From Medicago truncatula (taxonomy: Eukaryota; Streptophyta; Magnoliopsida; Fabales; Fabaceae), in the NCBI RefSeq assembly GCF_003473485.1, contig NC_053042.1, forward strand, positions 31,834,762-31,898,761: DNA of 64,000 nt, given 5' to 3'. This document shows positions 1 to 64,000 of this stretch, piece by piece. The position numbers were made by a program, and so were the translations under genes. Below the pieces are notes generated by a model. The model searched no databases. It was not told the origin of the DNA and worked only from the letters and a program-made list of their open reading frames with translations. Numbering within the stretch: position 1 is the stretch's first letter; every line of letters starts with the position of its first letter.

Positions 1-900
1 TCCTCTCTTCCCTTCCTAATTGTGATCGCAAAAAAAAATGGTCACATTCACACCAACAAACAGATGACCTTCCTCGAGCTGAAACCTTTGTAACCCTAGC
101 CGAAGAAAAACGAGACATAACCTATCCCCCTGTTCGATAACATGACATTCCCTCCAAATCCCAAATTGGGCTGAATTTATCCTCCCTGTCTAACCCTACT
201 TGTCTGCTGCTCTCCCGCTGTCTATACTCTTTATGAAAATTCGGTCCCATCGCTTTCCTACATCTATCACTCACCCCAATCCACTATTCAATATCCCATC
301 CCCTGCGAAAAAAGGGTGCCAACGCGGTGATCGTAGGTTAACTTCATATTCGTCGCCTCTGTCTCTCTAACTCTCTCTCATAACTTTTAATTTCTTACCT
401 TGAAACAAACACACCCAAAAATATGTAATTATCATTCTATCACACATGACATCCTTTAAATCATGTAAAGATCCAAATATATGTTAGAATCTTCTTTTTT
501 AAGAGATGTCACAAATTTATATGAACCACCAATATAAGTGACTTAATATTTATCACAATATCTATGAATATCGCTCATTCCTTTTTTCTTTTAAAAGAAA
601 TATCGATCATTCTTGTATGTTTGAATTTAACATAATATATCCATTAAAAAAATTAAACTTAATATACTGACCAACAATATAGCTGGATCGTGCGAAGAAT
701 CTAGTATATATATCTGCAAGTAGCCAATCACGTACTCTTTCTTGCAAGTTTCCATGACCAATGTATTAATTATTTAAGTACGTAATACGTATGTTCTTGT
801 CCTCAGACCCCTACTCTCTAAACAGACAATAAAAGTGTGTTTGTATACTAAAGGCCCCATTTTCATTGCAGATATAACTAGTAACATATATTTATTTATT
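1..900. other. Gene-free left edge
   Basis: No reading frame with recognisable protein similarity. The first 400 bases are richer in C and CT runs than the AT-rich sequence that follows, which could be the UTR or promoter of a gene outside the window, but nothing here proves it. From about 700 the sequence joins a block that is duplicated near 7430. Confidence 0.4.
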
Positions 901-1680
901 TATTTGACAAAAACAAAATGATATTCATTCATTCAAATCAAGATATTACATCATTCAACACCGCTAAAAATGTAAAGGATGAATCGAACAAACTCACAGC
1001 ATCCAAATTAATAGCATATAACGACAAAATACCTACAAAAATATATGATGAAATTAAAGTGACCGGAATATCTATTACCTCCGGAATATCCAAGTTAGTA
1101 ACATATATTTTATAATTCAATAAAACGGTTAACTATATAGGGGCCGGAATTGACATACATTTCTATTCACTCATAATTTATCAATCATTATTTTCCTTCT
1201 GGTTGCCATTTTCCTCGATCTTACAATATTGTGGGAACACTGACAAAGTGCACCATGAACCACAACCATTTACCGACATATGTTAGTACTCAGATTTTTC
1301 TTAATAATTTTAGGATCTTAAATTGAATACAGAATATAGTTAACTTGCTTGTAAATAAGTTAATATAAATTATAACTCTTGAGAAAATCAATGAATTCTT
1401 GGTTTTATAGGTGTAATGAGCTTGTTGATTCAGAAATAATTTTGACATCAAGATAATCCGTATGTGGATAGTTCGATTCATTTTGTTTGATACCTTAGTG
1501 AAAAAGTCCCTGCTTTTGTAATAATTTTTTATTTTCCAACTTTTATTTATTTATTTTGGTATGTTGAATATTATATTATTAACAAGAGGCTCGGTTATGT
1601 TTGGTTATGAAGAGACACACATAGAGACACAGACATAAAATCTAAGTTATACAAGCAATTTCAAGTGAACCTCTTCCCTT
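700..1680. repeat. Duplicated block A, copy 1 (partner 7430-8390)
   Basis: Long collinear similarity to 7430-8390. Shared landmarks are the GGGGCCGGAAT motif (about 1140 and 7768), the string ATTCATTTTGTTTGATACC (about 1475 and 8164), and GGTTATGAAGAGACACACAT (about 1602 and 8323). Order and strand are the same in both copies. This is the far-upstream part of the unit that carries SAUR genes 1 and 2, so the duplication covers several kilobases and not only the coding region. Confidence 0.75.
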
Positions 1681-2273
1681 TATAAAGGGTAAGTTTGAAG
1701 TATATATGCATGTATGAAATTTTTAGAAATTATAATTAAGTTCAGTTTAGGTCCAAGTGGTTTGTCAGGTTTGAACCATCTCATATCATTGTTTTGTTTG
1801 GTGTTATCTTGTGACGTAGTAAAGTGGTAAAAAAAAAAAAAAAAAAAAAAAACTAATCTGATTAATCGAGGGTTTTGCAGGGAAACTTTTTAACAATGGA
1901 GATCCAACACATTGATCACAAAGATATTAGAAGAAATAAAAAAAAATATCAAATTGATTACAAGATTGAAAAAATGAAGAGTATCAAATCTTAGGAAATT
2001 GAAATGCATCGGTGTTTTTGTTTTTCATATGTTTCCTCCATTTGAGCTTATCATATTCGAGAAATTCTCGGAAATTAAATTTGGCATCTGTTCTTCTTTT
2101 CAAGTTTTGAACTTTGGTTCATCACATTCTGAATGTCGTCTAACTCCTTGTGTTAGATCAATCCTTTATTGGTTAATTAATAGACATGTAACTTATTAGT
2201 TGAAACAATTTATTTAATTACATGTGTTTATTTAATTTTATTAATATAATATTTATCGATTCGGTGCCATACA

Positions 2274-2949
2274 TGTTGTAGAAGTGACTCAAAATAGGAG
2301 TATTTGAAACTATCAAAATAAACGGCCGATTTGGAGAAATCGGGGCCCGATTTTGGCTGTTGTTTCAGCCCTTCAATTCGTGAATTTTCGACGCCCGATT
2401 TCTCAAAACAGCATAAAACATAAACGTCTTTTCTGGACCTAGATTTGTTCCAATTTTGGAGGGATACTTTTACTATAAATATAGACATTGTATCAAATGT
2501 AAACTGTGAGAAACAGAGAGCCAGAAAACAAGGGTTTAGAAGCCAGCAAGAAAACTAGGGTTTGTAGAGTTTGCTCTTGGCAACAAACACTAGGGTTGGA
2601 ATTGATTCACCTTGGAAAACACTATTAGAATTGAGTCTCTTGGTCACATGAAGAGATTGTGACTTTGGGTGGAATTAGGTTTGAAGACTAATTCTTTTAA
2701 CCTTCTTTGATATCTCTTTGTAAAGTTACTCATCGTTATAGTGGAACGGAGGGCTGCTCTCTCCCCCAGACTAGGTCAGTATTGGACCGAATTGGGTAAA
2801 CAAATTTCACATGTTCTCTTTTTTTCTCTCTCGTTGTTTTCTACTTTTACTTGTGTTTATAACTGTCACCCACTTATTTTGGTTGCTTGATTGATTTTCT
2901 CAATACATCAAATATTTTATTTATGTGATTTTTCAACGAATTCACAACA
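2274..2949 (+). mobile_element. Solo LTR, probably Ty1/copia type
   Basis: A 676-bp segment with short inverted ends TGTTGT...ACAACA, flanked on both sides by the 5-bp duplication ATACA (2269-2273 and 2950-2954). A TATA-like box (CTATAAATATAG) lies near 2474, so the LTR reads on the + strand. No internal region or second LTR adjoins it, so it is a solo LTR left by recombination. The related unit near 23,880-23,990 lacks it and shows the approximate empty site. The family is inferred from general style only. Confidence 0.75.
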
Positions 2950-2954
2950 ATACA

Positions 2955-3930
2955 TAGTATTAGAAAATAACATGCCCATAAGTATGAGGCTTTAGGCAGT
3001 CACCCCGTCTTCTCCGTGTCTAGGGTCATCACTAGATGCCATAAACTATGCATTCTATTTTTCAAGATATGCTCCTCTCTCGTGAGAACAAATTTTGTAC
3101 AAAGTCATTAATACATGCTGCCTAGCTATAGTTTGGTTCATTCAACTGAACTTTCAACCTAGTGGTTTATTTCAGGAACATGATTCGATATATATAAATA
3201 TGGTTGTTAAAATTGGAATTTTGCTTCAGATCAAAAGGAAAGAGCAAAATCAAAATTTTTTACTCAACTACTTTTGTATAATTGATATAAGAAATTGTAT
3301 TATCGCAATCAAAATCGATGAATTTTACAAACATAAATAATGCAAAATATATATTATAAATCGTATATAGTCATAAATAACTCAGTTTAAAGTCACAAAA
3401 TACTTATACATAAATGACTAAACAAAATGTAAAACATCCTCCAAAACCCTTTAAAATCCTCCAATTTTGTATGAATTTCACAATTTTGACGCGATTTTAC
3501 TAGGATTTTGCTTATCTTGTGATTCTGCTATGAATTTGGGTTGTTGAAGGTAAATAAAATCGCAAAATCCTAGATTTCAGAATTTAAGTCGGGATTTTGA
3601 CAACCATGCATATAAGTGTTTTAAATCACAAACTACTTGCTAATCAATATTCGATCGCAGATTGCTTCATCCAATGTAAAGTCTTCGCTTAGTCCAAACA
3701 TACATTCCCTTTAACATAATATCTTTGTTGGTTTGTATTAATTGGTTAGCCAAGCATATCAATAAGTGTGACATATGTGATAGATATTTGAGTTTTTTAA
3801 ACATGCATGTAGTTAGAGATTTGATTCGTGATCAATATACAAAAAACATACTTCAGTGGTATACAAGTATACTTACTTCAGTTTACCAAACAAGAAAAAC
3901 ATATCACGATGCAGTAAGTGGGCATTGGAT
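2955..3930. other. Upstream flank of SAUR gene 1, no gene
   Basis: AT-rich spacer. From about 3110 it is related to 8385 onward and 24,130 onward (shared string ACTTTCAACC/ATTGTGATTCAT followed by an ACATGATTC motif), so it belongs to the repeated SAUR unit. The short open frames here share no protein features between the copies and are not credible genes. Confidence 0.5.
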
Positions 3931-4055
3931 ATAGCTATGGACAACAAATTCAAGGCCCTGCCTCTAAAGTATACGAAATTTTTGGCTAATGAGAGGGAAG
4001 TAATTGACCTATCGAATAATGGCAATGAATGCTGTATACAGAGGTAGACCCACCT
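3930..4055 (+). promoter_or_regulatory. Conserved SAUR upstream block, unit 1
   Basis: Contains GGACAACAAA (3939-3948) followed by GGCCCT, a GCTAATGAGAGGGAAGTAAT stretch and a W-box-like TTGACC at 4004-4009. The same order recurs before the other five SAUR genes. Its survival between diverged copies suggests a shared cis-regulatory module. The function is inferred. Confidence 0.6.
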
Positions 4056-4176
4056 GTACCGTATATTAACTGGCTATGTGTAACCTAGAGTTAAGAAATA
4101 TCGTGTTCTTGTTAATAAAACATAAAGAAAAATTTCTTTCAAAAAAATAAAAATAAATATCGTGTTCTCGCTCAGC

Positions 4177-4183
4177 ATAAATA
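4177..4183 (+). promoter_or_regulatory. TATA box of SAUR gene 1
   Basis: ATAAATA about 80 bases before the ATG, in the same context (ATAAATAGCCA) as the TATA box of SAUR gene 2. Confidence 0.6.
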
Positions 4184-4259
4184 GCCAAACTCTGCTAATA
4201 AAATCATATTCCAATCTTGATTAATAATTCAAATACTACATTGTTCCCCAATATTCAAG

Positions 4260-4601
4260 ATGCTTAGTTCATTTGTTGAGAAGGTACAAAAGAGTTTATC
4301 AGTCTTTGTACCAAGAAAGCATGCATTGAGCTACTGGAGTGAAGATCATGCCACAACCACAGGTCACGAGCTTGCTGATGATGTTATGAAAGGTTACTTT
4401 GCTGTTCTTGCAAAGAAGGGTTTAGAAACTAGAAGATTTATTGTTGGGTTAGATTACCTAACTGATCCTGCTTTTTTGGGATTGCTTGATGATGCTTGGG
4501 AGGAGTATGGCTTCAGACAGAAGGGGACTCTTGTTGTTCCGTGTCGACCAATCGATTTACAGATCATTCTGGAGAAGAAGGCAGCACCAGCATCAAGATG
4601 A
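4260..4601 (+). CDS. SAUR: SAUR family auxin-responsive protein (gene 1)
   Basis: Intronless 113-residue protein with the Auxin_inducible (SAUR) domain over about residues 38-106. Seen directly: GYFAVLA near residue 43, RRFIVGLDYLTDPAFLGLLD, EEYGFRQKGTLVVPCRP, then LQIIL. The N-terminus (MLSSFVEKVQKSL, then VPRKHALSYW) matches genes 2 and 3. SAUR proteins are small, short-lived and auxin-induced; the family is known to inhibit PP2C.D phosphatases and so activate plasma-membrane proton pumps and cell expansion. Compared with genes 2 and 3 it has a short insertion (TGHEL) near residue 35 and a different C-terminal tail (KKAAPASR). The start is the only in-frame Met before the conserved N-terminus. 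The family call is very safe; the individual role is unknown. Confidence 0.95.
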   Translation: MLSSFVEKVQKSLSVFVPRKHALSYWSEDHATTTGHELADDVMKGYFAVLAKKGLETRRFIVGLDYLTDPAFLGLLDDAWEEYGFRQKGTLVVPCRPIDLQIILEKKAAPASR

Positions 4602-5106
4602 AAGAAATAATGATATTCGAAGTTAAGATTCTCTCTATTTCTCAAAATATCATGAGGGCTCCGTTCACGAGAGATAAGCACAAATATGAGATTGGTAGAG
4701 CTTATTTTTAAAATTATTTTTAAACTTGGGTCCTATTAAATTCTAATGTGCTTTTCTCTTATCGAATGGAGTTTCTATTTCTTTTGAGAAATGCAGATGA
4801 TTCAAATAGTCATCTTCCTATGGAAGAAGAACAACGTATCTTCTTCTATACCAGGGTCTAGGAATATAAAAAAAAAAAAGGAATATCAAAGATATTGCTT
4901 GGCGAATATTTCATCAATTAGGTTAATATATTTATTTTAACAGCTATAGTTCAATTTTAATGGGATGGTTTGGCTTTTTTTTTTTTGTTCAGGTACAATA
5001 TCTTGTGGCACCCTTGAATGATTTGTAGTTGCTAAATTATATGAAGCCATTGTGTTTGGATGTTTTCTATTAATTCTTTTACCATTTTAATTCTATTTAC
5101 AGTTTT
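4602..5106. other. 3' flank of SAUR gene 1
   Basis: No gene. Contains the block TCTAGGAATAT...GATATTGCTTGGCGAAT (about 4857-4910), which recurs downstream of SAUR genes 2 (about 10,151) and 3 (about 16,428). The 3' flank was therefore duplicated with the genes. Confidence 0.6.
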
Positions 5107-5255
5107 GGGTCTTGTTAACCAATGTCCTGGAGCACTAGTTAACAAATAAAAAGTAGAAAGAAATTTCAAATTTTACATTAAAAATAACACTTACATAATT
5201 TTCAAGAAAATATTTCCTTTTATAATTCTTTAACAAGTGCCCATTGTTAACATTT
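5107..5255. mobile_element. MITE, GGGTCTTGTTAAC family (copy 1)
   Basis: About 149 bp, starting GGGTCTTGTTAACCAATGTCC and ending with an imperfect inverted version (GTGCCCATTGTTAACATT). The interior is AT-rich and non-coding. Related copies lie at 20,871-21,041 and 21,170-21,353. Confidence 0.6.
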
Positions 5256-6420
5256 TCCTACAGATTTACACCTTTCTTGTGTTGTGCATGGAAGTTTTAG
5301 TGATAGAATATTGGATGGCAATTAATTAATTCATGTGATAAAATGCTCTTTGATTGGGATTGATGTACAAGGACTCATTTTGAGTTTATGAAATTTGGGA
5401 ATGACAGTATTGAGAAACTGAAAAGCAATGTGTTGGCGATATGGATGAGGTAAGACTTGTGAAAAGTTATAGAGGTTCAGTTCAGTTATGTTCTTGTGTA
5501 AAAAGCAATTAAAACCTTTTTTTTTATAAGGAATCTCTTTTTTCTGGTTACATTTTTATAAGGAATCTCTAAGAATAAAATAGAATAAAACTGCCTTTTT
5601 GTTGAAATCATGTTTAAATATCAGCTTTGTATTTTCTGAAAATAAAAATTTAAACCTAATTTTGAAAGGCCTTAACATCCAAAAGAAATATTAAAACACA
5701 ATTTCAAAAGTAACAAAAAGACAGTAAGATGCATTTTAGTTTATTTTGTTTGGGTTGTCCATTATCTATCCAAATATCGTACATGACTAAAAGTTGTATA
5801 ATACTTGTCCTATTTCATCAAGTACTTTATTTCTTCCCTTTTCTTAATCAAATGGACCCATAAACAAAGAAAAGAGAAGAGGAACACATTGAAGGCTAAA
5901 GACAAACAACTAAAAACAAGTGGCGAGAAAAACAAATTAAACAAGAAAAAGTCAAACTCAAAGAGTCTCACAAAGGTAGGGGACAGTTAAAAAGAACAAG
6001 GTGAAATGAAAAATATTTATCTCAAAAGAAGAGGGATGGGTTCAACGATAAGCTCAAAAAAGTACAAGGAGATCTCGAGAACAAATGACTTAAATAGTTC
6101 TTTAAAACATATTATTTAATATAGAAAGGATATACCTATGGAAATATCAATATTGTAGCTGTAGACATAAAAAAAATTAAAAAAATATAATATATATCAA
6201 AATTTAAGAGAGAAAAAGTCGTGAGTGTATTTCGTGAAATTAAAAACTTGAGAAATTTTCCGTCTGATTCCCAAATACGTCTCTCCCCCAAACACTAAAA
6301 TTTACCCAAAATCGGTTCTCTCCCCAAAACGCCTCACCCTTTGACATGTTTAACCTTTAATTCTCTCAATCTTTGATGGGTTAAACCTTCAATTGTCTTA
6401 GTCGTATTCTTCACCTTAAA
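5256..6420. other. AT-rich spacer without a gene
   Basis: No protein-like reading frame. A lysine-rich 61-codon frame at 5805-5990 reflects A-rich composition. No structured repeat was recognised. Confidence 0.5.
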
Positions 6421-7140
6421 CACTCACTGTTAAAAACTCTAGATTTTTCTGCAGAATTACCTGCGGAATTTGGGAGAAATCCCGCAGGATTTGGGTTTCC
6501 TGCGGATTTTTCCTAGGATTGAGGTTCACAGGTAATGCATTTGTGGGTAATTGTTTCTTTAGGATTTTTGTGCTTGTGTTTGTTTTTAAAAAGCTTTATT
6601 TTCTGTTCGATCAAAACATGTTTGATAATTTAAAAGCTTTCTGATGTGGTGAAATAAAGCTACAAATAAACCAAGAGGTAGTCTCACATATTTAGTTGAC
6701 AAATCTATGAAAAACCAAAAACTTGTCATAATATTGTAAAAAATTTATCCTAGAATTGGTGGGTCTGTAGATTTAACGGTAGTGCTTAACATACTTGTTA
6801 TTGAATATTATTATTGTTGTATTCTGGGTGTTTTTCATCTATTTGTAAAATAAAATTTTAATTAGTTATTCACCATGGCGTGATGTGACTATATTGGTTG
6901 TCACTAAAGTGTGTAGTGATAGAAAAGAGCCGTAGGCAAAACATATGCATGGTTTGATTAAACTCTATACCTATGTTCAAAATCTGTAGGTAAAACCATA
7001 ATGTTTTGTCTGATGGGAGAAATCTCAGCACCATAGGATATATTGATGGAAACAATCCGTAGGCATAGAAAACTATTGACTATAGAAAAAAAAACTGCCG
7101 TCGGTATAGGTATTTGATACTATACCTACGGTAGAATGAC
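6420..7140. mobile_element. Degenerate DNA-transposon ends (CACTA-like?)
   Basis: Holds clustered short motifs on both strands typical of transposon subterminal repeats: CTGCGGAATT and CCTGCGGATTT near 6460-6520, then GCCGTAGGCA, CCGTAGGCATAG and CTATACCTACGGTAG near 6930-7135. The first cluster resembles 10,500-10,640. Repeated subterminal motifs are a CACTA (En/Spm) habit, but no CACTA terminus or transposase was identified. Confidence 0.35.
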
Positions 7141-7429
7141 TTTTATTACATGCGGTTGCTTGTTATGGTTATATTTAAATTTCTTGTTGTGGTTATGTCA
7201 ATTTTTGTACAAAACTTTTCTCTAACTTTAAATGACCCCACAAAAGGATGGTGCAATTATTCCTCCCAATTAGATGTTCTTAGCTCAGATAACAAGTTTA
7301 AAAAAAAAAAAAAATTACAATAATTTTTTATAGGGGAAAGCACTATCATTTTTATATGTTTAAATTTAGCATAATATTTATATGTTTAAATTTAGCATAA
7401 TATATATGAATCAGTATGTATAACTGACC

Positions 7430-8390
7430 TTAGCGAGGGATCTAGTTTATCCGTTTTTTTAATGGCAAAACTTTATAAATAATGATTATGAAAAAGACTA
7501 CAAGTAGTACTACACCCACATGTTAGGGTTTAGTACAAATATATATACTTTTCTTTATATAAATATACAATTCAGTGTGTCAAAAAATCACATAAAAAAG
7601 ACATAAATCTTCTGAATGCTTACCAAGAACCAGTCAAGACTCAAGAGATGTTTTTTACGGTGTCAACAACCTCTAATACACGCAAAGATCTAGTATACTA
7701 TGCATGTTCTTGTCTTCAGGCCCCTGCTCCCTAAACGTACAATAAATTAAAACAGTACAAGCTATATAGGGGCCGGAATGGACAGACATTTATCATTCAC
7801 TCATAATTTATTGATCATTAGCTCCCTACCCATTTCCATTTTCCATATAGTGGCAACACTCACAGATATGACAGTAACTACATAACCACCGACGTTAATT
7901 TGTTAAATTTTGTATCTTGTGGGTTGATGCTCGTTTTGTGCAGAAATTTAGTTATTAATAAATCTTATCATTTAAAAATAATAATTAATTAGTTGCATTT
8001 TTTTCAACAATTTTACGAACTTTAATTAAAGACAAAATAACAAATTAAACTTTTTTCGTCAATAAGTAAATAAATACAAAACAGCGTTAACTAAGTTATA
8101 ATTCTTAAAAAAAAAATAAAAAAATTGTCCTCTTGATAATCCATATGAGCATATATTGTTCATTTCATTTTGTTTGATACCTTAATGAAATAGTCCCTGC
8201 TTTTTGGAAAAAACAAAGAAGGAAATAGTCTGTGCTTTCGTAATATAGTTTTTATTCCACAACTTGTTTATTTATTTTGGTATGTTGAGTATTATTAACA
8301 ATAGGATTCGGTTGTGTTTGGTTATGAAGAGACACACATATAGACAGCGATAAAATTTAAGGTATAATTAGAATTTACTAGCAAGCTAGA
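7430..8390. repeat. Duplicated block A, copy 2 (partner 700-1680)
   Basis: Same order of landmarks as 700-1680, including GGGGCCGGAATGGACA near 7768 and GGTTATGAAGAGACACACAT near 8323. It forms the far-upstream part of SAUR unit 2. Confidence 0.75.
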
Positions 8391-8973
8391 GCTTGGTGCA
8401 TTCACCCGAACTTTCAACATTGTGATTCATTTTCTCGAACATGATTCAAATCATCATTCAAAAAAAAGTTTTCAATTACAAATATCTTTGCTTAGTCCAA
8501 AATATCTTTGCTTCATTCAATCTATCAGAAGAAAGTCTTTGGTTAGTTCAAAATATCTGTGCCATGAAAGAGTTTTCAATCATACTATTTGGTAATCACT
8601 TTGTCCAAAATATCTTTGCCCTAGTTTGAAACATTCACATCAGCAAAATATCTTTATAGGTTTATATTAAATTGGTCAAACAAATATATCGATAAAGCCA
8701 TGTACAAGTAATAGATACTTGAATTCCTTAAGTATGTGGTTAGAGATTCAATTTCTGATCAATATTAAAAATAAAAAATAAAAAACATATACATTGAGGG
8801 ATGTCGATTTAAAAATATCTCATTTATCCGCTGAAATTAGTCTCTGCAATTATATACATGTATACTTTTTTGAATGGTTAACCTTTGATTGCAATTAGAG
8901 ATTTCCTTTATTGTTCATAAATTATACATAAATAGAAGCAAGCATGCAACAAACTGCACCGCTAACCAAACAA
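8391..8973. other. Upstream flank of SAUR gene 2, no gene
   Basis: AT-rich spacer related to the flanks near 3110 and 24,130. The motif AAAATATCTTTGC recurs irregularly between about 8479 and 8650. No credible gene. Confidence 0.5.
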
Positions 8974-9375
8974 AATAAGAGCTTTATGCCTAATGAGATG
9001 GATATATACGGGGACAACAAAATGTTGGCCCTCCATGCCCTCCCTTCTAATAAGAGCTTTATGCCTAATGAGATGGATATATACGGGGACAACAAATTGT
9101 TGGCCCTCCATGCCCTCCCTTCTAATAAGAGCTTTATGCCTAATGAGATGGATATATACGGGGACAACAAAATGTTGGCCCTCCATGCCCTCCCTTCTAA
9201 TAAGAGCTTTATGCCTAATGAGATGGATATATACGGGGACAACAAATTGTTGGCCCTCCATGCCCTCCCTTCTAATAAGAGCTTTATGCCTAATGAGATG
9301 GATATATACGGGGACAACAAATTCTTGGCCCTCCATGCCCTCCCTTCTAATAAGAGCTTTTTGCCTAATGAGATG
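8974..9375 (+). repeat. 75-bp tandem repeat, five copies plus a partial
   Basis: Starts of AATAAGAGCTTT lie at 8974, 9049, 9124, 9199, 9274 and 9349, an exact 75-base period. Each unit holds GGGGACAACAAA, TTGGCCCTCCATGCCCTCCC and CCTAATGAGATGG. A variant triplet after the CAACAAA core alternates between copies (types A, B, A, B, then C), which suggests a 150-bp dimer was copied. The array lies 222-623 bases before the SAUR gene 2 start and amplifies a block that is single in the other SAUR units. Because 75 is a multiple of three, several frames on both strands stay open; these are composition effects. Confidence 0.95.
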
Positions 9376-9440
9376 GAAGTAATTGACATATCATATAATG
9401 ACATTAATGAATGCAGTGTATAGGGCTAGACACACCAATA
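9376..9440 (+). promoter_or_regulatory. Conserved SAUR upstream block, unit 2 (3' part)
   Basis: Continues the conserved block after the tandem array: GGAAGTAATTGACATATCA, then a GAATGCAGTGTATAGGGCTAGA stretch like units 1, 3 and 4. The TTGACC of other units reads TTGACA here. Confidence 0.55.
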
Positions 9441-9484
9441 CAATACCGGATATTATGTAGCCATGTACTTGTTCTCAGTTAGCA

Positions 9485-9492
9485 TATAAATA
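9485..9492 (+). promoter_or_regulatory. TATA box of SAUR gene 2
   Basis: TATAAATA followed by GCCACACTCTA. It lies 112 bases before the ATG, with the same context as gene 3. Confidence 0.7.
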
Positions 9493-9596
9493 GCCACACT
9501 CTATACATGATATTATATTCCTATCTCCTATTAATTCAGATACTACATTGTTAATAGTTCTCTAAGTATTCTCGATTAACTCTTTCAGTATTCAAG

Positions 9597-9917
9597 ATGC
9601 TTAGTTCTTTTGTTGGTAAAGTACAAAAGAGTTTATCACTCTTTGTACCGAGAAAGCATGCATTGAGCTACTGGAGTGAAGATCATGCCACAGCTGGGGT
9701 TGCCGATGATGTCATGAAAGGTTACTTTGCTGTTCTTGCAAGGAAGGGTGAGGAAACTAGAAGGTTTATTGTTGGATTAGATTACTTAACTGATCCTGCT
9801 TTTTTGGGATTGCTTGATGATGCTTCGGAGGAATATGGTTTCAGGCAGAAGGGAACTCTTGTTGTTCCATGTAGGCCGATAGAATTACAGAACATTTTAG
9901 ATGGTCGGAAAACATAG
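9597..9917 (+). CDS. SAUR: SAUR family auxin-responsive protein (gene 2)
   Basis: Intronless 106-residue SAUR protein. The Auxin_inducible domain spans about residues 35-102 (GYFAVLARKG, RRFIVGLDYLTDPAFLGLLD, EEYGFRQKGTLVVPCRP, LQNILDG). It differs from gene 3 at about eight positions, including Ser instead of Trp at residue 77 before EEYGF. The start is supported by the shared MLSSFVGK N-terminus. Expected to act in auxin-driven cell expansion like other SAURs. Its promoter is unusual: the 75-bp array sits just upstream, so its expression may differ from that of its near-identical sister genes; that is an inference. Confidence 0.95.
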   Translation: MLSSFVGKVQKSLSLFVPRKHALSYWSEDHATAGVADDVMKGYFAVLARKGEETRRFIVGLDYLTDPAFLGLLDDASEEYGFRQKGTLVVPCRPIELQNILDGRKT

Positions 9918-10483
9918 GGAAGACACAACATCAAAATTAAGATGAAGAAAATGATCATATTCTGGAGTCAAGATCCTCTTTATTTCTGTAAAGAAATGAA
10001 TGATTCCATTTATGAGAGAGATAGACGTAAAAATGAATTTGTTGGGCTACATTTTAAAAATTATTTTTAAACACGAGTACTATCAAATCCTCATTTATGT
10101 CTTTCTTTCTTCGGATAAAATCCCAACGCCATCCATATGCTGCATCGTGGTCTAGGAATATCAAAGATATTGCTTGGCGAATTTATTTTTAAGTTTCATC
10201 TATAGTTTATAAATTGTTGCACCAATAAGATGTGGGTGCATCTACGTGCTTGCGATGATAAATTAATTGGATAGTAAACTTGCCTGAAAAAAAAAATTAA
10301 GGCTTTGCTTAGATTGAGTATTTAATTTTGAAAATTTTTTAGTGTTAAGTCTATATTTTCATTTCTGTAAAGAAATAAATGATTCCATCTAGGAGAGATA
10401 AATATAAATATGAAATTGGCAGGACAATTTTAAAAAAAAAAAAATTATACACGAGTCTTGTCAAATCCTTTTGTGTCTTTCGC
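9918..10483. repeat. 3' flank of SAUR gene 2, partly tandemly duplicated
   Basis: The stretch AAAGAAATGAATGATTCCAT...TTTAAAAATTATTTTT...CACGAGTACT...TCAAATCC (about 10,000-10,110) recurs at about 10,368-10,478. The second copy has no SAUR reading frame before it. The missing remainder of that copy seems to resume near 11,740-11,880, with other elements inserted between. Confidence 0.6.
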
Positions 10484-10853
10484 TACTAGAAACTCCTATA
10501 TTTCCTGCGGAATTACCTGCGGAGTTTGTTTAAAATTCCGCAAGAAATTGTTTCTTACGGATTTTGTCAAGGATTTAGGTTTTCCTGGTAATACACTCGT
10601 AGGTAATTGTTTTCTTAGAATTTTAGGATCCGGAGGAAAAGCGAAAAAATCCACAGGAATTATTGGGTCAGTGCTTGAGGAGTTTTCCTGCCGCAAAAAA
10701 TCGGCAGATACTTCTGCAGCAAAAGATGCAGGAAAATCTGGAAGAGACCCTCTCCCATAGGAAATTTATTTAATTATTAAAAAAAATGTATTTCAATGCA
10801 TACTTGGACGATAAGAATTATAACAATAAAAGATACAAGGTGACAACTCCCAT

Positions 10854-10984
10854 GAAAAAATGGTGGGTAATTTACCCCAACCAATAACCATTCACCTTTT
10901 TAGGTGGTATCCATAAACTATCTTGATCCCACCAATAAATTGCTCATTATGATTGGTTGGTGGGTAAATTACCCACCATTTTTC
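10854..10984. mobile_element. Foldback MITE
   Basis: Inverted arms AATGGTGGGTAATTTACCC and GGGTAAATTACCCACCATT, extended inward by CCAACCAAT/ATTGGTTGG, with about 65 bases between. The whole 131 bp would fold into one hairpin. No clear target duplication was found. Confidence 0.65.
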
Positions 10985-11405
10985 AAAAGTAATCTAGAAA
11001 AAACCAAGATACAATTGCACTAATCCTACAACAAAATAAAATCAACACATGTCTCTACATAGTTGAACCTCCAATACCTGATTGCTAATGTCTCATACCT
11101 TCTTCAAATATAAAGATGTGTCGGAAGAGGAACATGAACCTCCTACCAGCATCTTCATTAAGAAAAAAAATTATTTATGAATTTGACAGTTTAGGATTCT
11201 TACAGCATGTGGAGCCTTGAAAACACACAGATAAATGGTGCAGAAAGGTTCATCATGAAGACCTTCACAAGGGAGTAAAATACTTGAGTTTCAAATACTT
11301 CTAGTAGAAAGGGAAGGCAAAATTTTAGTCATACCTACAAACTAAGTCCTCCATTACAAAAAGAATGAAAATCCCAACCTCGGTCATATCTTGTGTCTTG
11401 ATTGT

Positions 11406-11455
11406 CTTTTACAGTAGTTGTTGTGTTTTCTCTTAAAAAAGAACAACAACTACCG
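11406..11455. repeat. Short hairpin
   Basis: Arms CTTTTACAGTAGTTGTTGT and ACAACAACTACCGTAAAAG face each other across about 17 bases with one mismatch. This could be a tiny foldback relic; an RNA role is not supported by anything else here. Confidence 0.5.
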
Positions 11456-11866
11456 TAAAAGTTATGTTTTATCCAACAAGCACGTAAAATAGTTTTGCAT
11501 TATGCATACATATCTTTTTTATCATTAGATCAATAAATCACATCATATCTCATTTTATTTAATCATGAAATTTATTGATCCAATGGTGGAAACTAACTTA
11601 TGCAAGATATAAAATTTGTCTCGCTTGTGAACCATAAAATTGACCTAAAATTAATAAACTTTGTCCTCTTTGTGCACCATAGATATGTTTCTTAGCCAAT
11701 CTTCTTTTCTTTTTTTTTTGGTACAAGAGAGGGCAAAGCCCATTCTTAACCAATCTATTTTATGCAAATAAAGATGTGCGTGTTTGTCATGATAAATTCA
11801 TTTGAATTAAACATGCTTAAAAAAACTAAGGTTATGGTTGAATTGTGTATTTAATTTGAAGTTCTA

Positions 11867-12162
11867 AGTTCATATTTTGATTGTCAGCTAGTTGTGAATT
11901 CAGTCCTTAATAATAGCTCCTATGTGAATGAACTAGGAAGTTTACCCTCTAATTGTAGGACGTTACTTTTATCTAATCTTAGTTATGCTCTAGCTTATAT
12001 TAGGAGACAAGCTAATAGAGTCGCTCATAACATTGCTCGAGCGTCTATATTACATTGTAGTCCCAGTCTTTTCTTTCATCCTCCCTATTGTATTGACTCT
12101 ATTATTTTTGATGAAATGAAATGAGTTATCTTTCCCTCGAAAAAAAAAAGTTCATATTTTGA
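11867..12162 (+). mobile_element. 5'-truncated LINE with 14-bp target duplication
   Basis: The insert (11,881-12,148) is flanked by AGTTCATATTTTGA at 11,867-11,880 and 12,149-12,162, and ends in a run of A's. A frame at 11,894-12,124 encodes the C-terminal end of an RNase H-like domain as found in plant L1-type elements (IRRQANRVAHNIARAS, then PPYCIDSIIFDEM). This has the full signature of target-primed insertion: 5' truncation, poly-A tail and long target duplication. It landed in a duplicated SAUR 3' flank. Confidence 0.85.
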
Positions 12163-12168
12163 CATATA

Positions 12169-12869
12169 TCTATATTTATATTATATATAAATAAAATAAC
12201 CCCGTTCATCTTTTTTGGGTTATTTTCGATACCAGAAGTAACAAGTAGATATGAATAAATGTCATCAATTTTTGATACCACATGTAACAAATAGATAGGA
12301 ATAAATTTAAATATTAAAAAAAATGTAACAAACACGATATGAGTATGTATATGTCTGGTTGTTTTTTCTTTATCATTTAAAATGTGTAACAAACTAGATA
12401 AATATATTCATACTTAATTTTTTATGGAGAAAACTTAGGTATAATTCCTTATGTGCTTTTCGTATGGTTCTTAACTAAATTCACTGTGATTTCCTCAATC
12501 CATAATTTTCTCAAAGTTTGTTATATCCAAAAAAAATATGTATTTTTAGTTAAGAACCATACGAAAAGCACCTAAGGAATTGTACATAAGTTTTCTCCAT
12601 TTTTTATTATCCCAATTATACTCCTAAACAACTTTTCCTATAAAGATAGTTGTTGGTGTCATTAAAAAAAGAACTTAGATTATATTTCTTTGTTATATTG
12701 TTGGTGTCATTGAAATATATAATCATGGTTAGTTTGATTTGTTATAAAATGAAAGCAACAAACATTGATATTTTTAGTTTTAATCAAAATTTCATAAAAA
12801 AAAAACACCGTTCATAATCTTCAAACATTAGCAAAATAAAAAGAGCAAAAAGACGGGCACGTCGCTAGT
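12169..12869 (+). mobile_element. Helitron-like non-autonomous element
   Basis: Begins TCTATATTTATATTA and ends GACGGGCACGTCGCTAGT (12,852-12,869), that is a 5' TC and a 3' CTAGT preceded by a small GACG/CGTC hairpin. Flanks are ...ATA and TTAAAATATA... with no target duplication. The related SAUR unit at about 16,605-16,640 shows the sequence without the insert, consistent with insertion between A and T. No helicase is present. A MULE-type MITE is nested inside (12,426-12,598). Confidence 0.5.
12417..12607. mobile_element. MULE-type MITE, family M1, copy 1
   Basis: A 173-bp element (12,426-12,598) with about 54-base inverted arms (GGAGAAAACTTA...TTAACTAAA and the reverse). It is flanked by the perfect 9-bp duplication ATTTTTTAT (12,417-12,425 and 12,599-12,607). 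A 9-bp duplication points to Mutator-like mobilisation. Copy 2 is at 14,473-14,644. Confidence 0.85.
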
Positions 12870-13305
12870 TTAAAATATATAAAAAAATAACAAAATAGAT
12901 GATCATGTATAACATTTCAATCAAAATGAACTTATTTTTACAAACATTTTATAACTTTTTTAATTTAGAAATAAAAATTAATTTTATCTAATTGTTTGTT
13001 TTACGAGTTTTTTATATATATATATTAGTGAAAACGTGCCCGTCTTTCCATTTTTTTACTGCGTTAAAGTTTGAAAATTATGAACGGTGTCTTTCTATGA
13101 AATTTTGATTTTGATTAAAAATATAAATATAAACGATTGTTGCTTTCAAGTTATAACAAACCAAATTAACTTTTGTTTATCTATTTCAATGACACAACAA
13201 TATAACAAAAAAAAATATATATAATCTAAATTCTTGTCTTTTTAATGACATCAACAACAATCGTTGTTATAGAAAAATTGTTTTAGACTATATTTGGGAT
13301 AATAA
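12605..13305. repeat. Long inverted pair of related repeat arms
   Basis: The stretch 12,605-12,862 (ATTATCCCAATTATA ... AAAGACGGGCACG) recurs inverted at 13,035-13,305. The intervening 12,870-13,020 matches ordinary unit sequence at 16,620-16,770, so two related elements appear to have inserted on opposite strands on either side of it. The left arm is the 3' half of the Helitron-like element. Relatives occur near 57,715-57,992. Confidence 0.65.
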
Positions 13306-13739
13306 AAATGTCAGCCCAAAATCAGGGGAGAATTCGGTACTCACCGAGGGTGTGCATCTGACCCTGAACTTTTAAAATTTTCACCAGTATCCCTGTTTTT
13401 TTGTTGCACTTTGCACACCCTAAAAAAAATTATTTGCACCTTAGACCCATTAGAGCCCAAGTCTCAAAACTACTCTGATAATCCACTTTCACACTTCTCT
13501 CTAACTTCTTGCTCTATATTAATTTCTCTCCTCTCCACTTTAACAAATACAAGCAGAATATCCACCATAACACCACCACCACAGCTCCGCCGGTGGCTGA
13601 GATGCGCCACCACCACACATACTCCGACAGTCTCTCTCTCTCTCTTTCTCACACTCGCTACAACTCGTGAACTCTTCTCTCACTCAATCTTCTTTGCAAC
13701 TCGCGACCTATCTCTCTTCTCTGCAACTGTTTTACGGAG
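13306..13739. other. Spacer before hAT relic, no gene
   Basis: A CT-rich, UTR-like stretch (13,490-13,740). The 121-codon frame at 13,411-13,776 is low in complexity and unlike any protein I recognise. It may be the leader of the transposase relic that follows. Confidence 0.35.
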
Positions 13740-13789
13740 ACGAATACTCAGTTGCTCATTTGTATGGCTTGTTTGAGTCTAAGAAACTT

Positions 13790-14215
13790 GTTTTCTTCTT
13801 TTGACAAGGAAAAATTGATTGAATTTGCAAAGTTTTATCCGCAAGAATTTCTCACACTAGTTTGTCGTGGCTTGATAATCAACTTGAGACTTATATCATT
13901 GATATGCACAACAATATTAAATTTGCATCTTTGAAAGGAATTAGTGATCTTTCAAAAAAGTTGGTTGAAACTGGAAAGCATGTTGTTTTTCCACTAGTAT
14001 ACCGGCTTTTGAAGTTAGCGATGATTTTGCATGTTGCTACCGCAACCGTCTAGCGATCCTTTTCGGCTATGAAGATTGTGACAAGTAGATTACGTAATCG
14101 AATGGGGGAATGACTAGATGAATGATTGTCTGGTGACTTATATTGAAAGGGATATCATGAAGGACATTGATGATGAGTTGATTATTTAGCAAGGCGTAAA
14201 GGACACTTATAGAGC
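13790..14215 (+). pseudogene. hAT transposase relic (C-terminal part)
   Basis: Pieces resemble the C-terminal region of TTF-type zinc-finger/hAT transposases: FDKEKLIEFAKFYPQEF, then LSKKLVETGKHVVFPLVYRL, then LLKLAMILHVATATV followed by a RSFSAMKIVTSRLRNRMG-like stretch (the hAT dimerisation region). The reading frame is interrupted: the dimerisation motif is broken by a stop right after ATATV, and further stops follow. No hAT inverted ends or 8-bp duplication were found. This is a dead coding fragment. Confidence 0.75.
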
Positions 14216-14394
14216 CTATATGTATTTTTTTTTTTTTAAGGTTACATGTAAATCTTTTAATTTTGATATATTGTACATTGAGTACAATGTTGCATTTTGA
14301 GTATGTTACTTTTATATGCATGATTACAATTATTATTATTAAAGTTTTATATTTTGCATCCCCTGACCTAGGGTCCTGGTTACATCATTGCCCA

Positions 14395-14395
<1 letters not shown>

Positions 14396-14426
<31 letters not shown>
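14396..14426. repeat. (AT)n/(AC)n microsatellite
   Basis: An alternating TA run followed by ACACACAC. Simple sequence only. Confidence 0.9.
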
Positions 14427-14463
14427 GTGGTCTAGTTTGTTGCACTTTTTAAAGCATGAAAGA

Positions 14464-14653
14464 AAGAAAAAATGAAAAAACTTAGATACAATTCCTTATG
14501 TGCTTTTTGTATGGTTCTTAACTAAATTCACTGTGATTTCCTCAATCCATAATTTTCTCAAAGTTTGTTATATCCAAAAAAATATGTATTTTTAGTTAAG
14601 AACCATACGAAAAACACCTAAGGAATTGTACATAAGTTTTCTCCAAGAAAAAA
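14464..14653. mobile_element. MULE-type MITE, family M1, copy 2
   Basis: A 172-bp element (14,473-14,644) nearly identical to 12,426-12,598. It is flanked by its own perfect 9-bp duplication AAGAAAAAA (14,464-14,472 and 14,645-14,653). This confirms an independent insertion of the same family 2 kb away. Confidence 0.85.
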
Positions 14654-14929
14654 TTGGACATATATTCATATTCTGTTTGTTACATTTTTTTTAATTTTGA
14701 ATTCACTTCCATAAATTATCTTTTTTATAGAAAAAAAAATTGATATATCCTGGACAATAAAGATTGAATTTGTTACATTTTTTTTTAATATTTTAATTTA
14801 CTCTTATTTATTTGTTATGTGTTATTTGCATTTAAAGTTGAGGGTAATTTAGAAAATAGAAAAGTCAATAAAAAAATCGAAATGAAATATTTTCTTTATA
14901 TATAGTATATAATAGTCTTGATGAGGATC

Positions 14930-15510
14930 ACATGAAAGAATAGAACATTTATGAAATTCAGCAGTAAAACGGATAATAGTGTGATTTGTTTACATCAAGA
15001 TTAATAATTATGAGAAACATACACAAGCATCAGATTGATGGTTTGGTTTTTGTGACGGTGTGTATATGAGAAAGATAAATTTAACTTTTTTTATAGACAA
15101 ATAAATAGACACGTACCGGTGACTTAGCCCGTTTGTTTGACTCTTTGTTTTTCTTAACAAGGATATTTGTGTGTATAAGAAATAACCATTTTCATAAGTT
15201 TTAGAAGTTTTACAATTACTTAGAATTTGGTGGACGTCCCTAGAAGCTCACATGTGAAGGGAAACTCAAGATATCGAATCAAGAAGAAGATGTCGATCAA
15301 GGTGTGACAATAGTTGGTTGTCTAGTACTCGTGATGTGGATATATCATAGTGAAGCTTATCCATTGGCAAATCAACTAGTTCTTTGTGTTGAGATTATGA
15401 GAGGAAGTCCTCAAATACAAATATCAATTGAACATGGTTCTCTTCGCAAACATTGTGAAAATACTTGGAATCACCTTGACAAAACGAAATATCTTATAGA
15501 AGTGATAGAT
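14930..15510. repeat. Duplicated block B, copy 1 (partner 17,840-18,480)
   Basis: Shares ACATTTATGAAATTCAG, GAGAAAGATAAATTTAAC and CTCACATGTGAAGGGAAACT, in the same order and strand, with 17,840-18,480. A 70-codon frame at 15,304-15,516 is not kept open in the partner, so it is not treated as a gene. Copy 1 leads into SAUR unit 3; copy 2 leads into no SAUR gene. Confidence 0.8.
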
Positions 15511-15714
15511 ACTTAAATTATTTAGGTATGTGGTTAGAGATTTGATTTATGATCAATATATGAAGAAAGAAAAATAAAACATATATATATATCGAAGGAT
15601 GTCAATTTAAAAATATCTCATTTTTCTCGTTAAATTAGTCTCTACAGTTATGCAAATGTATACTTTAGTTTACCAAAAATAAAAACATATAATCATAAAG
15701 TAAGAGAATTCGAT

Positions 15715-15835
15715 ATATCTATGGACAACAAATCCTTGGCCCTCCTTTCAAATAAGAGCTTTTAGGTTAAAGAGATGGAAGTAATAGACCTATCATATAG
15801 TGGCATAAATGAGTGCAGTGTACAGGGCTAGACCC
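15715..15835 (+). promoter_or_regulatory. Conserved SAUR upstream block, unit 3
   Basis: ATGGACAACAAATCCTTGGCC, then AATAAGAGCTTTTAGG, GAGATGGAAGTAAT and AGACCTATCATATA, ending with GTGTACAGGGCTAGACCCAC. It is a single copy of what is amplified fivefold in unit 2. Confidence 0.65.
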
Positions 15836-15857
15836 ACACGTATGTGTTCTCAATTAG

Positions 15858-15865
15858 TATATAAA
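15858..15865 (+). promoter_or_regulatory. TATA box of SAUR gene 3
   Basis: TATATAAA followed by AAGCCACACTCTA, 114 bases before the ATG and equivalent to the gene 2 box. Confidence 0.65.
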
Positions 15866-15971
15866 AAGCCACACTCTAAACATAATATTATATTGCAATC
15901 CCTTAACAATTCAGATTCTACCTTGTCAATAGTTCTCTAATTAATCACTATTAACTCTTTCAATATTCAAG

Positions 15972-16292
15972 ATGCTTAGTTCTTTTGTTGGTAAAGCACA
16001 AAAGAGTTTATCAGTCTTTGTACCCAGAAAGCATGCATTGAGCTACTGGAATGAAGATCATGCCACAACTGGGGTTGCCGATGATGTCATGAAAGGTTAC
16101 TTTGCTGTTCTTGCAAAGAAGGGTGTAGAAACTAGAAGGTTTATTGTTGGGTTAGATTACTTAACTGATCCTGCTTTTTTGGGATTGCTTGATGATGCTT
16201 GGGAGGAGTATGGTTTTAGACAGAAGGGAACTCTTGTTGTTCCGTGTCGGCCGATAGAATTACAGAATATTTTAGATGGTCGGAAAATATAG
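15972..16292 (+). CDS. SAUR: SAUR family auxin-responsive protein (gene 3)
   Basis: Intronless 106-residue SAUR protein, closest to gene 2. The Auxin_inducible domain spans about residues 35-102 with GYFAVLAKKG, RRFIVGLDYLTDPAFLGLLD, DAWEEYGFRQKGTLVVPCRP and LQNILDG. The start codon follows TTCAAG as in genes 1 and 2. The reading frame is complete and keeps every residue shared by the group. Role as for gene 1; its promoter has one copy of the conserved block, so it is the natural comparison for the repeat-bearing gene 2. Confidence 0.95.
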   Translation: MLSSFVGKAQKSLSVFVPRKHALSYWNEDHATTGVADDVMKGYFAVLAKKGVETRRFIVGLDYLTDPAFLGLLDDAWEEYGFRQKGTLVVPCRPIELQNILDGRKI

Positions 16293-16923
16293 AGAAGCTA
16301 CCCAACACGAAAATTAAGATGAATGAAAGGATCATATTCCGGAGTCAAGATCCTCTTCATTTTTGTAAGGAAATGAATGATTCCATTTATGAGAAGAAGA
16401 AGAACAACTACTATAGGGTCTAGGAATATCAAAGATATTGTTTGTCTAATTTATTTTCAAGTTTCATATATAATTTAAAAATTGTTGCACCAATAAGATA
16501 TGAGTGCATCTACGCGTTTGTGATATAAATTAATTGGAATCAAACTTGCTTAAGAAATTAAGGTTATGCTTTGATTGAGTATTTAATTTGAAGTTCTAAG
16601 TCCATATTGATATAAAAATATATTTAAAATTAAAAGAATAACAAAATAGATGACCATGTATAACATTTCAATCAAAATTAATCTATTTTTTTACAAACAT
16701 TTTATAACTTTTTTTTAATTAGAAAAGATATTTTGATTTTTTTTAATTGTTTGTTTTATGTCTTTATTTATATTTCACATATACAACGTTTTTTTTTTTT
16801 TTTTTGACAAATTTCACATATACAAAGTTGATCATAGAAATATAAAAAATGTTATGATTCAAATTATAGCATTTGAGGAAATAAACTCCAATAACCGAAT
16901 TGATTGAGGTAAATGGATATGTA
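16293..16923. other. 3' flank of SAUR gene 3
   Basis: No gene. Holds the shared TCTAGGAATATCAAAGATATT block (about 16,428) and, at about 16,605-16,770, the sequence that in unit 2 is split by the Helitron-like element and flanks the foldback arms. Confidence 0.6.
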
Positions 16924-17568
16924 TAAAATCAAGAGTAAATTATACTCCCCTCCTCTCAAAGATGCTTGAATTACACTCCCCTCCCCTCTTATGTTAAAAT
17001 ATATATACACTCCCCTCCCTTGTAAAGTAAAATTTATACTCCTCTCCCTTATAAGATGCTTGAATTACAACCCCCTCCCTTAATAATTAAATATGATACA
17101 CACTTTAATATATTTAACATAAATAAATATTTTTATGATATATTTTAATTTTGATCCACCATTTAAGAAAAAATAATTCATTTATTTATAATTTAAATGT
17201 CCATAATAATTAAATTTAAATATTTTGCTGTTGATTTTATAATTTAGAGTATAAAATTAACTTTTAAATAACCCTATTATATTAAAATAGACATGTAATA
17301 CAATTTTTTTTCGAAGTGTGTTAGATTATTATTATTTTTGCTAGATTATTAGAAATAAAAAATAATTATTGAGGGAGTAAAGTGTAGATTTTAACCATAA
17401 GAGGGGAGAGAAATGTAATTCAAGCTTCTCTTAGGGGAGGGGGGTGAAAAGTTTTCAAATTTGTTTTGAATAAGAGGGGAGGGAATTGTATATTTTAACA
17501 TAAGAGGGGAGGGGAGTGTAATTCAAGCATCTAAGAGAGGAGGGAAGTGTAATTTACTCTAAAATCAA
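16924..17568. mobile_element. MULE-type foldback element, 9-bp target duplication
   Basis: Element 16,933-17,559 (627 bp) starts GAGTAAATTATACTCCCCTC and ends with its inverse (GTGTAATTTACTC). It is flanked by a perfect 9-bp duplication TAAAATCAA at 16,924-16,932 and 17,560-17,568. Arms of about 150 bp are built from repeated ACTCCCCTCCC / GGGAGGGGAGTGT motifs. The centre is AT-rich and non-coding. Confidence 0.85.
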
Positions 17569-17839
17569 TGAAGCTTGAATATGCATTTTGCTTAAGTTCT
17601 TCTTCCCTTTCTATTGCTATTTCATCTTAGGTATTCTCCAATAGAGTAATGATCTTAAGCACTTGTGCTTAAGTTCTTCTTCTTCTTTCCTTTAATTTCA
17701 TCTTTTCCATGAACTGATTATGTACTAGGATATCAATTGTACTCTTATTCCTAATCAATACAACTTCCAAATTTCCTTGATCTATTTCAAATGATTATGA
17801 TTTTATTGATAGTGCTACCCTTATACAAAACATTATCAC
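17569..17839. other. Short spacer, no gene
   Basis: Contains a local direct repeat of TTGCTTAAGTTCTTCTTC-like sequence. Nothing else recognised. Confidence 0.4.
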
Positions 17840-18480
17840 ATGAATGAACTCGAACATTTATGAAATTCAGAGGTGAAAATGAAAAATAGTAGTGGTAATT
17901 TTTTATCAAAATTAATAACTATGTAAAACATACATCAAGCTTCAAATGTGTAGTCGTTTGGTTTTGTGGCGACGTATATTTGAGAAAGATAAATTTAACC
18001 GTGTAAATCTTATTATGTTAATTGTTATGTTAATCAAATTAAATTGATAAACAAATTAGATACTGAGCTTATAGAGAAAATTAGATATTGAGCTTATGAT
18101 GACCTAGCTGGTTGTTTTTTTTTAAACAAAATATTTGTGCCTAAAAATAAAAACCACTTTCATAATTTATGGAAGTTTTAGTAATTAGAAGTTGGTGGAC
18201 ATCCCTATAAGGCTCACATGTGAAGGGAAACTCAAGATATCGAATCAAGACGAAGATGTCGATCAAGGAGTGACAATAGTACTCGTGATGTTGATATATC
18301 ATAGCTAAACTCATCCATTTGCAAATCAACTAGTTCTTTGTGTTAAGATTATGAGAGGAAGTTCTCAAATACAAATATGAATTGAACATGGTTTGTCACT
18401 CACAGATCATACTGCAACATTCATCTCACATAAATTCTCTTCGCAAACATTGTGAAAATACTTGTAATCACGTTGACAAA
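17840..18480. repeat. Duplicated block B, copy 2 (ghost SAUR upstream)
   Basis: Collinear with 14,930-15,510 but followed by unrelated repeats and an F-box relic instead of a SAUR gene. It is either a truncated duplication or a unit that lost its gene. Confidence 0.8.
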
Positions 18481-18919
18481 ACGAAATAATAAAAGGGTTA
18501 AATTATTTTTTGTCTTTATAAATATATAAACTTTTTATTTTAGTCTCTTTAAAAACTTGTTTGACTTTTAATCACAAAAGTTTTTCATCCCCATTTTTTG
18601 TCCTACATTTTTAGTACATGTCTAACTTTCATATCTTTTAATGAAAATTTTTAGAAATGGGTAGAATATCATGACAATAGTTTCCAAAATAAATTAGAAT
18701 TTTTTAATAAAATACGAATATTTTTGTTTTTTGTGTCTAAAAATTTATATTTAATTCATATTTTGATAAAAATTTCAAAAAAAAATTGGAAGAGATTGTC
18801 ATAATATTCTACGCATTTCAAAAAAAAATCATTAAAAAATATAAATGATAGACATGAGTTGACTAAAAAGTAGTGATGAAAACTTTTCAGGAGTTTGTTG
18901 CAAGATTGAAGTAAAATGA

Positions 18920-19222
18920 TACTCCCTCCGTCCCATTTTAACTAAGTCATTGGCTCATTTCACATTTATATATTAAGTAAAAGTATATAAGTGAAAGAGA
19001 GAGAAAAATGCGTTTGAGTGTCCTTGTCAACTATTGGTGCATTCTTCTTTATCATAAATGCAAAGTAGAATATATTGAATTGAGAGTGGTGAAGGTTGTA
19101 TTAATTAGTATTATAATTGGAAGAAAAAAATAATAATTAATATTGTATTGAAAAGTGAAATGGATCAATTTATTTGGACAATATTTTTTTTGTAAATTAC
19201 TCGGTTACTATGGGAGGGAGTA
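18920..19222. mobile_element. Stowaway-type MITE
   Basis: Starts CTCCCTCCGTCCC and ends GGGAGGGAG, flanked by TA on both sides (18,920-18,921 and 19,221-19,222). About 300 bp, AT-rich, without coding capacity. Typical of Tc1/mariner-derived Stowaway elements. Confidence 0.85.
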
Positions 19223-19483
19223 TGTATTAATAATTTTGAGGAGTTGACTAAAAAGTAGACATAATTTAACAATATTATTAAATTATTTAAGATTATTATG
19301 ATAAATGTTGTTGACTGTGTTCCTAAAAAAAAAAGTGTAGTTGACTTTTACCATAGATAAATTAATAATTAATATATTATTTTATTTAAGCTATTATTTA
19401 AAGGGTGCTCTGAATAAACGTTTAGAAATAATACCCTTAGTATAAACAAAAGTTGATGTGATAAGAGTTGTGATCCAAGTCTA

Positions 19484-19897
19484 ATGAGTGATGATCCAAT
19501 GAGTGACGCCATTTTGACTCAATTGGTGGTTGAAACCACCGCCAATAGCATGTCACCCGTTTTGCCAGATGAATTGATCGAAGAGATACTCATGAAGGTT
19601 CCTATGAGACCTCTCATACGAATGAAGTGTGTGTGCAAATCGTGGCAAGCCCTAATCTCCAATCCACGATTTGCAATCTACCATCTTCTACTTACTGGTC
19701 TCTACCATGAGGACTAATAAATAAGCATCAAAATCACATCTTACCCGTTGAACTATTTTTGAAAAATCAATCAATCCTTGTTATATTTGTTAGCTAGCCT
19801 CAGCATGAGACACTATTATTGTATTCTTGATTCCTGTAATGGGTTGTTGTTTCTTTATGATACTAATAATCAATATAATTTCAAGTTGGTCTTTTAA
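19484..19897 (+). pseudogene. F-box protein gene, truncated
   Basis: An open stretch of 77 codons encodes an N-terminal F-box: LPDELIEEILMKVPMRPLIRMKCVCKSWQALISNPRFA at about residues 27-64, matching the F-box core that binds SKP1 in SCF ubiquitin ligases. The frame then meets stops, but in the same frame further downstream a RHYYCILDSCNGLLFLYD-like stretch remains (about 19,808-19,861), typical of the first part of the F-box-associated interaction domain. The remaining 250 or so residues expected of this family are absent. Either a dead gene or, less likely, a short F-box-only peptide. Confidence 0.8.
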
Positions 19898-20870
19898 TGT
19901 TAAATTGAAGTATGCTATATTTTAATAATTTTATAAAATATTAGAATACTTGAACATAATTAAGTTGATATCAAGTAAAGTGACAAAAATTCAAATTTAA
20001 TCCTACAAAAGTTTATAGCTTTTCGTGCGGCAGATTTTGCATCGAATTATAATTTTGAAGAGTGAAAAACTCATTTTAAGAGGGAGAAAAGTTAAATTAT
20101 AATTTAACTTTAATACAATACTTTTTTTTGGTAAGGAGCAACTTATTTACATATTTTGAGAAAAAAGGGTGTTATTTTTACATAAAAAATTTGAAATTAT
20201 ATTTGATACCGTATAAAAATACATCATGTATGACAATTGATTTGACTTACGGTGAGATAAAAAAAACCTACACAAATATATGTACTACTTCTAAAGATAT
20301 TTGACTTTTATATGTACTACTTCTAACATTCAATAAATGAATTATAGAATTTCAAAAAAAATTATCTGAATTTTTTTCGATTTTTTTAATTTTTGAAAAT
20401 TAATTTTTAGAATTTTTAAATTGTTGGAAGATAGTGCGAAGAAAAATCTAGTGTTGAGAGAGCATGTTAAGAATATGTTCTTCTCTTAATCTAATCATTG
20501 ATCCAACTTTCCCATGTTGGAAAAGAATTAACATTTTTCATGTGATGGAATTTTCACTTCATCTTCTTTTATATTGTCGTTTTTCATAAGATGCTTGGTA
20601 AAAGGTGCTTGGATGGTTGATATAAGGTATACCAATTTTATTGATTATTTTTTATCTCTTATGCAGCCCTTATTGAGCCAAGAAGCGGTAAGAATATCAA
20701 AATTAGGTTGATGCTAATTTGGCACTTTTCTTTGGGTGGTGTAGAAAGCTATGAATGAGAGATTGGACAACAAGGGAATCGAGTCACTTAAATATGTGGT
20801 GAATAAAATCAAGGAGATGGGATAGTTTTGGTCCATGGGTAGACTAGTCAGGAGTCCCTATATTTTTATA
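19898..20870. other. AT-rich spacer, no gene
   Basis: No protein-like frame and no clear element ends. Short direct repeat of TATGTACTACTTCTAA near 20,279-20,325. Confidence 0.4.
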
Positions 20871-21041
20871 GAGAAATGTTAACTAGTGTTCCCGTGGCAC
20901 ACTAATTAAGAACTTTTAATTTTTTATAAAAGTTTGTGTAATAAATTGTATTGAAAATTGAAACTTTTGATATTTTTAAATAATAATTATTTAATTTAGA
21001 ATGCTTAAAGAGTTTCTCGGAAGCTCTCGTTAACATGACCC
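20871..21041. mobile_element. MITE, GGGTCTTGTTAAC family (copy 2)
   Basis: Starts GAGAAATGTTAACTAGTG and ends CTCGTTAACATGACCC, an imperfect inverse of the start. AT-rich interior, about 171 bp. Flanks are T-rich and compatible with a target duplication but not decisive. Confidence 0.55.
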
Positions 21042-21161
21042 ATTTTTTTAATAGTGTTAGGACTTCATGGGAAGACTAGCGACAATGTAACTTGTTTTTG
21101 TGAAGACAAAATTTAGGAAGTCATTTCTGTCTTGGTCGTCGTTAATCTAGATACTGGTTAT

Positions 21162-21361
21162 ATTTGATTGGGAAATGCTAAAGAGTGCCCTCGGGGCATT
21201 GGTTAAAAAGACAAACTTAAAAATTTTGTATTGGAAAATGGTGAAAAATAATGGATTTGATTTTTTAAAAGTTCAAAAATTGTTGAATTCAATACAAACT
21301 TACTATTTTTTGTTTCCTTAACGAGTGTCCTTGGTACAGGTTAACAAGACCCTATTTGATT
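21162..21361. mobile_element. MITE, GGGTCTTGTTAAC family (copy 3)
   Basis: Element 21,170-21,353 starts GGGAAATGCTAAAGAGTGCCC and ends GTTAACAAGACCCT. It is flanked by the perfect 8-bp duplication ATTTGATT (21,162-21,169 and 21,354-21,361), suggesting hAT-type mobilisation. Confidence 0.75.
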
Positions 21362-21675
21362 ATGGGTTCTCTTTGTAATCTTTTTTGGTATGCATGCCTT
21401 AAAATCATGTTTTTCAGGTGATGAGATTTTGCCAACTACTCAAACCAGTCAACACAAGGCTTTTTTTTTTTTTTTGGACAAAACCTACACAAGGAATATG
21501 AACTTTGTTTTTTGAGTAGTCGTCGTTGTGCCTTGTGCAATGCGGATATACACATTTTTTAGTTTTTTTCCTCGCCAAGTTTAAAGGGTTGGGCAAATCC
21601 TATAAATAGGGAGATTGAATTTAAGGTTTGACATAGTGAAAAAGGCAACCTTAGAGATACCAAAAGAGAAAACCT

Positions 21676-21820
21676 TTAGAGTGTGTTTGGATGGGAAATG
21701 TTTTGAGAAAATTCAACTACTTTCAGGTGAATTCTATTGTTTGAATTCAACTCAAAGTAGTTGAATTTCCTCAAAACATTACATTCCCTCAAAATATTTC
21801 TCCATCCAAACACACTCTTA
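21676..21820. mobile_element. Tourist-like MITE (PIF/Harbinger)
   Basis: A 139-bp element (21,679-21,817) with ends GAGTGTGTTTGGATGG and CCATCCAAACACACTC, flanked by TTA on both sides. The 3-bp duplication and G-rich GTGTTTGG terminus are the Tourist pattern. It folds further through inner arms (AATTCAACTACTTT and the inverse). Confidence 0.9.
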
Positions 21821-23860
21821 GGGAGTGTAAATATAGTGAATTTTGGGGGAAGTTTCTAAGGTTGGGAAACACTTCAAAACACTTTGGGAATAAATCATTG
21901 AGTATTTTGTCCACGAGAAGAGATTGGGGAAAAATGTAGAAATTATGGTTTATTGTTCAACCCTAATTTTTGGTCTTTTATATCTCTGTGTATGAAACAC
22001 TTTGATAGTGAAATAGAGATCTTTCCCCGCAAATGCAAATCAATTTGGGTTGAAAAGGTAAATAAATATTGACTTCTTCTTCTTGTATTACAACAACATG
22101 GTTTTATGCATAATGGAGTTTATACAAATTAATATAGTTGATCACAAGTAGACTTGTAATCTAGTTAAGGTTTGAATGGACATTACATTAGTTCCATTTT
22201 CTGCATAATTAATGTTTCAAAATATGGGAACAAGTTTGTTTATTCATAACTAAGCATTAACTTTGGCAATCGAAGAGAGGGTGTAGGAGAAATTTACTAG
22301 TCGAATATAGTTATGGATACGGTAAATATTGGCCTAGTCATAAATGTAACTTAGTTGTGTTTCTACTAAATATGTGTGCTAGATCATATTATTTCAGTAT
22401 ACATATATGGTCATATAATGTTAAGATCTTTTCTACTATTTTCAAAATAACAACAACATTTAATCAGTGTTGGCATGCTTGCTTGTAGTAACTTTTGTTA
22501 TAACATTTTTCTCAAATTCAAGCATGCCTTGCATTGAGCTTGAGGCTTCTCAATATATTTTTCTGTTAAAATAAATAGCAACCATTTATCAATCGGGTCT
22601 TGTTAACGAGGTGCATAGAAGCTTGAATCATTAATATTTCATCCAATTTCATCTCATTCTCGTCTCTTTGCATTTTTGTTACAATGAGTGTGTGTACCAA
22701 ATGTCTTTTTCTGTTTGGAGTTATGTGTGGTTAGCCATGAGTTCGATGTAAGCCTTTGATTCTATTGGTTACATATAATTATTGTTTCATGAAATCAATG
22801 AAGTTATTTTCGTTCTTAGTGCCTTTCTTAATGTTTGATTTAGAAAGTGCTCGAAATAGACTTTCTTACTTAAGGGAATCGGAACAATTTCATCACTAGA
22901 TGGAAAAAACTTTATTATAGACTACATACGTCATTTAATAAATGAATCTAAAAATCAATTTTTTGCTTATATTAGTGACTGGAGGGTGTAGTTTCTAAAC
23001 ATAGGGCTCATTGACAATCGCAAACCAGTGTTAAAACATAATGTTATTGTATCGATTAACTTAAAGAGATATTAGATGTTTATAGGAACAATAAATATCT
23101 TGTCATCTGTTGGACACAAAAACATATGATGAATAATGTATGAAATGATGAATGTATAATTTAAACATTTAAAGTATATAATTAATAGAGATGATACATT
23201 AGAGGAGTGGCTAATGAAATATAATCCCAACATAACTTCTTAATTTGTTGAGTTTCATCACATTTACCGTATTTGTTTATGTTACAAACAACTTTCAACA
23301 CCCTACATAGAATAGTAAAATATAGATGAACGGATTAAATATTTGCAAGTCATTGTGGATAGGATGAATGGAAATACCATGATACCGTTGTATACTATCA
23401 GTTCCCTCGCCTAAATCAATAATGATATGTTTAAAATTAAAGTTTTTATATAAAAATATCTTTCAGTAGAAATAAAAAATAATTATTTGTTTGACCAAAA
23501 TAAATAAATAAATAATTATTTGATTTATTTTCTAACATTGTAGATCATAAATGAGATATTTACAATTTCAATTCAAAAAATGTTTCTCAGCAGAGTGAGG
23601 AAAATGAGTGAAAACATTTAATCGATAGATCGAAGCTTTAACGATAAGACTTTTTTGCATTTGTTGTCCAACATGATTAGAAGATATTAGATAGAGTACA
23701 AGATTAAAAAATAAAAAAACACTAATTTTTTTAGGGATTTTTCTTATAAATGAAATAGAAATGTAACAATTTTTTTAGGGTTTCACATAGGTTACTACCA
23801 CTATTGATAATTTTATTCAAGATATTGTCAGACACTAAATATTGGTTGATTATAAATGTA
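21821..23860. other. Spacer of about 2 kb, no gene
   Basis: AT-rich, with no protein-like frame. A GGGTCTTGTTAACGAGGTGC fragment at about 22,600 is a remnant of the MITE family seen at 21,170, and a small MITE piece lies at 22,922-22,992. Confidence 0.4.
22922..22992. mobile_element. Small Stowaway-like MITE fragment
   Basis: About 71 bp, CTACATACGTCATTTAATAA to TAGTGACTGGAGGGTGTAG. A related piece on the opposite strand, at 25,352-25,420, has CATTCGGTCACTATTATAAG. Confidence 0.45.
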
Positions 23861-24278
23861 ACGTATTAGCTAAAGCAATTTATTTTATTATATTTGTTTA
23901 TTTGATTTCCTCCATATAATATTTAATATATATTATATTAGAAAAATTGCGTGCCCCTCTATATATATTATATGCATGGTATTAGAAAATAATTGGTATG
24001 CTATTTGATTGCCCCTCCCAATCGTGCTTTGAGCCACTGCTAGTTGGCTTAAATCATGTATAGTTGCAAATGGATATACCCAATTGATCCTTCTAGCATA
24101 GTCCTATTATTTTATACTTTAGTAAAGTTTATAATTAGAAATCTACTGGCTAGAGCTTGGTATTCTATTGAACTTTCAACCTTGTGATTTATTTCTCGAG
24201 GATGATTCAAATCAATCAAAAAAAGAGTTTTCAATCACAATTATTTGGCAATCAATATTTGATCGCTTCATCCAATGC
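23861..24278. other. Upstream flank of SAUR unit 4
   Basis: Related to unit 1 (about 2197-2260 plus 2950 onward) without the solo LTR, and from 24,130 to 3110 and 8385. It serves as the empty-site reference for the solo LTR. No gene. Confidence 0.55.
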
Positions 24279-25045
24279 ATCAAAAGTAGGCATGATGACA
24301 ACACACGTATCCGCCCAGATCCACACTGATTTGACGGATTTTCTCCGTGATGATTAGGTTTTGAGTTTTCTCGATATTAAAATACGGATACGGGACGGAT
24401 AAGGGTGATATAGGTATCCATCCCGGATGTACAAAAATAATTTATTATCCATTTTATATAAATAGGTAGAAACCTAAACATCTCAAATAAAATCCTTAAT
24501 TATAAACCCTCATTTTCTCCATCACCATACCCAGAGCCTTCATCTTCTCCATCGTCGTCATCTTCTCCATCCATCTCATTCTCACTTTTGGCTATATGTT
24601 TATATGCAACATGCAAGCCTCTAAATGTCATCCATACTTTTAAGATTTTTTGAACTTTTAATCAATGCGAACATTCAATAATTAAAAATCAACAAATACA
24701 AGCGGTATTGGTTGTTTTCCTAGCCCAAATGGATTTAATTAATAGATAAATTGTGGAAATTAAATTTTTGTTGTAGGTTCAAGTATTAGTTATGGGTTTC
24801 GGGAAAATTCTGGCATAGGAGCAGGTTTGGGGCTGGAAAAAACTTATTTTTTATTTTTAAAAAAAATAGATTTCATTGCAGGGAGTCAGGGACGGGTGGG
24901 GATACCCGAACTGATCGGGGACAGAGATGATATTCAATTTTTCATTCTCATCGGGGATCGGGCACAATAACAGGTAAGTATATGAGATTCGGGGGACATG
25001 GAAGATAAAACTTGTCTCTGCACCATTATCATGCCTAATCAAAAG
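24279..25045. mobile_element. Non-autonomous hAT element
   Basis: Element 24,287-25,037 (751 bp) has inverted ends TAGGCATGAT and ATCATGCCTA and a perfect 8-bp duplication ATCAAAAG (24,279-24,286 and 25,038-25,045). The interior includes runs such as GGATACGGGACGG and GGTGGGGATACCCG and no transposase. It lies within the upstream region of SAUR gene 4. Confidence 0.9.
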
Positions 25046-25439
25046 AACATATCTGCTTAGTTCAAAGTATCTCTGCTCTTGTTTGACACATTCACTTTAA
25101 CACATATCTTTGTTGGTTTGTATTAATTGATCAAACAAACGTATCGACAGAGTCTTATACACGAGATAGATACTTGAGTCCTTTAAGTATGTGGTTAGAG
25201 ATTAATTTCTAATCAATATATTAAAAAACATATATGAGATGTCAACTTAAACACATCTCCTTCGTATCGTTAAATTAGTCTCTGCAGTTTTAACATGTAT
25301 ACATTAGTTTATCGAAGAAATAAAGGAAATCATCACTAAGTACAAGAATCAGATATACATCATTCGGTCACTATTATAAGCAAAAATTCATTTTTTAGAT
25401 TTATATAATAAATGATCATCACAAAGTACAAGAATCGGT

Positions 25440-25560
25440 TAAAGGACAACAAATTAGTGGCCCTTCCTTCAAATAACAACTTTTTTGTTAAAGGGATGGA
25501 ATTAATTGACCTATCATATAATGGCATAAATGAATGCAATGAATAGGGCTAGATCCACCA
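25440..25560 (+). promoter_or_regulatory. Conserved SAUR upstream block, unit 4
   Basis: AAAGGACAACAAATTAGTGGCC, then AATAACAACTTTTTTGTTAAAGG, GATGGAATTAATTGACCTAT and ATGCAATGAATAGGGCTAGA. It lies about 630-750 bases before the ATG, roughly twice as far as in the other units, because AT-rich sequence follows it. Confidence 0.6.
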
Positions 25561-26080
25561 ATACCATACGACTAAAAATTTGTACCCAAAAACATCTCAT
25601 TTTTAGGCCTTTTAAAAATGATCAAGTGGTGGACTCTTACTATTTCTAATAAAAAATTAATAAATTTTATATTAAGAAAATGGAAAACATGTATAACAGT
25701 TTATTAAAAATTACTAAAAATAATAAGATCAACCTTTAAACCAAATCCATATTAGATGTATTTTTCTTGTCATGCTAATTATTATCTTATTTCATATATT
25801 TCTCTTTTCACAGTCAATAACACTGATAATTTTGACAAAAAGAAATAATAATTAATACTACTTTAAGAGATTATGGCAATACTTGGCCAGAATTAATAAT
25901 TTAATTAAGGATTATGATCATGGAGCATTACACGGAAATCTTCCTTCCTATGTGATTAATTTTGATCTTATCACCATGGTCTAACATATGATTGAAAAGT
26001 TTGGCAATACCTAATCGCAAGTGGCAAGAAAATTTCCCGTGTTTGATTATTTTCCTTCGCATACATGCATGATATCTTTG

Positions 26081-26088
26081 TATAAATA
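26081..26088 (+). promoter_or_regulatory. TATA box of SAUR gene 4
   Basis: TATAAATA, 109 bases before the ATG and the strongest TATA match in this flank. Confidence 0.65.
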
Positions 26089-26189
26089 AATATATTGAAC
26101 TCTACATTAACATGCCCCATCCTCAAAATAAACTATTTACACAAATAAAATTAAGCTTTCAAGTTCACTAAAAATTTCACTACTTAAAG

Positions 26190-26498
26190 ATGCTTAGATC
26201 CTTCGTTAGAAAAATACAAAAGGGACTCACACAAACTGTTCAAAAAAGCCACTTGAATGAAGATGTTAGAGAAGGATATTTTGCAGTGGTTGCAATCAAA
26301 GATGGAGAAATGAAAAGGTTTATGATTGGGTTAGAGTATTTGAGTGATCCTGCATTTTTGGGATTACTTGATCAAGCTAGGGAAGAGTATGGTTTTAGAC
26401 AGCAAGGAATTCTTGCAGTCCCTTGTGGGCCTCAAGAATTACAAAACATTCTAGATAGCTTAAACCAGAAGAGCATCAAATGGTGCAGGAGTAATTAG
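26190..26498 (+). CDS. SAUR: SAUR family auxin-responsive protein (gene 4)
   Basis: Intronless 102-residue SAUR protein of the second group. The Auxin_inducible domain spans about residues 25-91: EDVREGYFAVVAIKDGE, KRFMIGLEYLSDPAFLGLLD, EEYGFRQQGILAVPCGP, LQNILD. It shares KDGE and GLEYLSDP with genes 5 and 6 but keeps AFLGLLD as in genes 1-3, so it looks intermediate. It lacks the KRHDFSEE segment of genes 5/6 and has a longer tail (SLNQKSIKWCRSN). Complete frame. Expected role: auxin-induced growth regulator; membrane or phosphatase partners cannot be read from sequence. Confidence 0.95.
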   Translation: MLRSFVRKIQKGLTQTVQKSHLNEDVREGYFAVVAIKDGEMKRFMIGLEYLSDPAFLGLLDQAREEYGFRQQGILAVPCGPQELQNILDSLNQKSIKWCRSN

Positions 26499-27321
26499 TA
26501 GATGTTTATTTATTTATTTATTTGATAATTACTTAGTTTAAACTTCCTACTAGATAGATGAACAACTAGAACGTTTTAGTTTATTTATTTAGTTTATTGT
26601 TTTCATATATGTTCCTTCCAAGTAGTTTTTGTCTATTGTGAATTTTGGTCAATACATAAATCTTTCAAATTCAACCAGAAACAAATGTTTAATCAGTGTG
26701 GTTGTGCAATCTAAACAAACTAAGTAGTAATCTTATGTGTGCGGAGTGGAGTATAGGGAAATGGGTTTAGACTCTAAAAACGAGTGAACCATCAATTTAG
26801 TCCCTGAATTTTCACAGGTTGGTCAAATTCGTCCCTCAATTATGCGAAATATCAATTTAATCCTTGAATTTATCAGACGTCCATCAAAAAGGTCCCTCCG
26901 TTAACGGGCTCCGTTAGCCATGCTGACATGTCGCCTTGCATGTTGTGCTGTCTTGTACGCGTGGCAAGAAGGAAGCCACGTGTTCAGGGACGAATTTGAT
27001 TGATTTGGAAAAAGTTCACTTTTCATTTTTCAATTTAATTTTTTCATGCTTTTCCCATTTTACCCCTACATTACATATTCCTCCTTCTTCACATTTTACT
27101 CAGAAACATTAAAAACATCCTTGACTCTTCTCCTTCCCGCTAAAACGTTCTCCATTGTCACCCCTCCAAAATCATCATAATCTCCATTGATTGGGTTAGA
27201 TGGATGCTTTCTTAAGGGGTATTATGGAGGGCAACTTTTGTCTGCTGTGGGACAAGATGGAAATAACCAGATTTATGTCATTGCTTATGCCATTGTGGAT
27301 GTGGAGAATAAAGATAACTGG

Positions 27322-28949
27322 TGTGCTCGTGATTTTCGGATATCAAACCATTAATTGATTTGAATCGTCAATCTTTGAACTCTCGATTTTTATTCGTGGG
27401 AAGGGGAAAAAATGAGTAAAAACCCTTATCGAGACTTTGGATTCGGGGGTTGGTTACGCGAAGGGAAGGTGCTAGCACCCTAAGCGTCTACGGTATTCCG
27501 TAGGAACCTCTTACCTAAATTATCTTGTGCTAAATTCATTGCTTATTTGAAAATTATTACCTAAAAGTCTAAGTGAAAGAATGGAGGGAGAAGAAGTATG
27601 TTTTTTGTTATTTTTATTTGATTTGGAAGGATAAAAATCCCATGCCTACATACCCTTAAAGAAAAGGAATCAAAACCAATGTAGTTCACCTAAAAAGTTT
27701 CTTTTTGGTGGGTTAGGTTGATTTTAAGATTTTTTGAAAATGGGTTTTTAGAAGAGAAAGAGGCCTCAAGGCATGAGATAAAATAAGGTGAGGTTGGTCG
27801 AATTTTAATTACAAAGAAATCAAGTCTATTATGAATATTAATTCAATTAAGCATTTGATTAAGAAAAATAAAAGAAAAAGCAACTTGGGTTACAAGTCAA
27901 GGTTTATTAAGAAAATATTTTTGGAGTTTTGCATGTTTTTGTTGTTTTTGAATAATAAATGAAAATTAAACTAACAGAGCAATAAAAATAAAAGCGCGTG
28001 GATTTTTGTAGTGACGTTGGATCACCACAAAATCCCTAATCTAATTTTTTTGCATTTTTTGGATATATCTAAGGCGGTAAGGAAATAAAAGGACACACAC
28101 ACCCACACACTTTTCTCATTTATATTTACATTGGACCTAAATACATTCTAATTGCTGGAAAATAAATAACAATAATTAAAATGCTAAATAGAAATAAAAT
28201 AAAATGTAAAAATGCTAAAAAGAAATAAAAATGCAAGAAAATAAAAGAAATGGACTACCGAAGGGACAAAATTCCGAAGGGACTTATTCCGAAGGGACTA
28301 ATTCTGAAGGGACAGAAAAAAAAAAAAAAAAAAAAAAAAAAACGGGAGAAGAAAAGAATAGCTCGTTAACACAAGCTAAATAGGGAGAAGAGAGAAAAGT
28401 TCTTTGACAACTCAAGAGAACTTTTTGGTGTGTGAAATTGTGTGGAATGAGGGCTCTATTTATAGGTGAGGAGGTTGATGAAAAAAGGAAAAATGGTTTA
28501 ATAGAAATGATGGACAATTATGGTGAATTTTGAAAAAGGAATGTTAAAGTTGACACTTGACTTGAAATTTTTTTTAGACCTTGTACATTTTATTTTGGAC
28601 CTATTGACACTTTGTTTTTTTTTTTTGACACTAATTAATTAAAAAGAAATAAAATAAATCTAATACGAAATAAAATAAAACAAATTAAACTAAATCATGT
28701 AAAGAAAAATAAAATTAAAAGATGGAAAATAAAAATTATTAAATATAAAAAAAGTAACTAATCTTAAAATTAAAATTAATAAAAGAAAATAAAAAGAGAA
28801 AAGAGGGTCCGACTCGGAATAAAAAATGAGGTACTTCAAAGTAACCTCTTTGCCAAAATTTCGTCTGAAACGACGAAAATTCCCGACTTTAAAAATACGA
28901 ATAAAATGGGTAAGAATAGAGGAAAGTGGTCAAAATTTGGGGTATGACA
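27322..28949 (-). repeat. 3' LTR of the Tat/Ogre-type element
   Basis: 1628 bp; on the minus strand it begins TGTCATACCCC and ends GAGCACA. It contains an A-rich run (about 28,317-28,342 on +) and short AATAAAA-rich stretches. Nearly identical to the other LTR. Confidence 0.95.
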
Positions 28950-28965
28950 GATGCCCCTATTTTAA
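28950..28965 (-). other. Polypurine tract
   Basis: On the minus strand TAAAATAGGGGCATC directly precedes the 3' LTR, as expected for the plus-strand primer of an LTR element read on this strand. Confidence 0.7.
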
Positions 28966-29189
28966 GTTTCTCCGTCACGGAGATTTAAAAAAATGAAAAT
29001 TTTAAATCAACGGGTCGAAGAGACTTAAATACTAAGTACACCAATTTTTGACCAGTTGAAATGTTGAGAATGCAATGCTTATGAATATACTGGTATGAAT
29101 GTCTGCGATGCAAGTATGAATGCAAGGACGACAAAAATACACTGACTGGGGAAAAAACTTATAGATATCACTGGGGAGGAAATATTATT

Positions 29190-29765
29190 TTATTACCGTT
29201 ACTGTGGTAAAGACGAACATACGACACATGAGTATCGTCACTTACCTTTACTGAGGTAAAGACCGACATACGGAAGGAAATACTGTCAATTACCTCAACT
29301 CGGATAACGACCAACATACGAAAAGGAAATACCGTCAGTTACCTCAACTCGGATAACGACCAACATTCAAAAAGGAAATACCGTCAGTTACCTCGACTCG
29401 GATAACGACCAACATTCAAAAAGGAAATACCGTCAGTTACCTCGACTCGGATAACGACCAACATACGGAAAGGAAATACCGTCAGTTACCTCAACTCGGA
29501 TAACGACCAACATTCAAAAAGGAAATACCGTCTGTTACCTCGACTCGGATAACGACCAATATACGGAAAGGAAATACCGTCAGTTACCTCGACTCGGATA
29601 ACGACCAATATACGGAAAGGAAATACCGTCAGTTACCTCAACACGGGTAACGACCGATATACAAAAAGGAGATACCGTCAGTTATCTCAACACCGATAAC
29701 GACCAACTTACGAAAAGGAAATACCGTCAGTTACCTCAACACGGATAACGACCAACATAGATAAA
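29190..29765. repeat. 49-bp tandem array inside the LTR element
   Basis: About eleven copies of a 49-base unit built on GGAAATACCGTCAGTTACC and CGGATAACGACCAACAT. Outer copies at both ends are more diverged. Non-coding, and part of the long spacer between gag and the 3' LTR. Confidence 0.9.
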
Positions 29766-30099
29766 AGGCAACATGCTTTCGGTATAAGGATAGCTCACAT
29801 AATGTACTAGGGAACTGAAATATATTGGTACGAAGACTATTGGATGGGACCTGCCCCTTGAAATAAACTTAATTGGTAACATTTCTGAATCAGACACATT
29901 GGGGATGACACTTTTACGAGATACACTAGAATAAGACACTAGGTAATAATGCAACCATGCATGAATGATATTTGTATGCATGCTATCTATGCATGAATGA
30001 ATGGACATGTACGAGACACATATGACAGTACAACGGAAGACTGTTGAGACAAGATTTGGACAGGTCCTAAAAGGAAATAGCTCGGCATTGCAGCACAAA

Positions 30100-31600
30100 C
30101 ACTCGAGAATCTTCCACGGGGATACCAATACAGGAGGTGAGTCAAACACTGACGGGGTAAAGCCCTCCAAACAAAACATTAGTGGGGTAAAGCTCAAAAA
30201 CAAACCCCTGATAGGAGAACAAACCAATAATCAAACTAATGATGGAGGCACAACCCAATAATCAAACCAATGATATGGATACAACCCAATAATCAAACTG
30301 CTGATGGGGATACGACCCAAATCCAAACCAACTTACGGGGTAAAAACCCATATTCAAACCAACCGGTGGGGTAAGGCCCTAAGAAACAAACACTGGAGGG
30401 GTAACAACTCCACAATCAAAAACAACGGCAGGGTCACGCCTTATAACCATACCACTGAAGAGGTAACAAAACGTTAATCCAACCACTGAACGGGTAACTG
30501 CCCACTAATCATACCGCTAAAGGGGTAACGGCCCATCAATCATATCGTCGAAGAGGTAACAAAGGTAACAAACCATTTACTCAACCACTGAAGGGGTAAC
30601 TGCCCACTAATCAAAACCAACGGCGGGGTCACGCCTTATAACCATACCATTGAAGAGGTAACAAAATTTGATTCAACCACTGAAGGGGTAACTTCCCACT
30701 AATCATACCGCTAAAGGGGTAACGGCCCATCAATCATATCGTCGAAGAGGTAACAAAGGTAACAACCATTTACTCAACCATTGAAGGGGTAACTGCCCAC
30801 TAATCAAAACCAACGGTGGGGTCTCGCCTTATAACCATACCATTGAAGAGGTAACAAAATTCGACTCAACCACTGAAGGGGTAACTGCCCACTAATCGTA
30901 CCGCTAAAGGGGTAACGGCCCATCAATCATATCGTCGAAGAGGTAACAAAGGTAACAAACCATTTACTCAACCACTGAAGGGGTAACTGCCCACTAATCA
31001 AAACCAACGGCGGGGTCACGCCTTATAACCATACCATTGAAGAGGTAAAAAAATTTGACTCAACCACTGAAGGGGTAACTGCCCACTAATCATACCGCTA
31101 AAGGGGTAACGGCCCATCAATCATATCGTCGAAGAGGTAACAAAGGTAACAACCATTTACTCAACCATTGAAGGGGTAACTACCCACTAATCAAAACCAA
31201 CGGTGGGGTCACGCCTTATAACCATACCATTGAAGAGGTAACAAAATTTGATTCAACCACTGAAGGGGTAACTGCCCACTAATCATACCGCTAAAGGGGT
31301 AACGGCCCCTCAATCATACCGCTGAAGAGGTAACAAAACTTGATTCAACCACTGAAGAGGTAACAAATCATTAATCATACCACAAAGGGGTAATCGCCCA
31401 CTAGTCAAACCACTAAAGGGGTAATAAACCATTAATCCAACCACTGAAGAGATAACAAACCATTAATCAAACCACAGAAGGGGTAACTGCCCACTAATCA
31501 AACCACTAATGGGGATACGACCCATATCCAAACCACTGATGGGGATACGACCCAATAAACAAAGCACTGATGGGATACGACCCGATATAATGTCTCAATT
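30100..31600. repeat. Higher-order tandem array, about 193-bp period
   Basis: Short units of about 24-32 bases (ACTGAAGGGGTAACTGCCCA and variants) are nested in a larger unit. The marker ACCAACGG(C/T)GGGGTC recurs with its CGG at 30,621, 30,814, 31,008 and 31,201, a spacing of 193-194 bases. Open frames inside it are artefacts of repetition. Confidence 0.9.
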
Positions 31601-33010
31601 GATGGTTAAGTAACCATTTCTTGGGGATAAAGTCCACCGATAAGAAACCTGGCAGAAGTTGCCATCTCTTAGGATAAAACCCATCAATCAACCATTCTGG
31701 CAGAAGTCGCCATTTAAACAAAGCACAAGCAAAAATCGCCATTTAAACAAACCATTGGCAGGTGTTGCCCTTGATCAAAGCATAGGCAGAAGTCGCCATT
31801 TCTCGAGATGAAACCCATCAATCAATCATTATGGCAGAAGTCGTCATTTATTCAAACCACCGGCAGAAATCGCCATCAATCAAAGCACAGACAGAAGTTG
31901 CCAACAATTAAACCATAGGCAGAAGACACCATTTCATCTAACCACTTGACAGAAGTTGTCATTTGTAAATCAGTACAAAATGATTCTTCCAATCGACCCA
32001 CTTGAGCTGTGATGCCTCTGTCTTTTTTCATTTTTTTCATTTCAATTTTTTTTTTTTTTTTTTAATCCCTAACTTTTGCCTGGACCGCCCTTTCGGGTTT
32101 TCAATCCACCGGGAATATATTCTTTATTTTTGTATGCCCCTAATTTTTGCCTGGACCGCCCTTTCAGGTTTTCAGTCCACCAGGACGCTCATTTTTGGCT
32201 TAAGCCGCCCTTTCAGGTTTTCGACTTAGCGAGCTTTTTTTTTTTTTTTTTTTTTTTGTATATATTTGTTTTTTGACAGAGGTCATCTCACAACTTTTGG
32301 TCATGCTTACCTTGCAGAGTTTAATTGTACTTGAGACGGATGTTGATGTATGTTTCACCTACTCATAAATTCAAAGAATATATACCTATTGTCTATGTTA
32401 TTCAAAAGACATGAAAAGGTTTTAAAAGAAATTTTTTTGCTTTACATATTAACATCAAACATAGAAGAAAATTTGCAAAATAGAATAAATGAGAATTTCA
32501 AATAAATGGCCATAGACTCAAATTAATGTAAATGGAGTGGTGGCCTGCCAAAGGCGTGGCTCCACGGATTTTAAAAAGAGTTTGGAAAATGGTAATTATA
32601 TGGAAAAGGTACATTGAACACAATAACTATTGTTTCCTCTACCAACTCTGAATTCCACCGTTCTGAGTCTTTGATTTGCAAGCGCTTCAGATCGGAAGTC
32701 CTTTAACAACTAAGATACCCCAGATGAATCATATCTGATTTAGTGCAATTACCTTGCAATGAGCCAGAGGTCTTTTGACAGCTGAAATACCCCAAGTGAG
32801 TCATGTCCGACCAGATGCAGTTACTTTGTCATGATTCTTAACTTTTGCATAGATCGCCCTTGCGGGTTTCAACCTATCAGGATAATTTTTTTATAAATGT
32901 CTCTAACTTTTGCATGGACCGCCCTTTCGGGTTTTCAGTCCATCGAGACGCTCTTTTTTTCCTAAGCCGCCTTTTCAGGTTTGCGACTTATCGAGCTTTT
33001 TTCATTTTAA
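31600..33010. repeat. Variable GGCAGAAGTCGCCA and GACCGCCCTTTC repeats
   Basis: 31,650-31,970 carries irregular copies of GGCAGAAGTCGCCATTT. 32,080-32,235 and 32,850-33,000 carry copies of TGGACCGCCCTTTC(G/A)GGTTTTC with T-rich spacers. All are part of the non-coding interior of the LTR element. Confidence 0.8.
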
Positions 33011-33225
33011 CAAAGTATTTCTTGACTGCATCGGTATTTACAGGACATACAAGTTTACCACCATTCTTTGTAATTTGGCATCCATTTGCCCCTAGAATTG
33101 GGTAACATATTTTTAAGCACAAAGCCACTTTCTTGACATTCACGGGGACGAGCTTTCTTTGCTGAATACTTGCTTTATCCTCTTGGTATAACTATCCAGG
33201 GCACGCGGCAATAACATTTTTAAGT

Positions 33226-33441
33226 TCAATCAAGCTTAGCTTTCATTGGAACTTCCGTTGATAGGACTCTTACCTCCATGTGGGGCACTGCCTTTATATC
33301 GAATACTGAGGGATGGTGGGGGGGCTGCCTCTGCTGAAGTGTGCATGAAGTACAATATCCCTGCAAGGCAGATGGTAGCATCTCGTGCCAATCTTTGTAC
33401 ATGAAAGTACTCTTCTGGACAATCTTTCTTGATATTTGCAA
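33226..33441 (-). pseudogene. Integrase remnant of the LTR element
   Basis: A minus-strand stretch resembles the region after the integrase core of Ty3/gypsy polyproteins ([14 protein letters not shown], followed by a MEVRVLS-type motif). It is an isolated, decayed piece, indicating that the element derives from one with a full pol. No other pol part was recognised. Confidence 0.6.
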
Positions 33442-33963
33442 CTTCGACGACCAAGATGCCCCAGTAGGCGAGAAATCTCATTGGAAACTTCTTCATCATC
33501 CTCTTCTTCAGCCTCAGATACAAGGAACTCAAAGTCGAGAGAGAGTACAAGGTTTAAGTGTTCAACGGGTTTATTAATGCATGATTTGATTATTGATATA
33601 AACATTATGATTATGCAGATATGTGAAAATGATTAAAGGGAAAGATTTTTTTGGTTTTTGTATTACCATTTTTCCAGAAAAAGCACAAAATAAAAACAAG
33701 GTCGGGATCAAGACGACCTTTCATTAATGATGAAAATACATAAAGCAAAAAGCCCTAAACAAATTCACTCTCGCCTCGGCTGGGACGGAAGGATTTTTTT
33801 TATTTTTTTTGAAAAACATAAAGCAACAAACAAACATATTAATTGAACAAATGAGTAGTAGAAATAAACATCAGCAAAGACCCAATTGTAGCTAAACATT
33901 CCATGTATCAACATTAGGCTTCAAGATCCGATAGCGGATTAACTTGCATGTCTTCGTTCAATC

Positions 33964-34860
33964 TTAGAAGCGTAAGACCTTATCTTGGATTAACTTCTGA
34001 ACTTCATTCCTAAAAACAAAACAACGCTCAATATCATGACCAGGTGCCCCTTGATGGAAGACACAAGAGAGGTCGGGCCTATACCCAGCTGGAAATTTCT
34101 TAGGCATACAAGGAGGTGGTCTGGTCTGGACAAGCTTCCTCCTAAGCAAATCGGGAAACAACACTGCATATTTCAAGGGGATCGGATCAAATTGTGGTTG
34201 TCTCGAAGCTTGTTGTCGAGGCTGTTGTTGATATTTCTGAAATTGGGATTGATAACCTGGATCTTGAACAACATTGGTGATGGGCCTAAGGGTGGCAACA
34301 GAGTGAGAAGACATATGTTGTTGTTGAAGTAGCACTTTTATATCAGGGTCATCGAAGGACCAGACATTATTTTCAATCAACTTCTGAACTTCTTCCTTCA
34401 AAGGATAGCACTGCTCAGTGTCATGACCTGGCGCCCCTTGATGGAATACACAGTTGAGGTCAGGGCGATACCAAGGTGGCAGCGGATTCTGCACCCGAGG
34501 AGGTGGCAGGGTTTGAACAAGGTTCGTCTTAAGCAAAATGGGAAGCAAATCCGCATATTTCACAGGAATTGGGTCACACTGAGATGCTTTTCGGACCTGA
34601 TTTTGAGGAATAAGCGGCTGAGAACCCTGTTGTCGAGGCCGTTTCATGCATGTTGGCTGACATAGTAGCTGAGGCCTTTGCTGAACAAGCGGTGGATCCT
34701 TTGCAGCCATCAATGAAGATACTAGGCTAGTTAACTTCTCTACCTCAGCCCGAAGTGTTGTTACCTCTCCACGAAGCTCGTGGACCTCTTGCTCAAGTCG
34801 ATCCATTTTTCCTGTTTGCACGAGTGTCTGCATATGCGAGCCGAACTTAGATGAAGACAT
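33964..34860 (-). CDS. Gag-like protein of the Tat/Ogre-type element
   Basis: A single open frame of 298 codons on the minus strand, downstream of the primer site. An N-terminal coiled-coil (about residues 18-50, LEQEVHELRGEVTTLRAEVE) is followed by two related modules, each with CVFHQGAPGHD...C (about residues 137-151 and 267-281) and an EVQKLI motif. This Cys/His pattern is typical of gag proteins of Tat/Ogre-lineage elements. It looks whole as an open frame, but is shorter than full gag proteins of autonomous relatives. It is a mobile-element gene, not a host gene. Confidence 0.8.
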   Translation of the reverse strand: MSSSKFGSHMQTLVQTGKMDRLEQEVHELRGEVTTLRAEVEKLTSLVSSLMAAKDPPLVQQRPQLLCQPTCMKRPRQQGSQPLIPQNQVRKASQCDPIPVKYADLLPILLKTNLVQTLPPPRVQNPLPPWYRPDLNCVFHQGAPGHDTEQCYPLKEEVQKLIENNVWSFDDPDIKVLLQQQHMSSHSVATLRPITNVVQDPGYQSQFQKYQQQPRQQASRQPQFDPIPLKYAVLFPDLLRRKLVQTRPPPCMPKKFPAGYRPDLSCVFHQGAPGHDIERCFVFRNEVQKLIQDKVLRF

Positions 34861-35858
34861 TGAACGACTTTACTGATGGATTGACCTTTTGCTGGTAGAA
34901 ACAAAATATGAGACACGTACTAGAAACTATGAATGCAAAATGATGCATGATATGCTTATGCAAAAATAGTTTTTTTTTTTTTTTTTGAAGGACTTATCAA
35001 AGTGAATTGTAAACATGACTTCATTTGAGTAAAGATATTGCAATAGGTTCTTTTTCAAAAGTTAAGAACGGAACCAAGGAAAAAGTTCTTAACAAAAGCT
35101 AAAGCTTAGTTAAGATTTTTTGAATTTGTATCTCTTGGTGAGCATTCTTAAAAGGTTCATATCCATAATGTTTGCAAAAAACTTATCTAAGTCCTTCATT
35201 TTTTGATGGAAAAATATATTTATGAATGAATGCATGTATGCATGGTTATACTAAAGTACATTGAATACATGAGGAGGTTAAGTTCCACAATGTTGGAGCC
35301 AAGGGTAACAACGCCATTTGGTAAGGACTATGGTTTCAAATGTACCTGTATCACGGGTTCTACCAAGTTCCCAAATTACAACTTCCCTTATGAACATATC
35401 GGTGTATAGGACCGCTCCTAGTCCAATAACATCCATAAGTAAGTCTAGTTCGAGTGTAGTATCGCGTGTCGACCAAAGTCAAGACTGCTCTTGGTTTAGC
35501 CACCGCACTACGTCCTAAAAAAGGCCAAGATGGGTTAAGGGTGATCTAAAGGTCCTCAACGTTTAGCGGACTTCAAAAATAATAACGCCAATCACGACTG
35601 CTCATGACGACATATTATTACTTTTGAAAGACCTACGTTGAGTGGAGTTACATTACGTGTACACATATCGCAGGACCGCTCCTGGTATGGCACTATGATC
35701 GTACTCCGTCCTATCTTATGTTTCACTCAAATCCGGGTGTAGGACTTATCTCACCACTCACGTAACACAGTGTGTAAGCAAATATTTACAAAGCATAAGC
35801 AAATAGTATAGCACAAAATAAACAAAGTAAGATGGGTTTAACCCGCGTGGAATTTAAG

Positions 35859-35876
35859 TCCCCAGTGAAGTCGTCA
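35859..35876 (-). other. Probable primer-binding site
   Basis: The minus strand just inside the 5' LTR reads TGACGACTTCACTGGGGA, similar to the tRNA-Arg-type primer sites described for Ogre elements. Its position four bases inside the LTR fits. It sets the element's orientation together with gag and the polypurine tract. Confidence 0.6.
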
Positions 35877-35880
35877 TTTC

Positions 35881-36859
35881 TGTGCTCGTGATTTTCGGAT
35901 ATCAAACCATTAATTGATTTGAATCGTCAATCTTTGAGCTCTCGATTTTTATTCGTGGGAAGGGGAAAAAATGAGTAAAAACCCTTATCGAGACTTTGGA
36001 TTCGGGGGTTGGTTACGCGAAGGGAAGGTGCTAGCACCCTAAGCGTCTACGGTATTCCGTAGGAACCTCTTACCTAAATTATCTTGTGCTAAATTCATTG
36101 CTTATTTGAAAATTATTACCTAAAAGTCTAAGTGAAAGAATGGAGGGAGAAGAAGTATGTTTTTTGTTATTTTTATTTGATTTGGAAGGATAAAAATTCC
36201 ATGCCTACATACCCTTAAAGAAAAGGAATCAAAACCAATGTAGTTCACCTAAAAAGTTTCTTTTTGGTGGGTTAGGTTGATTTTAAGATTTTTTGAAAAT
36301 GGGTTTTTAGAAGAGAAAGAGGCCTCAAGGCATGAGATAAAATAAGGTGAGGTTGGTCGAATTTTAATTACAAAGAAATCAAGTCTATTATGAATATTAA
36401 TTCAATTAAGCATTTGATTAAGAAAAATAAAAGAAAAAGCAACTTGGGTTACAAGTCAAGGTTTATTAAGAAAATATTTTTGGAGTTTTGCATGTTTTTG
36501 TTGTTTTTGAATAATAAATGAAAATTAAACTAACAGAGCAATAAAAATAAAAGCGCGTGGATTTTTGTAGTGACGTTGGATCACCACAAAATCCCTAATC
36601 TAATTTTTTTGCATTTTTTGGATATATCTAAGGCGGTAAGGAAATAAAAGGACACACACACCCACACACTTTTCTCATTTATATTTACATTGGACCTAAA
36701 TACATTCTAATTGCTGGAAAATAAATAACAATAATTAAAATGCTAAATAGAAATAAAATAAAATGTAAAAATGCTAAAAAGAAATAAAAATGCAAGAAAA
36801 TAAAAGAAATTGACTACCGAAGGGACAAAATTCCGAAGGGACTAATTCCGAAGGGACAG

Positions 36860-36897
<38 letters not shown>

Positions 36898-37499
36898 AGA
36901 AGAAAAGAATAGCTCGTTAACACAAGCTAAATAGGGAGAAGAGAGAAAGTTCTTTGACAACTCAAGAGAACTTTTTGGTGTGTGAAATTGTGTGGAATGA
37001 GGGCTCTATTTATAGGTGAGGAGGTTGATGAAAAAAGGAAAAATGGTTTAATGGAAATGATGGATAATTATGGTGAATTTTGAAAAAGGAATGTTAAAGT
37101 TGACACTTGACTTGAAATTTTTTTTAGACCTTGTACATTTTATTTTGGACCTATTGACACTTTGTTTTTTTTTTTTTGACACTAATTAATTAAAAAGAAA
37201 TAAAATAAATCTAATACGAAATAAAATAAAACAAATTAAACTAAATCATGTAAAGAAAAATAAAATTAAAAGATGGAAAATAAAAATTATTAAATATAAA
37301 AAAGTAACTAATCTTAAAATTAAAATTAATAAAAGAAAATAAAAAGAGAAAAGAGGGTCCGACTCGGAATAAAAAATGAGGTACTTCAAAGTAACCTCTT
37401 TGCCAAAATTTCGTCTGAAACGACGAAAATTCCCGACTTTAAAAATACGAATAAAATGGGTAAGAATAGAGGAAAGTGGTCAAAATTTGGGGTATGACA
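35881..37499 (-). repeat. 5' LTR of the Tat/Ogre-type element
   Basis: 1619 bp, nearly identical to 27,322-28,949. The length difference comes mainly from homopolymer and small simple-sequence differences. Same terminal bases. Confidence 0.95.
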
Positions 37500-37704
37500 A
37501 CTGGAAATGGTTTTTGGAATTACTACATAAAGATCTTGGAAATTATGAGCATAATGGATGGAACTTCATCTCAGACATGCAAAAGGTATGAATAACCATC
37601 TTAGTCTTTTTCTCATTCATGTTATGTCCCTTTTTTGCATGCATACTGATGTATAGTAATAGCTGAAAATGTTATAGTTTTAGAACTGATGTTATAGTAA
37701 GTAA

Positions 37705-37860
37705 AATAATGCAGGGACTATTTTGATATTTATTAATATAATTCAGGGACTATGTTGGTAGTTAGAAATATAATTCAGGGACTGTTTTGATAGTAAGTAG
37801 TATAATGCAGGGACTACTTTGATGGATAGTGATATAATTCAGGGAATATTGATTCTGTAA
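37705..37860. repeat. Minisatellite in the MULE intron
   Basis: Four to five copies of a unit of about 40-46 bases carrying (A/G)(T)(T/G)CAGGGACTATTTTGAT. One more copy lies at about 38,287. The core CAGGGACTA(A)TTTGAT is also the core of this element's terminal inverted repeat. Confidence 0.75.
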
Positions 37861-38947
37861 TTGTTAAAATTGGCAGGGTTTGATTCCAGCCATGCAAGAA
37901 GTGATGCCAGGGGTACCACATAGATATTGTGCAATGCATCTATGGAGGAACTTCACAAAACAATGGAAGGATAAGGAATTGAGAGGGGTGGTATGGGAGT
38001 GTGCAAGGGCAACAATTAGTATATTAATTGAAGGACTGATAAGATTGATTGTGTTATGGTTTTATGCACTAATTTGATTGAATTTGAAATTTCAGAGTGT
38101 TGCACCAAGGAGATATGGCCTTAAGAATACACCAATGAGGGGTCCTGCACCAGCTCATCCAACTCCTGCTTATGTAATTTCTCAGACTTATGACTTATTA
38201 CCTATGACTTTTGCCTATGTAATATTTCAGTTTCAATTTGTGTGTTCTGTAATTTCAAGGATCAATTTGATATATGATTAAAATATTCAGGGACTTATTT
38301 GATGGTTTTTATTATGATGTGGGGATGTATTTGAAGGTTACATTTATGAATCATCTTCAACCTCTTTTCATAACCATTAAACTTGCAGCTAGAAGATGAA
38401 GCTCGACTTTCTCATATTCCCACCCCCCATCATTTCAGATTCAATTTCAAGCGTTTTGCTTCAAGAAATTTTGGCTTCAATACAAAAAAAATTAGGGTTT
38501 TAAGTTTTTTGAATTGGGGAAGAACTGGACCACTTATTATTGGAGGAAATTTAGGTGATATTAGAATGTAGATTATAGATTGTGTAATTAGGGTTCCAAT
38601 TTTATACAATTGGGGAAGACAAAGTCGTTGGGGAAGAAAAGAGTTGTTTGGGAAGAAATCAAAAAAATTTCTGCATATCAATCAATTTAGTCCTTCAAAA
38701 TGTTTGGAATTATCGGCCAAATTAGTCCCTGCCTACGTGGCGTAAGACATGTAAGAGGTTAACGGCCACGTCAGCCCCGTTAACGGCCCGTTTGACCAGA
38801 AGGACTAAATTGATTGACAATTAACAAATTCAGGGATTAAATTGATATTTCGCATAATTGAGGGACGAATTTGGCCGACCCGTGATAATTCAGGGACTAA
38901 GTTGATGATTAACTCCTCTAAAAACTATGATGGCAATTCAAATGAAC

Positions 38948-39214
38948 TACTCCCGTCGTTTTGAAAAAAAAATTGTCCCAAATTATATGTCGCTTTACAA
39001 TACCAATGAAACATTAATGTTACTTTTCCTATTATATCATTAACTATTTATTACTCTCTCTTCTTTCAATTCTTTAATTTATCTTTCTCATACCATTTAT
39101 TAAGGACAATTTTGTAAAACAACTCATAATATCTCTTTCCCACACTAAATTAATAATATTTCTTAATAAGTGTGAAATGCCCAAAACATCGTACAATTTG
39201 GGACGGAGGGAGTA
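38948..39214. mobile_element. Stowaway-type MITE
   Basis: Element 38,950-39,212 starts CTCCCGTCGTTTTG and ends ATTTGGGACGGAGGGAG, with TA on both sides. It lies 24 bases outside the MULE target duplication. Confidence 0.75.
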
Positions 39215-39249
39215 AAATGAAAACAAGTAAATTTGACAATTTAAATATG

Positions 39250-39421
39250 AAAACAACTCTTTTCACTTTCATTTTTCCTTTTCACACACCACAAAAATAC
39301 TCTTAGCGGCAATTAACTGCCGCTCACTCCACAACGGCATTTGTCGAGCGACAATTAACTGACATGAGAGTATTTTTGGTATTTTCGCAGCATGTGAGAG
39401 AAAAAATGAAAGTGAAAAAAG
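39250..39421. mobile_element. Foldback element
   Basis: Inverted arms CTTTTTTCACTTTCATTTTT-like at both ends, and inner ACAAAAATACTCT / AGAGTATTTTTGG. The central part contains GCGGCAATTAACTGCCGC, itself palindromic. No coding capacity. Confidence 0.6.
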
Positions 39422-41053
39422 CAATTTTCATTCAATATAGGCAAAAAGCCCATAAAGGACTCGAAGAAGTAAGCCACGTTCGAAGTTTTTTTTTTTTAGA
39501 ATGACAAAAAGAAAAGAGCACTAAGAACAGAGTTCAGTCTCGGGCATCAAGTATCAACACAGTTTCAACTCCGATGGAGGAGTCTGTCAAAAAATGTCAA
39601 ACCTAACCTTGAAGAGCACCCGAACTTGACCAAGAAATATGAAACAATTGTCATTTTTAAGCACATGTTAATAATATGCTTTTTTAAAACAAAAACCTTC
39701 ACCAACAAAGAAGCACATATGCATATGCGAGTGATCGGGATGTTGAAGAAGATAAAGAAACTCTAAAGAATTTGTCTAACAAATAACCTGATGAATAGAG
39801 TTGTTGATAACCAACATCAAACAATGATAAACACCAAATATTTCAGCAAAAAGTGCATCCTCTTACCCCCTCATTAGAAGAGAAGTCAACTATCCAAGGT
39901 GGTGATTAATGTGGAGCTATCCAAGGTGGTGATTAATGTCCAATGAGTGAATATCAACATAAGTTAGGTCGATATGTATGATGTCTATTAAAATAAAGGA
40001 CATTTCAGATTTTTCATTACTTATCTCCAAGAGTATGGTTATTTTTAAAGCATCAAATTCACTAAATAGTTATTGCAAACATGTTACCTAAAGGTTCTTT
40101 AGACATAGTTTAGACCATATTTTTAAAAATGTGAAGCTAAAGAAATACGAATGATAATTAACACTTACTATTTGCCACCAAAACTTCCTTTGATTTGCTT
40201 GGAAATTAGAAATAACATTGAAGGGAAAGGATATTAAGGATTAATTTGACTGATAAGAAATTAAATAAAGGTAAGTTAAACAGGATGAAAGGAAATATTT
40301 GAATTAGAAAAGATTTGAAACTAAATTACTGGAAACGTAGAAGTACAAGAAGTAAAGGTTTGAACTTTAAATGTAATTGCTGAAATTTAAATGAAATAAG
40401 ACATTGGCTGAAACCTTCGGAATACAAGCAAGTAACCTTTTAGTTCGTAACTCTTATTTACACATAAGGTGAGAAGAGTAAATGGTCATTTGTGACGGGT
40501 CTTGAGAGGGGCGGAGCGAGCTTGTATCCCAGGGATGCAGCTTAACCCCCTACCCCTTTAATTTATGAGAAATGATATTTATACAATCATTTTTGTACAA
40601 CTTTTTCGTATTCACATTATCTTCATATTCACTCTCTTCCTTTTTCTCTTTATATTGTTTTTGACCAATGAGAAGAGAGAACAACAAAGTTGTTCCAAAA
40701 ATTGTGCTAAAAGAATTGTTCAAATATCACTACTCTTAATTTATTACCAATTATAAGTGTTTTTTCTATCATGAACCTCCTAAAAAATAAGGTTTGCACC
40801 AACTGTCTCCTCTGTGACGGTAAAAGTTGCACATACTGCAGCATGTTGTCCAATAATATTGGGTATACCTATTGACTCTTTCAATTCAAGGTTAACATTG
40901 ACCTTTTAACACTATCTTTAGAGGTCAGCTTTATAGACTCAAGTTAGATATCTTAAAATTTAAGTTTGGACTAACACGACCTTACAAAACTAGTTTATAG
41001 GTAACAATAGCACCCACTTATAAACATATGTTCATACCATCTCGTCCAAAGAC
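39422..41053. other. Spacer without a recognisable gene
   Basis: AT-rich. At 40,862-41,045 it carries a dispersed repeat (ATCTTAAAATTTAAGTTTG ... CATATGTTCATACCATCT) that recurs at 41,735-41,845. The short frames here are not protein-like. Confidence 0.45.
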
Positions 41054-41665
41054 TAGAATGTTGAAATATTTTATTATTTAATTATATTCTGATATCATTA
41101 CGTGGGCAAAAATCGTAATACTAATTATATTAGTTATTTATCAATTGTGAGGCTTAATTGATTAGTGATCAAATTAAGTAATAAGGCTATTAGATTTCTA
41201 ATTTGATAATTAATTAAATATTTAATTAGTTGATATGGACTCAATATGAGTGGATGTATGGATGGCTCATTAGTGGAATAATGGGAAATCATAATGGTCA
41301 TCCAATATAAAAGATGTTATGATCCCCAATACACACACGACAATACATTCTCTTCTCCCCATCTGAGAGAACTTAAGACATAAAGGTACCGGTTGAGGAA
41401 TAACTAAATCAGTCGTCGTTAACATTTTGTTGTGTGTTTCAGATCATCACATCCTCTCTTTCTTTATCGTTGTTGTTGAGAGAGAGCTATCATGAAAGCT
41501 TTATCCAGGTCTTCCTAATACCTTATTATTTATATCCTTATCAAACATGTTGTAGATCCGATCATAATCATGTTCAATGTTTTGTTTGCTTCCGCTATTG
41601 ATTATGATTATTAAACATGTTTTATGAAATCTGTTTTTATTAAGACCTAAATTTCTAACATAGAA
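41054..41665 (+). mobile_element. Solo LTR
   Basis: Segment 41,059-41,660 (602 bp) begins TGTTGAAAT and ends ATTTCTAACA, with a perfect 5-bp duplication TAGAA on both sides (41,054-41,058 and 41,661-41,665). No internal region adjoins. The superfamily cannot be set from this sequence. The strand is assumed. Confidence 0.75.
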
Positions 41666-41734
41666 ATCTGAAGCGTGACCTTCGCTGTCCAATAACAGAA
41701 AACTGATAATAGATGGTCCAACATATGTTTGATA

Positions 41735-42092
41735 GACTTAGATACCATCTTAAAATTTAAGTTTGATCTAACTCAACTTTATAAAACTGATTTGTAAGTT
41801 GACGATTGTCCTCATTTATAACCATATATTCATACCATCTTTCCTCCAAGGTGGAACTCTTAACAAAATTCAACTCAAATATATTGTCAAAGATTTTGCC
41901 TTGGGTTTGGTATTTATGTACATATCGCAACACATCTTGAATTCAAAGACACAAATACACGAGATCCATATTCACAAAGAATGATCTTCAAAATTAATGA
42001 TACTGGTGGCTGTTAAGACACCTTCCATTCAACACAAGCACAATGTACCACACTCTTGGTATAATTATTAATCTATATAATATGACTATACA
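41735..42092. repeat. Upstream flank of SAUR unit 5
   Basis: The later part (about 41,880-42,120) is collinear with 44,925-45,330: GTCAAAGATTTT, CATCTTGAATTCAAA, CACCTTCCATTCAACACAAG and GCACAATGTACCACACTCTT. This shows a tandem duplication that made SAUR genes 5 and 6. Confidence 0.75.
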
Positions 42093-42250
42093 CTAACAGT
42101 AAGGACAGCAAATTAAATATTGCCACCCCTCTAAAGATAGATACATGTAAGTTTCTCACCGCGTTTTGAAAAAATAGAAATTGACCTATCAATAATAATC
42201 AATAAATAATATAAATAACAATGAATGCCATTGCCATGTGTAGGACCAAA
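42093..42250 (+). promoter_or_regulatory. Conserved SAUR upstream block, unit 5
   Basis: GTAAGGACAGCAAATTAAAT, a TTGCCACCCCTCTAAAGATA stretch and AAATTGACCTATCAA. It is diverged from units 1-4 but keeps the order GGACA(A/G)CAAA then TTGACC. Confidence 0.5.
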
Positions 42251-42303
42251 CTGTGACTACGCGTTAATCAACATTTTTCGTGTATTTTTCAGCATGTTGA
42301 CAA

Positions 42304-42311
42304 TATAAATA
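42304..42311 (+). promoter_or_regulatory. TATA box of SAUR gene 5
   Basis: TATAAATA followed by CTCATACTCAGTGTGT, as in gene 6. It lies 107 bases before the ATG. Confidence 0.7.
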
Positions 42312-42410
42312 CTCATACTCAGTGTGTGATTCTCCAACCTCAAAAACTTAGAAACTTTCAAGTTCAAGTAAAACAACTAATTAATATACTATCAACTATA
42401 ATTATTAAAG

Positions 42411-42707
42411 ATGGTTCTTTCTTTTGTTGGGAAGATACAAAAGGGTATTTCACACTTTGTACACAAAAGGCATGATTTCAGTGAAGAGTTAATGGCAGAA
42501 GATGTTAGGGAAGGATACTTTGCTGTTGTTGCAATGAAGGATGGAGAAACTAAAAGGTTTATCATTGGTTTAGAATACTTGAGTGATCCTGAATTCTTGG
42601 GACTACTAGATCAAGCTCAGGAAGAGTATGGTTTTATACAGAAAGGAGCTATTGCTGTCCCTTGTCTGCCTCAACAATTACAGAACATTCTAGATGGTCA
42701 TAGATGA
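42411..42707 (+). CDS. SAUR: SAUR family auxin-responsive protein (gene 5)
   Basis: Intronless 98-residue SAUR protein, sister of gene 6. The N-terminus MVLSFVGKIQKGISHFVHKRHDFSEE is followed by the Auxin_inducible domain (about residues 30-95): EDVREGYFAVVAMKDGE, KRFIIGLEYLSDPEFLGLLD, EEYGFIQKGAIAVPC, LQNILDG. The group 5/6 signature is PEFLGLL instead of PAFLGLL and a Gly-Ala-Ile-Ala stretch before VPC. Most of this array has RP or GP after VPC; here it is LP. Frame complete. Role inferred from the family: auxin-induced growth control. Confidence 0.95.
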   Translation: MVLSFVGKIQKGISHFVHKRHDFSEELMAEDVREGYFAVVAMKDGETKRFIIGLEYLSDPEFLGLLDQAQEEYGFIQKGAIAVPCLPQQLQNILDGHR

Positions 42708-43300
42708 CCATATAGAAGATAGCACTAAAGCTGAAGATACATGTTCATAACTTACGGCTGATTCATAGTTATAAACTTGAAATTGTATATGATACGATAT
42801 AAATATGATGCTTCAATACATTGTTTGTCATTATTTTCTTATAACAATTCTTATGTCAATAATACTATTAAGTGTGAAAGATTTCTTCAAATTCATGAAA
42901 AGTGTTTTAGAGTAGTCACGACATTTTGTTTTGGCAACGTAAAACAAATTTATGTTACAGCTTAGAACTTGATCGCAAACATTTATTTGAAGATACAATA
43001 CTCATAGCATTAGTTTAAAGCAGTCTTCATGATTTTATGTATTTTGAGAGACGCTCCTTTGTGTACCATATGTCTTGTACTTATTTTCGAACTTAAGTAT
43101 ATCTAAGCACTTTTTTTGTTACCAAGTTAGAAGTACGATGTTTCTACCACCGCTTAACAATGACTTTTCTAATCTTCCAACTTCACGCCACCAAATCTGA
43201 AACCGCATCCACCACCCTTAACCACTACCTTGGTTTCACCATATTTGTATTTTAAAACACTATACCACAAACTATTTTTCTTCTCAATCTCTACATCCAT
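42708..43300. other. 3' flank of SAUR gene 5, no gene
   Basis: AT-rich spacer. No element ends or protein-like frames seen. Confidence 0.4.
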
Positions 43301-43309
43301 TTTACTGGT

Positions 43310-43700
43310 AAAGCAATGTTAAATGCCCTCCCCTTTATGTCAATGTTAAATGACACGATTATGATGGGTTCTCGCTTCTCTTAAGTGGGAGAACTTGCAA
43401 GCAATAAATGTCTGTTTGAGGGGTATCAGGTTTAAAAGTAAATTTTCATAAAAGTAGGTTGGTGGAAATAATCGTTCCCCAACCATGATTAGAAAGAAAA
43501 TAAGAAGAAAAAAGCAATCATGTTGTTGAATTGTAAAATCAGTGAGATTTTGTTTATGTATCTGGATCTCCCCATTAGAGGTAATCCCAAAAGTAAAAAA
43601 ACTTGAGAACGAATGGTGAATAATGTAAGGAGTGGATTATCATATAGAAATAGTAGAGATCTTTCAATGTGGTGTTATGTTCAACCATGTGATTGCTTCT
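43310..43700 (+). pseudogene. LINE reverse-transcriptase relic
   Basis: Pieces resemble the L1-type reverse transcriptase after the catalytic ADD motif: NDTIMMGS near 43,350, WENLQAINVCLRGIRF at about 43,388-43,435, then LNCKISEI and a YLDLPIRGNPK stretch near 43,560-43,600 (compare the family's YLGLP(V/I)G-type motif). The frame is broken by several stops. No poly-A tail or target duplication identified. Confidence 0.7.
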
Positions 43701-44129
43701 TCTAACCATGATTGGAAAATGTTTATTCCCACCAACTAGTTTTGTTAAAATTTACTTTTAAACCCGTTACCAACTCAAACAATGTAATGTGGTCTTTATT
43801 CCATGCACATTCTCTTGCTTTTGAGAACCCATGTGTCATCAATGAATTGTATGAGACAATTGTTTGTGAACACCAACTTATACCCTTCAAAACTTCCTCC
43901 TAAATTTACTGTTTTAGTCATCATGACCTCGAACATTAAGCTACAATAAAAAAAGATAACGTGGTTGTGGATCACCTTGCCTCAATCTCCTCCCCGTTTC
44001 AAAATCTTTTGTTGGACTTTTGTTAACGAGAACTTATATTGTTAATGTGTACCAGCATTCATGAACCCATTTTTCACGAAAACACATTTTTTTTTGCATT
44101 ATAAATTGTAAGTAGTTCCTGTCATGAAA

Positions 44130-44490
44130 TTTGGGGTCTAACTCATCCTTACAAAACCGGCTTGTACGGTGAGGAGCGTCTCCTCTTTATAAACTTTTCT
44201 CAAGAATCCCATCTATCAGATGCGGGACTAAATCCCTCCAAGTGTTGGCCACTAAACACCCCCTCACGCTTCAGGCCACGCTTCAGCCCGGCCCAATGGG
44301 CCTGAAGCGTGGACGACACTGGAAGCCCAACGACAGACCCGATAGGCTCTGATACCATGACACGAATATTGAGGCATAGCTCATCCTTACAAAACCGGCT
44401 TGTACGGTGAGGAGTGCCTCCTCTTTATAAACTCTTCTCAAGAATCCTATCTATCTAATGCGGGACTAAATCCCTCCGAGTGTTGGCTGC
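44130..44490. repeat. Direct repeat pair of about 118 bp
   Basis: CATCCTTACAAAACCGGCTT and TGTACGGTGAGGAG..., through ATGCGGGACTAAATCCCTCC, occur at about 44,130-44,250 and again at 44,370-44,490, separated by a GC-rich linker holding CACGCTTCAGGCC and GGCCTGAAGCGTG inverted arms. This is probably a dispersed plant repeat. Its class is not identified. Confidence 0.7.
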
Positions 44491-44504
44491 TAACGCAACT
44501 GTTC

Positions 44505-44830
44505 GCACGATACTCTAATATCTCTTCCTCACTTCAGTACTCAATTGCAAGTTGCAGATATTCTTACTAAGGCTGTTCCGCGACCACGTCATCAGTTTCT
44601 TGCTAGCAAATTGATGCTCATTTACCGACCACATCAATTTGAGGGGGGTGTGAATAAGTAGTTGATTTGCTATCTTCATTATATTTATTAGTTTCTTCCT
44701 TGATATAATTATTTACTGTAATTACTTTGTATAGCCTTGTAACTCTATATATACACAAGGAATAACAATGAGAAAGGCATCAAAGCCAATATTTCTGACA
44801 GTTCCAATTTATTGAATCATAAGCCTTTCC
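44505..44830 (+). mobile_element. Ty1/copia fragment (end of pol, polypurine tract, LTR start)
   Basis: The end of a copia RNase H region is readable (LQVADILTKAVPRPRHQF-like), followed by a polypurine tract TTTGAGGGGGG and an LTR beginning TGTGAATAAG near 44,650, with a TATA-like CTATATATAC near 44,743. Only this 3' piece is present. An old fragment on the + strand. Confidence 0.7.
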
Positions 44831-44924
44831 AAAGTTAACTTTAACAAGGATGGTCGGTCTTATTCCAGGTTATGGTCTTCAAATCTTTGAATGCAATAAG
44901 AACTAAAAATCCCACCTATAAATA

Positions 44925-45304
44925 TAAGTCAAAGATTTTACATTGGGTTTGGAATTTATAGTCCAAATCACATCTTGAATTCAAATACAACTAGGAGACT
45001 CCTTATTAACAAACAATAATTATCTTAAAATAAAATAAAAAACAAACTAGCAAAAGACATATTGGAGGACCGGCCAAACTCATTAAAAGACACATTCGAG
45101 GTCTAAACTCATTAAAGAAAGTTGCATTTAGAATGTTACTGTAATTTTGATAAATTTAATTACTATAGTAACAGTGTTAGATACATTCAAAGATCAAAAT
45201 GACTCTAAAAATATATACTCGTGGCTGCTAAGGCACCTTCCATTCAACACAAGCACAATGTACCACACTCTTGAATATTATTTGTATGACTATACAGTAA
45301 CAGT
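44925..45304. repeat. Upstream flank of SAUR unit 6 (partner 41,880-42,120)
   Basis: Collinear with the unit 5 flank, including CACCTTCCATTCAACACAAG. No gene. Confidence 0.7.
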
Positions 45305-45435
45305 AGGGAGTAGGGACAACAAAATCTTGCCATGCCTCTAAAGATACAAGCAGCTTAGCGCGTATGGAAGGAAAAAATTGACTTATCAATCAATAATTTA
45401 GATAACAATGTCAATGAATTCCATATTGCCATGTC
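45305..45435 (+). promoter_or_regulatory. Conserved SAUR upstream block, unit 6
   Basis: GTAGGGACAACAAAATCTTGCC and AAATTGACTTATCAATCA. Same order as the other units. Confidence 0.5.
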
Positions 45436-45496
45436 TATGGCTTCTACAACCACACGGTAACTACACATTCATAATTAATCAACAGATTTTTCTCAT

Positions 45497-45504
45497 TATA
45501 AATA
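45497..45504 (+). promoter_or_regulatory. TATA box of SAUR gene 6
   Basis: TATAAATA followed by CACATACTCAGTGTGT, 99 bases before the ATG. Confidence 0.7.
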
Positions 45505-45595
45505 CACATACTCAGTGTGTAGATTTTCCAAGCTCAAAAATTTAAAATTTTCAATTTCACAAAGACACCTAATTTTATCAACAGTAATCACAAAG

Positions 45596-45898
45596 ATGGT
45601 TCTTTCTTTTGTTGGGAAGATACAAAAGGGTATTTCACACTTTGTACACAAAAGACATGATTTCAGTGAAGAGTTGGTACCAGAAGATGTTAGGGAAGGA
45701 TACTTTGCTGTCGTTGCAATGAAAGATGGAGAAACCAAAAAGTTTATTATTGGGTTGGAGTACTTAAGTGATCCTGAGTTTTTGGGATTACTAGGTCAAG
45801 CACAGGAAGAGTATGGTTTCATACAGGAAGGAGCTATTGCTGTCCCTTGTAGGCCTCAAGAATTGCAGAACATTTTAGATGGTCAGAGATTACTATGA
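45596..45898 (+). CDS. SAUR: SAUR family auxin-responsive protein (gene 6)
   Basis: Intronless 100-residue SAUR protein. The open frame extends upstream to 45,515, but the Met at 45,596 aligns with the start of gene 5 and follows a matching leader, so the 27 extra codons are taken as 5' UTR. Auxin_inducible domain: EDVREGYFAVVAMKDGE, KKFIIGLEYLSDPEFLGLLG, EEYGFIQEGAIAVPCRP, LQNILDG. It differs from gene 5 at about eight positions plus two C-terminal Leu residues. The Asp of LGLLD seen in the other five genes is Gly here. Confidence 0.95.
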   Translation: MVLSFVGKIQKGISHFVHKRHDFSEELVPEDVREGYFAVVAMKDGETKKFIIGLEYLSDPEFLGLLGQAQEEYGFIQEGAIAVPCRPQELQNILDGQRLL

Positions 45899-47302
45899 GC
45901 AGCGTAGAGCCAAGAGCACTAAACAAAGATGCAACAAAGATACAAGTACATTATAGATAGATAGATGTTCCTGATTTCCTATGATAGACGTATAATTATA
46001 GTATTTTATAATTGATTAAGCCTTTTGCTGCCACTTGAAATTGTATATATACATGATGATTCGTTATACTCTCTTTACATCAATAATACTAAGAAATAGT
46101 TGTTATTTCGTGAGTGTAGAGAACTTCAAAGTCCAGTTGAATCGATCTGCATTATAGAGCTATTCGGTAAGTACAAAACTCGACACTTTTGATTATTTGA
46201 TTCCTCACATACCCCTTAAACATCTTCATGAAACACTAAACCAGACCCATATGATATATGCATGCCTGCATAATTGTGTCTATTTAATCACATTTGGAAT
46301 GATGACTCGGTTTTCAAATTAATTTTTAACATGGATTATATCTAACTCTCATTTGCGTCTCTATCTCTTCAAAAGTATTTCTTCGTATGAAGATGATCTC
46401 AACAAGAACAGTTAGATGAATCATTATACTGAAGAATGTACGTGGAAAATACATCTCAAGCTCACACTAAGTAACACTTCTCTTTGCAAACCTAGAAATT
46501 TCTCAAGGTCAATCACCTTACTATAAATCACTTTGAACAAGTAGCATAGTTTGATTATAGTCCACCACATGTTTTCTGTTAAAATGGAATGCAGACCTAT
46601 TGGAAGCAAGGAAGTTTCAAAAAATGACTTTTCCTTTCCAGCAAGAGTATGAGTTCTTCTGGGAGAGTTTGACTTTAATTAGACTTCTGATAACTCCACT
46701 ACTTCCACCTATCTCTCTCTAAGTTTTCTACTCTCTGTTCATCTTTTCATCATTTTCTTAATTCCCATACACTCGCTTTTATTGTTGCATGGAGTTGCAT
46801 TATGGGAGAGGATCTTTTTTCCTTCTAATGGATCTGAATCTTCTCTCATAGTTCACTCTCCATCAATTTATCTCTATCTATAACAAAAATGTCATTTCAT
46901 CTTTTTCTCTTATTTTCTCTCTCCAGATTCATTTTATTGTTGCATGTGGGCTGCACAGTGGGAGAGAATGAACTGTGTGATAGGATTTGGAGCCTCTATA
47001 GTCGCTGCACGATGCAGCGGGCTGTAGAACCGTTATATTTGAATCCAAAATCAACTTGTATTCCGATCTAATGGCTCTGCTGTCTATGCAACGATCAAAA
47101 GTACCACCACTTATAATTTAATGTGTGTACATCAACTAATCATTTGTTCATGTATTCACTTTTTTTTGTGAACAAAAAGCACTAATACTACCCACTTTAC
47201 TAAACTACAAATAATCGCATGGACTCGACACTAGGACACCTAACTAAGAGCGAAATGCCAATCAACAACTTTTTACAAAGGATAAGGCATCAAAAAACAG
47301 TG

Positions 47303-47354
<52 letters not shown>

Positions 47355-47741
47355 GCACACTTTCATCAGGATATAGACAAAAAAAACCAGTAGGACAAGT
47401 CGCCTCATTGTGTTTTACTTAACACATCCAATGACTAAGGAAACACTGAGGAGGACTTTCAAGTGCTCCCCTCGCTTAAGATGAATACTCTGCCAGTTTA
47501 AACAGCAGATTTCATAAGTATTTACACCATCTAAAGTAAGAAGCGATAGTTTGTTTATTAACAAATTATATTGATGTACAGTTTCTTACATCTCCTATTT
47601 GTACAATGAATTTAAAATACATTGCATCATGGCCCTATAATAGGTATTACTAACATAGAAGTACACAAGATCCTTAAATTCTGCATGATTTAATTAAAAA
47701 TATGAAATTAATGTACCGTCCTTCATGCGTTATGTTCAGTT
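45899..47741. other. Spacer between the SAUR array and the housekeeping genes
   Basis: No credible gene. Two similar stretches near 46,776-46,815 and 46,935-46,975 (TTTATTGTTGCATG... GGGAGAG) suggest a small local duplication. The minus-strand 61-codon frame at 46,424-46,609 is not recognised. Confidence 0.4.
47310..47358. repeat. (AC)n microsatellite
   Basis: A near-perfect AC run of about 20 repeats with one GC interruption late in the run. Confidence 0.95.
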
Positions 47742-50332
47742 CTATTTCACCTCAGAACAATTATTAGCCCCAACTGGTTCTCTCAAGCAACTAGAAATTG
47801 CCATAACTGCTGATTCAATAGATGCATCTTCACCCTGTTTCGTTTGGTATTAAAACATTACCAGATCATTATGATTAACATATCAAACCAATAAAAGAAT
47901 AGCTACATTAAAATGCAGGATTTGACTCCTCCATCTGAAGTGAAAAGAGTGTAAAGTGAGAGAACTAAATATTGATATTTCAATCATCCATGATTTGATA
48001 TGTATGAGCATATAAAATCAACTGTCAATTTGTTTATCAACCATTGATATTGTTTTTTGTATGCTCTAAAATAAGTTGCTAACCTTAGAGGAACGAGAGA
48101 CCAAAAAAAATAGAGCTTACCTTCTCCCGCCAATAGAAAATGTTCCCGTACTTGCCTGCCAAGCGACTCCAGAAACTACGTGGGATGTCCAAATCAACAG
48201 TAGCACCAACATTGAAATTCAATATATTGCCTGGTCAACAAAAAAACTCCTTAATGTTACATATATTGGTAGGTCCATCAAGAAGAAAGAAAAGAAGCCA
48301 AAATAACAAAGAGGAAGAACAACAGGAACAGAAAGGTGTGGTAGTTTGTGGGTACTTCTAAGTGAAAATTGATTACGACTAAATTGATTTCAACCAAAAG
48401 TGAGTTAAATGTTAGATGATTTATGTTTGGATACATTCGTATAAAAATTAGTTGAACTATAAATTTAAGGCTAAGAACCACATTTGGAGGTAAAAACAAT
48501 AAATTTCAACTTCAAGTTAAACTTCATTCTAGAGACAAAACCAACTTTACAATTTACTCATAAACACAAAAACAACCCAAAAGTGTAATCGAACATGAAC
48601 GTAGTCTCGTAGATTCTTTACCAAACGTGGGATCAGCAACAAAGACAACTGTACTGTCATCTACTTGCCAGAAATCTTTGACAGCCAAACCTGCATAATA
48701 ATAGGACATTTAATTTCAAGTTTCATTTCATTAATTAATAACCTAAACTCAACCCTTAAACTGTGCAAAGACCGTGATCATAAACCTGGAGTATCGGGAT
48801 AGTTCTGGGCCAAAACTCTCAACTTAAATCCCGTATCCTTTTCAAGATCAGCAATCTCTTGCACTAGTCTTTTCTCCTGAACATGAATGATCAATTAAAC
48901 ATCATTAACATTCTCTCAAGAGCATCAATCATGAGTAAGGTGATAGAAACCAACTGATATAGAAGAATAAAATAGGGAAAATCCCTTTGATTACAGAATA
49001 ATATTGCAGAACTTCAAGGGTCTGCACCTCCCTAATGCCAAAATGGCCCCTTCCCAGTCAAATCCTCAGATGCCCCTCAATCTTCCCATCCCTCCCCTAT
49101 TTATTCTTAAAACTTAACCTCCCACTACTGACTTAATTAATTATTAATCATAATATAATAATAAATCATAACGGCATAATTAACTACTATAATTATAATA
49201 AAACTGACACAATTCTAATAAGATATCTAACACAAGGTTTTAAACAACAGTCATAATAATGATTGTGGTCGTGTCGAGATCCTTGATATTGTAAAGAATC
49301 GCGGTAAAATACAGCTACAATCGCAGTCACATTGCAGTTTTGAGTTTTGACAACATAAAAAACTACCATGTCACGGCTCAGATTGCTGCCGTCGCAGAGC
49401 TTTATGAAAACAATGATCACTAGCATTGACTCCATACAATGATATGGAAGCATTACATAGTTTTAAATTGCAATTCCCAAATTTGATAGAAATATAAAGA
49501 TTTGATTTTGGATGTCTTTGTCTTACGCAATATCAAGGATCACCGTGTAATTTAAAATCAGTGCTATCATTAAGTGTTTGAACATCAAAAGACATTTACA
49601 CAGCATAAGGTCTATTTGGATTGGCTTATTTGAGATTAATTACCGGCATAGACACTAGTGAAATTGTTTGAGAAAGCTTATATTAACAGCTTATGACATG
49701 TCCATAAGTTGTTTTTAGCTTATTTATATAAGCTCTCCATAATAGCTTATGAAAACAACTTAGAACTTTTATGAAAGTTATAGCTTACAATAATCACTAG
49801 TGTTATAAGTTATAATAGTAATAAGCATTAAGCCCTTATATACTACAAATGCTTGTTTAAGTTATTTATCCAAACAGGATTCTAATACCTGTCCATCGGA
49901 GAGGAACCCAGCAACATCAATGACTGTACTAAATTCTTTAGGAAGCAATTCTGGCTTGTTAACACCAGCTTTAGTAGCAGCCTCAGCAATTTGAGCTCCT
50001 ACAAAATTCAAGAATTTTCAATATTTTGCAGCATAGAAAGTAAATAAATAAATAAAAAGAGTTGAGTTTGAATAATGAGTAATACCTCCGAATAATAAGC
50101 ATAGTGAGAGGGCACCAGATAGAGCAAAATGTAAAGGTTTGGAGTGAATTTTGGTGAGTGAAGAAATGATGGAATTGGAACTGCATTTGTTGTTGTGTGA
50201 TGAAGAGAGGTGACACGACAGCGTTTTTGGCAGTGATAATGTTTGAAGACGAGGTGAGTGTTGTGGCAATGTTAGAGATATGAATGATGATGGATTGTGA
50301 AGAAGATGATGAAGAGGATAATGTGCCATCAT
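47742..50332 (-). CDS. Thylakoid lumen 15-kDa protein (TPM-domain family), 6 exons
   Basis: Exons on the minus strand: 50,086-50,332; 49,889-49,998; 48,786-48,876; 48,622-48,690; 48,121-48,230; 47,742-47,834. All introns are GT-AG and phases agree, giving 239 residues. The Ser/His/Leu-rich N-terminus of about 70 residues looks like a chloroplast transit peptide, followed by a hydrophobic stretch (FALSGALSLCLLFGG) fitting a lumen-targeting signal. The mature part matches the thylakoid lumenal 15.0 kDa protein 2 family: VNKPELLPKEFSTVIDVAGF, LEKDTGFKLRVLAQNYP, DFWQVDDSTVVFVADP, LDIPRSFWSRLAGKYG, ISSCLREPVG. The biochemical role is not established; TPM relatives such as TLP18.3 act in photosystem II repair. 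Start at 50,332, or 50,329 at the second Met. Intron 2 carries a MITE close to its donor. Confidence 0.9.
49609..49881. mobile_element. MITE family M2 in intron 2 of the lumen-protein gene
   Basis: Starts GGTCTATTTGGATTGGCTTA and ends TTATTTATCCAAACAGG; AGCTTAT/ATAAGCT motifs alternate inside. It ends only about 7 bases from the exon 2 donor site. Related copies lie in EMC5 intron 3 and CDC48 intron 3. Confidence 0.7.
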
Positions 50333-51790
50333 TGTCCTTCCCTTTTTGGAAACTTGTTTGTTTGGTTCGTTTTATTAGTTTCTTTTTGGGTTTTGAAACG
50401 GGTTCATGGGCTGGCTCATCTTAAGTTCTTCTGCTATTTTTAACTTGACTGCCCACATTTGCTTAAAAATCGATGCTGTCAGGAAATAATGTTACGAACG
50501 AGGCAAAAAACTCATCAGGAAGTGGAAAAAAAATGTGTTTTTCCACTATAAACATCTACATCTTCATTTGCCCCAAAAACAAAACCTATTATCCGATTGA
50601 GATTAGGGGTGTTCAAAATTGGATACGATTAATTTTGAGTAATTAATTTTATTTGGATTGAATCAATTTTCACTATGGGATCGAAAATACGTCCAATGTG
50701 TTTTTTGAAGAAATAAATTTGGTTTCTTTTCAATTTTTTTGGATTAGTTGTTGTAGTTTGCATTGTGGATTTAACTGGATATAAACGCCCGTATCTGCCT
50801 CCGAAGAGACTTCAGCAAACTAAAACACATGCATATAAAGTATAAACACTTTGAAATTTGTGTGTTTTACTTTCATTTTTCTCATACTCACTTCCACATT
50901 CTGGACTTGGGTGTTCGATTGCGCGTGGTACACGGTTATTCCTCCACTATGAAGTGATTTGAAGACCATTGTTCTTATCTAATCATCAGTGAAATCATCA
51001 GCATTCTTGGGGTAAATATTAGCACCATAGGCAATAAAAAACAACTAATCCCGGTCCAAGTAGAACATACTCAAATTCGTCTAGAAGATGGAAGAATGTT
51101 GCAGGTTTGAATTATATTCTCTCTATTTCAACTATTGTTATCACTTTTATTTACAAAATTATCACTAGGTAGCTATTGTAAAAAATGTGTGCAAAAAATA
51201 CGGTGGAAGTTTTGAAAAGGTATAGAAAATAGCAAACCTAATGAAGTTGTTTTTCCCAATTTTTCTACAAAACTTGAAAGTATACTATGAAGAAAATATA
51301 ATATATGATATTTTTATAATTAGAAAGCAGAACAAAAACAATGTTAAAATACACATGTAAAAAGTTTAAAACAATCTAGCATATAATTCCCCCTAAACCA
51401 GATTCAGCCGTTATACAGATAGCATATATGGTTATGATTATGTTGTGAGGTAATGACAAAAACTAGCTCCTAGGTAGTAACAGCATCTCAACCTTCCACT
51501 CCTTAAGAGGTAACATACAAGTCAAAGCATACCCTGCTGTTTTAGTCATTACTTCATCTAAAAGCTTTGTACTTCTTACACACAACATATCAGTAATCCA
51601 ATAGCATCATGAGGACACTGGATAGAGAACAAGAAAAACATTGTAATTGTCTAAACTCGCGTTCAACATGATATATCCGAGAGTAAAACGAAGAAAGGGC
51701 TGGGGGGACATCAATTTTCTCCAAGTTTGCAACCAAAGTAACAATAATACAATGACAGCAGGGGGCGAAAATAAATAATAAAAAAAAGAC
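50333..51790. other. Intergenic region, no gene
   Basis: Promoter side of the lumen-protein gene and 3' side of the complex I gene. It is AT-rich with no recognisable element. A minus-strand open frame at 51,607-51,891 only overlaps the last exon of the next gene in another frame. Confidence 0.45.
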
Positions 51791-52886
51791 CTAAGTGAAG
51801 TAAATAGGCCAGTTGAAGTAGTATGAATCTCGGTGGGCTCTGTCCCAAGTCTTGTTCCACTGTAAAAACATAAAATTTTATAATTAAGCAAAGCACAGAG
51901 ATAAAAATAGTTTTAGCTATGTTCCACTAAACTCTGAAGAGAAATGAGGTAATAGAGGGACGTAAAATACAATACATTGAACTCATATCGCTGATTCTTC
52001 CTCATTGCCTTTTTCCAGTGATATTGCTCAAAAAGCATTACCCTGTCATGCCAGCTGCGCATTGAAGAATGTTACGTTATGAGATGTAGATGATTTGGTG
52101 CAGAAGAACGCATCACCGAGAAAAATCACAATTAGGGAGAAATGGTGTCAAGTTACCGAAACTCACAAGCACACTACAGGAAAACAAACCAGGAAGAAAG
52201 ACAAAACACCAAGTACATGATTGAACAAGCTACATTTTGTGCACTATAAATGAACCTCCATAGCTATGAAGCATGGACACTCCTCGGATTAGGCGTGTCC
52301 CGGTGTCAGGCACGAGGCGTGTCTGACACGGACATATAATTACACTGAATTTAATGATTTTCTCAAATTGTTAGCAATGTCAGTGTGTCCGTGTCCATAT
52401 CATAGCTCCATAGCAAGTCATTGATTTAGATCAGTGATATAGATAAGCTTGAACTTTAACATCAAACTTTTGGACTAAACAAACAACAATAAAGTGATTG
52501 TGTAGTATGCACTCTGAAATCTTATAGCCCGAAAATAGCTTCATTTTATTTACAAATATGTCATACTGAGCTAACAAAGCAATAGATAAATTTCGATTTT
52601 GCAATAGTAGATAATACAACTATGCATATGATAAGATTGATTGAATTGAATAACTGTTGAAACAAACATGAACAATTAACTGTTGCAATAATATGGGTTT
52701 AATAAATAGAATGAATGGGATTGAGAGATACTTGAAGGAGGAGGAACCGATGTGCCAGTAGTAGGGATTGATACAGTTGGAAGCAGTGAAGGCAAGGCAA
52801 CCGAACCATATGTTGACGAAACGGTGTGGATCAGCATGGGGTACGCCTGGGTCACCACGGTATGCTGAACTGAAATACTTGTCCAT
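51791..52886 (-). CDS. Mitochondrial complex I ESSS/NDUFB11-type subunit, 3 exons
   Basis: Exons on the minus strand: 52,732-52,886; 51,976-52,054; 51,791-51,859. GT-AG introns, phases 2 and 0, 100 residues. Seen: MDKYFSSAYRGDPGVPHADP, HRFVNIWFGCLAF (start of the single membrane segment), then FNWHDRVMLFEQYHWKKAMR and WNKTWDRAHRDSYYFNWPIY. From memory this pattern fits the small plant NADH dehydrogenase ESSS-type subunit, a one-pass accessory protein of the membrane arm. The start at 52,886 begins the conserved stretch; an in-frame Met at 52,910 would add eight basic residues (CEKRRER). The gene structure is firm; the subunit name is less so. Confidence 0.75.
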
Positions 52887-54017
52887 TCTTTCTCTTCTCT
52901 TCTCACACAACTTAGATAGAACTAACTTCTCTTATCCACTCCTCCTATGTAAACCACGCCTCCTCTACTCAGATTAAATTAAATCCGCTTACGACGTCGT
53001 TTTTGTTTTTTTTTCTTTCTTTTTTTTTTTTTTTTGTTTTTGCTTTTTAGCCAATTTTTACTCTAGTCATATATATGCTTCCCATCTTTTACTCTAGTCA
53101 ACCATCTACGAAGATTAAAGAGGTAAACGGAGGTTAAAACTTACCTTTCATATGATAATAGAATAAATGATGTAAGTGGATTTTTTTTTTCAATTAAAAA
53201 TATAAAATATCGATTATTTTTAATAATATCACATTCAAATAAATAATAAAGATACGATTTTAGCATTAAAAAATGGAATTTAACTTACATATTTTAACCG
53301 ACTCAAATGATATTTTCGATATGTAACTTTTTTACTCTTTAGGTCTGTTGACATAAAAGAAATTGTGAAAACTTATTTTTTTTAACCGACTCAAATGATC
53401 AACACCGACCTAACTAAATTATTTATACCCCTTGCAAAAAATACCATGACAGCATCTATGACTCCTATTGTGCATTTCAAGTTCAGAATTGGGAAGAAGC
53501 TCAATGGAGAGTCTTTGGGTTGCAAGACATGATAAGAAATATTCTTTGAGAATGGCATATTTGCCTAACAAAGAATATTATAAGAGCAGTGTCGAGTTTA
53601 CTCTGAGACAGTCTTCGGAAAACCGACAAGAAGCATCACTATGAAAGGATAATATTGTCTGCCACATGCATATTTACCAGTATCGAACACATTACCTAAC
53701 CAAGCTCCGGGAACTTTGTTCACGTAGATAATGCTTTTATTTTGGACATTACCATTTCATGGATTGGCCCCCAGAGTTAATTCAAGTTGTAAGCAAATCA
53801 TTCACATAAGTATGGTCAGCTTGTGGCTACCTCATCATAAATAAATGGCTCTAGTAGTAACATCCTGTTGAAATTACAGACAGGTGCCCAATACAAAAAT
53901 GTAAAGTATGAAGCTACAAAAGAGAAATCAAATGCTAAAAAAAACTTATCCAATGTTACACAAAATAACTTTCTCCCTCATATAAAGAAGGTGCTTAATT
54001 CAACTATAGAAAAGTCC
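52887..54017. other. Intergenic region, no gene
   Basis: T-rich tracts near 53,010-53,045. The + strand frame at 53,868-54,101 is antisense to the last exon of EMC5 and is not a gene. Confidence 0.45.
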
Positions 54018-57000
54018 TCAATGTCTCAGCCTCTCATTCATTTCAACCGGAAAGATTTTGCCTCGATGGTTGAAGATCATGAAGTCCAAGTTGCCAGGTA
54101 AAGAAACAATCCTGCATCCAAGGTAACAGAGTGTGATGATTAGGATTTGGGGTCCAATTAATGCCATAAAAAGTCACAAAGATAGCGAAGTCAGACGAAG
54201 TACTACTACATCATGAGGTTCTATATCATTAGGGGAGAACAATTGAAAAGTTTTGAACTTGGACCCTGCTCTTAACTTTTTCTCGAGTGCGATGTTTTAT
54301 CATAAACACCACTTGCATGGTGGCTCAACTTTGTTATCTCAATCTCATAAAAATGTAAAAACAAACGACTCCATAATAATAAAATAGGCATAAAAGGGTG
54401 TCCAGAAAATGGTGTCTGAATATTCAGGAGTATGCTTTTGTACAAACAGTATTCATATTTCCATATACTAAACATCATGCCATATATTAATGGAGAGTGC
54501 AACTAACAAAAATCTTGTTCCTGTTTAGTAAATTGTTATCTCGCTTTAGTGAAATAAACAAGTATGTGGTGGGGGTCATCCATGATTGAAATCATTGAAG
54601 CTTAGGTCTTCTGAACTCTAGTAATAGAATACATCTCTTATGAGCACAATGCTCATCGAACATAACTAATTAAAAGTGCAAAATAAAAAAAAATAAAAAA
54701 AAAATCAGCATGATTTTTTATGCCTCGTGTACTAGAATTATTTTAATGCATCTCGAGTTTTCAATTGATTGTGTCTAACAACCACATGCTCATGCAAAAA
54801 TTACTCTTGTAATATTCATGTCCTGCTCAAGAACAGTCAAAATTTCCTGTCTCTTATTATTGAGAAATAATGCCAAATTGAGTGTAGTTATCAAATCCAG
54901 TTGACTAGTATGGCTTAATGTCCCTAAAGATAATTATTGGATGCATTTGAACTACAAGCTACTGTACCATTGGTAGTTTGTTTACCAGCGGGGAAAGGAA
55001 AGGAATGAGAGTGGATGGGGAGTTACTCTCTCGTTAGAGTCTTGAATATAGTTAAGGGAGGAAAAACTGACACAACCGAAAAAGTGAGTTTATCATATTA
55101 TTGAAGAAAAATAGCTACAATCCCTTCTCCATTGCTTGCTTAGATGGAGAAGATGTCAGTCTCGGGAAGGGGTTTGTACTTTGTACAAGAACAGGTAGCA
55201 CTTGGAGGGGAAATCTACATACATGACTAGCACTTTGAGGGGTTTGCTTTCTCCACTCCCAAACCTTACTCACAATTTGGTCACCTTTTTCCTCTCCTCT
55301 CTTTGTCTACTATCCCAAATCTACCCAAATCTATTCCTGTCACATGGGTAGGTTGTTGTTAGTTGTTACACTCGATGTTGTCAAAATCTCACCACGAATT
55401 TTGCACTCTGAACTCGCTTGTTTCACAGCTAATCCAAACAATAAATCTAACACCTAAAATGTGGTGGGTGGCGTTTAAGGTGCACAAGTATTAAATTTGA
55501 TTTGTGCACCATGCACAAGTTTTTCTTGGCCATTAGATTAAATGTGAAACACATTTTTATTATGGTCTGTCAGTATCATATCTTTCTCCCTTTCTCTCCT
55601 CCAACAGCAAACTTCCCTCAACACCATCGGCTTCACTTACTCCTCCATCACCACCACTCAACCCGCCCATCCACCACCATCACCGCCGCCGCAAAAACTC
55701 GATCCCACCACCCACCGCTCAAAAAACCTGATGGAACAATCATTCGCTCCCTTTACTCTCTCCTCCAACGGTTATCTAATTATTTTCTAAATTGAAAGCT
55801 TCTTAGATCCTTATGTTTAGCTTCCTCGTCCTTCTTCCGACCATTGTTTTTCAACAAGCAAGATCTCCGGCGCCAGTGTTGGTGGTGATTTGGGATTGAA
55901 GTTGTTAATTTTTGATTCGGTCATAAAGTTGTTAATTCTTCTAGATTACTAAAATTCCACTGTTTTTGTTTCTTGAATAAAAGCTGCTATAACTCAATTT
56001 AGAACTCCAATTCATACAAGGTTTCATGCTGTTAAGCATATAATGATGGTGGTGCAGGGGTAGATTGACTGGTGGTGGTGGAGGAGTAGGTGAAACCGAT
56101 GATGTTGAGGGAAGTTTGCTGTTGGAGGAGAGAGGAGAAGGTAGAGAGAGAAAGTGAGGGAGTTATGATACTGACAGACCATGATGAATATGTGTTCTTC
56201 ATCTAATCTAATGGTTAAAAAAAAACTTGTGTATGGTGCACAAATTTAGTATTTGTGCATCCTAAATGCCACCCCTAAAATGTAAACCTATTTGCGACTT
56301 ATGTCAATTTTAAGTATATAGGAAAAAGAGCAACTCAGAATAGAAGTAATTCACTTCATATCGACCTCCTTTTCCAACCATCTTAACTTCCAAATCTGCT
56401 ATGTTATAATTCCTCAACAATTTCAGCCCTCTCTGCCAATAAAATCTTAAGACAGATTCAATAACCAACAGAACTTGACCACGATATACCATTACCAAGC
56501 ATTAAATGGCAAGAGCAACTTATATCAAGTATAGAGTAAGGGCCTGCTCGGATTGGCTAATTTGAGCTGGCATAAGTTTTGTGATACTCTTTGGGAGAAC
56601 TTATAAAAACGGTTTATGACATTTTTCATAAGCTTTTTTCAGTTTATTTTCATAAGTTCCCCAAAAATAGTTTATGGAAACAACTTATAGCATATACAAA
56701 AACAATTTAATTTTATGCTTGTGTAAGCTTATACACAAGCATAAGTGCTTCTGCTATAAGCTGCAAATAAGTTGTTTATCCAAATAATCTCTTGCTAATG
56801 ATAAATCAATGACACGACAAAATCAACTCAACCACTAGCTTAAATTCACAATCACAATCACCAAGATCCAATTTTCAAAAAAATAAAAGAGAAAAAAGGA
56901 AATGTTTACCTGTTCTCATCAGAATCTGGGAGGATACACAAAAACTTCCCAGGCACATTCAAAGCAGCCCAAGTACAAAGCAATAAACCTAAAGTAAGTT

Positions 57001-57336
57001 CAATCACAACCTACATATTCAAAATCCAACACTCAGAAAATTCCAATAAACACCAAACACAAATAAAAAAAAATTAAAAAAAAAAAAAAAAAACTCACAA
57101 TCAAAGGAGACCCAGAAAACTCTTCTTCTGTAATCTTCAACAAAGTCCTATCTGCAACCAATATCAAACCCAATTTTCATATAATCAAGCAACAAATCCA
57201 TAAACTTTATGCTGTAAAATAAATTCAAAATTCAAATACATAAAATAGAAGAATTATTATTACATTGGATGGTTGAATAAGCAGCGTGAAATAGAATAAG
57301 AACACCGATGAATCCAATAGTGAAACCTAAACCCAT
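54018..57336 (-). CDS. EMC5: ER membrane protein complex subunit 5 (EMC5/MMGT), 4 exons
   Basis: Exons on the minus strand: 57,264-57,336; 57,099-57,151; 56,910-57,010; 54,018-54,111. GT-AG introns, phases 1, 0 and 2, giving 106 residues, close to plant EMC5 length. Seen: MGLGFTIGFIGVLILFHAAYSTIQY (membrane segment 1), LLKITEEEFSGSP, VIELTLGLLLCTWAALNVPG (segment 2), ILPDSDENR, then SLPGNLDFMIFNHRGKIFPV. EMC5 belongs to the conserved ER complex that inserts and folds membrane proteins; animal homologues were also named membrane magnesium transporters. Intron 3 is large (2798 bp) because it holds a foldback element and a MITE. The last exon was found by matching the FNHRGK motif and its splice phase. 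Confidence 0.9.
55453..56283. mobile_element. Long foldback element in EMC5 intron 3
   Basis: Element 55,463-56,273 (811 bp) has arms of about 230-240 bp that read as inverted copies (GGTGGCATTTAGG at the ends; GTGCACCAT(G/A)CACAAG; ATGGTCTGTCAGTATCATA; CAGCAAACTTCCCTCAACA). It is flanked by a perfect 10-bp duplication CCTAAAATGT (55,453-55,462 and 56,274-56,283). The duplication size points to Mutator-like mobilisation. The arms include CT-rich, UTR-like sequence and Pro/His-coding stretches that may be captured host DNA. Confidence 0.85.
56541..56790. mobile_element. MITE family M2 in EMC5 intron 3
   Basis: Starts GGCCTGCTCGGATTGGCTAA and ends AAGTTGTTTATCCAAATAAT, with internal AGCTTAT motifs. 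Related to 49,609-49,881 and 62,585-63,080. It lies about 120 bases from exon 3. Confidence 0.7.
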
Positions 57337-57714
57337 TGTTTTCGGTGCGATCTTGTTTGGTTTCAGAAAGACAAAGGTCGGAGATTTCGATGAGGAACGA
57401 TGAAGACACGGTTGGAGAAGTAATTAGCTCCAAGGGTACACTAAAACATGCTAATTGCAATTTATTTTCTTAATCAATTGAGTAAATGTTTGGTTAAACC
57501 CAAAGGAGCACGTTAATAAAGGCATAAGTAAATTTTGTTTTTTTTTTGGAGAAACCCTTGTTATATACTTGAGTTTTGTTTTTCTTCGAAAAATAATTTT
57601 GACGAGCGGACTTTTTTTTTTTTTAAGGAATTTTATGTTATTTATATTGTGTTAACGTTTTAAATTAGATTTTTTTTTGCTCTTAAATTCATTTTTTTTT
57701 TAATAAAATCTTTG
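57337..57714. other. EMC5 promoter side, no other gene
   Basis: Leader and promoter of EMC5 on the minus strand, then T-rich sequence. No strong TATA box recognised. Confidence 0.4.
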
Positions 57715-57992
57715 ATTTTGATTAAAAGTATAAGCATAGATGTTTCTTTTTAACTTACCAAAATAAAAAAAAGATGTTTCTTTTTAATAAATATAAGTAT
57801 AGATGTTTCAAATTATAATAAATCAACAAACCAATCCTCAAAAAAATATATATAATAAACCATATTTATATATTTCAATGACAACAATAATATAATAACA
57901 TATGTAATATAAATTTTTATTCTTTTTAAAAAAATGTCAACAATAAATATTATTATTGAAAATTTTGCTTAAGAATATAATTGGGATAATGA
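57715..57992. repeat. Copy of the 12.6-13.3 kb repeat arm
   Basis: GATTTTGATTAAAAGTATAA, CAATGACAACAATAATATAA and ATAATTGGGATAAT match the inverted arm at 13,100-13,305 in order. No coding capacity. Confidence 0.55.
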
Positions 57993-58289
57993 TAAAACCA
58001 ATCTTAAATTAATTATTCCCTTTATATCTAGTTATATACTATTCCGTCAAAAAAAAAAAAATCTAGTTATATACTAGGAGAAAGACAAACACTCGTGTGT
58101 GTCCGTTTTTCGCTCATAGTATTGCGCTAAAGCGTGTATATAATGAATTGTTAAATATATTTCCTTCTGGTTTAATGAAAAATGAATTTATATTATATTT
58201 TTTAAATTATTGTTGTTATCAAAAAAAAAATAAACATGATTTTTTGGCTTTGTTATTGTTGTTATCAAATAAATCCATTTTTCAATAAA

Positions 58290-58680
58290 CAACAAGGAAG
58301 TAAATCCATTTTTCAATAAATCTATTTCAAAAACCAAGTTTATCTTTTTCAATCAATTATGTTTTTATTGCGACTCTCAAGATATAATAAACCCAAAAAA
58401 TCATGTTTATCTTTTTCAATAACAACAATAATTTAACAAATTTAATATAAATCCTTATTTTATTTTTTTTTGTCTAGCAGCCTAGTGGCTGAAGCTCACA
58501 CAATTAAATGTAGATAAGTGGGGTTTCCGGAGTTCGAAGCCCGGCCGCTACATAAATATGCAATGTCCCTACCAATTGAGTTAAGTTCACGGTAACAAAT
58601 CCTTGTCTTTTTTAATACCACCAGCAACATAACATTAATATAGAAAAATTTGTTTGAGTGTATAGTTGAAAATATAAAAA
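58290..58680. repeat. Second decayed copy of the same arm, split by a SINE-like insert
   Basis: Fragments such as ATCTTTTTCAATAACAACAA and AATATAAATCCTTATTTTA precede the SINE-like insert at 58,457; ATCCTTGTCTTTTTTAATAC follows it. This is collinear with the arm at 57,715-57,992. Confidence 0.45.
58449..58604 (+). mobile_element. tRNA-derived SINE-like element
   Basis: Contains an A-box-like CTAGCAGCCTAGTGGCTGAAG (from about 58,474) and a B-box-like GAGTTCGAAGCCC (about 58,528-58,542), spaced as in a Pol III promoter. Flanked by AAATCCTT at 58,449-58,456 and 58,597-58,604. The length (about 140 bp) suits a short plant SINE. It is not an intact tRNA gene: no acceptor stem pairs. Confidence 0.6.
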
Positions 58681-60236
58681 TTCAATCAAAAATCCATCAC
58701 ATTCATATATAATATTGATAATATTGTTCTTATTGTAGTTGGATATTGTTCTTATTGTTCTTTTTGAGCACATTAAATTAGCTTGTCGAAATTACAAGCT
58801 AACACTTACCAAGGGTTTAAGAGAATGGTTCTATTAGGTTAGAGTTTATTTCCTTTAAGAAGACACTTGTTTCCTTAACTACTAACTAGTTACCTTATAT
58901 GTTCACCAGATTTTACTCAATATTAGTAATGTCACCTTGTGCTCAAAATTTAGGGTATGACACACCTCTTAAGTATTTACTACTAGGGTCAACTCGCTTT
59001 CAATATCTTTCGCTAGTTATAACTAATTACTTACTAGGCAGATAGATATTAATATACAAAATATAGATATCAAGATATAAACATCAAAGTATCTAATCTA
59101 GGGTTCGTTACTACAAAAATAAACTAATCCTAATAAAACTCAATAGCAAACAGAAAATACATAAAATACAAACAACATTAAATTAAATAAATATCCAACA
59201 AAATAAACACAGGTTCATCTTAGAACTCGAACCTAAAAAGATTCAGTTACATATGGTAACTAAAAACAAATTACTAAAGATAAAAACATACCCTATAAAA
59301 ACAAGGCGAAGATAGAAACTCCTCCGAAAGCTCTAGAATTGCCTTCTTTTTGAACTGCTACAGTTTTGAACGAGAAATTCTGAACGAGGAAGGTTGGTAT
59401 TTAAAGTGAGAGTTTCTACCTGGGTTTGGGCTAATAAATGCGGGCTATACCCACAAAAAAGCAGGAAAAAGCGCTTTCTCCCCGCATATTTTGGATGCAC
59501 ATAACATGCCCTAGGCGCATGGTTGTGTTCCATGCCCAAATTCTTTGTTTTTCTGTCGTTTTAGATGTTTTCCTCCAAATAACTTCCCTCGGGACCTGTG
59601 AATAGAATTCCTTCCACTATTAAGTCTCTTGAGACATTTTGAATACTCCTCCTTTTTGCTGTTAAAACCTACTGAAAATGACTGAAAAACATGCTAAGAA
59701 TAACGTAAGATAACTGGTCATCAACCACTAAAGCATCAAGTGTACTTGGCTAGATCTCTGATGTCAACATCCTTTGCGATGAGGGAGTTTTCTCAAGAAA
59801 ACTTTAAATGTATGATGGCGAGAATCCTCTTCTAGAAGAAGGATATAAATGAACATGTCTGGACGGTTAAGTCGTAGTAAAGTATGGTATATAATGTCTA
59901 CTTGGTGAGTGGCTCCAACGATAAACACAATTTTCTTTGTCGACGTTTCATCTATTTCTATAAGCAGTTAATTCAAAATCCTGTTAGTAGCAGCACAACA
60001 TCTCCTAAACTACTTCCTCCCTTTGCTCTGACACATTGGCATGCCACAAGTTCCGCCTAAAGTTGTAATTTCTGGGTGGTTTTTTTCTGAATTTGTTTGG
60101 TCCTCTAAGTATCAAGTCCACATTGATTCAATAGAAGAAATAATTTTAGGGAATGCAAATAGCAATGGTTTGAAGCAAGTTGAAGTTTGTGGCTTTTAAG
60201 GATAATTGTATCAAAATCAAAATATCATTCAATAAG

Positions 60237-60237
<1 letters not shown>
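58681..60237. other. Probable LTR-element fragment and spacer
   Basis: The string TTTAGGGTATGACA near 58,950-58,962 is the reverse of a TGTCATACCC LTR start, so a minus-strand LTR element remnant may lie around 58,700-59,700. Boundaries, target duplications and proteins were not identified. No gene recognised. Confidence 0.3.

Positions 60238-60290
<53 letters not shown>
60238..60290. repeat. (AT)n microsatellite
   Basis: An alternating TA run of about 50 bases. It makes repetitive Tyr/Ile frames on both strands that are not genes. Confidence 0.95.
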
Positions 60291-60292
<2 letters not shown>

Positions 60293-60315
60293 TAATTCAC
60301 AAGAAAAATCCATAT

Positions 60316-60319
<4 letters not shown>

Positions 60320-60352
<33 letters not shown>
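60320..60352. repeat. (AG)n microsatellite
   Basis: A run of about 15 GA repeats. Confidence 0.95.
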
Positions 60353-60354
<2 letters not shown>

Positions 60355-60432
60355 GGCAAGTGGCGGGAATGATCAAGCGAGAAACTCACGGAGCCAAATA
60401 ATGTGGCCTACAATGCTTAATCCTCTGTTTGC

Positions 60433-60735
60433 TTAGTTTAACGGGTTGTGTGTGATAACTCCCATCATAGTGGAATCATGACGCCTCAAATTCGACTTAA
60501 GTCTCCTTTCCTTAACATGATTTGTGATAAGGTCCTCATATACAACTCCACTAGATACCATTTCTTCCATCCCACTCCTCAAAGTGGTTGGTGTTGCTGA
60601 GAATAGAGAACATGGATTTGTCGCCACAATATACAGTTCCACTACATTTTGACCCACTTTTGAGCTTATGAAGACCCACATTGTGAGGTTGTGGTCTTTA
60701 GAAATATTCAACTTCCTCTTCAGCTGCTCTAGCAT
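60433..60735 (-). other. Unrecognised 100-codon open frame
   Basis: Starts MLEQLKRKLNISKDHNL and has balanced composition, unlike the low-complexity frames around it. No family recognised, no splice partners found, and no duplicated copy to test conservation. It could be a fragment of a larger gene or chance. Confidence 0.2.
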
Positions 60736-61217
60736 CGCCTAACCTTATATCAATTAGAGAGTTTCATCGCCTAATTGTCTAATCACACCTTTGATCAGCT
60801 AGGGAATTTCATGGCCTAATTGTCTAATCGTCTATTTGTCGTGTTTGACTAACATGATAATTATTTTTAGGTGTAAACAAAATCAACGAAAGGAAAATCT
60901 TTTTTATATAAAAATCTATATAATTTTGGTCAAAATATCAAATCTTTTAACTCTAAAGACTTTATTTAATAGTAAAACGACAAATCTTAAATCTAAAAGT
61001 TACATGTTCCAGCCTTTTTTTTTTTTTTTACAAGATTTTCGAACCTCTTTCGTGTCTTTGAAGAAAAATATTTGTAAACACTTTTATACATTCTTTAAAA
61101 TGAATGTCTTTTCTATTTTGAATCAAAGGCTCGAGAGTCGAGACACTATCATCTCATCTTAAGTTTTTTTTTTAAGATCTCAAAAGTTGTTATTATTATC
61201 TAAAAAAACATCAAATA
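60736..61217. other. CDC48 distal upstream spacer
   Basis: AT-rich, with a local duplication of a TTTCATCGCCTAATTGTCTAATC-like stretch near 60,760-60,830. No gene. Confidence 0.4.
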
Positions 61218-61470
61218 CTACCTCCGTCCCTATATATAAGACCCTTTTGTCAAAATTGCAGGAATTAAGATAGTGAATATTTGTATTAAAGTTGTTTGTA
61301 ATTACTATTGTTTTTACAATTTTATTTTTTAAGAGAGAGAGTATATTTATGTTTTCAACATGTTATTTATTGCTGATTGAAGAAAAAGATGTATAACAAA
61401 TATGTGCATGTATGTAAATAAATAATTAATGCAGTTGAAAATAACAAAAGAGTTTTATAAAAAGGAAAAA
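61216..61470. mobile_element. Stowaway-type MITE, decayed right end
   Basis: Starts TA then CTACCTCCGTCCCTATATATAAG, and continues AT-rich to about AGAGTTTTATAAAAAGG, an imperfect inverse of the CCTTTTTATAAGAC-type inner arm. The outer right end is not clear. Confidence 0.5.
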
Positions 61471-61743
61471 AAAAAAATTCTCAAAGGCTCCTGTAATTAG
61501 GAACGAATACTTTTTTAGGTTCACACGGTGGGTTTTTTCTTTCTTTTTTCGTTTTGTTTTTTTAGGTTATTTTTTGTAGGGTTATACGGTCGGTTGTTTT
61601 TTTAGCTTGTTGTGAAAATATCAAATATATACAGTATTTAAAAAAACAAAAATAAATTAAATCTTTTTAGATTATCTTTGGTAACAAGAAACCGAGCTTA
61701 CCCAACTTCTCACTTCATCAAAAATCAGAATATCCCACCACAC

Positions 61744-61750
61744 TATAAAA
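61744..61750 (+). promoter_or_regulatory. CDC48 TATA box
   Basis: TATAAAA 84 bases before the CDC48 ATG, followed by a C/T-rich leader. Confidence 0.6.
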
Positions 61751-61833
61751 CCTAACCAAACCCTCTCACATTCTTTATTCACTTTTTTCACATCTCAAAT
61801 CCCAATTCCCAATTCTCTTCATCGTCTTCCTCC

Positions 61834-64000
<2,167 letters not shown>

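Follow-up and report, generated by a model that had tools for sequence, protein, structure and literature searches.

Why does one member of a tandem SAUR cluster in Medicago truncatula carry a short tandem array directly upstream, and would that array affect how the gene is expressed? The window, by which we mean the whole 64,000-nucleotide stretch analysed (C1:31834762-31898761), contains six SAUR genes, at positions 4260, 9597, 15972, 26190, 42411 and 45596 (genes 1 to 6), and a seventh (gene 0) is found at C1:31817021, about 18 kb to the left of the window. Gene 2 (9597..9917, + strand), the one with the array, encodes a protein of 106 amino acids and is assigned to the SAUR family by its Auxin_inducible domain (Pfam PF02519, 60.3 bits against a cut-off of 26.3). 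It is intact, with a dN/dS of 0.23 relative to its sister, gene 3. A preliminary description of this DNA called the coding sequences of the two genes almost identical, which overstates their similarity: they match at 94.7% of nucleotides, 7 of 105 aligned residues differ, and dS is 0.142, the smallest value among 21 pairs. In the stretch DDAWEEYGF, the Trp found in genes 0, 1 and 3 is replaced by Ser in gene 2.

The array spans 8974..9377 on the + strand (TRF: period 75, 5.4 copies, 98% matches, score 780) and consists of five full units followed by a partial sixth of 29 bp. The copies run head-to-tail and the unit falls in the 10-100 bp range, as in a minisatellite. Variation among the five full units is confined to positions 49 and 51 and gives the order A-B-A-B-C, all on the + strand: unit 1 (8974..9048) and unit 3 (9124..9198) have the same type A sequence, unit 2 (9049..9123) and unit 4 (9199..9273) the same type B sequence, and unit 5 (9274..9348, type C) differs from units 2 and 4 at position 51. 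The partial unit (9349..9377, + strand) has a T at a site where 5 of 5 full units carry A, and the end of the array is separated from the ATG of gene 2 (9597) by 220 bp.

Comparison with the other genes of the cluster shows what the unit is. A block of about 130 bp lies in the proximal promoter, and the repeated segment is its 5′ half, from GATATAT..GGACAACAAA through GAGATGG; this half-block is cleanly amplified, present five times before gene 2 and once before the sister genes. Everything downstream is single and outside the repetition: the 3′ half of the block, which follows GAGATGG and into which the partial unit continues (9378..9446, + strand), the likely TATA box of gene 2 (TATAAAT, 9485..9491, + strand, 112 bp before the ATG) and the gene itself. 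The preliminary description was thus right that the array is not random satellite DNA, since its source is a conserved SAUR promoter block, and that it sits just upstream of gene 2, in the proximal promoter, as a new feature compared with the sister gene; its fivefold amplification of a promoter block holds for the five full tandem units, but for the 5′ half only and not for the whole block.

Single copies of the block are found, all on the + strand, before gene 1 (4260-4601; block 3926..4060, unit-homologous part 3926-3998), before gene 3 (15972-16292; block 15712..15840, unit-homologous part 15712-15779) and at 25442..25569 (the 25444 copy), and a diverged one lies before gene 6 (45596-45898; block 45311..45441, nhmmer 1.2e-5 and 8.1e-6). 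Gene 0, outside the window, also has the block once. A 9-bp near-duplication inside the unit, GCCCTCCAT/GCCCTCCCT, is lacking in the gene 3 and 25444 copies. It had been proposed that the block occurs once before genes 1, 3 and 4, and single copies are indeed there, but the one before gene 4 (26190-26498) starts 746 bp ahead of that gene's ATG; of the words quoted for the block, AATAAGAGCTTT is exact in genes 2 and 3 only and is substituted in gene 1 and the 25444 copy. The 25444 block is parted from gene 4 by dispersed-repeat sequence, which adjoins it, as parts of positions 39-271 in the query 25570-26100 have 39 other scored genome matches besides self, of 56 candidates. A SAUR gene of the gene 1-3 type may have been lost here, leaving this block as its relic promoter. 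The protein of gene 4 groups with those of genes 5 and 6 (about 70%) and not with those of genes 1-3 (52-56%).

When the unit was aligned to the blocks of genes 0, 1, 3 and 6 and to the 25444 copy, each alignment scored above all 500 mononucleotide shuffles; the alignment to the gene 5 region did not beat all 500. A profile of the whole block, built from genes 0, 1, 2 and 3 and the 25444 copy, gives E-values of 1e-40 to 2e-32 for these five sources, which match it by construction, and 8e-6 for gene 6; at gene 5 its E-value of 0.41 is not significant. Pairwise identity among genes 0, 1, 2 (array removed) and 3 averages 0.75 for the repeated half, 0.80 for the 3′ half and 0.69 between the block and the ATG, and drops to 0.42 over the preceding 300 bases, so the block is part of a conserved stretch of ~250 bp and not an isolated island. 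Shared descent explains part of this promoter conservation, genes 0 to 3 being paralogues of modest age.

Searches of the genome (429.9 Mb, 42 contigs) place unit and block in this cluster: 6 of 6 matches to the unit are the array itself, and the six matches to the gene 3 block fall at five places within the SAUR cluster at C1:31.816-31.860 Mb. These counts are lower bounds, since the search skips very common words, and the gene 3 block search missed the diverged gene 6 copy, so equally diverged copies elsewhere could escape it. A genome scan with PF02519 scored 150 of 159 candidates, and over the upstream regions of 145 of these 150 SAUR matches the block profile is significant solely at genes 0-4 and, weakly, at gene 6. 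The other five are two full-length matches, at C4:35397259 and at C3:54316284 (the region of the latter was scanned for the block only), and three fragments, at C7:55794262, C4:35572330 and C5:1773036. For matches outside the cluster, the upstream span is measured from the domain match and not from the ATG, and the 145 regions are not independent, because neighbouring genes share intergenic DNA. The block is therefore not a general SAUR element, the profile being significant in this cluster only, nor is the array transposon or dispersed satellite DNA, because genome-wide the block is found in one SAUR cluster alone; within the sensitivity of the search, the block is not transposon sequence spread away from SAUR genes, a possibility that had been raised for it at the outset. 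The shorter pattern GGACARCAAAN{0,12}TTGBCM has 51 genome matches (8 in the cluster, 43 elsewhere) against 5 for a reversed control.

One series of simple repeats appears at two places in the window, 28163-28342 and 36722-36894, about 8.5 kb apart, possibly as the long terminal repeats of a retrotransposon that would enclose a 298-aa open reading frame (33964-34860). Larger tandem arrays lie between them, at 29236-29759 (49 bp x 10.7) and 30387-31337 (193 bp x 4.9).

The few variable sites of the array bear on its history. At the site of position 51, genes 1, 3 and 6 share a C with unit 5, which makes C the likely ancestral state, against G in units 1-4 and A in the 25444 copy; the T of the partial unit, where full units have A, is common to genes 0, 1 and 3 and the 25444 copy. 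The gene-proximal copies are thus the most ancestral in state, and this handful of sites suggests growth of the array in the direction away from the gene. The identity of units 1 and 3 and of units 2 and 4 suggests that the final step was duplication of a 150-bp segment of two units. At the joint between units, GAGATGGA is joined to TATATAC..GGGACAAC, and gene 3 reads GAGATGGAAG and CGATATATC..GGACAAC at the matching places; by this comparison the joint shares about two bases, and would be a microhomology joint. On its left side the array opens in the middle of a unit, and the genome search gave no second match for the sequence before it (8865-8973). Full units differ on average at 1.0 of 75 positions (ten pairs), compared with the dS of 0.142 between genes 2 and 3, and so the array is either younger than the gene 2/gene 3 duplication or has been homogenised since. 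We infer that the promoter segment was duplicated after the two genes split.

Each unit has one TGTC core, on the reverse strand, which reads TGTCCC, an auxin-response-type hexamer (9011..9016, − strand, recurring at 9086, 9161, 9236 and 9311). The unit contains both TGTCCC and GTCCCC, for which excerpts of PMC5853796 describe enrichment in ARF-bound regions and upstream of genes induced early by auxin. As TGTCNN hexamers of the TGTCCC variant, the five reverse-strand copies qualify as auxin response elements by sequence match alone; the canonical element TGTCTC is absent from the array and from the gene 2 proximal promoter. Gene 2 has five TGTCCC and gene 3 has none within 700 bp upstream. 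The equivalent site of the block reads TGTCCC in genes 0 and 6, TGTCCA in genes 1 and 3, and TGTCCT in gene 5 and the 25444 copy; given the TGTCCA of genes 1 and 3, the CC ending is not conserved. The position of the core is more constant: a reverse-strand TGTC at the GGACA position is found at -250 to -322 in genes 0, 1, 2 (proximal copy), 3, 5 and 6, gene 5 being counted although its block is itself not significant, and at about -746 in gene 4.

Across the 145 SAUR upstream regions, TGTCCC is absent from 109 and occurs once in 33, and counts of two, three and five are each reached by a single region, the five of gene 2 being the highest. In the other 144 regions, a random 75-mer includes TGTCCC at 2.2% of positions, a figure limited by the choice of this hexamer after the fact, and a TGTC core at 43%; a bare core would therefore mean little. 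In total TGTC cores gene 2 is no outlier and stands outside the top six of the 145 regions, the highest of which (C3:54318446-54319310) has 17. Nor do the sites of the array form pairs of the known kind: with one core per unit the cores are 75 bp apart, a spacing that fits neither of the ARF dimer arrangements named in the excerpted text of PMC10690724 (DR5 and IR7/8).

Amplified promoter segments of this sort are known from other plants. In apple, the R6 promoter of MYB10 has a minisatellite of five direct 23-bp repeats, as given in parts of PMC8594686 and PMC5671642: a segment with a transcription factor site, which the ordinary promoter has once, occurs as tandem copies before one gene. The same arrangement is found here: a unit that is single in the relatives, which are paralogues of one genome, has multiplied in one promoter. 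A difference is that MYB10 is described in these excerpts as binding its own repeats and activating itself, and the effect on expression was measured in apple. In grape VvmybA1, a 408-bp promoter duplication occurs in 2, 3 or 5 copies, according to sections of PMC7464560; these copies lie in direct tandem some hundreds of bases ahead of the ATG and are similar in number to those of gene 2, but the unit is 408 bp long, clonal variation is documented and repeat number correlates with expression. A third case, as far as the extracts of PMC5996158 describe it, is the 75-bp dual repeat of Phalaenopsis GDPS, which a deletion assay found to be needed for full promoter activity. It resembles the array of gene 2 in being a 75-bp tandem promoter unit within which no transposon was found, but it has two copies and a bZIP factor binds it; that both units measure 75 bp is presumably coincidental. 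These three systems are precedents for amplification of a promoter segment accompanying changed expression.

The array probably alters how strongly gene 2 is expressed, by analogy with apple and grape. Each unit would supply one candidate ARF-type site, the reverse-strand TGTCCC, together with its conserved neighbours, so that gene 2 would present five candidate sites against the single TGTCCA in the block of gene 3. The most likely consequence of the additional proximal sites would be stronger or more auxin-sensitive transcription of gene 2 than of its sister. The sites would act by additive ARF occupancy and not through paired-site geometry of the DR5 or IR7/8 kind. SAUR proteins are not known to be transcription factors or to bind DNA, and autoregulation of the MYB10 kind is not expected at gene 2. 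Taken together, a recent local tandem amplification and a raised dosage of ARF sites at gene 2 is the reading of the sequence that we favour, with a probability of roughly 0.48.

Close behind it ranks a neutral minisatellite, with silencing and spacing effects less likely. A neutral array would have arisen by slippage and unequal exchange, with its upstream copies idle and the proximal copy and the single 3′ half sufficient for promoter function. That just half of the block is repeated is consistent with such an origin, near-perfect copies require no selection, and there are other tandem arrays elsewhere in the window. Nor is the array unique among SAUR promoters: 10 of the 144 upstream regions besides that of gene 2 have a TRF row of period at least 20, which is one reason why the neutral explanation stands so near the favoured one. 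AT-rich examples are an array of 79 bp x 3.0 and one of 26 bp x 3.4 (regions L104 and L056), and arrays of this kind mean that proximity to a SAUR gene need not imply function. The former lies upstream of the SAUR gene at C6:36584965 (482-714 of its region, 94% matches), and its unit lacks TGTC. Set against this, the repeated stretch of gene 2 falls within a conserved proximal promoter and includes a positionally conserved site, and known plant amplifications of such kind raise expression. We therefore regard a neutral array as quite possible, if short of an even chance.

Tandem repeats in promoters can also cause silencing, as at maize b1 and Arabidopsis FWA. Were this the case here, the array would attract small RNAs and DNA methylation and would lower or destabilise the expression of gene 2. 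The intactness of gene 2 says little on this, since a dN/dS taken over the whole lineage is uninformative about the period after the array's origin. On the other side, the array is short, and its unit holds one CpG and zero CHG on the strand read, which makes silencing improbable.

A change in spacing is less probable still. The extra 300-odd bp could attenuate expression by displacing upstream elements, or the array could add more repressing than activating sites. Between about -375 and -550 of gene 3 the sequence is moderately conserved (0.43-0.59), and the gene 2 counterpart of this stretch (8703-8868) does sit upstream of the array. However, the adjoining 8865-8973 is without another genome match, and beyond 8868 has no BLAST match in the gene 3 flank; the spacing had therefore changed there as well.

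That the array encodes a repeat protein is hardly credible on ORF, Pfam and shuffle evidence: the unit, 25 codons long, lacks stop codons in four of its six frames, at least four being likewise open in 33 of 3000 mononucleotide-shuffled units, ORFs of 124-160 aa span the array, and 3 of 20 Pfam rows over the four frames (RlmN_N, HTH_36 and DUF2664) exceed the curated whole-protein cut-off, but both strands are open simultaneously, the forward frame, open in the unit, meets a TAG in the gene 3 homologue, the Pfam families are mutually unrelated with scores mostly summed over repeated short stretches, and DUF2664 alone of the 20 rows, on the reverse strand, has a self-sufficient stretch (E threshold 1), so that the four open frames are probably incidental.

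The favoured reading, that amplification raised the dosage of ARF sites at gene 2, can be extended: the array may be a natural ARF-site multimer like a synthetic reporter, its copy number varying among accessions and tuning the auxin sensitivity of one paralogue. We consider this extension rather unlikely from the sequence at hand. For a legume comparison, the soybean SAUR 15A promoter was reportedly dissected by Xu et al. in 1997 into auxin-response modules named DUE and NDE, and like that of gene 2 it is said to be a SAUR proximal promoter with TGTC-type elements. No published report of the present array was found in a literature search judged from titles-level results. Amplification of a promoter segment is itself already known; what is new here is the gene family and the type of site.

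SAUR genes form large tandem clusters with near-redundant proteins, which makes regulatory differences a likely route of divergence. If the array is a natural multimer, it would be a quick route to expression divergence of tandem SAUR genes with their proteins nearly unchanged. Genes 2 and 3, sisters set apart by copies of one conserved promoter segment that can be cleanly counted, offer a convenient natural test, within a native promoter, of whether auxin response depends on how many ARF-type sites there are.
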